Shown: positions 1-45,026 of the stretch, piece after piece
Numbering within the stretch: position 1 is the first letter of the stretch
Layout of the letters: the number at the start of each line of letters is the position of its first letter
Source of the DNA: Candidatus Magasanikbacteria bacterium CG_4_10_14_0_2_um_filter_33_14
Lineage (GTDB): Bacteria > Patescibacteriota > Patescibacteriia > Magasanikbacterales > UBA922
Assembly (NCBI GenBank): GCA_002793035.1
Contig: PFPL01000006.1
Location: 1 to 45,026, forward strand
Reading direction: 5' to 3'
DNA: 45,026 bases
Program-made: the position numbers and the translations under genes
The notes under the pieces: model-generated
Databases searched by the model: none
What the model was told of the DNA's origin: nothing
What the model saw: only the letters and a program-made list of their open reading frames with translations

Positions 1-3000
1 TGCACTTACTGAATAGGTTTTTAACCAGCCATTTCTATCTTTATCTTGATAAACAAGAGCCAAATAATTATCTGACAACTTAACCATTGAAACATTCCTA
101 TTTTGTAAACTACTACTTGAAACAGAATCAATACCAGCCGAACTCGGCATAGAATAAATATTACCTGTAGCGTCTACTCTAAACGATCTCAATATAGTTT
201 TTCCTAATTCCCAACTATATGGACTATACCAATCATAACTCAACACATACACATCACCACTCATATACATGATATTAGGATTTCTGTAAGCATAAGAATA
301 ATAAGGAGGCCCATTATCAGTAGCAACTGTATAACTACTAATAATAGTTCCAATCACCCCCGTAGAAGATATAGGTATCGTTTTTAAATAAAAAGTATCT
401 GCTTGATATAAGTAATCAAAACTTACAACATAAATATCAGTTGCATTTTCTACTTTGGCTATACTAAAATTTTGTGCGTTATCAGAAGGAGAATAATGAT
501 AAATAACAGAGCTAGCAATATAACTAAAAACTCCATTTACATCCACCGACACCGTAGCAACATAAGTATTAGAACCTGAAGAATATGCCAATGCCAAATA
601 ACCATCACTTAATTTTACAATACCTATTTCCTGACGATCATCACCTTCTGTAGTGGCAGTAGAATTTACAGTAAGAGTATAACTACCCAAATCATTTGAT
701 ATAGTAACACCATCACTAGAAATTCTTTTATTGATAATTCGCACAGTCCTTTTACCCGAACTAAAGTTATCTAAGTTATAAACGTAAGCATAAATATCTT
801 CTCTCACATGAACAATATCACTAGCATAAGCAGGTATACCAGCCAAAATAGTCTTTTCTATAGGCGAATCAGAAATCAAACCCAAAGGGGAACCAATGTG
901 TTTTAATCTAGCCATATCTTCCTCAAACTCTATTTTTTCACTATCATAAAGATACTCAGCAGAAGTCGTATAATCATACGTGATAGTATCAGTAAGACCC
1001 AAATAAACAAGTCTTGCTTGTCCACCAGAAACATCAATATATATTGAGTTATAATAATATTGTGAATAAGTAGAAAAATCCCAAACAGCAGTACTCGTAG
1101 TCAAAGCAGGTTTGACACCTACAATACCGTCTCTAAAATCTACTTTCCACTTATCATAAGTATATTCAGTTTTATCATTATAATCATAACCAAATTCCTC
1201 TTTACAATCCAAAGTTATCTTGTCCAACTCTATATTTTGCGTACCATCCCCATCGAAATATGCTTTGAAAGAAACAGGTCCTGTTGAAGTAGAAAAGCCA
1301 CTAATATGTAAACCAACTTCCTCAGCAGTATTGTAGTCTGTACTCAAAGTAGTAGTTGCCCAACTACTACCATCCCAATATTTCCAGTCACTACCGTTGT
1401 TATCTGAAAGCTGATAATATATTTCACCACCATTTGTCTTGGTAGAGACTTCATCAAAACCAACAAAACTACCAAAGCCAGAAGGTGTGTAAGAAATAGT
1501 AGGTTCTATCGTAGAAATACCACTGGAATATGAAACACCATAACCTGCTGAAAAAGTAAAAAGCAAATCTTTTTGATAGGTAGTATTACCTATACCATTA
1601 TTAACCATTACACCAAAATAATAGTTTCCCAACTGTACAATACTCGGAAAATTAACATCAGCAGTATAAAATTCATAAGTATCTGAAACAGTTCCGACAC
1701 TACCATCATCATTAATACTTACCAATTTTGCAAAACCGTCATTGTCAGGCCCTCTATAAGCAACGATATAGCTAGTACCCGTAATTTTTGCAAAATCTAA
1801 ATTATAAAGATAAGTGGCATCTATTTGTAAACTATTATTGGCCGGTTCAGAAATAACACCAGTAGTTGGGTCAACACTTACAGTCTGTACCCAACCAGTG
1901 ACTCCAGGTCCACTATAAACTACAGCATAAATATTACCACTCACATGTTCTATCTTAGAGTAAAGAACATAACTATCGAGTTGATAAGACTGAACATTTA
2001 CGGTATCAATCACACCGGTATTACTAATATTTATAGTCTTGAGTTGCAAAGTACCACCACTACCACGATACGAAATTAAAAACTGGTTACCTGTTGTTTT
2101 TTTAATATAAGGATAATCCCCTGCAACCGTATCAAAACTATATAAACTTATATAAGAAATAGCACCCGTTGTTGAGTTGACAGAAAATGTTCTAATTCTC
2201 CCTTGAGTTGTTGAGTAGCGATAAATAACAGCAAAATAACCAGGGCTAATTTCTTCCAAATAAGGATCATAAGAAGGTGAATCAACACCAGAATTATAAC
2301 TTTTTTGAGTAATAGTACTACCATCAGTAGAAACAGTAAAAGTTGTAAGACTTAAATATCTAGTAGAAGACTGAGTGTAATAAAATCTCTCAGCCGAAAC
2401 CACATACATATTATTTCCAACATATTTTACATCAAGATTTTTATAACCGTAATAAGAATAATAATAGCCTATATAAGTAGTCCTAATATTTGGTCTGACA
2501 ATCACACCTTCTGGACTTATTTCCATAGTTCTCACATAAATTCTTCCATAGTAACCGCCACCATAATAATAATAGCCGTAATTATAAACCATAGCATAGA
2601 TATCACCAGAAATATGGATAAGTTTATTCCTATAATAACTGCCATAATAAGCATTATTACTATAGTTATCAGTACTACCAATTATAGAACCGCCAAAACT
2701 CTCTATATTACTACTTTGGGTATAATTCAAATAAGCCTTACTACTAGCAATAGAAATTTCAGAAGAAGTATAGGTATATTCTTCGGCAGTGTCAAAATCC
2801 CAAGACTTAGCAATACAGCCTTCTCCACCAGCAAGCTCCATAATTTTTATTTCACCCGGTGTACTACTATAATCTACGAATTCATCAGCACTATAAAAAG
2901 CTGCCAAATCACTCAGGATACTCTGCCCCGGCCCACTACTCCAATCAGTCTGTGTCCATTCACGAGAATCCCAATTGGTTAGATAAAATTCTTTGACAAC

Positions 3001-3423
3001 AGAATTATTAAGACCTGGTCTTACTTCCCAAGCCACAGTCACTGTCACTTTCTTGGCCTGCAAATCTGTAGTAGTACCCGGACAAGTCGTAATCACATTA
3101 CTACCATCACGACAAACATCAGCGAATTCTACAGTTCTCGTATAATCACCTATTGTCTCTACATTACTACTTTCGAAAGACCAATCATAATCAGCAAAAG
3201 CAATAGTCGTACTAGAATAAAGATCATTCCAAGCACCGTCTTTGATAGCTCTTACAGATTCTACAGCTTCTATTGCAAGGGCTTCTGCTCTAGATTGTTC
3301 ACCACCTTGATTCAAGGCTGAAATATTTCCAACAGAAGTCTTAGCAATGCTAGAGGCCATCAAAGCAAAAATAGCCATAGCTATTATGACTCCTAAAATA
3401 CTTTGACCTTTACTAAACCTCAT
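1..3423 (-). CDS. Giant pilin-like surface protein, 3' end beyond the left window edge (at least 1141 codons)
   Basis: Manual reverse translation from the ATG at 3423 is open through position 1. N-terminus MRFSKGQSILGVIIAMAIFALMASSIAKTSVGN resembles a prepilin leader and hydrophobic helix; the rest is Ser/Thr/Tyr/Gly-rich with recurring HxSGxIYAxVY-like segments. Not in the supplied ORF track because no stop lies in the window. Confidence 0.88.
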   Translation of the reverse strand, partial: MRFSKGQSILGVIIAMAIFALMASSIAKTSVGNISALNQGGEQSRAEALAIEAVESVRAIKDGAWNDLYSSTTIAFADYDWSFESSNVETIGDYTRTVEFADVCRDGSNVITTCPGTTTDLQAKKVTVTVAWEVRPGLNNSVVKEFYLTNWDSREWTQTDWSSGPGQSILSDLAAFYSADEFVDYSSTPGEIKIMELAGGEGCIAKSWDFDTAEEYTYTSSEISIASSKAYLNYTQSSNIESFGGSIIGSTDNYSNNAYYGSYYRNKLIHISGDIYAMVYNYGYYYYGGGYYGRIYVRTMEISPEGVIVRPNIRTTYIGYYYSYYGYKNLDVKYVGNNMYVVSAERFYYTQSSTRYLSLTTFTVSTDGSTITQKSYNSGVDSPSYDPYLEEISPGYFAVIYRYSTTQGRIRTFSVNSTTGAISYISLYSFDTVAGDYPYIKKTTGNQFLISYRGSGGTLQLKTINISNTGVIDTVNVQSYQLDSYVLYSKIEHVSGNIYAVVYSGPGVTGWVQTVSVDPTTGVISEPANNSLQIDATYLYNLDFAKITGTSYIVAYRGPDNDGFAKLVSINDDGSVGTVSDTYEFYTADVNFPSIVQLGNYYFGVMVNNGIGNTTYQKDLLFTFSAGYGVSYSSGISTIEPTISYTPSGFGSFVGFDEVSTKTNGGEIYYQLSDNNGSDWKYWDGSSWATTTLSTDYNTAEEVGLHISGFSTSTGPVSFKAYFDGDGTQNIELDKITLDCKEEFGYDYNDKTEYTYDKWKVDFRDGIVGVKPALTTSTAVWDFSTYSQYYYNSIYIDVSGGQARLVYLGLTDTITYDYTTSAEYLYDSEKIEFEEDMARLKHIGSPLGLISDSPIEKTILAGIPAYASDIVHVREDIYAYVYNLDNFSSGKRTVRIINKRISSDGVTISNDLGSYTLTVNSTATTEGDDRQEIGIVKLSDGYLALAYSSGSNTYVATVSVDVNGVFSYIASSVIYHYSPSDNAQNFSIAKVENATDIYVVSFDYLYQADTFYLKTIPISSTGVIGTIISSYTVATDNGPPYYSYAYRNPNIMYMSGDVYVLSYDWYSPYSWELGKTILRSFRVDATGNIYSMPSSAGIDSVSSSSLQNRNVSMVKLSDNYLALVYQDKDRNGWLKTYSVSA

Positions 3424-3434
3424 AAATTTTGAAT

Positions 3435-3929
3435 TTAATTTTTCTCCACCTTTCCATACTCATTGACACTCACATTTTTACTGCCTGTTACACTATGTGC
3501 GAGGGTAAGTGCTCCAATATTATTTGGAATACTTAAACCACCTTTAGCAAAATTGATATCTATGTCATTACCTATCAAGGTAAAGCTACTATTGGTGATA
3601 GAAAGAGAACTCTTGAGTGTAGTCGTTAAATCATAAGCTACTTCTCTCAATTCATAAGAATCACCTTGATATATCGTAAAAGAATCAATACCACTACTAT
3701 CTATATCAAAATAAACACCATGAGCAGAATCATTTAAACCCACAAGAGATTGACCTCGAGCGGTCCTAAGTGCTTGCACAACATCAGACGATGTATCAAG
3801 CAACTGTAACTTGACTTGAAAACTTCCATATACTGGTACAGCAGCCGCCATCAAAATTCCACTAATAGCCAAAACAACTATTAACTCTAAAAATGTAAAA
3901 CCTCGTTTATTATAGTTTATAAAGTTCAT
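3435..3929 (-). CDS. Type II/IV pseudopilin (GspH/FimT-like)
   Basis: N-terminal KRGFTFLELIVVLAISGILMAAAVPVYGSF, canonical prepilin peptidase site with Glu at +5. Confidence 0.9.
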   Translation of the reverse strand: MNFINYNKRGFTFLELIVVLAISGILMAAAVPVYGSFQVKLQLLDTSSDVVQALRTARGQSLVGLNDSAHGVYFDIDSSGIDSFTIYQGDSYELREVAYDLTTTLKSSLSITNSSFTLIGNDIDINFAKGGLSIPNNIGALTLAHSVTGSKNVSVNEYGKVEKN

Positions 3930-3966
3930 AGCAGTTAAAACAGATATTCTTTGATACTCCTATACT

Positions 3967-4433
3967 TAAAATCAAATAACAAAATCCAAATGTCAAGTCA
4001 ATTTCAAATGATAAATACCAAATCATTTATTATATTTACTTTTATTAATTATACTTGAGAATATCAACGTCAGTTCGTGCACTTCCTTCCATAATTTTCT
4101 ACATTCTTCTATCCTATTCTCATTAGCTTTTGCCAACATTTTTAACCAATGTTCTGTTTCTTTAGATTCTTTTTTACAAATAGATATTTTATGAATAAAA
4201 TCTTTTTTTGACTCAGCTCCATCTGCCTCCATATAATTAGCCCCGATACTTGTAGCTGATCTTACTATCTGGTCTATCAATCTATTATTTACGTTATCTC
4301 TTACCAATGTTTTCACAAAATCTATTATATCACCCCCAAATTTTGAGGTCCTTTCAACTAAATCATACACTTTCTTGTCATTTGTACTTTTAGATTGATT
4401 TGTAATTTGGATTTCGTCATTTGTAATTGCAAC
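3967..4433. repeat. Imperfect inverted repeats of about 45 bp flanking the S23-family gene
   Basis: Left arm AAATCAAATAACAAAATCCAAATGTCAAGTCAATTTCAAATGA (about 3972-4012); right arm TCATTTGTACTTTTAGATTGATTTGTAATTTGGATTTCGTCATTTG (about 4379-4424), largely reverse complementary. Confidence 0.65.
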
Positions 4434-4442
4434 CCCCTCCAT
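4023..4442 (-). CDS. Four-helix bundle protein (S23 / 23S rRNA intervening-sequence protein family)
   Basis: Family-typical core RSATSIGANYMEADGAESKKDFIHKISICKKESKETEHWLKML. Confidence 0.88.
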   Translation of the reverse strand: MEGVAITNDEIQITNQSKSTNDKKVYDLVERTSKFGGDIIDFVKTLVRDNVNNRLIDQIVRSATSIGANYMEADGAESKKDFIHKISICKKESKETEHWLKMLAKANENRIEECRKLWKEVHELTLIFSSIINKSKYNK

Positions 4443-4505
4443 ATTTATTTTTAATATAAAATAATATTATAAATTAGTAACTAAAAATTAAGAGGATTCA
4501 CTATT

Positions 4506-5591
4506 CTAGCCTTTAATATTGCCCGTAATATTATATATCGGCGTAATGATAGAAATAGCTAAAAAACCGACGACAATACCTATAAATAATAATAAAATTG
4601 GTTCAAGAGCAGTAGACAAAGTCTTAGTAGAGTTATCCACTTCCTCTTCATAAAAATCAGCAATATACAACAAAGTATCTTCCATTTTTCCAGCTTGTTC
4701 ACCTACATAAACCATACGTGAAACCATCTTTGGGAAATATTGTTCATACTGTTTGAGACTTTCAGAAGTTTTGACACCTTTTTTGATACGAAGCGAAACG
4801 TCTTTCAAAGCTTTTTTATAATAATAATTATCAAGTGATTTTTCAGTCACGTTCAGAGCTTCGTCAATACTAAGCCCACTACGCAAAAGACTACCAAAAA
4901 TACGTGAAAAACGAGAAAGATTGGTATTGCGCACCAAATTTTTTATGATAGGAAAATGTAAAAGTATCCAATGTGTAACTGGATGAGAAAATTTTTGTTT
5001 TACCAAAACTATGAGAAATATAATACCTATACCAATAGACCAGAGCAAGGCAGTATGGTGATCACTAATAAAATTGGAAAATGCTATAAGTGCTCGTGTA
5101 CTCCAAGGTAAATCCATTTTCATACCTTCAAAAAGAGGAATAATCTTTGGTAAAATAAAAAATGACATTGCTAGAGCTAATGCAAATGAAGCGGTAAGCA
5201 CAATAACGGGATAAAGCAGAGCACCTTTTACTTTTTCTAATAATTGTTTTTCTTTTTTGAGAGTTTCAGACAAATTAGCCAAGTTTTCTGCCAAAGTACC
5301 AGATTTTTCACCAGCATAAATAGAACTAATAAAAATTCCCGAAAAAACATTGGAATGTCTAGCAAAAGATTCGGCCAAAGTATTACCAGATTTTACAGAA
5401 AGCAAAATATCTTCCAAAATATTTTTTAATCTACCCTGATTGGAATCAATAATAATTGAAAGTGATTCTACAATATCAATACCAGATTTTTGCATGACAG
5501 AAAGATTTTTGGCCAAAAGTGCTTTTTGATTCAGACTAACTAAACCAATCGAAAAATCTTTTTTAAAAAAATCTGTACTTATTTTTTCCAT
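4506..5591 (-). CDS. pilC: Type IV pilus / type II secretion inner-membrane platform protein (PilC/GspF)
   Basis: Two GspF-like repeats (LAKNLSVMQKSGIDIVESL; FGSLLRSGLSIDEALNV; MVYVGEQAGKMEDTL) plus TM segments. Confidence 0.93.
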   Translation of the reverse strand: MEKISTDFFKKDFSIGLVSLNQKALLAKNLSVMQKSGIDIVESLSIIIDSNQGRLKNILEDILLSVKSGNTLAESFARHSNVFSGIFISSIYAGEKSGTLAENLANLSETLKKEKQLLEKVKGALLYPVIVLTASFALALAMSFFILPKIIPLFEGMKMDLPWSTRALIAFSNFISDHHTALLWSIGIGIIFLIVLVKQKFSHPVTHWILLHFPIIKNLVRNTNLSRFSRIFGSLLRSGLSIDEALNVTEKSLDNYYYKKALKDVSLRIKKGVKTSESLKQYEQYFPKMVSRMVYVGEQAGKMEDTLLYIADFYEEEVDNSTKTLSTALEPILLLFIGIVVGFLAISIITPIYNITGNIKG

Positions 5592-5613
5592 AAAATAATT
5601 ATTAACAATAATC

Positions 5614-7320
5614 TTAAAGTTGTGTCACTCTCATTACTTCCTGAATAGTGGTCACACCATTCAAAACTTTTTCGATACCATCATAGAGCATAGTTGTCAT
5701 ACCATTTTCCTTGGCTTTTTTCAAAATAACATCACTTGAAGCATGTTGTAAAATAAGATTTCTAATACTTTCGTCAACTTCAATAACTTCAAAAATCCCA
5801 AAACGATCACTATAACCACTGTTGTTACAAATTTTACAACCAACACCCTTATAAATTCTAGAACTTGCGAAATCTTTTACTTTCAAATCTGATAAAATAG
5901 CTTGAAAATCTGAGTTTTCAGTTAGTACAGATAACTCATCCTTGGTAAGCTTATAAGAAGTACGACAATGATTACATATTTTACGTACCAGACGCTGAGC
6001 AATTACTAGATTGACAGTCGATGACACTAGGAAAGGCTGTATACCCATATCCAACAGACGAGGCAAAGCGGTTACAGCATCGTTGGTATGAAGAGTAGAA
6101 AGTACAAGATGACCTGTAAGTGCCGAATTGATAGCGATGTCAGCAGTCTCAGCATCACGAATTTCACCAACCATCAGAATATCTGGATCTTGACGTACAA
6201 GAGCACGTAGACCTTTGGCAAAAGTCAGATTAGTCTTAGGATTTACTTGAATCTGGACAATTCCTTCCATATCATATTCAACAGGATCCTCTATTGTTGC
6301 CAAATTTATTTCACGTTTATTCAAAATTTTTAAAATAGAATAAAGCGTAGTCGTCTTACCACTACCGGTAGGACCAGTAACCAAAATCATACCATGAGGA
6401 TTTTGTATGGCTTTTTTTACTTTTTTTAGGTTATCACTAGAAAGTCCCAAATCAACCAAACCAAGCTGTCTATTTTTTGGATAAAGCAAACGCATTACGA
6501 TATTTTCACCATAGGAAATTGGCACTATTGAAATACGAATATCTAACCAATTTTTATTTATCAAATAACGCATTTTACCGTCTTGAGCAGCAAAATGAAT
6601 ATCTGTGGCCATCTTGGCCAAAATTTTGATACGAGTCAAAATAAAACTAAGAAAATCAGCAGGAGCCTGACCTTTTTCTACCACAAAGACATCATGCATC
6701 ACCCCATCGATACGAAAACGAAAAGTTACTCTATCAACTTGAGGAGTAACGTGTATATCTGAAGCTCTATTTTCAAAACCATATTTAAGTATCATATCTA
6801 CAAATTCAACAACAATATCATCTCTTTCTTCATTACTAAGCTTAGTGTTATTTAGACTTTTCAAAATCTTTTGTACTTCGACATCAATATCTGAACCATA
6901 AACGGATAAAGCTCTATTCAAATCTTCGTCATCAATATAATAAACATTGACCACTTGTCCCAATTTTTTTTCAAGAAAATTCTTTGTTTCCAAATCTTTG
7001 GGATTTTGCATGCCAACTTTTACTCCATGTTCATCAGCATTTATAGCTACTACGCCTTTGTTTCTAGACACTAGCTCAGGAATCATCTTCACCACATCTT
7101 CATCTACTCTCTCATTGCCTAAATCTATATAAGATACACCAAAATATTCGGCCACAGCTTGACCGACAATTTCCTTACTCAAAACATTCTCCACAAAAAA
7201 ATACTCAATCAAATTGGTATTATGTGACTTAGCATATTTTTTGGCATTAGTGAAGTCTTTTTCTTCAATATAGCCTTGATCTAATAAAATTTCTTGAAGT
7301 TGTTGCTCAGAAAACTGCAT
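5614..7320 (-). CDS. pilB: Type IV pilus assembly / GspE family ATPase
   Basis: Walker A GPTGSGKTTTLYSIL, Asp box, LRALVRQDPDILMVGEIRDAETA, CxxC motifs near CNHCRTSY and CKICNNSGY. Confidence 0.95.
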   Translation of the reverse strand: MQFSEQQLQEILLDQGYIEEKDFTNAKKYAKSHNTNLIEYFFVENVLSKEIVGQAVAEYFGVSYIDLGNERVDEDVVKMIPELVSRNKGVVAINADEHGVKVGMQNPKDLETKNFLEKKLGQVVNVYYIDDEDLNRALSVYGSDIDVEVQKILKSLNNTKLSNEERDDIVVEFVDMILKYGFENRASDIHVTPQVDRVTFRFRIDGVMHDVFVVEKGQAPADFLSFILTRIKILAKMATDIHFAAQDGKMRYLINKNWLDIRISIVPISYGENIVMRLLYPKNRQLGLVDLGLSSDNLKKVKKAIQNPHGMILVTGPTGSGKTTTLYSILKILNKREINLATIEDPVEYDMEGIVQIQVNPKTNLTFAKGLRALVRQDPDILMVGEIRDAETADIAINSALTGHLVLSTLHTNDAVTALPRLLDMGIQPFLVSSTVNLVIAQRLVRKICNHCRTSYKLTKDELSVLTENSDFQAILSDLKVKDFASSRIYKGVGCKICNNSGYSDRFGIFEVIEVDESIRNLILQHASSDVILKKAKENGMTTMLYDGIEKVLNGVTTIQEVMRVTQL

Positions 7321-7361
7321 AAATTTTTGGTATTAATGTCCTACCTCCAAATATTGGAAGA

Positions 7362-7730
7362 TTAAAGACCTAAAACTTTTTTAACATGATCTACTACTTC
7401 AGAAATAGTAGTGTCAGACTTAACAAAATAATCTTTGGCACCCAAATCCATAGCTTTTTCAATATCTTCTTTTTGATTCAAATTAGTAGAAACAATAACA
7501 GGTACCTTATTTTTAATTTCTTTAAGATCACTTAAAACAGAAAAACCATCTTTGTTTGGCATCATCAAATCAAGTAAAAGCAAATCATATTTACCAGCTT
7601 GAAGCTCCTTGACAGCACTAACTCCATCAAAAACGACAGTCGTCTCAAAACCAGCTTTATTAAGTTTTATCTCCAAAGCTCTTGCCATTGGTTTTTCATC
7701 CTCCGCGATTAAAATTTTCTTTTCAGTCAT
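7362..7730 (-). CDS. Stand-alone response-regulator receiver domain protein
   Basis: KKILIAEDEKPM...LLLLDLMMPNKDGFSVL...VIVSTN...GAKDYFVKSD; 122 aa, no output domain. Confidence 0.93.
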   Translation of the reverse strand: MTEKKILIAEDEKPMARALEIKLNKAGFETTVVFDGVSAVKELQAGKYDLLLLDLMMPNKDGFSVLSDLKEIKNKVPVIVSTNLNQKEDIEKAMDLGAKDYFVKSDTTISEVVDHVKKVLGL

Positions 7731-7831
7731 ATATTTATATTAATTAAATATTCCTCTATATTATACCATTTTTTTTAAAAAACGTGAAATGATTATACAC
7801 GTTGTTTGATATAAACTAATCACAAAATAAA

Positions 7832-8941
7832 TTATAGATATTTTGTATAAATATTCTGAGTAATACTAGCCAATTTCTCCCAAGAAAATCTCTTCAGATT
7901 TTCCCTAGCCTGATATTTTAGATCACTTCTCACATTTTCATCAGTCAAAGCACTATACAAGACATCTGCCATTTGCTCGATATTCTCAGGATCAAAATAC
8001 AAAGCGCCTTCACCCAACACTTCTGGCAAACAACTAGATGAAGAAGCTACCACAGGCAAACCATAGAGACTTGCCTCAAGAGGAGGTAACCCAAAACCTT
8101 CATAAAGTGAAGGAAAAACAAAAACACTAGCTTTTTTATAAAGATTTACCAAATCACTATCCCCTACCAAACCTGTAAAAACAACATTTTTTAGAGAAGA
8201 AAATTTTGTTTTTAAATTTTGATAAAAATAATTATCTTTGCCAACCAAGACTAACTCATAATCGCTACTCTTTTCTTCGTTGAACAATTCCCAACTTTCC
8301 AATAGTTTATTTAAATTTTTGTGAGGATAAGCTGCTCCCACGTACAAAACGAACTTTTTCTTGATAGCAAATTTTTCTAATACCTTTTCATTTTCTTGCC
8401 AGTTTTCCAAAACAAAAGAAGCTTGATAAGTCACAGTTATTTTATTTCTCTCTACTCCCAAAGTATTTACGATGTCTATAGCCGTGAATTCGCTGGTCGC
8501 AATAATATGTTTGGCTTTTTTTACCAGATGTTTTATCAAAGTACGGTGCGCTTTGTCTTTCAACCAAAATTTCATATGACCTAGAGTTGAAGCCTCTGGC
8601 CGTCCATAATGATACATCGTCAAATCATGAATAGTAATAACAAAATCACCTTTATAAAAATACGGCACATTCCAATGTGGAAAATGCATGAGGTCTACGG
8701 GATTATCCTTCAAAATTTTCAAAAAATCTTTTTGTTCTTCTAGTGTATACCAAGCTACATCTGCCAATATTTTTTTAAAATTGGAATTTGTAATAGTCAA
8801 TTCTTCAAAATTTTCCTGACGCAAAAAAATAAGATATTCATTGTCAGTATCGATTTTTTGTAATTGATTGACCAATTGTTGTACATAACGCCCAATACCA
8901 AAATTTGAACTAAGCATGCGAGCGTCTATTCCTATTTTCAT
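7832..8941 (-). CDS. Glycosyltransferase family 4/1
   Basis: MKIGIDARMLSSNFGIGRYV...; C-terminal FVFPSLYEGFGLPPLEASLYGLPVVAS. Confidence 0.92.
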   Translation of the reverse strand: MKIGIDARMLSSNFGIGRYVQQLVNQLQKIDTDNEYLIFLRQENFEELTITNSNFKKILADVAWYTLEEQKDFLKILKDNPVDLMHFPHWNVPYFYKGDFVITIHDLTMYHYGRPEASTLGHMKFWLKDKAHRTLIKHLVKKAKHIIATSEFTAIDIVNTLGVERNKITVTYQASFVLENWQENEKVLEKFAIKKKFVLYVGAAYPHKNLNKLLESWELFNEEKSSDYELVLVGKDNYFYQNLKTKFSSLKNVVFTGLVGDSDLVNLYKKASVFVFPSLYEGFGLPPLEASLYGLPVVASSSSCLPEVLGEGALYFDPENIEQMADVLYSALTDENVRSDLKYQARENLKRFSWEKLASITQNIYTKYL

Positions 8942-8946
8942 ATATT

Positions 8947-10077
8947 TTATTTAGCTAAAATTTCCAAAAATTCTTGAGCTGTTTTATCCCAAGAAAATTT
9001 ATTATCTTTATATTTATAATTTTTTTTATCTTTATTATTGAATGCTTCCAAAAGAGCAGCTTTTAATTCTAAAATATTATGAGGATTTATAAAATAAATA
9101 CCCGTATCAGAAATTTCTGGCAAAGACGAACGATTGCTTGTAACGACAGGCAAATCAGACTGGACAGCTTCTAAAACAGGAAAGCCGAATCCCTCATACA
9201 GACTTGGATAGACAAAAATTTCTGACATTTTATACAACGAAGGTTTGTCTTCTGCATCGACATAACCAATATAATTCACTCCCCTCGTTTCATCTATTTT
9301 TTTTATAATCTTATCATATTTCCAACCTCTATTTCCTGCTATCACCAGATGAATTTTTTTGTTGATAAAATTAGATTTGAAATAAGCCTCTATCAATGAC
9401 AAAATATTTTTACGTGGTTCGAGAGTACCTAAGAAAAAAATAAATTTTTCTGGTAAATCATATTTTTTTTGCAATTTTTTTCTATCAAAATCATTATTTA
9501 TATTTTGTAAAAAACTTTTACTAATACCTGGATACAATACTCTGACAGCATTTGGATTCAGATGATAGATATCCACCAAATCATGTTTGGTATTATGTGA
9601 TGGTGTAAAAACAAAGTGAGCATTGTGTGCCAAAAATTTTGGATCTATCAATTTGTGCCAAAGCAACATTTTTTTACTAAAACAATTTGGTAAAAACTCA
9701 AAACTAAGATCATGAATTGTCAAAATGTGTTTTATTTCTTTTGACAAATTTATAAAATTTATGTTTGGTGAAAACCAATAATCTATTTTATCTAATTTTT
9801 TTGTAGATTTTTTTTGAACCAATTTATCTAATTTGAAAATTTTTAGAAGAAGTAAAAGATTAAAAATCTTATTAGGAAATTTTGTAGCTACAAAATGAAC
9901 ATTTTCTTGTGACCAATTTGGCAAAAAAGTTTCAACATCTTTGAAAGAATTATAAAATAAAAAATAATTATTTTCTTTGTCTATATGAAATAAACTATCC
10001 AAAAGCTCGTAAGTATATTCACCTACTCCTGTACGTTTTTTTTCAGTCAGACTACGGATGTCTATGACAATGTTCAT
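8947..10077 (-). CDS. Glycosyltransferase family 4/1
   Basis: MNIVIDIRSLTEKKRTGVGEYTYELL (start chosen at 10077 rather than track start 10110); IFVYPSLYEGFGFPVLEAVQSDLPVVTS. Confidence 0.9.
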   Translation of the reverse strand: MNIVIDIRSLTEKKRTGVGEYTYELLDSLFHIDKENNYFLFYNSFKDVETFLPNWSQENVHFVATKFPNKIFNLLLLLKIFKLDKLVQKKSTKKLDKIDYWFSPNINFINLSKEIKHILTIHDLSFEFLPNCFSKKMLLWHKLIDPKFLAHNAHFVFTPSHNTKHDLVDIYHLNPNAVRVLYPGISKSFLQNINNDFDRKKLQKKYDLPEKFIFFLGTLEPRKNILSLIEAYFKSNFINKKIHLVIAGNRGWKYDKIIKKIDETRGVNYIGYVDAEDKPSLYKMSEIFVYPSLYEGFGFPVLEAVQSDLPVVTSNRSSLPEISDTGIYFINPHNILELKAALLEAFNNKDKKNYKYKDNKFSWDKTAQEFLEILAK

Positions 10078-10083
10078 AATATA

Positions 10084-10172
10084 AATAATTTTCAATTTAG
10101 AAATTATCAATTTTCAAACAATTTAAAATTTCTAAATTAAAAAATTGTTTTAAAATTAAAAATTGAAAATTC
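10084..10172. repeat. AT-rich dyad repeat, copy 1
   Basis: TTTTCAATTTAGAAATTATCAATTTTCAAACAATTTAAAATTTC...AAATTGTTTTAAAATTAAAAATTGAAAATT; related to 15960-16060. Confidence 0.6.
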
Positions 10173-10179
10173 CAAAATT

Positions 10180-11295
10180 TTATAAATCGCATCTATTCAT
10201 CTCAGACAAAAATTTAAGATAATTATCATCAACATAATGCTTTACCTTATCTTTAAAAATCTTTACATCAAATTTACTCGCATGTGCCCGGATCTTTTCA
10301 CTATCCCAAGAATACTTATCAAAATCCAAAACTATATCAAAAAGTGTCTCCCAATCTTGCTTGTAAAAGAAAAGACCTGTAACACCCGAAATAACAGTCT
10401 CGGTCACACCACCAAAACCATAGGCAATCACAGGGCGTCCTGCTGCCATAGCTTCTATAGGAGTAATACCAAAATCTTCTACTTGAGGATTGATAAAAGC
10501 TTTGGCTTTACTCAAAATCTCAGCTTTCTGTTTGTCAGAAATTCTACCCAAAAATTCAATATTTGGTTTAGCCAATTTCTTCAGTTTTTCCAAAGCTGGT
10601 CCATCTCCATAAATTTTTAAATTGAAACCCAAACGATTGAAAGCTTGAATTATCAAATCAAAACGCTTGTAATTGACAATGCGTCCACCAGCTACAAAAT
10701 AATCACCAACTTCTTGACTGATAAAAAACTCATCCAAATCTACAGGCGGATGAATAACATCACTTGTACGACGATAATATTTTTTTATTCTTTTATAAAC
10801 AGTATGCGAGTTGGCTATAAAATTGTCCACTCTATCTACACTATTTCTATCCCAAATACGCAATTTATGTAAAAGACGTGGTAAAAATAATTTTACAAAA
10901 AAATTATATTTCAAATCTTGAATATATTCATGTGTATCCGACCAAAGATAACGAGTAGGTGTATGACAATAAGAAACATGCAAACCATCTTCCTTGGTAA
11001 GTATCCCTTTGGAAAAAGCACTTGTTGAAGAAAGTACAACATCGAATTCACTAAGGTCATACCTCTCTGTCGCAATTGGCATGAGTGGCAAATACCATTG
11101 ATATTTATTTTTTACAAAAGGAAATTTGGCCAAAAAAGATTGTCTTATATCAGCATCTACAAAACCTTTTATTTTGTTTTTATCATAAAACAAAACAAAA
11201 ATTGGCGCTTCAGGCCAAATTTCATGAAACGCTTTTAAAACTCTTTCTGCTCCCCCATCCTGCGACAGATAATCATGTACTAATGCTATCTTCAT
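10180..11295 (-). CDS. Glycosyltransferase family 4
   Basis: MKIALVHDYLSQDGGAERVLKAFHEIWP...FINPQVEDFGITPIEAMAAGRPVIAYGFGG. Confidence 0.93.
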   Translation of the reverse strand: MKIALVHDYLSQDGGAERVLKAFHEIWPEAPIFVLFYDKNKIKGFVDADIRQSFLAKFPFVKNKYQWYLPLMPIATERYDLSEFDVVLSSTSAFSKGILTKEDGLHVSYCHTPTRYLWSDTHEYIQDLKYNFFVKLFLPRLLHKLRIWDRNSVDRVDNFIANSHTVYKRIKKYYRRTSDVIHPPVDLDEFFISQEVGDYFVAGGRIVNYKRFDLIIQAFNRLGFNLKIYGDGPALEKLKKLAKPNIEFLGRISDKQKAEILSKAKAFINPQVEDFGITPIEAMAAGRPVIAYGFGGVTETVISGVTGLFFYKQDWETLFDIVLDFDKYSWDSEKIRAHASKFDVKIFKDKVKHYVDDNYLKFLSEMNRCDL

Positions 11296-11297
11296 AA

Positions 11298-12716
11298 TTA
11301 CAAAGCTTTTCTTTTTCTAAATAAAATGAAAGGTGTTTTTATAAAAATAATAAAATCCAAATATAAACTCCAATTTTCAGTATAAAAAATATCCAATTTC
11401 ATTTCTTCTTCAAAGGACAAATCACTACGTCCAGAAATCTGTGAAAGTCCTGTAATACCAGGTTTCAAGACGAAAACATCAGGATAATCTCCTGCATACT
11501 TTTCTACTTCACGTGGTTGATGAGGACGTGGTCCTACTATACTCATATTTCCCATCAAGACATTGAAAAACTGTGGTAATTCGTCAATACTAGCTCGGCG
11601 AATAAATCTACCAAAGCGAGTCACTCGTGGATCATTTTCAATTTTATAAATTGGACCTTGCTTACTGCCATTTTTAAGGATAAGTTCTTTTTCTTTTTGT
11701 TCAGCTTCTTGTCCTGAATTTCCAAATTGACTACCTGTCGAATCTTTTTGGTACATAGAACGAAATTTGAGAGTAAAAAATTTACTACCACGAATACCTA
11801 CTCTTTCATTTTTATAAATTACAGGTCGACCTGTTTCTAACAAAATTATAAGAGCAGTCAAAAGCATGATAGGACTTATCAATATAATAATAAGCAAACT
11901 CATTACAATATCAAAAATTCTTTTAGCAATACGTCCCCAACCATCGAGTGGGGTTTTTTTGAGTTCAACGATAGGCACACCTGCCAAAGTATAAATATTC
12001 ACATTGCTAGAATACGTAGCAAACATATCCGCTGAATATTTGAACACGATATGATGTAAATCACAAAATTGTTTGGCTTGCAAACTTTCTTTTTCATTTG
12101 CACGAGGATTTACAAAAATAATTTCATTTAAATTCAATTGCAAAAGTTCTTTGTCTATTTTTTTACTAAAATTTTCATAAGTCTTCAAAACTTTATAACC
12201 AAGTCTAGGATTGTTTTCCAAAGAGGACACTACACTTTCAAAAATTTCTCCAGAACCAATCACAACTACCCGACGCAAACCAAAACCTAATCGATACAAC
12301 AATGACTTAATTCCTCTAATAAAAAATCTACCAATCATGACATACAACATAGCAAAAGCCCAACTAGAAATAATCAAAAATCTAGAATCAAACAAAGTCC
12401 CAGAGATAACAATATAAAGAGCCGTAATAGAAAGACCAATAAAACACGCAAAGATTACTTTCATCAAATCTTTGGCAAAACGACGATTTGGATCCACTGA
12501 ATATAACCCCAATAGAGCAAATACGAACATCCACACCAAAGCAAAAATCATTACAATATTTATAAAATCTCCCAAATGTAACCCAAAAGTGACCGGTTTT
12601 ATAGCCACAGCCCACGCACTAAAACGCAAAAAATAAGCACTAAAACCAGCCAAAACAAGCATCAAAAAGTCAATTGGCACTTGGATTAACACAAGTAATA
12701 TTTCCGAGCGTTTCAT
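11298..12716 (-). CDS. Polyprenyl glycosylphosphotransferase / undecaprenyl-phosphate sugar transferase
   Basis: N-terminal multi-TM domain, C-terminal bacterial sugar transferase: [18 protein letters not shown]...[32 protein letters not shown]...[18 protein letters not shown]. Confidence 0.94.
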
Positions 12717-12862
12717 AATTTATTTAGCTAATAAATATAAGTAAATAATAGCTTAATTTTGCCAATTAGTCAAACTAAAAAAATTATTTTTGTTTAGATT
12801 AATAACCTAAATTTTTATAATTTTAATAAAAAAAACACCTTATTTATAAAGATGATTTTAAT

Positions 12863-13328
12863 TGTTCATTCTACATTTATAAGCCGAATTCTGTAATCTC
12901 GATAAATCGAGACGATGATCATTTATCTAGATCGATAATTACTTACCGATTCAAACGAACCAACTTTTCCAGGCTCCGCATACGCTACGCCTGATAAACT
13001 ACTTTTAGTTTACCTGGCGTAGCGTAGCGTAGCAAGGCTGCTCTTTCTTCAGGTAGGGTTTACCACGACATCTCATCACTGAGAGTCGAAGCTTGTAACC
13101 ATTTATCTCGAGAGTAAATGATATCAAACTACTTTTCACCTTTTATCCCGACAAGTCGGGACTAGTATAGTCTCTGTGGCACTTTCCCGCCCAATATCTT
13201 TACAGATAAAGAGGGTGGACGTTATCCACTACCTTTTTCCCCACCCTTCGAGAAGGGTGTGGGGAAGCTCGGACTTTCCTCCCAGCCTCTCAAGAGAGAC
13301 TAGGCGATCATCAAATGTACAATGAACA
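12863..13328 (-). ncRNA. rnpB: RNase P RNA
   Basis: Reverse complement contains GAGGAAAGTCCGAGC (CR-I), GTGCCACAGAGAC, GGTAAACCC and ACAGAATTCGGCTTATA (CR-V). Ends pair as a P1 helix: TGTTCATTGTACATTT with AAATGTAGAATGAACA. Confidence 0.93.
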
Positions 13329-13333
13329 GGCTA

Positions 13334-13362
13334 AATATAGCACAAAACAGCTCCTTTGTCAA
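13334..13362 (-). promoter_or_regulatory. Sigma70-type promoter for rnpB
   Basis: Reverse strand TTGACA (13362-13357), 17-nt spacer, TATATT (13339-13334), a few nt upstream of the predicted rnpB 5' end. Confidence 0.8.
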
Positions 13363-13393
13363 TATAAAAATGCTAATTTATCTATCCTAAAAT

Positions 13394-14020
13394 CTATTTA
13401 TTTTTGTCTAAATATTGAGGTAAAAGACGCTCTAAAGTATCCACAATAACTCTTGTTTGTTGATCTACTTCCACATTTACCATATCACCCACAGTTTTGA
13501 AACCAAAAGTTGTTCTAGACAATGTTTCAGGTATGAACCATACTTTCAAAGTTTCTTTGTCAAAATCGGCATCTACAACTGTCAAACTAGCCCCATCTAA
13601 AGCAATAAATCCTTTATCAAAAACATACTTGGACAATCTTTCTGGCAACTGAAAAGTGACTACATGATTGTTTTCCAATTCCTCTATCGCAATTATTTTG
13701 GCCATACCATGAACATGACCAGAAATAATATGTCCACCTATTTCTGCTCCTTCAGTAGAAGAACGTTCTATATTTACTTTTTGTCCTACTTTTAGACTAC
13801 TTATAGTAGTCTTGGACAAAGTTTCTTGCATGGCGTCAAAGAAAACTTCATTTTCTAAAACCTTGGTAACAGTAAAACAAACACCATCAATAGATACACT
13901 AGCCCCTGTTTGTAAATTTTTTAGAATTTCTGGTGTAAATATTATTGAAAAACTAGTAAGTCCTGGAGCATTACTTACACTTTTTACTGGTAAATAATTT
14001 TGAATAATTCCTGTATACAT
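13394..14020 (-). CDS. ribE: Riboflavin synthase alpha subunit
   Basis: MYTGIIQNYLPVKSV...VSIDGVCFTVT...GGHIISGHVHG...FIALDGASLTVVD: two lumazine-binding repeats. Confidence 0.93.
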   Translation of the reverse strand: MYTGIIQNYLPVKSVSNAPGLTSFSIIFTPEILKNLQTGASVSIDGVCFTVTKVLENEVFFDAMQETLSKTTISSLKVGQKVNIERSSTEGAEIGGHIISGHVHGMAKIIAIEELENNHVVTFQLPERLSKYVFDKGFIALDGASLTVVDADFDKETLKVWFIPETLSRTTFGFKTVGDMVNVEVDQQTRVIVDTLERLLPQYLDKNK

Positions 14021-14097
14021 ATTTTACTTAAAAGATTAAAACCTATATTAATATAGTACTTGTCAAAAATTACTTTGTCAAACTGTCAAAAATAAAG

Positions 14098-14130
14098 TCA
14101 AAAAACCACTCAAGCAAGAGTGGTTTTTCT
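14098..14130 (-). terminator. Intrinsic terminator downstream of thrS
   Basis: Reverse strand AAAAACCACTC TTGCTT GAGTGGTTTTTT just after the thrS stop. Confidence 0.8.
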
Positions 14131-14144
14131 TTCTACTTTATTTT

Positions 14145-15944
14145 TTATGATTTTCTATCATCATTTTCTTCTTTTACTTTTTTCATAAAATCTTCTTTAC
14201 TCATACTAATTTGTTCTTCTTGACCAAAGATTCTAATTTGCCAATCTTCACCTGATAATTCTTTATCACCTACAACAACCACATAAGGAGTTTTTTGTTT
14301 GGAAGCATTTCTGATTTTTTTACCAACAGTTTCGTCAGCTTCATCAATACTGATACGAAGACCTATGGCTTCAAACTCTTCTACAAGCTTTCTTGCACCT
14401 TCTACATGTTTTTCTGAAACTGGCACAAAATGTACTTGATAAGGTGAAAGCCAGACAGGAAAAGCTCCCGCATAATGTTCAATCAAAAATCCTACCATAC
14501 GTTCATGAGTACTAAGAGGTGCACGATGAATACAAATAGGAGTTTTTTCTTGTCCATCTTTATCGATATAAGTAAGGTCAAATCTAGCAGGTACTGCAAA
14601 ATCAAGTTGGTTGGTAGCCAATGTAAACTCACGACCAATCACAGACCAAATTTGTACATCAATTTTTGGTCCATAAAAAGCTGCTTCATTTTCTACTTCT
14701 ACAAAAGGAACATTCAAATGAACCAGTGCTTTACGAACTTGTTCTTCTGTCTTTATCCAAAGTTCTGGTTCGTTGACATATTTTTTGCCAAGACCTTCTG
14801 TTGAATGTTTGGATAAACGCATCTGATATTTTTCAATTCCAAATATTTTGAAATAATAAAGATATAGTTCAATAACTTTTTTGAATTCCGCTTCAAACTG
14901 TTCCTCTGTACAGTAAATATGTGCATCATTCATTTTCATAGAACGAACTCTCATAATTCCAAACAAAGAACCAGAGTCTTCATAACGATAACAGTGTCCA
15001 TATTCAGCCAGACGAAGAGGCAAATCACGATAACTCTTTGGAGTAGCTGCAAAAATTTTGTGATGATGAGGACAGTTCATGGCTTTTAGATAATATTTTT
15101 CATTATCCATTTCCATTGGAGGAAACATACTCTCAGCATAATAAGGCAAATGTCCAGAACGTAAATACAAAGCCTCTTTGGCAATATGAGGGCTACCTAC
15201 TCTTTTATAACCTTGTTTATTTTCCATTTCTTTGGCCAAATTTTCTAAAGCATCAGTAATTACAGTTCCCTTTGGTAACCAAAGAGGTAACCCTGGACCA
15301 ACTTCTTCATCAAAAGCAAATAATTCAAGCTCAGTACCTATTTTACGGTGATCACGTTTTTCAGCTTCTTCCATCATATGGAAATACTGCGCCATTTGAT
15401 CTTTGGTTTCAAAACAAACGCCATACACACGTTGAAGTTGTGGATTGTTAGCATCCCCTCTCCAATAAGCTCCCGCAATCTTAGTCAATTTGAAAACCTT
15501 GATTTCTTTTGTACTTTCTACGTGAGGACCACGACAAAGATCTGTGAAATTTCCAGTCTTATAGACTGAAACATTTTCGACAGAGCCTCCGACATCTTGC
15601 AATTCTTCTTCACTCATTTTGGTTGTACCTCTTTCTTTCAAATCTTTTAAAAGTGAAACTTTGTAGTCTTGATTCATACTAGCAAAAAGACTAATAGCCT
15701 CATCGATTGGCATCTCTTGTCTTTCAAAAGGAATGTTTTGTTTGATGAGGTGTTCTGCTTTCTTTTGAATATTTTTCAAATCAGCATCACTAAGAGTAGT
15801 ATCCAAATCTACATCATAAAAAAATCCATTTTCGACCACAGGTCCCACACCAAATTTAGCATTTGGGTAAAGCTCTTTGATGGCAGCTGCCACCACATGC
15901 GCACAAGAGTGACGCATCTTCTCCAAGTTATTTTGTTCTGACAT
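14145..15944 (-). CDS. thrS: Threonyl-tRNA synthetase lacking the N-terminal TGS domain
   Basis: Starts at MSEQNNLEKMRHSCAHVVAAAIKELYP (N2 editing domain); class II core MNCPHHHKIF, FTLATNQLDFAVPARFDLTY, PICIHRAPLSTHERMVGFLIEHYAG. Confidence 0.95.
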   Translation of the reverse strand: MSEQNNLEKMRHSCAHVVAAAIKELYPNAKFGVGPVVENGFFYDVDLDTTLSDADLKNIQKKAEHLIKQNIPFERQEMPIDEAISLFASMNQDYKVSLLKDLKERGTTKMSEEELQDVGGSVENVSVYKTGNFTDLCRGPHVESTKEIKVFKLTKIAGAYWRGDANNPQLQRVYGVCFETKDQMAQYFHMMEEAEKRDHRKIGTELELFAFDEEVGPGLPLWLPKGTVITDALENLAKEMENKQGYKRVGSPHIAKEALYLRSGHLPYYAESMFPPMEMDNEKYYLKAMNCPHHHKIFAATPKSYRDLPLRLAEYGHCYRYEDSGSLFGIMRVRSMKMNDAHIYCTEEQFEAEFKKVIELYLYYFKIFGIEKYQMRLSKHSTEGLGKKYVNEPELWIKTEEQVRKALVHLNVPFVEVENEAAFYGPKIDVQIWSVIGREFTLATNQLDFAVPARFDLTYIDKDGQEKTPICIHRAPLSTHERMVGFLIEHYAGAFPVWLSPYQVHFVPVSEKHVEGARKLVEEFEAIGLRISIDEADETVGKKIRNASKQKTPYVVVVGDKELSGEDWQIRIFGQEEQISMSKEDFMKKVKEENDDRKS

Positions 15945-15959
15945 ACAATTGTATTTAAT

Positions 15960-16060
15960 TTTACAATTTTAAATTTTAAATTTTCAAACAATTCATTAAT
16001 TTTTAAATTTCAAAAATTAGTTCATTTTAAAATTGTTTGGAAATTGATAATTGAAAATTT
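15960..16060. repeat. AT-rich dyad repeat, copy 2
   Basis: TTTTACAATTTTAAATTTTAAATTTTCAAACAATTCATT...TTTTAAAATTGTTTGGAAATTGATAATTGAAAATTT; similar to 10084-10172. Confidence 0.6.
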
Positions 16061-16071
16061 GTGAATTAATT

Positions 16072-16306
16072 AAAAAACCCCGATAAACAAACTTAACAGA
16101 CAATTAAATTTATTTATCGGGGCCAAAGATAATCATTATCTTTTTGGCGGTTCCACCCGCAATTTTTACTTTTTATTTTTTGTCGCACAAGCACGCTAGA
16201 GTGGTACCATGTAATCTTTTATCCAAGAAAGCTTGCAGTCTAAGGCTTTCTCTCCCTAATGAACAAAGTATCTACTGGGCTGTTTCTAACTCAACAGTTA
16301 TTAGCT
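16072..16306 (-). promoter_or_regulatory. T-box riboswitch leader of thrS
   Basis: Reverse strand contains T-box-like TTGCGGGTGGAACCGCC, followed by terminator GGCCCCGATAAATAAATTT...TTTATCGGGGTTTTTT. GGTACCACT upstream supplies a candidate Thr (ACC) specifier. Confidence 0.8.
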
Positions 16307-16332
16307 TATCTTATTTATAAAATCTTGTCAAA

Positions 16333-17475
16333 TTATTGTACTTGTCTTATAGTAATTTCTACTTTACTAGCAACATGAGGTACTTCTCTAACCCAGGCAG
16401 GATGAAAGTTCATTTCTACACTACTAACATGAATCAAAGCCATAACATAACGACGAACTTCATCTTCAGTTTTACCATAAAACATTATTTTTTGTAATTC
16501 ACGACTATTTGGGTCCAAATCCACAAGTCCTGAATTGGTAACAGTCAATTTGGCAGTACCCTCTTCAAAATCATATTTACTCAAAACTACACTAGGTTCT
16601 TCACTAGCAGATTGCAAGACTTCACTATTATCCACAATATGTTTTTCAAGCATATCTTTTGAATAATTTTTAAGAGATTCTTCATCATAGAATACTCCCA
16701 CGACAGTCGCTTTACCCGTTACATTGAAACTACTTATTTCAGCACCCTGTTCTCCATCATTTTCAAAAGTATATTGTACTACATCAAAGAGACCTTTTTT
16801 ATCACTATTTTGTGTTCCCAACATTTCGATACCTTTTGTCTTCAAATCAGCCAAAAGACTATTTTGAGCATTTGTTAGATCTTCTTGACTAAAGACACCT
16901 ATAGTTTTTACACCACCTGTCATAATGGCTTCACTTTTAGCATAAATCAATTTTTGTTTAGCTTCGTTAAGACCTGGAATTGTAAAATTACTAGGACCAA
17001 TATTTCCACTTTCTCCTGCTTTGTCAGCATAGACTTCAGCTGTAACTTGTCCACCAGCAGGTACGGTTACACCAGATTTGAGACGGAAAAGTAATCCCTC
17101 AGGTGTCATAAAACGAGTAGTAGATATAAGTGGTTGTGCCGCACTTGAATCATTGATAATAATTAATTCTCCTGTAGCTATCGCATCTTCTGTTTTGTTA
17201 CCTTTTGGACTATAAGCTTTGCTCAATTCTACAAAAGTAGAAGTAACAAAACCTGAGACAATAGAGCTATCGTCATTTGGATTGATATCAATAACAGTAT
17301 TGACCTCTACAGGGTCTGCTTTTGTAACGATAGTAATTTCAGCTCTTTTGGAAGACATAAAAATAATTCCACCCAAAAGAACGATAGTAATTACTAAAAA
17401 AGTCAAAGCTACAAATTTGTAAAAACGAACAGGTTGTCCATAAGCACCACCTGTATTTAGTTGGTCACTAACCAT
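16333..17475 (-). CDS. Single-pass membrane protein, possibly baseplate J-like
   Basis: One TM (FVALTFLVITIVLLGGIIFM); VTVPAGGQVTAEVYADKAGESGNIGPSNFTIPG resembles the baseplate-J fold motif. Confidence 0.55.
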   Translation of the reverse strand: MVSDQLNTGGAYGQPVRFYKFVALTFLVITIVLLGGIIFMSSKRAEITIVTKADPVEVNTVIDINPNDDSSIVSGFVTSTFVELSKAYSPKGNKTEDAIATGELIIINDSSAAQPLISTTRFMTPEGLLFRLKSGVTVPAGGQVTAEVYADKAGESGNIGPSNFTIPGLNEAKQKLIYAKSEAIMTGGVKTIGVFSQEDLTNAQNSLLADLKTKGIEMLGTQNSDKKGLFDVVQYTFENDGEQGAEISSFNVTGKATVVGVFYDEESLKNYSKDMLEKHIVDNSEVLQSASEEPSVVLSKYDFEEGTAKLTVTNSGLVDLDPNSRELQKIMFYGKTEDEVRRYVMALIHVSSVEMNFHPAWVREVPHVASKVEITIRQVQ

Positions 17476-17519
17476 ATAAAATATTTTATTAGATATTATT
17501 TTTTATAAATAAATTTTTT

Positions 17520-19253
17520 TTAATCTATAACTCTAAATACCTCATCAATAGTAGTCATCCCTTTAGATGCTTTTATTATACCATCTTGAACCATAGACGT
17601 CATTTCTTGTTCTCTTGCCATCTCTTGAATAGCCAATTCTGAAACTTGTCCAGACAAAATCATTTTTTCTATTTCATCTTTTACAACAAATACTTCATAA
17701 ATACCAACACGTCCTTTATAACCAATATCACTACATTTTTCACAACCCACTGCTTTATAAAATTTGGTAGTAGTCAAATCTATTCTAAATTTTTCTGGAG
17801 TACTACTTACTTGTTCTTGTAATCTTTTTTGAGTGTGTTCATCAAAATCAGCAAAAGATATTTCTTGGCGACAACTTTCACACACACGACGTACTAGACG
17901 TTGTCCCATCACACAATTTAGAGCTGGTGCCAAAAGAAATGGTTGAATCCCCATAGAAAGAAAACGAGGGATAGCTCCAAAAGCACTATTGGTATGAAGT
18001 GTAGAAAGCATCAAATGCCCTGTCAAAGCTGCTTGCACAGCGATTTCACTTGTCTCTGCATCACGGATTTCACCAACCATCACGATATCAGGATCTTGAC
18101 GCAAAATAGAACGCAAACCAGAAGAAAAATCATAATTTTTACTATGATCAATCTGACTTTGATTGACACCTTCCATACGATATTCGACAGGATCTTCCAA
18201 AGTAATTATTTTTACACCTGGTTTATTCAAAATATGCAAAACTGCATAAAGAGTTGTTGTTTTACCACTACCAGTAGGACCAGTAGTAATAATCATACCA
18301 TTTGGTCTTTTTATTTCTTCACTCAAAACTTGAAAATCTCTTTCTGAAAGTCCCAGATCATCCAATTTTATTCCATCTTGTTTTTGAACCAAAAGACGCA
18401 TCACAACACTTTCACCAAACACTGTTGGAATAGTAGAAACACGTACATCCACATCATATTCTGGTAAATGAATAGTAAAACGTCCATCTTGTGGTTTGGT
18501 AGTGATATTAATCTTAAGAGCAGAAATAAGCTTGATACGAGACAACAATTTTTGAAATACCTCTTTTTTTATTTCAGCGATATCTTGCAAAATACCATCC
18601 AAACGAAAACGCAATACTACTTTTTCTTGTTCAGCTTCTACATGGATATCAGAAGCATTTACCTTAAGAGCAGCTCCCAACATCACAGTAACTAAATCTG
18701 TTGTATTACTTTTACTAACAAGTTCTTGAACACTGGAAAAATCATTTACGCTATCCCCTACTTTTTGTAAATCTTCTGCTTTGATATCCAAATCTTTTGT
18801 AATAGGTTTGATATTTGGTAGATTATCATAAAGTTTCATAACTCTAGCCAAACTAGTTTCGGAAATCACATAAAGAGAACCGTTGCTATATCTTTGCTTT
18901 GCTATTTCTTCTAATAATTCTTTTACTTCTGGATTTTCTGGATGAAGAGTTGCCAAACGAAATTCTTCTGCACTCACATAAAAACAAACAACAGACAATT
19001 TTTCAGCTGTTTCTCTTGAAACAACTTTGAGAGCATCTTGACTAATAGGAAAATTTATAAGATTAATATGTGGTAAACCAAAATCAGCAGCATGACCTTG
19101 AGCCAAACTTTCTAATTCTTTTTTCTTTATATCCTCCATCTTATTACTAAACTTATCTTCTACATCTTGAGCTTTAGTACTATTCTTAGTATTTTTTAAT
19201 TGAGGATTTTGATTGTTTATCAAATCATTGATTGAACCAAAAGCATTTGCCAT
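17520..19253 (-). CDS. Second GspE/PilB family ATPase
   Basis: GPTGSGKTTTLYAVLHIL, LRSILRQDPDIVMVGEIRDAETSEIA, CESCRQ and CEKCSDIGYKGR. Confidence 0.94.
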   Translation of the reverse strand: MANAFGSINDLINNQNPQLKNTKNSTKAQDVEDKFSNKMEDIKKKELESLAQGHAADFGLPHINLINFPISQDALKVVSRETAEKLSVVCFYVSAEEFRLATLHPENPEVKELLEEIAKQRYSNGSLYVISETSLARVMKLYDNLPNIKPITKDLDIKAEDLQKVGDSVNDFSSVQELVSKSNTTDLVTVMLGAALKVNASDIHVEAEQEKVVLRFRLDGILQDIAEIKKEVFQKLLSRIKLISALKINITTKPQDGRFTIHLPEYDVDVRVSTIPTVFGESVVMRLLVQKQDGIKLDDLGLSERDFQVLSEEIKRPNGMIITTGPTGSGKTTTLYAVLHILNKPGVKIITLEDPVEYRMEGVNQSQIDHSKNYDFSSGLRSILRQDPDIVMVGEIRDAETSEIAVQAALTGHLMLSTLHTNSAFGAIPRFLSMGIQPFLLAPALNCVMGQRLVRRVCESCRQEISFADFDEHTQKRLQEQVSSTPEKFRIDLTTTKFYKAVGCEKCSDIGYKGRVGIYEVFVVKDEIEKMILSGQVSELAIQEMAREQEMTSMVQDGIIKASKGMTTIDEVFRVID

Positions 19254-19262
19254 AAAAATATT

Positions 19263-20252
19263 TTAACCATGAAAAAGTCTTACAAGATGACTTTTCAAAC
19301 CTTTTTTGTGCATTTTCACAAATAAATATGTCCAAGTAGAAGTACTAAAAATGACAAAGATAGAACCAAGTAACATGAGATAAAGTGAAAATAAAACAAA
19401 TCCCATAAGTACCCCCAACACATAAAAGACAGCATTACCAGTCAAAGCAAGCAATGTCCACAGAAAAAGACTTGGTAAAAACAAAATGTACATGCCACCT
19501 AAAATTAACAGTGCCAAAAATACATTTAGAATAATAAATATAAAACCAATTTCTAAAGACACCAACCAATGTCTGGTAAAAAGTCTCCAAGCCAAACGAC
19601 AAGCTTCTATCAATTTTTTTTCTTCTACTACGACATAACCCACAGCATAAATAAGCCATAAAGACAAAACCATACCAATGATAGTAGCCAATAAAAATAT
19701 CGCAATAAATAACAAAAGAGAACCAACACTGCTACCGTAAAAACTTGCATTCCACATACCCCAAGCAATGAAAGTCACAAATAACAATGTTATTATTTTT
19801 TTAAATAAATTAAGAACAAAAAGTCTCCAAAAATGTATACGACTTTCATGCCAAGATTTATCAACATCCACAAACTTAGGGCGTAATCCTCCCAAAGACT
19901 TAGCTGTATTGTGAACAATAGTACCCTGTGAAACTACAGCAACAAAAGTCAACAAGAGAGCCATGGCAATAAAAATAATAATCAACCAAACCAACCAAAC
20001 AATTTTGTCAGAAGAAGTATGAAAAAGAGCTGCAAAATCAGACCAACGGAAACCCTCAAACATATTTTTTACAAAAACAAAAGAAGAAGGCGACCCCATT
20101 CTACTAGCACCAACCATTGATTGTGCTAAATATTCAAAAATACCCATTTGCCCCAAAAAAGCAGCAAAAAGACCAAAGACCCACAAAGATTTATGATGCC
20201 AGGCCAGATGCCAACCATGAGTGAGAGCTTCACGATAAGTTGGTTCTTTCAT
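19263..20252 (-). CDS. Multi-pass membrane protein of unknown function
   Basis: MKEPTYREALTHGWHLAWHHKSLWVFGLFAAFLG and several TM segments. Confidence 0.75.
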   Translation of the reverse strand: MKEPTYREALTHGWHLAWHHKSLWVFGLFAAFLGQMGIFEYLAQSMVGASRMGSPSSFVFVKNMFEGFRWSDFAALFHTSSDKIVWLVWLIIIFIAMALLLTFVAVVSQGTIVHNTAKSLGGLRPKFVDVDKSWHESRIHFWRLFVLNLFKKIITLLFVTFIAWGMWNASFYGSSVGSLLLFIAIFLLATIIGMVLSLWLIYAVGYVVVEEKKLIEACRLAWRLFTRHWLVSLEIGFIFIILNVFLALLILGGMYILFLPSLFLWTLLALTGNAVFYVLGVLMGFVLFSLYLMLLGSIFVIFSTSTWTYLFVKMHKKGLKSHLVRLFHG

Positions 20253-20329
20253 AAAATTTATATATTATAAAATAAAGAAAAACTTTTCTAAATATATTAT
20301 ATCATATCTAAAATAAATATGCGATAAAA

Positions 20330-20352
20330 AGCCGACCATTTTATGGTCGGCT
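20330..20352 (-). terminator. Intrinsic terminator
   Basis: Reverse strand AGCCGACCATAAAATGGTCGGCTTTTTA downstream of the gene ending at 20381. Confidence 0.8.
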
Positions 20353-20380
20353 GTGTAAAAATACTATGTAACTAGTTTTT

Positions 20381-21715
20381 TTAGAAGTTTGTTGGCATGT
20401 TAAAGTCTTCATTATCCGGGATACCATCCCCATCAGTATCAGGATTCATAGGGTCTGTACCTAGTTGTAATTCAAAAGAATCATAAATTCCATCACCATC
20501 ACTATCTAACTGTTCTGTTGTAGTGCCCATTTGAGACCCAGACATTAATCCTACTCGTTCATCTTGTTCTCCAGACATCAACATTGGAGCAAACTGAGCA
20601 AACAATGCAGACATCATTTCAATCAAACTTTTACTTTCTTCTGGTTCTTCTATAAGAACTGGTTTATTATAATTTTTGAATTCATATGACAAAGCAATTG
20701 TAGCATCCACTCCTTCTTCTTGAACTTTGGCAGAAAAAGTCACTTTGTATAACAATGAATCTTTTTTACCAATCCAAATTTCACCTTCATGTTCAGGAAA
20801 ATCTTTGAATGTTTCATCAAAATCTTCAATGGATCTATTTAGAGAACTTTCATCAGGTACAATATCTTGTAAGGCTAATAAAAATTCTTTCAAACCATCT
20901 TTATTGATAACAAATTTATAATGATAAGTATTTACATCATTTAATTTTTCTGATTTTAATTTTTCAGTTACCTCAATAATTTGTGATTTTATAACAGCTT
21001 TACGTATTTGATCAATTTGTTCTTTTGTTAATTTACTTTTGTCCAATTTAGAAGTAATCTCTTTTTCATCTATTCCTAATTGTTCTTGCAAAGAACCCAA
21101 ATCAAGTTTTACCCATTGATTTTCAAAATCACTCAAATCCACAAAAGGAATCTCCGGTGTTTTTGTTACATTAAAATAATAGTTCTTGTTAAGAGACTTA
21201 ATATCTAAACCCGCTTCAAGACCATCCATAAGAGGCATATCTAATTTCAAATCTACACTACCAGAAATTTTTGGATTTTCCACATCTGTCATATCATAAA
21301 CTCCTCCAAAATCACTAGACAAAGCATAGTCTTTGTCCTCAAAAGTACCCTCTACACTCAACTTTCCACTATATTCCCAAGTTTTAACTACTTCTGTTTT
21401 CAACAACATTTTATTAAATATCTTTTCTGGATTTTGAAAATAATTGAAGTAAGCATAAGTACCACCACCAAAAGCCAAAACACCAAAAATAACAATCGCA
21501 AATATAACTATCATTTTTTTTGAAAAAAATCCAAATGGCTTCTTTTCTGTTGCAGGAATCGATGATGTAGTTTCTATACTAATCAATGAATTAAACGCGG
21601 TATCTATTTGTTCTTTATTCCAACCAGTTTCCAAAAGTGTTTTAGTTATATCGTCTCTTTTGAATCCTCTAGATACTTGACTCTTGATATAGTCTACAAG
21701 TTGTGGATGTTCCAT
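20381..21715 (-). CDS. Membrane-anchored protein with C-terminal thrombospondin type-3-like calcium-binding repeats
   Basis: TM helix FGFFSKKMIVIFAIVIFGVLAFGGGTYAYF; C-terminal DSDGDGIYDSFELQLGTDPMNPDTDGDGIPDNEDF. Confidence 0.75.
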   Translation of the reverse strand: MEHPQLVDYIKSQVSRGFKRDDITKTLLETGWNKEQIDTAFNSLISIETTSSIPATEKKPFGFFSKKMIVIFAIVIFGVLAFGGGTYAYFNYFQNPEKIFNKMLLKTEVVKTWEYSGKLSVEGTFEDKDYALSSDFGGVYDMTDVENPKISGSVDLKLDMPLMDGLEAGLDIKSLNKNYYFNVTKTPEIPFVDLSDFENQWVKLDLGSLQEQLGIDEKEITSKLDKSKLTKEQIDQIRKAVIKSQIIEVTEKLKSEKLNDVNTYHYKFVINKDGLKEFLLALQDIVPDESSLNRSIEDFDETFKDFPEHEGEIWIGKKDSLLYKVTFSAKVQEEGVDATIALSYEFKNYNKPVLIEEPEESKSLIEMMSALFAQFAPMLMSGEQDERVGLMSGSQMGTTTEQLDSDGDGIYDSFELQLGTDPMNPDTDGDGIPDNEDFNMPTNF

Positions 21716-21744
21716 ATTTTTTTAATTAATAAAAAATTCGTTAG

Positions 21745-21827
21745 TGCCCAAAGCGGGACTCGAACCCGCACGCTCATTACAAGCCTAGCACCTCAAGCTA
21801 GTGTGTATACCATTCCACCATCTGGGC
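21745..21827 (-). tRNA. tRNA-Leu (anticodon GAG)
   Basis: Reverse strand GCCCAGATGGTGGAATGGTATACACACTAGCTTGAGGTGCTAGGCTTGTAATGAGCGTGCGGGTTCGAGTCCCGCTTTGGGCA; anticodon loop TTGAGGT, variable arm, 3' CCA not encoded. Confidence 0.94.
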
Positions 21828-21888
21828 TTATTTTAAAACTAATTTCACTGAAATTCTGTGTAATCCATAAAAATCAATGAAATCCATG

Positions 21889-22665
21889 TTAAAATTTTCT
21901 CTCTTTACCTACCACCATTTCTATTCTACTTTTGGCCAATTTTATTTTTACCTTTATTTCTTTAGAGATATTACCATCTGTTTCTACCACAAAAGGTTTA
22001 CGACTAGAAACGATAATTTCTTCAAAAGGGAAAATACTTGGTTCTTCAAATTGTTCTTTTTTGAAAACACCTTTTTTTACAACAGGTCTCAAAAAAGCTT
22101 CCAATTTACCATCTTGAGGATGAACCACATATTTTTTACTTCCTTTTGACCAAACGAAAGGTTTCAAATTACATACTACCAATTCCATTTTTTTACCTTT
22201 AGTGCCAACTTTAAAACTTTCATCATACTCTATCTGAATATCACTAGGTGGAATATGAAGCTGAGAAATAAAATAACGATTATTGAGCCAACCAACGTCC
22301 AAAAAAAGTTTTCTTCTTTTGGCAAGTACATCGCAAGCTTCTAGTCCTACAGATATACCCAAAACTTCAGCAATACTATTTTCTACTCCAATAGGCAAAA
22401 AACCATATGTGACACTACAAGAAGCTGCCCTCGAAAGGACATGACCAAAAGTAACATCATTACCTACTATTACAATAGTTTTTGCTCCTTTTCTTATTTC
22501 ATCCTCAATCAACATCTCACAGTTAGTATAACGTTGAAGTCGGATGATTTTACCAGCGATACCATAATCTGTCAACCTAGTTTCGATTGCTTTAATAGTA
22601 GAGTGATATTTTTTACTTTTCAAAAAATTGTCGTAGAGATAGACATACATAAAGAAGAACTTCAA
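21889..22665 (-). CDS. Diacylglycerol kinase catalytic-domain-like protein
   Basis: IEDEIRKGAKTIVIVGNDVTFGHVLSRAASCSVTYGFLPIGVENSIAEVLGI resembles the DAGKc nucleotide-binding pattern. Confidence 0.65.
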   Translation of the reverse strand: MKFFFMYVYLYDNFLKSKKYHSTIKAIETRLTDYGIAGKIIRLQRYTNCEMLIEDEIRKGAKTIVIVGNDVTFGHVLSRAASCSVTYGFLPIGVENSIAEVLGISVGLEACDVLAKRRKLFLDVGWLNNRYFISQLHIPPSDIQIEYDESFKVGTKGKKMELVVCNLKPFVWSKGSKKYVVHPQDGKLEAFLRPVVKKGVFKKEQFEEPSIFPFEEIIVSSRKPFVVETDGNISKEIKVKIKLAKSRIEMVVGKERKF

Positions 22666-22723
22666 TTACTGAAACATCAGACAAGCTTTTTTTGCTTTAT
22701 CCTAAATTAGCTAAAAACCAAAA

Positions 22724-23209
22724 TTATTCATCCATCTGTGTGTCAATATCTTCTTCTATTGTTTTTTTTGTACGTCTAACAATTTTTTTTTCCATTTTTC
22801 CAGACATTCCTTCTAAACCTTTCATACTTACTTTACCTTGAAGCAAAGCTCCTGCATCGATAACTAAAGTTTCACAGATTATATCACCTAAAAGACGAGC
22901 CGAAGATGTAAGCTCCAATTTGCCATCAACTTTTACATTTCCTTGTACTTCTCCAGAAATAATAGCTTCACCAGCTTTGACATTAGCCAAAATCTTAGCA
23001 CCTTCTTCTACTGTCAAAAGACGTCCTGTTTTGACATTACCAGAAACAGTACCTTTTACCAAGATATTACCTTCAGAAACAAAATCTCCTTCTACAACAA
23101 CAGAAGGACCCACTACTGTCTCTACTTGATCTTCTTCGTGAGAAGCATGGTGAGATTGAGTATGATTGTGAGATGTAGTTTCCATCTCTTCTGGACTTTG
23201 TTTGAACAT
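22724..23209 (-). CDS. Bactofilin (polymer-forming cytoskeletal protein)
   Basis: VVEGDFVSEGNILVKGTVSGNVKTGRLLTVEEGAKILANVKAGEAIISGEVQGNVKVDGKLELTSSARLLGDI. Confidence 0.92.
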   Translation of the reverse strand: MFKQSPEEMETTSHNHTQSHHASHEEDQVETVVGPSVVVEGDFVSEGNILVKGTVSGNVKTGRLLTVEEGAKILANVKAGEAIISGEVQGNVKVDGKLELTSSARLLGDIICETLVIDAGALLQGKVSMKGLEGMSGKMEKKIVRRTKKTIEEDIDTQMDE

Positions 23210-23355
23210 AGATATTTTTAATTAATATTTTAAAATATATGATATTATAGCATTAAAACAGTCAAAAAGTCAAAAGTTCATAAAGGCTAATCAAAAACTC
23301 TACAAACTTTCAATTTTATAACATTATGAACTATTTTTTAATTCTTCATTACACA

Positions 23356-24999
23356 TTACTCTTTACCCTTCACACCAGGTATCCAAAAACCAAATTCACT
23401 TCCTTGCCCTAGTCCTGGACTATGTGCCCAGACATGACCGCCATGTTTTTCAATAAATCTCTTACAAACATAAATACCAAGACCAGTACCATTGACATTG
23501 GTACCTTCCACATTTTTACCACGATAAAATTTTTGAAAAAAATTTACTTCATCTTCTTTATTGAAGCCAAAACCATGATCTTTTACACGGACAGTGTATC
23601 CCCCATCTTCTGTTTCTACAGAAATGGTAATAGTACCTTTATCACTATACTTGATAGCATTGTCCAAAAAATTGAAAACTACATGACGAACTTTTTCTTC
23701 GTCCATATAAATATTTGTAATTTCTTTGTCTGGTTTCCAAACTATTTTTAATTTTTTAACAGCAAACTCTGGTTTCATAGACAACTCTTTCACAACACTA
23801 GAAATAAGCTCATTCATATTCTTATCTTCAAAAGTAAACTTAGTCCTACCTTGTTCAATACGAGTAATATCCAAAAATTCTTCTACCAGTGTCATCAATC
23901 TATCATTGCTCTCATCCATATTTTTCAAAACTTCTTTCAAAGGTTTATGCACCTTACCATAAGCACCATCGCCAATAAGCTCGATATATCCACGAATAAT
24001 AGTGAGAGGTGTACGAAGTTGGTGAGAAGCAATGGACAAAAATTCTGTCTTTTGTTGATCAAGTTCTTGAAGACGTAAATTGGCTTTTTCTAGATTATGG
24101 GCTAAACTAGCTAATTCTTCCTTTTGTTTTATTTCTTTTTTAACGCTCAAAAAAAGAATAAAAGAAACAAATAAAACAAGAATAAAAACAATTACGTTAA
24201 CTAAAACATCACTATAATCCTTCGAAAATAGCAACCTTATTAAAAGTAAAAAATTTAACAATAGAAGAAAAGCTTCTGTTGCAACCATCTTTATATCCAA
24301 AAGTTTATATCTCAAAATTGCATAAGTAGTAAACGCAGCTACTAATGTAGAAAAAAATTGTCCCAACCAATTATATTCAAAATTACCAAACCAAGGTAAT
24401 ATCAAATTGGTAACCATAGCCAAATTGGCCCCAAAAAAATAACCTGACAATATAAATAATATTTGTCTCCTTGTCATTCCTTTTTCTTTACGAAACTTCA
24501 AAAATAATACAATAAAACCTAACAAAAAGAAAAAACTCACATGATTGGCATACAAAAAGTACAAAGGACCCCAAAGTATAATATCTTCACCCTTATCAAC
24601 TAACTCTACACCCTTTATCATCCAAGTAGGATGTATACAAAGATAGACAACAAATAAATTTTCTAATAATAAAAATAATTTTAACTTAAAAGATATTTTT
24701 TTATCTTCAGGAAAAACTAAAGTAAAATAAAAAAAAGTAGTGGATGTAAAAGAAGCCATTATATATAGTATCCTAACCCAAAGTACCGCTTCACCTAAAA
24801 AATTTGATCTATACAAAAACATAGGAAAAACCCAGCCAGCAATTGCTAGAATAGCAAAGACATAAGCTTTTCCACCTGGTGTTTTTCTACCATACCTAAA
24901 CAACACCCATAACAAAGAAGCATGTATAGCAAGAGAAATCAACACTGTTATATTTCTGAAATCTAATATAAATTGATCCATACTTTTTATATTATACAC
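23356..24999 (-). CDS. Membrane sensor histidine kinase
   Basis: Multi-TM N-terminus; HisKA FLSIASHQLRTPLTIIRGYIELI; HATPase VVFNFLDNAIKYSDKG, VKDHGFGF, GTGLGIYVCKRFIEKHGG. Confidence 0.94.
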   Translation of the reverse strand: MYNIKSMDQFILDFRNITVLISLAIHASLLWVLFRYGRKTPGGKAYVFAILAIAGWVFPMFLYRSNFLGEAVLWVRILYIMASFTSTTFFYFTLVFPEDKKISFKLKLFLLLENLFVVYLCIHPTWMIKGVELVDKGEDIILWGPLYFLYANHVSFFFLLGFIVLFLKFRKEKGMTRRQILFILSGYFFGANLAMVTNLILPWFGNFEYNWLGQFFSTLVAAFTTYAILRYKLLDIKMVATEAFLLLLNFLLLIRLLFSKDYSDVLVNVIVFILVLFVSFILFLSVKKEIKQKEELASLAHNLEKANLRLQELDQQKTEFLSIASHQLRTPLTIIRGYIELIGDGAYGKVHKPLKEVLKNMDESNDRLMTLVEEFLDITRIEQGRTKFTFEDKNMNELISSVVKELSMKPEFAVKKLKIVWKPDKEITNIYMDEEKVRHVVFNFLDNAIKYSDKGTITISVETEDGGYTVRVKDHGFGFNKEDEVNFFQKFYRGKNVEGTNVNGTGLGIYVCKRFIEKHGGHVWAHSPGLGQGSEFGFWIPGVKGKE

Positions 25000-25024
25000 T
25001 ATTTTTTATTTTTTTCCTAAAAAA

Positions 25025-25054
25025 ACAATACACACGAATATTCGTGTGTATTGT
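25025..25054 (-). terminator. Long-stem intrinsic terminator
   Basis: Reverse strand ACAATACACACGAATATTCGTGTGTATTGTTTTTTT. Confidence 0.82.
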
Positions 25055-25058
25055 TGGT

Positions 25059-25088
25059 AGCGTAATTGTTGGTTAAGACAATTACGCT
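25059..25088. repeat. Second hairpin directly after the GC-rich gene
   Basis: AGCGTAATTGT TGGTTAAG ACAATTACGCT, 11-bp perfect stem. Confidence 0.75.
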
Positions 25089-25095
25089 TCCTCTC

Positions 25096-26265
25096 TCAGT
25101 CCGGATGACTGATGAGCTTGGCATAGAAACCCAGCTTATCAGCTTCATCACAAAACCGAGAAAAGTCATGTTCATCGAAGTACCTTCCAGCTGTCATCTC
25201 GACGACACACTGAAGTAGACACCCCGGAACATTCGACGGTTCGAAACCTGGCAGAGCCGGAATCATCCGGATACCACGTCTGGCCTCCGCCACAGTTTTG
25301 TACAACATCGCACCAGTTCCCGCGACTTGCTCACGCAAATACTTAGGTACCGGCGGATGAGTGTCGTCGGCCAACACCATCCCATTATGCAAGTATGGAA
25401 TGAAGTTCTCAACCTCCTTTCCATTACCGGTCAAGATGATGACGGCATCAGCCTGTCCGACAGCTCGAGCATCGTTCGTACGAAGAACATTGCCCATCGT
25501 TTCAGACATCTCGTAACGCGGGTCAAGAGCGATGACGAATCGACAGATCCTCGACAGATCTTCCACCACCTTCGCCCCTGTGAAGCCAGCTCCACCAGGG
25601 ATACAAAAAGTAGTTTCACTCAAAGTCTTACCCAGCTTTTTTGCCAAGGCTTCTGCTGTACGAAGCATCACGTAACGAGTCCCCATTGACCCATCACGCA
25701 AAGGCTCTGGAACGTTCTTACCACGTGCCTTGTGATCGAAGGAAGGAAGGCGTCCTGCCAACGCAAAGTGCTTGGTCTTAGGGAACTCAGAGAGCACTCC
25801 CATAAGGTAGGCACTAGCAAAAGCAGGTTTTTCTGCCATTTCTTCCTCAGTTCGAGGAGAGGCACAGTACATTCCCAGCTTTCCACGAAAGAACATGAAC
25901 CCGATGGGAAAAGCCCTCCGAGCCTTCTTCGTGAAGCTCTCACTGAAGAAACGCCCTTGCTGCTTGCGGTTGCCATAGACAGCGAAGACGAACTTCGGCT
26001 TGATGGCCTTCTTGAGAATAGGCCAAGTGTAGTAGAAGAAGCTGACGTAAGCACGTGCCACGAGGACGAAGAACTTCTTCAAAATCCTCTGAAACAAGTT
26101 TTTACGACGCTTTTTCTTCTGGTTCGACACAGGCTCAGGATCGAGGGTCTCAACCGCATCAGTCAACAAGGTCTCTTCGACCTCGACGACATCAACAGTT
26201 TCAACATCTTCGACAAAAGCCAGCCCCACACGATTGCGTGAGGAGATTCCTTCAGGATTATTCAT
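25096..26265 (-). CDS. Long-chain acyl-ACP reductase-like / glutamyl-tRNA-reductase-like Rossmann-fold protein (tentative)
   Basis: Start taken at MNNPEGISS (26265) because AGGAG lies upstream. LSETTFCIPGGAGFTGAKVVEDLSRICRFVIALDPRYE nucleotide-binding pattern; overall order of motifs resembles cyanobacterial AAR. Composition visibly GC-rich compared with neighbours. Confidence 0.55.
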   Translation of the reverse strand: MNNPEGISSRNRVGLAFVEDVETVDVVEVEETLLTDAVETLDPEPVSNQKKKRRKNLFQRILKKFFVLVARAYVSFFYYTWPILKKAIKPKFVFAVYGNRKQQGRFFSESFTKKARRAFPIGFMFFRGKLGMYCASPRTEEEMAEKPAFASAYLMGVLSEFPKTKHFALAGRLPSFDHKARGKNVPEPLRDGSMGTRYVMLRTAEALAKKLGKTLSETTFCIPGGAGFTGAKVVEDLSRICRFVIALDPRYEMSETMGNVLRTNDARAVGQADAVIILTGNGKEVENFIPYLHNGMVLADDTHPPVPKYLREQVAGTGAMLYKTVAEARRGIRMIPALPGFEPSNVPGCLLQCVVEMTAGRYFDEHDFSRFCDEADKLGFYAKLISHPD

Positions 26266-26367
26266 AATTCTCCTGCGCAAGTGTAAGTGTTAAATTTTTG
26301 CGAAATGATTTCCGCTCTTTATATATAAATACATTTATATATACAAAAAGCCAAAATCAGATACCTC

Positions 26368-26396
26368 TATAATACACAAAAAAAACAAAATGTCAA
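26368..26396 (-). promoter_or_regulatory. Candidate promoter of the AAR-like gene
   Basis: Reverse strand TTGACA (26396-26391), 17 nt, ATTATA (26373-26368). Confidence 0.55.
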
Positions 26397-26441
26397 GTTG
26401 CTTATCTTTATTGTGTATATTTTTAAAATATTATATTTTAA

Positions 26442-27530
26442 TTATTTCAATTTTTTATCTTCCAAAATACCTATCAACTCTTTATTTATTTTTCTAATAG
26501 TAAAAGGTCCTCCATAAATAAACCCTGTAATCATCTGCACAGCATCAGCACCTGCTTTCATTTTAGCATAAACATCCTTTGCTGTAAAAATTCCACCAAC
26601 ACCAATAATTTTCAATCTGTCACCAGCACGTTCACGAATGTGTTTTATAATATTATTTGTTCTTTGTTGCAAATGTTTTCCAGAAATTCCACCAGGATGA
26701 TCCAATTTTTCTTTTGATGATTTGAATTTATTTACCCAAGATCTATTTTTTATCAAGTTGGTTGCCACAATTCCTGTCATTTTGTATTCAATACACAAAT
26801 CAATTACTTTATCCAAATCTTCATAACTCATATCTGGACCAATTTTTACAAAAATGTCTTTCGTTATTTTTTTCCCAGAGAATACTGGTCCGCCTTGGGC
26901 GGATACAACTTTATTTATTTTCTTCAAAAGTTCTTCTACAAAAGAAACCTGAGCAAAGACATCACACTTCGCGACATTTGGACAACTAACATTGAGAGTA
27001 ATGTAATCAGCTAGTTCATACAAATCTAGAAAAGAACGTACATAATCATCTGCCATTTCTGACTCTTTCAAACCTGTAGTCACCGCAATACTGATACCAT
27101 AAGGAATATCCCGTTTTTGCATTTTTTTCTTGATTCTTCTAGCTGATTCAAGACTTCCACTATTAGACAAACCATAATAGACAATAAGACCTTTATCCTC
27201 CGGTATACGCCAAAGACGAGGCTTGGGATTGCCAGGCTGAGCAGAATTGGTAATAGAACCAAGCTCAGCAAAACCAAAACCAAGCATCGGATATGCATGC
27301 GGTGCAGTAATATCTTTGTCAAAACCAGCAGACAAACCAACCGGATTTTTTAATTCAAGATTTCCAAGCTTCACGTGCAGACGAGGATCATCGATAAATA
27401 AAAACTTTTTTATCAAAAAATAAAAAGGGCGCAAAACACTAGTTGCACCCAAAATATTGATAACAAAATGATGTATTTTTTCTGGATCAGTTTTAAACAA
27501 TATTGGACGAATAATTTTTTTATATAACAT
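26442..27530 (-). CDS. pyrD: Dihydroorotate dehydrogenase, class 2-like architecture
   Basis: MLYKKIIRPILFKTDPEKIHHFVINILG, NPVGLSAGFDKD, GFGFAELGSIT, LNVSCPNV, GVGGIFTAKDVYAKMKAGADAVQMITGFIYGGP. Confidence 0.92.
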   Translation of the reverse strand: MLYKKIIRPILFKTDPEKIHHFVINILGATSVLRPFYFLIKKFLFIDDPRLHVKLGNLELKNPVGLSAGFDKDITAPHAYPMLGFGFAELGSITNSAQPGNPKPRLWRIPEDKGLIVYYGLSNSGSLESARRIKKKMQKRDIPYGISIAVTTGLKESEMADDYVRSFLDLYELADYITLNVSCPNVAKCDVFAQVSFVEELLKKINKVVSAQGGPVFSGKKITKDIFVKIGPDMSYEDLDKVIDLCIEYKMTGIVATNLIKNRSWVNKFKSSKEKLDHPGGISGKHLQQRTNNIIKHIRERAGDRLKIIGVGGIFTAKDVYAKMKAGADAVQMITGFIYGGPFTIRKINKELIGILEDKKLK

Positions 27531-27574
27531 ACCACTAATCTTAACACTAATTATTAAAGCGTAGTTCACATCCG

Positions 27575-27606
27575 TAAATCTGGATTATTCGAATATCCGG
27601 ATTTTT
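27575..27606 (-). terminator. Intrinsic terminator-like hairpin after argS
   Basis: AAATCTGGATTATTCGAATATCCGGATTT palindrome next to the argS stop. Confidence 0.55.
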
Positions 27607-29307
27607 CTACATTTCGGAGACAGTATCTATTGTAAGCAATCCAAGAGCCTTTGTCAAAATTTGAGACACTTTGGTACTCAAATATAATCTTGCTTTTACC
27701 AACTCTTCATTTTCAGCATTCAAAACACTATGTTTATTATAAAAATCATTGTAAGTCTTGGCTAAATCAAAACAATACTTCGCAATAACTGAAGAATTAT
27801 AATTTTGGAGAGCCTTCTCCACTATTTCTGGAAATTCTGCGATTTTCAAAACCAAATTTTTCACTTCGTCTTCTATAAACAAAGAAAAATTGACTTCATC
27901 ATTTGATTTACCAGTAAATTTTCTTTCTAAACTATTGATACGTGCAACAGTGTACAAAATATATGGAGCACTAAAACCATCGAAACTAACCGCTTCATCA
28001 AAATCAAAAGTAACAACTTTTTCAGCTTCGTGTTTTTGCATAGTGAACTTGAGCACTGCCATAGTCAAAACATGTGCAGTCTCTTTTACTTTTTTCTCAC
28101 TCCAGTCTTCGTGACGAGCTCTTGTTTCTTTTTCTAAATGATCCAAAACTTTGTCACGCAAATCTTCATAAAGGATCACATTGCCAGCACGAGAAGACAT
28201 TTTACCACTTGGTAAATTGACTAAACCATAACCAATATGAGTCATTTTTTTGTCAAAGCCAAACAATTCCAAAACTTTGAAAAGTTGCTTGAAATAAAAA
28301 TTTTGTTCAGTGGCTGTAATATTAATACTTTCTACCACATCATATTTTTTAAATTTTTCTTCTGACAAAGCCAAGTCACTAGTCATATACACTCCTCCAC
28401 CAGTACTCTTTCTTACCAAAGCCACATCCAAATTATATTTATTTAAATCAACTATGATAGCGCCACCTTCCCCTACTTCAGCAATTTTTTTATTTAATAA
28501 TTCATCAACAATTTCTTGTCCACGAGCTTTGACTTCACTTTCATAAATTATAGAATCGTGTTCAACTTTTAGTTCATTCATCAAATCAAGAAAACCTGCA
28601 GTACTCCATTTTTTGGTTTCTTCAAAAAGCTTGGTAATCTCTTCTTCACCATTTTCAAGTTTATACTGAATAGCGTCTAGTTCTTCATTATATTCTTTGT
28701 CATGATCTTTTAGATAGTTACTAGCTTTGGCATAAATTTCCCCCAATACCTTTTGTTTATTTGATGCATCAAAAATCTCTGAACTTTGAACTCCGAACTT
28801 AAAACTATTTTGAATTCCCCAAAGACACTTCACGACATGACGACCAAAATCGTTGACGTAATTCATCGGAATCATGTCGTAGCCACTAGCACGATAAACT
28901 TGAACAATAGTATTACCAACGCAAACATTACGCATGTGTCCAATATGAAATTCTTTGTGCGTATTTTGACTAGGATATTCAATCAAAACTTTTTTACCTT
29001 GACCTATATTGTTGTTACCAAAATCTTCATTTATATCTTCCAAAATCATTTCTGAAACTTTAGCAGTATCCAAAAACAAATTGATATAAGGTCCAAAAGC
29101 TTTTACTTCTTTGATAATTGTATCTGCTGGCAAAGAAAATTCTTCTACAAAATTCTTAGCAAATTCAGCTGGATTTTGTTTCTTTTCTTTTGATAATTCA
29201 AAACAAGGCAATGCAATATCGCCCATTTCTGGTTTTGGTGGAGTTGAAAACATCAGATTTTCTAGCCCCAAAATTTCTTGAATTTTTGTTTGTAATTTTT
29301 TGTTCAT
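27607..29307 (-). CDS. argS: Arginyl-tRNA synthetase
   Basis: IEYPSQNTHKEFHIGHMRNVCVGNTIVQVYRASGYDMIPMNYVNDFGRHV; GLVNLPSGKMSSRAGNVILYEDL; C-terminal DALR-type anticodon-binding region. Confidence 0.95.
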   Translation of the reverse strand: MNKKLQTKIQEILGLENLMFSTPPKPEMGDIALPCFELSKEKKQNPAEFAKNFVEEFSLPADTIIKEVKAFGPYINLFLDTAKVSEMILEDINEDFGNNNIGQGKKVLIEYPSQNTHKEFHIGHMRNVCVGNTIVQVYRASGYDMIPMNYVNDFGRHVVKCLWGIQNSFKFGVQSSEIFDASNKQKVLGEIYAKASNYLKDHDKEYNEELDAIQYKLENGEEEITKLFEETKKWSTAGFLDLMNELKVEHDSIIYESEVKARGQEIVDELLNKKIAEVGEGGAIIVDLNKYNLDVALVRKSTGGGVYMTSDLALSEEKFKKYDVVESINITATEQNFYFKQLFKVLELFGFDKKMTHIGYGLVNLPSGKMSSRAGNVILYEDLRDKVLDHLEKETRARHEDWSEKKVKETAHVLTMAVLKFTMQKHEAEKVVTFDFDEAVSFDGFSAPYILYTVARINSLERKFTGKSNDEVNFSLFIEDEVKNLVLKIAEFPEIVEKALQNYNSSVIAKYCFDLAKTYNDFYNKHSVLNAENEELVKARLYLSTKVSQILTKALGLLTIDTVSEM

Positions 29308-29312
29308 ATTTT

Positions 29313-29747
29313 TTATTTTCTAATATCACCCTTATATAGGCCTACAGAATAAAATTGATTTCGTAAATCTTCATATTCAGAATTACGCCTAACGCGAAAT
29401 ACAAATTCTTTACCTTCATCCAATATAATATGAAACATTTTGGTATCATCAATTATTAATTCTTTTATTTCATTAAAATAAATCTTTTTTCTCATCATAT
29501 TCAAACCATCACCTAAAACAATAAAATCATCCTCAAAAAACACACTATGTCTAATAAAAAATATCAGGATAAATACTAACAAACTAAGAAATAAAAAATC
29601 AAATTTTCTATAATCAAAAATTTTTAATAAATAAGGTTGTGCTATTACAAAAAAAATTATTACCACCAAAACTTTAATAAAGTTCAGTGAATTTAAACTT
29701 AACATTCCTTTATTTTGTTTTGAATCTAGTACAATTCCAAATTTCAT
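29313..29747 (-). CDS. Small membrane protein of unknown function
   Basis: Two TM segments followed by a beta-rich tail; packed between argS and tyrS. Confidence 0.65.
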   Translation of the reverse strand: MKFGIVLDSKQNKGMLSLNSLNFIKVLVVIIFFVIAQPYLLKIFDYRKFDFLFLSLLVFILIFFIRHSVFFEDDFIVLGDGLNMMRKKIYFNEIKELIIDDTKMFHIILDEGKEFVFRVRRNSEYEDLRNQFYSVGLYKGDIRK

Positions 29748-29748
29748 A

Positions 29749-30942
29749 TTATTTCACTTTCACAAAAAATCTTTTACCTTTTTGAATTACATCTTCTGGC
29801 TTGGTATCATAATCAAAAGCTTCAATTTTTTCATCATTTACTTTGACACCACCTTGCTCAATCGCGCGACGAGCATCACTCTTGCCAGTACTAAGTCCTG
29901 ATTCTACCAATACTTCAATAATATTATAACTTGTAGGTTTTAATTCAGCGATTTCATCTGGTCTATCTTTACTTTGGATTACTTTTTCGAAATGAGCTTG
30001 TCCAATCTTAGCAGATTCTTCACCCAAAAATGTTTTAGTAATTTCATAGGCTAACTTGAATTTGGCATCACGAGGATTGGCGCCACCATCCAAATCTTTT
30101 TTCATGCTTTCTATTTCTTCCATAGGAATTCTAGTACAAACTTCGAAACCACTGACAATCATAGTATCAGTCCAATTCATAATCTTACCAAACATATCTT
30201 CTGGTGTATCACTAAACGCAACCATATTCCCCTCACTCTTCCCCATTTTCTTTCCAGTACTATCTGTTAGAAGTTTACCAGTAAGCACAAATTTTTCTTT
30301 ATTTTTCAAATCTTTCATAAGAGTACGTCCAGCAAGCATGTTGAAAGTCTGATCATTGCCACCAATTTCTCCATCAACATCCATGGCTACAGAATCATAA
30401 CCTTGCATTACAGGATACAAAAATTCGTGTAAGTAAATTGGTTTCTCTTCTTTCATGCGTTTATCAAACATGTCACGCTCAAGCATTCTCTGTACAGTAA
30501 AGTGAGATGTAAGATCAAGTACATCTGCAAAATTCATTTTGGAAAACCATTCACCATTGTATCTAACCTCTACAGGATTTTCACCTTCAAAATCCAAAAC
30601 TGCACTAGCTTGTTCTTGGTACATTTTACAATTTTCCAAAACTTGCTCACGAGTAAGCTTGGTTCTAGCAGCACCTTTGTCTGTCGGATCACCAATCATT
30701 CCAGTGTAATCTCCGATAAGCATGATAACTCTGTGACCAAGCTGTTGAAATTCACGAAGTTTAAGCATAGTAATACCATGACCAATATGAAGAGTTGGAG
30801 CGGTAGGATCGTAACCAGTATAAAGAGTAAGTCTTTCACCAGATTTTAATTTTGCTTCCAAAAAATCACGTTTTGGGTAAATATTTTCTACACCACGTGA
30901 TAACAAATTTTGGATTTTTTCTTCATCAATAATTACATTCAT
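29749..30942 (-). CDS. tyrS: Tyrosyl-tRNA synthetase
   Basis: LYTGYDPTAPTLHIGHGITMLKLREFQQLGHRVIMLIGDYTGMIGDPT; GKKMGKSEGNMVAF; C-terminal S4 domain. Confidence 0.94.
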   Translation of the reverse strand: MNVIIDEEKIQNLLSRGVENIYPKRDFLEAKLKSGERLTLYTGYDPTAPTLHIGHGITMLKLREFQQLGHRVIMLIGDYTGMIGDPTDKGAARTKLTREQVLENCKMYQEQASAVLDFEGENPVEVRYNGEWFSKMNFADVLDLTSHFTVQRMLERDMFDKRMKEEKPIYLHEFLYPVMQGYDSVAMDVDGEIGGNDQTFNMLAGRTLMKDLKNKEKFVLTGKLLTDSTGKKMGKSEGNMVAFSDTPEDMFGKIMNWTDTMIVSGFEVCTRIPMEEIESMKKDLDGGANPRDAKFKLAYEITKTFLGEESAKIGQAHFEKVIQSKDRPDEIAELKPTSYNIIEVLVESGLSTGKSDARRAIEQGGVKVNDEKIEAFDYDTKPEDVIQKGKRFFVKVK

Positions 30943-30960
30943 ATATTTATTTCTAAAAAT

Positions 30961-33684
30961 TTAAATTGCTTGAAATTGTTTATTTAACTTCTCCAATTTT
31001 TCTTTTGATTCAATCAACTTATTTGTTTCTTGTTCAATAATACTTGCTGGAGCACTACTTACAAACCCTGGATTATTTAGTTTACCTTCCAATCCTGAAA
31101 TATACTTAGTCAATTGTTCTATTTCTTTTCCTAGTTTTTCTTTTTCTTTGGCAAAGTCAACCACGCCCGCAAGTTCAACAAAAATTTCTAAGCCACTTTC
31201 TACAAAAGAAACGGACTGATCAGGTTTTGCAATCTTTTCTTCGATATGCAAATTTTCTAATCTAGCCAATTTACTAATTATTGCAGAATTTTGTGACAAC
31301 AAATCTTTTTTGTCTCCTGCTGAAATGGTGACGTTCAATTTTTTGACTGGATCAATTTTATAATCACCTTTTACAGATCGAATACCAACTATCACATTTT
31401 GAATAATTTCAAAATCTTTTATTTCTAAATTTTGTTCAGTACTTAAAGGAAATTTTTCTACCATCAAAATATTTTCTTTACCATAAAATTCTTGCCAAAT
31501 CGCTTCGGTCACAAATGGCATAAATGGATGCCAAAGCTTGAGCACAGTGTTCAAAGCATAATTCAATATTTCTGATTTACTTCCTTCAATCTTAGCAATC
31601 TCTAGATACCAATCAGCCAAATCATTCCAAGTGAAATCTCGAAGTTTTTCACCAGCGTAAGACAAATTCATGCTATCCAAATTGTTTACAACCACATTAC
31701 TTACTTCATTCAATTTTTGCAAAATCCATTTGTCTGACAAAGTTTTAGATTCTGGCAAACCTGTATCTTTCAGTAATTTCTTTTCTTCAGCCTCTACTGT
31801 CATCTCGATGAAACGCGCCATATTCCAAAGCTTGTTGGCAAAATTTCTAAATCCACCAATTTTTTCTTCTGACAATTTCATATCATTGCCTGGAGTATTG
31901 CCAAGCAAAAGTGAAAGACGTGTCGCGTCAGTACCATATTTATCTATCATGTCGAGTGGATTGATAATATTTCCTAGACTTTTACTCATCTTACGACCTT
32001 GTTCATCACGTACTAGACCATGCAAGTAAACAGTTTCAAAAGGAACTTGACCAAGAGTATAAGTAGTCATGAGTATCATGCGAGCCACCCAGAAAAACAA
32101 AATATCATAACCAGTCTCCATCACTGAAGTCGGATGAAAATTTTTCAAATCTTGTGAATCCAAATTTGGATAACCAAGAGTTGAGAATGTCCAAAGACCA
32201 GATGAAAACCAAGTATCTAAAGTATCTGGATCTTGTGTCCAACCTTCACCTTCTGGAGAATTTACATCAACAAAAATTTCCTCATTCCCCATTCCACTTT
32301 CCTCGTTACTCTTCTTATACCAAACAGGAATCTGATGTCCATACCAAATTTGGCGACTGATACACCAATCACGAAGATTATCTATCCAATTGAAATAAAC
32401 TTTGTCGAATCTTTCTGGCACGATTTTTATTTGTCCGGTAGTTACGACTTTTTGCATTAGTTCTTTGAGTGAATATTCTTCACCATTTTTAACACCAGTC
32501 AATTGTAAACCAGCAAAAAAGTTTGCATCATCTATTTGAAATTTTTTATTTACATCAATAAACCATTGTGTCTTTGGCAAAGGTTCTACAACATCTTTGA
32601 ATCTGTCTGAGGTACCAACATTTTGCATGATGTCTTCTTCTTTTTCGAGCAGACCTGTCGCACGTAAATAATTTACAAATTTTTCACGAGCTTCTTCTAC
32701 ACCTAAACCTACATACTCACTACCAGCTTTGTCAGTCATTTTTCCATCTTCACCAATAACTTGAATCAGACCAATATCATTGCCAAGTGCTTTTTGTTTC
32801 AAATACATTTCAAAATCCACAGGACTGTGAGCTGGTGTTACACCAAGAGCTCCTGTACCAAAACTTTCGTCAACATGATCGTCGCCAATAATTTTTATTT
32901 TTAAAATATGACCTTTTTGTCCAACGTCTTGTACTTCGAATTCTTGACCTATATATTTTTGGTATTTTCCTGTGGAATTCACAGCTACAGCAGTATCGCC
33001 AAGCTTGGTTTCCGGACGTGTAGTCGCGATAGTAATAGGAAAATCTTTACTATATTTGAAATAATACATTTTGGCAGGACGCTCAATATGAACAAGTTCA
33101 TCATCACTACAAGTAGACTGACCCTTTACAGACCAGTTGATAACACGATAACCACGATAGATAAGACCATCATCATACATTTTTTTGAAAACAGTTTTGA
33201 CAGCCAGATTTCTCTTTTCATCAAGAGTGAAAGCTTCTCTACTCCAGTCCAAACTAGAACCCATTTTTTTGGATTGATTAACAATAGTGTCGTGAGATTC
33301 TTGAGCAAACTGATTTACACGCTTAAGAAATTTTTCTCTACCTAATTCTTCTTTTGGTTTTTTGAATTCTCCTGATTCAATCAGCATCTTTTCAACTTTG
33401 GATTCAGTGGCCACCGCTGCATGGTCTGTACCAGGCACCCAGAGTGTCTTGTCGCCTTTCATACGATGAAAACGAATCATAACGTCTTCTATTGCGAGCA
33501 TCGCAGCATGCCCCATGTGAAGTGTTCCTGTGACGTTTGGTGGAGGTAAAATTATGGTAAAAGGTTTTGCATCTTTGTCAGTTACGCCTTTTTCAATACA
33601 AACATCAGGATTAAAAAATCCACTATCTTCCCAAGACTTATAAATATCATCTTCGTATTTTTTTGGTTCGTAAGCTTTGTCCAT
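30961..33684 (-). CDS. valS: Valyl-tRNA synthetase
   Basis: ILPPPNVTGTLHMGHAAMLAIEDVMIRFHRMKGDKTLWVPGTDHAAVATESKVEK; DWCISRQIWYGHQIPVWY; GRKMSKSLGNIINPLDMIDKYGTDATRLSLL. Confidence 0.96.
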   Translation of the reverse strand: MDKAYEPKKYEDDIYKSWEDSGFFNPDVCIEKGVTDKDAKPFTIILPPPNVTGTLHMGHAAMLAIEDVMIRFHRMKGDKTLWVPGTDHAAVATESKVEKMLIESGEFKKPKEELGREKFLKRVNQFAQESHDTIVNQSKKMGSSLDWSREAFTLDEKRNLAVKTVFKKMYDDGLIYRGYRVINWSVKGQSTCSDDELVHIERPAKMYYFKYSKDFPITIATTRPETKLGDTAVAVNSTGKYQKYIGQEFEVQDVGQKGHILKIKIIGDDHVDESFGTGALGVTPAHSPVDFEMYLKQKALGNDIGLIQVIGEDGKMTDKAGSEYVGLGVEEAREKFVNYLRATGLLEKEEDIMQNVGTSDRFKDVVEPLPKTQWFIDVNKKFQIDDANFFAGLQLTGVKNGEEYSLKELMQKVVTTGQIKIVPERFDKVYFNWIDNLRDWCISRQIWYGHQIPVWYKKSNEESGMGNEEIFVDVNSPEGEGWTQDPDTLDTWFSSGLWTFSTLGYPNLDSQDLKNFHPTSVMETGYDILFFWVARMILMTTYTLGQVPFETVYLHGLVRDEQGRKMSKSLGNIINPLDMIDKYGTDATRLSLLLGNTPGNDMKLSEEKIGGFRNFANKLWNMARFIEMTVEAEEKKLLKDTGLPESKTLSDKWILQKLNEVSNVVVNNLDSMNLSYAGEKLRDFTWNDLADWYLEIAKIEGSKSEILNYALNTVLKLWHPFMPFVTEAIWQEFYGKENILMVEKFPLSTEQNLEIKDFEIIQNVIVGIRSVKGDYKIDPVKKLNVTISAGDKKDLLSQNSAIISKLARLENLHIEEKIAKPDQSVSFVESGLEIFVELAGVVDFAKEKEKLGKEIEQLTKYISGLEGKLNNPGFVSSAPASIIEQETNKLIESKEKLEKLNKQFQAI

Positions 33685-33686
33685 AC

Positions 33687-33850
33687 ATTTAGTTCAGAGT
33701 TCTTAATTCTCAGTTCATAGATGACTTTAAAATTTATAGCCACTATTTTATGAGACAATTATTGTTAAATTGTTAAATTGTTAAATTGTTACTTTTCTAA
33801 AAACCATTTAACAATTTGACAATTTAGCCATTTACACAGGTAATTTAACT
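33687..33850. repeat. Composite repeat, copy 1
   Basis: TTTAGTTCAGAGTTCTTAATTCTCAGTTCATAG, then TTGTTAAATTGTTAAATTGTTAAATTGTTAC...AACCATTTAACAATTTGACAATTTAGCC. Confidence 0.65.
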
Positions 33851-33970
33851 AAATACCCCATTTAAAACATACAAACTTCATAAAGTATATTACTATAATT
33901 AACCAGAAATTGCAAGAAAATGCCTTAAATTAGCCAAATAGTCAAAAAAAACACGAAATATTGGGCTCTA

Positions 33971-33999
33971 TTGACATATTTTAGTATTTAGTATATAAT
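33971..33999 (+). promoter_or_regulatory. Perfect-consensus sigma70 promoter
   Basis: TTGACA (33971-33976), 17-nt spacer, TATAAT (33994-33999). Confidence 0.88.
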
Positions 34000-34080
34000 T
34001 GCTTATTCTCCTTTTTTGCACCAAAAAGGATGCTACCACTAGGTTTTTAGCTTGTAGATACTTAGTTGTAACAAAAATTA

Positions 34081-35222
34081 TGGCCCTCGGTAAAATAGAA
34101 CAATTCACAAAAGCGCTAGAAGACAAAAAAAACATTCTAATTACTTTCAAAAAACATTTTGATGGTGATGCGATAGGAAGCTCTCTTGCGCTCAAACTCT
34201 TTTTGGAGCAACTAAATAAACGTGTAGATATAGTATGTGCTGATTTTGTTTTGCCTACTCAATACGAATTCCTCAAACATTCCCAAAAAATAAGTCCCCG
34301 ATTTGATGGATTAAACAACTTCATCATCAATGTTGATATTGAAAAAACTGGTATTTCTGAACTTAGTTATGATACAAAAGATAACAACTTGAGAATTTTT
34401 ATAACTCCAAAAAATGGTTATCTCAATCGAGAAGATATCAAGACTAGTCAAAGTGACTTCAAATACGATTTGATTATAACAATTGATACTCCTGATTTAG
34501 CCTCTCTTGGTGAAATATACACTGACCACGAAAATTTCTTCTATAGCAAACCTATTATAAATATTGACCATCAATCAAACAACGAACATTATGGCCAAAT
34601 AAATATTATAGACTTGCCTGCTAGTACTAGTGCCGAAATCATTTTTGATCTCTTACAAAAAAGTCAAGGGGAATTACTAAATAGACATATTGCACAATCT
34701 CTTTTGACAGGTATTGTAGCCGGTACTAATAGTTTCAAAAAAAATAAAGTTCGTCCACAAACTTTGCAAGTAGCTAGTAAGCTAGTAGATCTAGGAGCAG
34801 ACAGAGCTTTTGTTATCAAGAATCTTTATCAAACAAAGTCTATTGCTACTTTCAAAATCTGGGGATCAGTACTCAGCAACTTGAAAGAAGACAAAGAAAA
34901 CAATCTTGTTTGGTCCACTATTACTCGTGATGATTTTGTCAGAAGTGGCGCAAAAAAAGAAGACTTGAATAATATTATTGATGAACTCATTACCACTTCC
35001 CCATCAGCTCAATTTGTTTTACTTCTTCATGAAGATACAGATGATAGAGACAAAATATCTGGTACACTCAGAATCCTCCCGCAACATCATGCCACAGAAA
35101 TAATGAAAAAATATTCAGCAGAGGGTGACGAAAATGAAACTAAGTTTGAAATTAGTGGCAAGAGTTTAAATGAAGTAGAAGAAGAAATAGTGAAACATAT
35201 CAAACAAGAAATTGCTAAATAA
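34081..35222 (+). CDS. DHH-family phosphoesterase-like protein with altered motifs
   Basis: KNILITFKKHFDGDAIGSSLALKLFL, IITIDTPDLASLG, INIDHQSNNEHYGQINIIDLPASTSAEIIFDLL. Start set at 34081 ATG, downstream of the promoter. Confidence 0.85.
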
Positions 35223-35224
35223 AA

Positions 35225-35254
35225 AAACAGACTTGAAGTAAGTCTGTTTTTTGT
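35225..35254. terminator. Bidirectional intrinsic terminator between convergent genes
   Basis: AAAAAACAGACTTGAAGTAAGTCTGTTTTTT. Confidence 0.85.
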
Positions 35255-35287
35255 TTAAAAAAACTTATTTTTAAAAATAATAAATTA

Positions 35288-36865
35288 CTAAATTAAAGCA
35301 TGTCCTTTCATTTCCTCAGGCTTATCTATCCCCAAAACTTTAAGGATTGTTGGAGCAACATCTCCCAACACACCAGACTTTGGTAACAAACTAAGATCTT
35401 GATCAGGTGAATCACCTACTCTACCAGCAACACCAAACAAACTTTCTTTAATAATAAAAAATGGTACATTATTGGTACTGCCATTTTTTTCAGTACTTTC
35501 CGTCTGAATGTTCAAAAAGCTTTCAGCATTACCATGGTCTGATGTTATAAAAAGTACTCCATCTTCAGCCAAAACATAATCAGCAATTTTTCCAATATTT
35601 TTATCAATAATTTCACAAGCTTTTATAGTAGCAGTAAGATCTCCCGTGATAGAAATAGATTCTGCTGAAGCAAAATTAGCCAAGATAAAATCATATTTTT
35701 CTGATTTTATAGCTTTGATTACTTCTGAAGAAACTTTACCAACACTCATTTCAGGAACATCTTTATAATTTTCTACCTTTTGAGATGGAATCATCTTCCA
35801 CTCATCGTTATTAAATCTTTCATCGTACATACCATTGAAAAAAGAAGTAACACATGGATACTTTTCTGTCTCAGCAATACGAATTTGTGACAATTCATTT
35901 TTACTCAAAATTTCTGATAAAGAATTATGAATATATGAACGTAAAAAAGCAACAGCGACAGGTATCTCTTTTTCATAATTAGTCATAGTTACAAAAAAAA
36001 GATTTCTCAAATACTTCCTATCAAAAGGGGCAAAGGCTGGTAACACAAAAGCTTTAGTCAATTGACGACAAAGACTTGCTCCAAAATTTGTAAAAATCAC
36101 AGCATCATTGTCGTTTATAATTTTTGTACCTTTTTTTTGTCCAATAATAGTTGGGACAAATTCTGTGTCATACACTTTTCTTTTATAGGAATCAGTTATA
36201 GCGTCAAAAGTAGTTTCAAAGTTATAATTACTTTGACCATTTACCATAGCTTCATACGCATGTTTTGTTCTATCCCAATGACGACTATTATCAAGAGCAT
36301 AATAACGACCCGATATTGTAACTATTTTCCCCAAGCCAATCTCTGACATTCTCGCTTCTATATTTTGCAAATGGACTTTACCACTATTGTATATGTCATC
36401 TTCACCATCCAAAATAGCATGTACAAAAACTTCTTTTATCCCTTTATCTTTAATAAGATTTAACAAAGCAAAAAAATGTTCATCATTGGCATTGTGAAAC
36501 TGATTACCAAAAAGACTAATAATATGCAAAGCAGAATTATTTTCTATAGCATGTTCACAAGCTGAGACGAAAGCTTTGTTTTCAAAAAAACTACCATCTT
36601 CTATAGCTTGATTTATTCTTGGTAATATTTTTTTGTAAATTCTACCAGCTCCCAAATTCAAATGTCCTATCCTAGAATTACTTACTTCAAAATCAAGCAG
36701 ACCTACATCTGGACCAGAAGCACCCAAACTCATCACAGGATATTGACTAGCGAACTTATCTAAATTGGGAGTATGAGCTTTCGTAATAGCATTACCTTGA
36801 GTATCTGGAGCTAGACCCCATCCACTAAGTGTAAGCAATACTGCTGGTTTTGGACGATTTATCAT
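35288..36865 (-). CDS. Degenerate iPGM-like protein (predicted pseudoenzyme)
   Basis: Homologous end to end with the adjacent iPGM (NSRIGHLNLGAGR, TSDHGNAES, DVAPTILKVLGIDKPEEMKGHALI), but many catalytic residues are substituted (see findings). Confidence 0.88.
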   Translation of the reverse strand: MINRPKPAVLLTLSGWGLAPDTQGNAITKAHTPNLDKFASQYPVMSLGASGPDVGLLDFEVSNSRIGHLNLGAGRIYKKILPRINQAIEDGSFFENKAFVSACEHAIENNSALHIISLFGNQFHNANDEHFFALLNLIKDKGIKEVFVHAILDGEDDIYNSGKVHLQNIEARMSEIGLGKIVTISGRYYALDNSRHWDRTKHAYEAMVNGQSNYNFETTFDAITDSYKRKVYDTEFVPTIIGQKKGTKIINDNDAVIFTNFGASLCRQLTKAFVLPAFAPFDRKYLRNLFFVTMTNYEKEIPVAVAFLRSYIHNSLSEILSKNELSQIRIAETEKYPCVTSFFNGMYDERFNNDEWKMIPSQKVENYKDVPEMSVGKVSSEVIKAIKSEKYDFILANFASAESISITGDLTATIKACEIIDKNIGKIADYVLAEDGVLFITSDHGNAESFLNIQTESTEKNGSTNNVPFFIIKESLFGVAGRVGDSPDQDLSLLPKSGVLGDVAPTILKVLGIDKPEEMKGHALI

Positions 36866-36879
36866 AATAATTTTTATGT

Positions 36880-37458
36880 TTATTTTACTTCCTCCCAAAT
36901 GAAATAAGTGGTTTTATCTTCTTGTACTTCTTGATATCCTTCTTGTTTGAATTGATTATCTGTTAAAAAAACTTCAAACATGTGATTTATATATTGTGAT
37001 TGTAAACCTGGATAACTTGGCGACTTCTTCAACTGTTTTTGTGTTTCTTTTTCTTGTAAATCAATAGAACCATCAATACCGAGTTCTTCTTGTAAACCAC
37101 GTTTCATGACAGAAATAGGATCTTCACCTGGGACCATTTTTTCTGAGACTGATTGAGGTAAATAATCACGGACTCTTTCTCGACCATCTTTAAAAATTTG
37201 TTTCAATTCTTTCAATTTAAATAATTTACCTTCTGGAGAACTATAAAATACATGTGCTTTGGACCCCTCAACAGTTCTTAAAAGTTCTCCATTTTCATTT
37301 ACAAGCAATACACTTTCTCCAGCATCTATTTCTTTTTGAAGATGAGCCAAAGTCTTGGCTTCACCTTGTCCAAACTTACTAGTATCAATACCAGCAGATT
37401 CCAATTGCATTTTCAATGATTCCAATCTTCTTTCAAAATTTTCTATTTCTTGATACAT
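36880..37458 (-). CDS. Nudix-like protein
   Basis: EDPISVMKRGLQEELGI resembles a Nudix box with substitutions; N-terminal coiled-coil-like segment. Confidence 0.65.
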   Translation of the reverse strand: MYQEIENFERRLESLKMQLESAGIDTSKFGQGEAKTLAHLQKEIDAGESVLLVNENGELLRTVEGSKAHVFYSSPEGKLFKLKELKQIFKDGRERVRDYLPQSVSEKMVPGEDPISVMKRGLQEELGIDGSIDLQEKETQKQLKKSPSYPGLQSQYINHMFEVFLTDNQFKQEGYQEVQEDKTTYFIWEEVK

Positions 37459-37467
37459 AAATAATTT

Positions 37468-39051
37468 CTAAATTAAAGCCTTTCCAGTCATTTCTTCTGG
37501 TTTGTCAATATTTAATACTTTCAAAATTGTTGGTGCCACATCTGCCAATCTCCCTATCTTCAACTTTTGTTTTTTATCATTACTAATCAAAATAAAGGGA
37601 ACAGGATTAGTCGTATGAGAAGTCATAATTTCCCCTGTCTTTTCATCAAACATCTTTTCAGCATTACCATGATCAGCCGTAATAAACAATTTGCCATTAC
37701 GAAACAATACATAATCTACCAGTTTTTTGACCTGTCCGTCAAGTATAGACACCGCAACTTTGGCCGCCTCAAAATTTCCAGTATGACCTACCATATCAGC
37801 ATTTGGGAAATTGATAGTCACAAAATTATAAGTATCTTTTTTCAAATAATCCAAAACAATATCAGTAATTTCTTGCGCATGCATTTCTGGTTTGTCAGCA
37901 TAAGAATAATGTGCTCCTGATTTTACCATTTGTCTTTTTTCACCATTGATAGGTTCAGAAAAACCACCATTGATAAAATAAGTAACATGAGCGTACTTCT
38001 CTGTTTCAGAAATATAAAGTTGATCATAATTTTCACCAATAGCTTTGGCTAAACAATTTTTGAAATCAGGGCTTGGAAAAGCAGTAAAAATACCCGGCAA
38101 ATCTGGTCCAAAATCTGTCATCGCTACAAAACGAATATCTTTGGGAATTTTTTTTCTTTTGAAAGCTCCTGGATTCATTTTTTGAAAATCTTTTTGCACA
38201 AAAGATTTGGTAATTTGACGAGATCTATCACTCCTGGCATTGAAAAAGAAAACGACGTCATTATCTTCTATAGTTGCAATAGGTTTACCACCTTTTTTTA
38301 TTACCGTTGGCAGAATATATTCATCTGTTTCATCTCTATTGTAAGCTTGAGAGATAGCTTCTTCAGCGCTCTCAGCAGAAAGTCCAACACCTAAAACCAT
38401 AGCATTGTAAGCTTGTTCAGTCCTACTCCACATCTTATTTCTATCCATTCCATAAAATCTCCCCATGATAGTAGCAATTTCTTCCCCATTTTTCATATTT
38501 TTACGCAAAAGACGCAAAAAATTTACAGCACCATGTGTCGAAGAATCACGACCATCAGTAAACAAATGAAGAAAAACTTTTTTCTGTCCTTGCTTACGCA
38601 AATATTCAAGCAAAGCATAAATATGAGCAGGATTGGAATGAGCACTCTGTCCATCAGTCAAAAGTCCCATAAGATGTACAGCGCTTTTATATTTTTTAGC
38701 ATGAAAAAGAGCATGACGAAAAGAATCATTTTTGAAAAATGTTCCATCTTTTATAGCCGTGGAAATACGCACCAAATCTTGCTCCACTACTCTACCAGCA
38801 CCAATATTCAAGTGTCCTGCTTCAGAGTTACCTTCTTGATTGGGGAAAAGCCCAACATCTTTACCACAAGCTTTTATTTCAGTACTAGAATATTTTTTAA
38901 TATAAGAAAAAATATTTGGTGCAGTATCTGGCGTGATAGCATTGCCAGTATTTTTTGGATCAGCCAAACCAAAACCATCGAGAATCATGAAGACGACGGG
39001 TTTACTATCTTTGATGTTATCATTTTTTTGTGAGTCTATTTTTTTTAACAT
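37468..39051 (-). CDS. gpmI: 2,3-bisphosphoglycerate-independent phosphoglycerate mutase
   Basis: MILDGFG, EGNSEAGHLNIGAGR, LFTDGRDSSTHG, GRFYGMDRNKMWSR, NARSDRSRQ, NADMVGHTG, ITADHGNAE, SHTTNPVPF. Confidence 0.96.
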   Translation of the reverse strand: MLKKIDSQKNDNIKDSKPVVFMILDGFGLADPKNTGNAITPDTAPNIFSYIKKYSSTEIKACGKDVGLFPNQEGNSEAGHLNIGAGRVVEQDLVRISTAIKDGTFFKNDSFRHALFHAKKYKSAVHLMGLLTDGQSAHSNPAHIYALLEYLRKQGQKKVFLHLFTDGRDSSTHGAVNFLRLLRKNMKNGEEIATIMGRFYGMDRNKMWSRTEQAYNAMVLGVGLSAESAEEAISQAYNRDETDEYILPTVIKKGGKPIATIEDNDVVFFFNARSDRSRQITKSFVQKDFQKMNPGAFKRKKIPKDIRFVAMTDFGPDLPGIFTAFPSPDFKNCLAKAIGENYDQLYISETEKYAHVTYFINGGFSEPINGEKRQMVKSGAHYSYADKPEMHAQEITDIVLDYLKKDTYNFVTINFPNADMVGHTGNFEAAKVAVSILDGQVKKLVDYVLFRNGKLFITADHGNAEKMFDEKTGEIMTSHTTNPVPFILISNDKKQKLKIGRLADVAPTILKVLNIDKPEEMTGKALI

Positions 39052-39054
39052 GTT

Positions 39055-39183
39055 TTTTATTGTTAAATTGATAAATGGTTAAATGGTTTGCAATACAACA
39101 ACTTAGCAATTTAACCATCTTACCTCCTCAAAAAAATTTAACTATTTTATAACTATGAACATTGAACTAAGAACTCCGAACTA
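39055..39183. repeat. Composite repeat, copy 2 (inverted relative to copy 1)
   Basis: Reverse strand AATAGTTCGGAGTTCTTAGTTCAATGTTCATAGTT...ATGGTTAAATTGCTAAGTTGTTG...AACCATTTAACCATTTATCAATTTAACAA, collinear with 33687-33850. Confidence 0.65.
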
Positions 39184-40437
39184 TTTAACAACTTCACTTT
39201 CAATCTCCATCAATCTATTATACTTCTCTACTCTCTCAGATCTACTCATGGAACCAGTCTTGATGAATTCTGAGTTAACCGCTACTGCTAAGTCAGCGAT
39301 GAAAGTATCTGCTGTTTCGCCTGAACGATGTGAGACTGAAACTTTGTAACCATTTTTCTTGGCAAGATAAATCGCGTCTATGGTTTCTGAAAGACTACCA
39401 ATCTGATTTAGTTTTATAAGTACTGCATTGGCGACACCTTCATCAATTCCTTTTTGAATACGATTCACATTGGTAACAAAAAGATCATCTCCTACTATCG
39501 TTACTTTCTTACCCAATTTTTTGGTAAGTATTGCCCAATTTTCCCAATCATCTTCTGCCAAAGGATCTTCGATAGAAAGTATTGGATATTTTCTCACCCA
39601 AGTTTCCAAAATTCTGAGCATTTTGTCAGCAGTCGAAGCTTGTGAAGGACTAGTAAAATAATATTTTCCTTTACGATAAAATTCTGAAGCCGCAATGTCA
39701 AAACCTAGAAAAACATTTTTACCAGGCTCAAAACCAGAAACTTGAATAGCTTTTAAAATAAGTTGGATAGCTCTTTCATTATTTAGTAAATCTGGAGCAA
39801 AGCCACCTTCGTCTCCGACAGAAGTCGCATAACCTTTGTCGTTTAATATTGCTTTTAGAGAATGAAAAATTTGTGAACCCATTCTAACTCTTTCAGAAAA
39901 TTTCTTGTGAATAGGAATAATCATGAATTCCTGACAACTAAGATTGTTGTCAGCGTGTCGCCCACCATTCAATATATTCATGGTGGCTATTGGCATACGC
40001 CAGTTTTTTTCTGGAAGAGAAAAAGTACTACGAATATATTTGTAAAGTGGTTTTTTCTCTGCTTTGGCAGCAGCTCTAGCACAAGCAAGAGAAACTGAAA
40101 GAATTGCATTGGCCCCAAGCTTTTTCTTGTTATCAGTACCATCAAGTTCAATCATTCTTTCATCAATTTCTCTTTGTTTACTAGCATCTTGTCCAATCAA
40201 AGAATTGGCAATAAGTGTATTAACATTTTTGACCGCTTTAAGTACGCCCTTACCCCCAAAACGCTTAGCATTATCACGAAGCTCAAGTGCTTCATGAGTA
40301 CCTGTAGAAGCTCCAGATGGAACAGCTGCTTTACCCACAGCTCCACCCACTAAATATACTTTGGTCTCTAGAGTTGGGTTACCACGTGAATCCAATATTT
40401 CTCTGGAAACAATTTTCTTTATTTCGGTATTTTTCAT
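39181..40437 (-). CDS. eno: Enolase
   Basis: IVSREILDSRGNPTLETKV, SGASTGTHEALELRD, SVGDEGGFAPDL, LIKLNQIGSLSETI, VSHRSGETADTFIADLAVA. Confidence 0.96.
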   Translation of the reverse strand: MKNTEIKKIVSREILDSRGNPTLETKVYLVGGAVGKAAVPSGASTGTHEALELRDNAKRFGGKGVLKAVKNVNTLIANSLIGQDASKQREIDERMIELDGTDNKKKLGANAILSVSLACARAAAKAEKKPLYKYIRSTFSLPEKNWRMPIATMNILNGGRHADNNLSCQEFMIIPIHKKFSERVRMGSQIFHSLKAILNDKGYATSVGDEGGFAPDLLNNERAIQLILKAIQVSGFEPGKNVFLGFDIAASEFYRKGKYYFTSPSQASTADKMLRILETWVRKYPILSIEDPLAEDDWENWAILTKKLGKKVTIVGDDLFVTNVNRIQKGIDEGVANAVLIKLNQIGSLSETIDAIYLAKKNGYKVSVSHRSGETADTFIADLAVAVNSEFIKTGSMSRSERVEKYNRLMEIESEVVK

Positions 40438-40534
40438 AAAATCTTAATTAAATACTAGGTTTTAGGTAAGCCTAGGTTTTAGATAAAAAGGCTGAGTCTG
40501 ATGACAAGCTGGATTTGCTGTCTAGCTGATTACT

Positions 40535-40540
40535 ATTATA
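40535..40540 (-). promoter_or_regulatory. Candidate -10 element of eno
   Basis: Reverse strand TATAAT immediately after the U-tract of the upstream terminator; no strong -35 identified. Confidence 0.4.
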
Positions 40541-40544
40541 CAAA

Positions 40545-40572
40545 AAAAACAGCCTTTAGGAAAGGCTGTCTT
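40545..40572 (-). terminator. Intrinsic terminator of the SIMPL-domain gene
   Basis: Reverse strand GACAGCCTTTCCTAAAGGCTGTTTTTTTT. Confidence 0.85.
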
Positions 40573-40585
40573 TAAAATTGTACAC

Positions 40586-41533
40586 TTATTTTATCTTATA
40601 AGTAATATTTATATTCAAACTAACTTGACTAGTACCAGGCTCAATAGTAGGAGCACTTTCAGAATAACCTTCCATAGAATCCATCGCCATATATTTAGGA
40701 TAAATACCAGAATCAGCAATATATTCATTATAAGAAATAACACCATCCAAAGTTACTCCCAAGTCATTTGCTAATTTTTGAGCTTTTGCCTTGGCTTTGG
40801 CTACAGCTTGTTGACGAGCTTGATCTAGGTAGATATCAGTATTATCATCCACGACAGATTCTACGCCACCAATAGTATTGAGACCTGCTTCACCTGCTAG
40901 CATCACTACTTGACTAGCTTTATCCACATTGTCTCTTACTTTCACAGTCACACTTTGATTTATATTATAACCAGCAAGTTCTCTTGTACCATCTTCTAAA
41001 TAATTGTAATCAGGATACATACTTGGGGATTCTGTCTTGATATCAGTAGCAGGAATACCCAAAGCTTTTACTTTGGTAACAAAATCTGTAATCAATTGAT
41101 TATTTTTGTTACGAGCTTCGTCAGCCGTAACTTCACGTAAACTATTACCAACAGTTACCACACTAACATTTGGTACCACATCGACAACACCTTCTGCTGA
41201 AATATTCAATTGACGATCACTTACATCCACAGGAGCAACTCCAATATAATCAAAGTTTTTTATTTCATTGCGAATAAGAGTACCCACAAAAATAATAAGA
41301 TAAACTAACAAAATACCATAAAAGGTTTTCATAAGTTTGTGACCAAAATGACAACCATGACTCTTACAATGATGTCCCATTCCCATATGTCCATATCCAT
41401 GAACAAAATCATGTCTTTCACTTGGCATACTTGATGCACTAGGTGTTGATGACACAGGTGGAGTCATTGTAGGCATGTCCGGCATTGAAGATATTGTTTT
41501 TCTACTAGAAGTAGAAGATTTTTTGACAGGCAT
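40586..41533 (-). CDS. SIMPL-domain (DUF541) protein
   Basis: LNISAEGVVDVVPNVSVVTVG...INQSVTVKVRDNVDKASQVV...AVAKAKAKAQKLANDLGVTLDGVISYNE; one TM segment. Confidence 0.9.
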   Translation of the reverse strand: MPVKKSSTSSRKTISSMPDMPTMTPPVSSTPSASSMPSERHDFVHGYGHMGMGHHCKSHGCHFGHKLMKTFYGILLVYLIIFVGTLIRNEIKNFDYIGVAPVDVSDRQLNISAEGVVDVVPNVSVVTVGNSLREVTADEARNKNNQLITDFVTKVKALGIPATDIKTESPSMYPDYNYLEDGTRELAGYNINQSVTVKVRDNVDKASQVVMLAGEAGLNTIGGVESVVDDNTDIYLDQARQQAVAKAKAKAQKLANDLGVTLDGVISYNEYIADSGIYPKYMAMDSMEGYSESAPTIEPGTSQVSLNINITYKIK

Positions 41534-41661
41534 ATTTTTTTAATTAAATTATTTATATTTTTTATTATAGCATAAAAATAAAATGTTGTACAAAGTAAAA
41601 AGTTGTAGTTGTGACTATCTTAAGGTAAAATACTACTATACAAAATAAATTTATAAAAAAT

Positions 41662-41700
41662 ATGAATGAAGAGTCATTAGATCCTATGGAAAATAAATAA
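41662..41700 (+). other. Possible 12-aa mini-ORF (MNEESLDPMENK)
   Basis: ATG...TAA preceded by TTGTAG-N17-TAAAAT and followed by a hairpin with T-tract at about 41710-41738. Confidence 0.25.
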
Positions 41701-41709
41701 ATAAATAAA

Positions 41710-41738
41710 AATCGCCTTTCTCAAGACGATTTTTTATT
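41710..41738. terminator. Intrinsic terminator
   Basis: AAAATCGCCTTTCTCAAGACGATTTTTTATTTT; T-tracts on both strands. Confidence 0.75.
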
Positions 41739-41773
41739 TTAAGTTTTCTGTCTAAATCAGTTTAAATCAATGC

Positions 41774-43654
41774 TTATACTTCAATAATCACCGGCAACAT
41801 CATCGGACGTTTTTCTGTTTTACTCAAAACAAATTGTCCTATCTTGTCACGAATGTCATTACGGATTTGATTACTATCAGCCCAAGTTTTTGGATCTGAT
41901 TTGATAACCAATTGTTTGACTTTTTTTCTGATTTCTTCTATCAACTCTTTGTTGTCTTTTAGAAAGACAAACCCACGAGAAATAATATCTGGATTTTGGA
42001 TAAGAGTACCAGTCTTCGAATCAATCGTTGCAATGACGACAAGCATGCCGTCGCCAGCCAAGACTTGTCTGTCACGGAGTACTATATTTTGGTTGTCACT
42101 AACGCCCAAGCCATCAACAAAGACATAATCACTTGGAGCTTTTCTGTCGAGCATCACTGCTTTTTGAGTATTTACTTCGATGATACTACCATTGTCTGGC
42201 ACAAAAATTCTTTCTTTTGGAAAACCATTTTTGAGAGCGAGTTGCTCGGCTTCACGCAAGAAATAATAGTTGGCGTAAACTGGGATGAAATAAGTTGGTT
42301 TGATTTGATTGATCATGGTCAAAATATCTTCACGAGTCGCATGACCACTGACATGTACTTCCATGATTTCACCATGAATCACATTGTCACATTGACGATA
42401 CATGTTGTCTTTCAGACGTTGGATACTTCTTTCATTGCCTGGAATAATCGATGAAGAAAAAACCACAGTATCATGTTTTTTCAATTGTACAAAACGATGT
42501 TGTTTGTTGATGATACGCATGAGTACGGCATTCTTTTCACCTTGAGCTCCTGTACAAACTACCACGACTTTATTTTCTGGATAACGATGTAAATCTTTAA
42601 TATCAATTAAAACATTTTTGGCAGATTTGATATAGCCAAGTTCTTGTGCTACTTGAACATTCATCTTCATACTATAACCATCTAGAGCTACTTTTTTACC
42701 CAATTTTTCAGCTGATTCAAGAATCCAACGAACACGTTCAAGCTGAGAAGAAAAAGTACCAATAATTACACGTCCAGGAGCATTGGTCAAAATGTTCATT
42801 ATATTTTTATAAATTTCTTCATAAATACCATGACGTTTATCATTGGTAGAACCAAGACTTTCGAGCATAAGTACTGTTGGCTTTGGTAGTTTACTCAAGT
42901 GATCATAATTAATTTGTGTCACGCCATTTACATCACGAGCCAAAGTCCAGTCACCTGGATGAATGACAGTACCATTTGGAGTTTCGATGATAACACCGAC
43001 AGCATCCATGATAGAATGTTCGACTTGAAAAAATTTGATAGTAAATTTGCCAAGTTTGATAATATCAGTCAATTTATCAATACGAATAATTTTAAGATTT
43101 TTGGCAGTACCTTTTTTGTAATCTTCTTGTTTGTGTTTGATAAGAGCAAGTGTAAGATCTTTCCCAACAATTACAGGATTACCAAGTTGCTCCAACAAAA
43201 TTGGCGCAGCACCAATGTGATCAAGATGTCCGTGAGTAAATACTACACCACGAATATTCTTTTTTTTGTGTTCCAAATACTTAGCATTCGGAATAATATA
43301 GTCAATTCCAGGCATGTCTTCTTCTGGAAATTGGATTCCCATATCAAGGATAATAGCATCACCATCGTATTCAAAAATGGTCATGTTACGTCCAACTTCT
43401 TCACAACCTCCGATTGGGATGATACGCAAATTTTTTGAGACATCATTGGCTGGCGCAATAGAAGTAAGCTTACCAGCACGCCTAGCATTACTTAGATTTT
43501 TGTATTTACTTTTGTTACCACTATTACTCGTGATACTAGAGCTACGACGTTGAGGAGTAAATTTACCGTGTCGAACAGCACTTCCATTTTCTGTTTTTTG
43601 GGCAGGAGAAGTAGCTGATTTTCTGCCTAAAACAGAAGTATTCTTTCTAATCAT
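41774..43654 (-). CDS. rnj: Ribonuclease J family metallo-beta-lactamase RNase
   Basis: IIPIGGCEEVGRNMTIFEYDGDAIILDMG, VFTHGHLDHIGAAPILL, FQVEHSIMDAVGVII, HVSGHATREDILTMI; start taken at MIRKNTSVLG. Confidence 0.94.
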   Translation of the reverse strand: MIRKNTSVLGRKSATSPAQKTENGSAVRHGKFTPQRRSSSITSNSGNKSKYKNLSNARRAGKLTSIAPANDVSKNLRIIPIGGCEEVGRNMTIFEYDGDAIILDMGIQFPEEDMPGIDYIIPNAKYLEHKKKNIRGVVFTHGHLDHIGAAPILLEQLGNPVIVGKDLTLALIKHKQEDYKKGTAKNLKIIRIDKLTDIIKLGKFTIKFFQVEHSIMDAVGVIIETPNGTVIHPGDWTLARDVNGVTQINYDHLSKLPKPTVLMLESLGSTNDKRHGIYEEIYKNIMNILTNAPGRVIIGTFSSQLERVRWILESAEKLGKKVALDGYSMKMNVQVAQELGYIKSAKNVLIDIKDLHRYPENKVVVVCTGAQGEKNAVLMRIINKQHRFVQLKKHDTVVFSSSIIPGNERSIQRLKDNMYRQCDNVIHGEIMEVHVSGHATREDILTMINQIKPTYFIPVYANYYFLREAEQLALKNGFPKERIFVPDNGSIIEVNTQKAVMLDRKAPSDYVFVDGLGVSDNQNIVLRDRQVLAGDGMLVVIATIDSKTGTLIQNPDIISRGFVFLKDNKELIEEIRKKVKQLVIKSDPKTWADSNQIRNDIRDKIGQFVLSKTEKRPMMLPVIIEV

Positions 43655-43921
43655 AATATAAATAAAATGAATTAATAATAAATTAATGTATAAATATTTC
43701 AAATGTTTGAAATACCTACAAGATTGTTGCTAATAATTTTTAACAACAAAAAATTATATTTTTGAATAAACTACAACAAACTTGCTGTAGAAAAAATATA
43801 AGTTATCAGAATTTTTAATTCTGATGATAGAATACAGATCTAACGTTTGCTTGCCGGCAAGAATCAGCAAACAAATTCGTCCAATCTATATTCTATTGAA
43901 TAAAATTAAAATTTAGAAAAA

Positions 43922-45026
43922 TTATTTAAATAATTTCCAAACTTTTTTGGTTTTGAGATACCATTCGTTGACATTACCAAGACGATCAGAAGGATGAGCG
44001 ATATGATCTACATCGAAACCTTGGATATCATCGTTAAAAGCATATGTATAAGTAGGAACATACAAAAATGTCGCAGGAACATCGGCCAAAACACTCTTTT
44101 GTAAATCAGAATATTCTGTAGCTAATTCATTGTCATCTTTGGTACTTCTGATTTTTTCCAATTGTTCATCAATACTTCTCTTTTCGTATTGAGAAAAATT
44201 AAGACCAGGATAATTTATCTGACTAGAATGCCAAAAAGGATATTGATCAGGATCATTACCAATGATGACACCATAAAGTAAAATGTCATAATCATGAGTT
44301 TTGAGTACCTGACGAACAAAATCGTTGGAATCAACAAGTCTAACATTTACTTTGATACCTACATCTTGTAAATAACCAGCGATAAGCTGAGCAATTTTAC
44401 TATATTCAGGGTTAGCAGAAGTAACTAGATTCAAAGTGACTACATTGGCTTTGTCTTCTTTATCACTATAACGATAAAAAAGTTGAGCCTCTTCCAAACT
44501 ACTATCTACTTGTTTCTCTACTTCAGCCTTGATAGCCTCGATATCTATAGCAGGTGTCGAACTGGCTGTTTCTTCTACTGTCGTATCCACTATTTCTTCT
44601 GTACTACTAGCTGTTTCACTTTCAATGTTTTGTTGTTCTGCTAATTTTTCAGCTTCTTTTGCTCTGGCAGAAACCTGTTCGTTGATCAAAAGTTCACGAT
44701 ATTCTTCGGCTGAAATACGTGAAAAATGTTTGTCCAACAATTCATTAGCTTTTTCTACAGAGAATTCTGAACCAGCCAAATTGGCATCAAACCCAGGAAA
44801 ACCTTCCAAAATAGGACCATTCAAAAGTTGAGCTTCATTGGCTAAGACATCACTGACGATACGATCTCTATCAATAGCTTCTGACAAAGCTTGTCTTACT
44901 TCTGTTTCTGACAAAAGGTCCTTACTCATATTATAAAATAGAGCACTATATTGAGGAAGTTTCAAAGTATGTAACTCTATATGTTTACGTTTTACTTTTT
45001 CTCTATACTCAAAAGGGACAAAACTT
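43922..45026 (-). CDS. ABC transporter solute-binding protein, family 5 (peptide/nickel), 5' end beyond the window
   Basis: Frame is open upstream of the track start (SFVPFEYREKVKRKHIELHTLKLPQYSALFYN), so the TTG at 44965 is probably internal. EVRQALSEAIDRDRIVSDVL and VRLVDSNDFVRQVLKTHDYDILLYG are SBP5-like. Confidence 0.88.
   Translation of the reverse strand, partial: SFVPFEYREKVKRKHIELHTLKLPQYSALFYNMSKDLLSETEVRQALSEAIDRDRIVSDVLANEAQLLNGPILEGFPGFDANLAGSEFSVEKANELLDKHFSRISAEEYRELLINEQVSARAKEAEKLAEQQNIESETASSTEEIVDTTVEETASSTPAIDIEAIKAEVEKQVDSSLEEAQLFYRYSDKEDKANVVTLNLVTSANPEYSKIAQLIAGYLQDVGIKVNVRLVDSNDFVRQVLKTHDYDILLYGVIIGNDPDQYPFWHSSQINYPGLNFSQYEKRSIDEQLEKIRSTKDDNELATEYSDLQKSVLADVPATFLYVPTYTYAFNDDIQGFDVDHIAHPSDRLGNVNEWYLKTKKVWKLFK

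Follow-up and report, generated by a model that had tools for sequence, protein, structure and literature searches.

The first 3,423 nucleotides of the window (45,026 nucleotides, the entire contig C24 of a genome, G000, of 1.10 Mb in 71 contigs) carry on the minus strand the front half of a pilus subunit of Candidatus Magasanikbacteria that is predicted to reach roughly 2,300 residues. The frame itself is confirmed: it begins MRFSKGQSILGVIIAMAIFALMASS and runs for 1141 codons with 0 stops to the window edge, where it is still open, as the sequence-only reading had described. The gene is cut because the contig ends there and not through the choice of window, and it is missing from the ORF track, as had also been noticed, since the track takes closed ORFs only. 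The frame is far beyond chance, given that both the frame and its protein are conserved in relatives (66.7% identity in the pilin domain). We consider it likely that the product of the gene is a giant modular minor pilin with ~2,316 residues, which occupies the PilV/GspI place and carries a tip-exposed, target-binding passenger with exchangeable propellers. The presence of a very large pilin-type subunit within a type IV pilus operon, proposed earlier, is borne out by the ORF, the operon genes, an AlphaFold2 model, a blade HMM and Foldseek. The features of the gene are the following (window positions, unless a locus is given).

1..3423 (-), giant modular pilin, N-terminal half: open ORF of 1141 codons
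3406..3423 (-), prepilin leader MRFSKG, six residues, from sequence and alignment A1, with predicted cleavage after Gly6
2974..3423 (-), pilin module, aa 1-150, conserved family domain (AlphaFold2 model)
1606..2640 (-), putative beta-propeller 1, aa ~262-606: six blades by HMM and a weak seventh by eye
1198..1494 (-), YYW repeat module 1, aa 644-742, by HMM and tblastn self-matches
859..1170 (-), three short EYxYD motif repeats, aa ~752-855, read from the sequence
1..819 (-), first five blades of putative propeller 2, aa 869-1141, by blade HMM, with two further blades on contig C37
L007:428-3880 (contig C37 of the same genome), giant pilin, C-terminal half: open frame of 1150 codons ending the gene

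The rest of the gene, expected beyond the contig edge, was thus recovered within the same genome, where a search with the giant gave matches on C24 and C37 only. On C37, a gatA fragment and a 47-N join precede the 1150-codon frame, which is followed by PilW-like, PilX-like, PilM-like and pilin genes. In the sister genome G001, the orthologue is intact (2059 aa) and lies in the same gene order; our N-terminal half aligns to its residues 4-1266 and the C-terminal half starts at 1292, leaving ~25 codons absent at the junction. Since the two halves tile this intact orthologue, the full gene should comprise ~2,316 codons, and the size given by the first reading, while rightly called very large, was understated, the protein being about twice what could be seen from C24. 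We infer the junction, because the contigs do not overlap (the overlap test returned only chance matches of 8-9 bases). This lack of shared sequence, together with the doubtful join that the scaffold contains (a gatA fragment and 47 N on C37, with an intact gatA elsewhere), could speak against a single gene and for a pair of distinct large genes, or for an artefact of scaffolding. We regard this as highly improbable, considering that in G001 a single intact gene is bordered by the same genes at either end, that the halves abut within ~25 residues, and that the blade count closes at seven, five blades on C24 and two on C37 completing propeller 2 across the junction. Moreover, in a second sister genome, G003, the same gene is likewise split over two contigs, which there do overlap, so that it is broken in two of the three genomes. 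As for the gatA fragment itself (L007:1-427), the 47-N join is probably spurious, either a scaffolding error or a foreign fragment, since C67 carries an intact gatA, and the stretch examined around this intact copy does not match the fragment at the nucleotide level.

The protein starts with MRFSKG/QSILG, a short leader ending in Gly followed by ~21 hydrophobic residues, as expected of a class III signal peptide, and a prepilin peptidase gene is found elsewhere in the genome (L016:221-994). The prepilin-like N-terminus with Gly at +5 (MRFSKG/QSILGVIIAMAIFALMASS, codon GGA) therefore stands as first read. In the AlphaFold2 model (residues 1-626, 12 sequences, mean pLDDT 62, pTM 0.53), a long helix (9-61) is followed by a beta-sheet (strands 74-149), which suggests, with moderate confidence, the classic outline of a pilin; aa 151-263 have no resolved structure in this model. 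The usual annotation criterion for type IV pilins is a match to Pfam N_methyl (PF07963) above its curated cut-off of 21.2 bits, and the giant stays below it (12.3 bits by hmmscan, 18.3 bits in the genome search), while a homologue with Glu at +5 passes with 22.8 bits. A profile of the pilin domain run against solved structures gave only weak pilin-helix matches among chance ones, and phmmer with the 1141-aa half gave no match to solved structures. The giant likewise had no match in NCBIfam, nor to a GspI/PilV family (NCBIfam; Pfam T2SSI).

The genes upstream of the giant, and the PilX-like gene downstream of it on C37, are listed below.

7362..7730 (-), response-regulator receiver domain, head of the operon (PF00072)
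5614..7320 (-), PilB-type extension ATPase of the accessory pilus (PF00437, PF05157)
4506..5591 (-), PilC-type platform protein (PF00482)
4023..4442 (-), 23S-rRNA-intervening-sequence-type protein, 139 aa (PF05635, 63.5 bits), between pilC and the small pilin
3435..3929 (-), GspH/FimU-type minor pilin, 164 aa (PF07963, 34.7 bits)
L007:4486-4878, PilX-like subunit, 130 aa, at the K/PilX place in the operon, lacking Glu+5

The receiver-PilB-PilC-pilin string recognized in the sequence-only reading is present, but the giant is not its last gene, as C37 adds PilW-, PilX- and PilM-like genes and a pilin gene, and the 23S-rRNA-intervening-sequence-type gene separates pilC from the small pilin; in the ORF maps of G001 and G003 no such gene was seen at this place. 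The small pilin also matches the GspH model TIGR01708 below cut-off (E 2.9e-7). Our genome has, in this order, a GspH-like gene, the giant, a PilW-like gene (which matches GspJ below cut-off, E 0.005) and a PilX-like gene, and the order in G001 is receiver, pilB, pilC, GspH-like pilin, giant, pilW-like, pilX-like, pilM and pilin. By its place between the H- and J-type pilins, the giant would be the I/PilV minor pilin of an HIJK-type set. In G001, a Bro-N domain gene (L037:5277-6116, -), likely an insertion, lies between the giant and pilW-like genes; it is absent there in G003. Downstream of the pilin genes (L007:7256-11236) are a 389-aa membrane protein and a 933-aa dCache-PAS-histidine kinase. 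The presence of a histidine kinase at one end of the operon and a receiver domain at the other suggests that it is tied to a sensory pathway.

This locus is accessory. The genome encodes three PilB-type ATPases and one PilT-like ATPase, and the PilB of the giant's locus has 85% identical orthologues only in G001 and G003 among the genus members searched (its nearest named relative, also at 85% identity, is from Candidatus Magasanikbacteria RIFOXYD12_FULL_33_17). No orthologue was found in G002, G004 and the five other family members searched, which all have at least one of the other two PilB types. One of these is encoded within the window (17520-19253, -; T2SSE 414 bits); it adjoins a 380-aa membrane protein that has no Pfam match (16333-17475, -) and is not accompanied by pilin genes. 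As it is the sole PilB type in G007 and G017, both rated ~99-100% complete, it is the most conserved of the three.

The operon place and the +5 residue together bear on the suggestion, made from the sequence alone, that the giant is an analogue of GspK, the large minor pilin of type II secretion that also lacks Glu+5. On such a reading, the protein would be a GspK/PilX-type cap that seals the pilus tip and for this reason lacks Glu+5, and its large size, Gly+5 and pilin-type N-terminus all fit. However, the K/PilX place, which differs from that of the giant, is taken by the separate 130-aa protein, itself without Glu+5. The residue is Gly in our genome and in the sister genomes (GGA, GGG), whereas 45 of the 47 distinct mature N-termini of homologues have Glu and two have Gly (41 Glu and the two Gly were scored by script, and four mis-parsed N-termini were read by eye as Glu). 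Since nearly all homologues carry Glu+5, Gly+5 is a late, genus-level change and not a tip-cap signature of the family. In addition, T2SSK (PF03934) matched none of the pilins, the only, sub-threshold, match being on another contig (C33), and the extra domain of GspK is an alpha-domain (PMC8179133). We thus discarded the GspK assignment on the basis of operon place and Glu+5 in homologues, and a tip-cap role is judged quite unlikely. The profile match to known tip proteins that had been suggested as a check was not obtained for PilC/PilY1 either, as neither half of the giant matched PF05567; a search of the whole genome with this model, run without a positive control, was also blank.

The passenger behind the pilin module is built from three putative beta-propellers of seven blades each, four YYW repeats and one Laminin-G/ConA-like domain, and it ends in a conserved C-terminus. 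The blade profile, seeded by eye and then iterated, counts 6 + 5 blades on the N-terminal half and 2 + 7 on the C-terminal half. Sets of seven are also found in relatives (7+7 in G022, 7 in G005 and 7 in G016), while G001 has eight matches in the first propeller and six in the second, and so the number of seven is not uniform. The propeller 1 region was modelled with pLDDT mostly 70-89 from aa 330, and the best Foldseek matches of the model were the seven-bladed Photorhabdus lectins PHL/PLL (E 2e-8; TM 0.61-0.68 by target length, at 11-13% sequence identity), which support the propeller fold but not a ligand. Three more YYW copies are encoded on C37, giving four in the protein, as in G001 by HMM, and the EYxYD repeats have similar weak profile matches in G001. 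The C-terminal half contains a Laminin_G_3 domain (E 3e-20), which, like the propeller fold, is not specific to pili and places the protein among modular pilins. The C-terminus has the pattern YRVEL-GDG-TP-NYK in common with orthologues; an AlphaFold2 model of the C-terminal 679 residues of the G001 protein reached a mean pLDDT of only 37 and was set aside. Beta-propellers and ConA-like folds are also found in sialidases and glycosidases, and the Foldseek matches include the sialidases NanB/NanC and a beta-fructosidase, so a role for the passenger in taking up DNA, or as a processing enzyme at the tip of the pilus, is conceivable. This is very unlikely in our view, because the best matches are non-catalytic lectins and no catalytic domain family was matched on either half.

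The comparison of G001 with G003 revealed a mosaic, which is the new observation here: between these two sister genomes, the propellers are far more diverged than the pilus machinery, which is 96-99% identical. Identity is 98.9% for PilB, 99.4% for PilC, 97-99% for the small pilins, 95.7% for PilM and 97.5% for the pilin module of the giant, versus 70.7% for propeller 1 (compared part) and 56.8% for propeller 2; LamG (80.9%), the YYW modules (87.7-97%) and the C-terminus (95%) complete the series. Synonymous divergence is 0.50 and 0.91 in the propellers, whereas the machinery has 0.04-0.18. At the nucleotide level, identity goes down to 73-82% over propeller 1 and 53-75% over propeller 2 and rises again module by module. 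This pattern suggests that modules were replaced by recombination with divergent copies, as exchanged specificity modules would be. The result concerns one genome pair, since G002 and G004 lack the PilB of the giant's locus and the other members of the genus were thus unusable for this comparison. The data do not support diversifying or positive selection on the propellers, as dN/dS stays under 1 for all modules (0.24-0.38 for the variable modules), nor silent stored cassettes as the source of variation, the sole matches to the giant in its genome being those on C24 and C37. The same divergence bears on another view of the passenger, in which it would serve chiefly as a structural or shielding stalk (a coat or surface fibre borne on the pilus) instead of a specific adhesin. 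Large, repetitive, beta-rich modules would suit such a role, as would the existence of very long relatives with quite different modules, such as the G015 homologue (2009 aa, no blades). On the other hand, lectin-like propellers and LamG are module types of binding proteins, and divergence is far more rapid in the propellers than in the modules that flank them, which is what one would expect of recognition surfaces. We therefore hold a stalk to be unlikely.

A normal pilin anchor thus probably carries a string of lectin-like, fast-changing modules that could be used for target recognition. In the mechanism that we propose, prepilin peptidase would remove the six residues of the leader, and the N-terminal helix would enter the pilus at the PilV/GspI place with the small GspH-, PilW- and PilX-like pilins. 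The bulky passenger would fit only at or near the pilus tip, where the propellers and the Laminin-G/ConA-like domain may attach to glycans or proteins of the target, be it a cell or a surface, a job done in Proteobacteria by the non-pilin adhesin PilY1. If lineages exchange propeller modules, the binding target would change with them, and retraction of the pilus, for which the genome encodes the PilT-like ATPase, would draw the cell towards the target. In this scheme, the cleavage, the ligand and the partner are all putative. The earlier idea of a pilus-tip adhesin is plausible and reasonable, and a tip-exposed adhesin is the most likely role, where we infer the tip location from bulk and precedent only, and the function by analogy with known systems. 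More tentatively, the giant might be a host-range determinant comparable to phage receptor-binding proteins, in which propellers swapped as cassettes from lineage to lineage, set among a fixed pilin module, YYW spacers and C-terminus, would let an accessory pilus decide the partner cells of an episymbiotic Magasanikbacterium; we consider this possible but doubtful.

Among known systems, those of S. sanguinis include modular pilins that act as adhesins and bear vWA and ConA-like lectin modules (PMC8179133, PMC9934059). There, PilB (vWA) and PilC (Ig-like and ConA-like lectin) are minor pilins of one operon with the pilin module first and the binding modules behind, as in the giant, with which PilC shares the LamG/ConA-like fold. 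However, they have ~450-500 residues against ~2,316, lack the multiple propellers and YYW repeats, and PilC has Glu at +5 where the giant has Gly. In Saccharibacteria, PilX2, a pilin with a seven-bladed propeller (RCC1-type), is needed for full host binding; like the giant, it is a patescibacterial minor pilin of a second, dispensable pilus system, but it has one propeller and a reported non-canonical signal peptide (PMC12206443), whereas the giant has three putative propellers, LamG and the PilV place. The PilC/PilY1 tip adhesins (PF05567), encoded beside minor pilins, share with it the fixed-plus-variable design, i.e., a conserved docking part, a seven-bladed propeller and a variable passenger (PMC13190605), yet PilY1 is not a pilin. 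An InterPro survey lists modular pilins in Ca. Magasanikbacteria and Falkowbacteria (PMC8179133, Fig. 8), thus in the same lineage and with a pilin motif and extra domains, PF13385 among them. This survey required a recognized pilin motif together with a recognized extra domain; the giant lies below the Pfam pilin cut-off, and the multi-domain extreme in the survey had 860 residues versus ~2,316. In the literature available to us, this protein family is not described for Magasanikbacteria other than in that mention. The giant is thus a real, extreme variant of modular pilins and not a GspK homologue.

Homologues of the pilin domain were found in 16 of 46 family genomes (E <= 1e-31), in keeping with an accessory locus, in open frames of 292 to 2064 residues, some of them truncated by contig ends. 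Weaker relatives occur in 145 of 380 other Patescibacteria (E <= 1e-10), many with just 150-250 residues, and a homologue is found there at the same place, after pilB-pilC. The giant is thus an enlarged version of a PilV-like minor pilin that is itself widespread. Passengers differ among relatives, with three LamG domains in G013 and LVIVD repeats with LamG in G005, and LamG or related folds are present in four of the five tested. Modular pilins thus attain a length of no less than 2,059 residues (the intact G001 protein), with ~2,300 probable, and they are hidden by fragmented assemblies and motif cut-offs, as seen in the split contigs and the sub-threshold pilin motif described above. A fixed anchor with fast-changing lectin-like modules offers concrete, separable pieces through which host recognition by ultrasmall Patescibacteria could be studied.

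Some further observations were made. In G029 (L051:8647-11432), the giant gene is split into frames of 499 and 409 codons by a frameshift, a stop or an assembly error. A 607-aa pilin-type protein with Glu+5 is encoded near the core PilB (L015:4591-6414, contig C52 of G000), and homologues of ~600 aa recur across the family; matches of the A1 profile to this protein and to small PilW-type pilins were judged to reflect the shared N-terminal helix only. Within the window, a NUDIX-like ORF without a Pfam match (36880-37458) lies between two tandem, diverged copies of cofactor-independent phosphoglycerate mutase (35288-36898 and 37468-39051, -; iPGM_N and Metalloenzyme).
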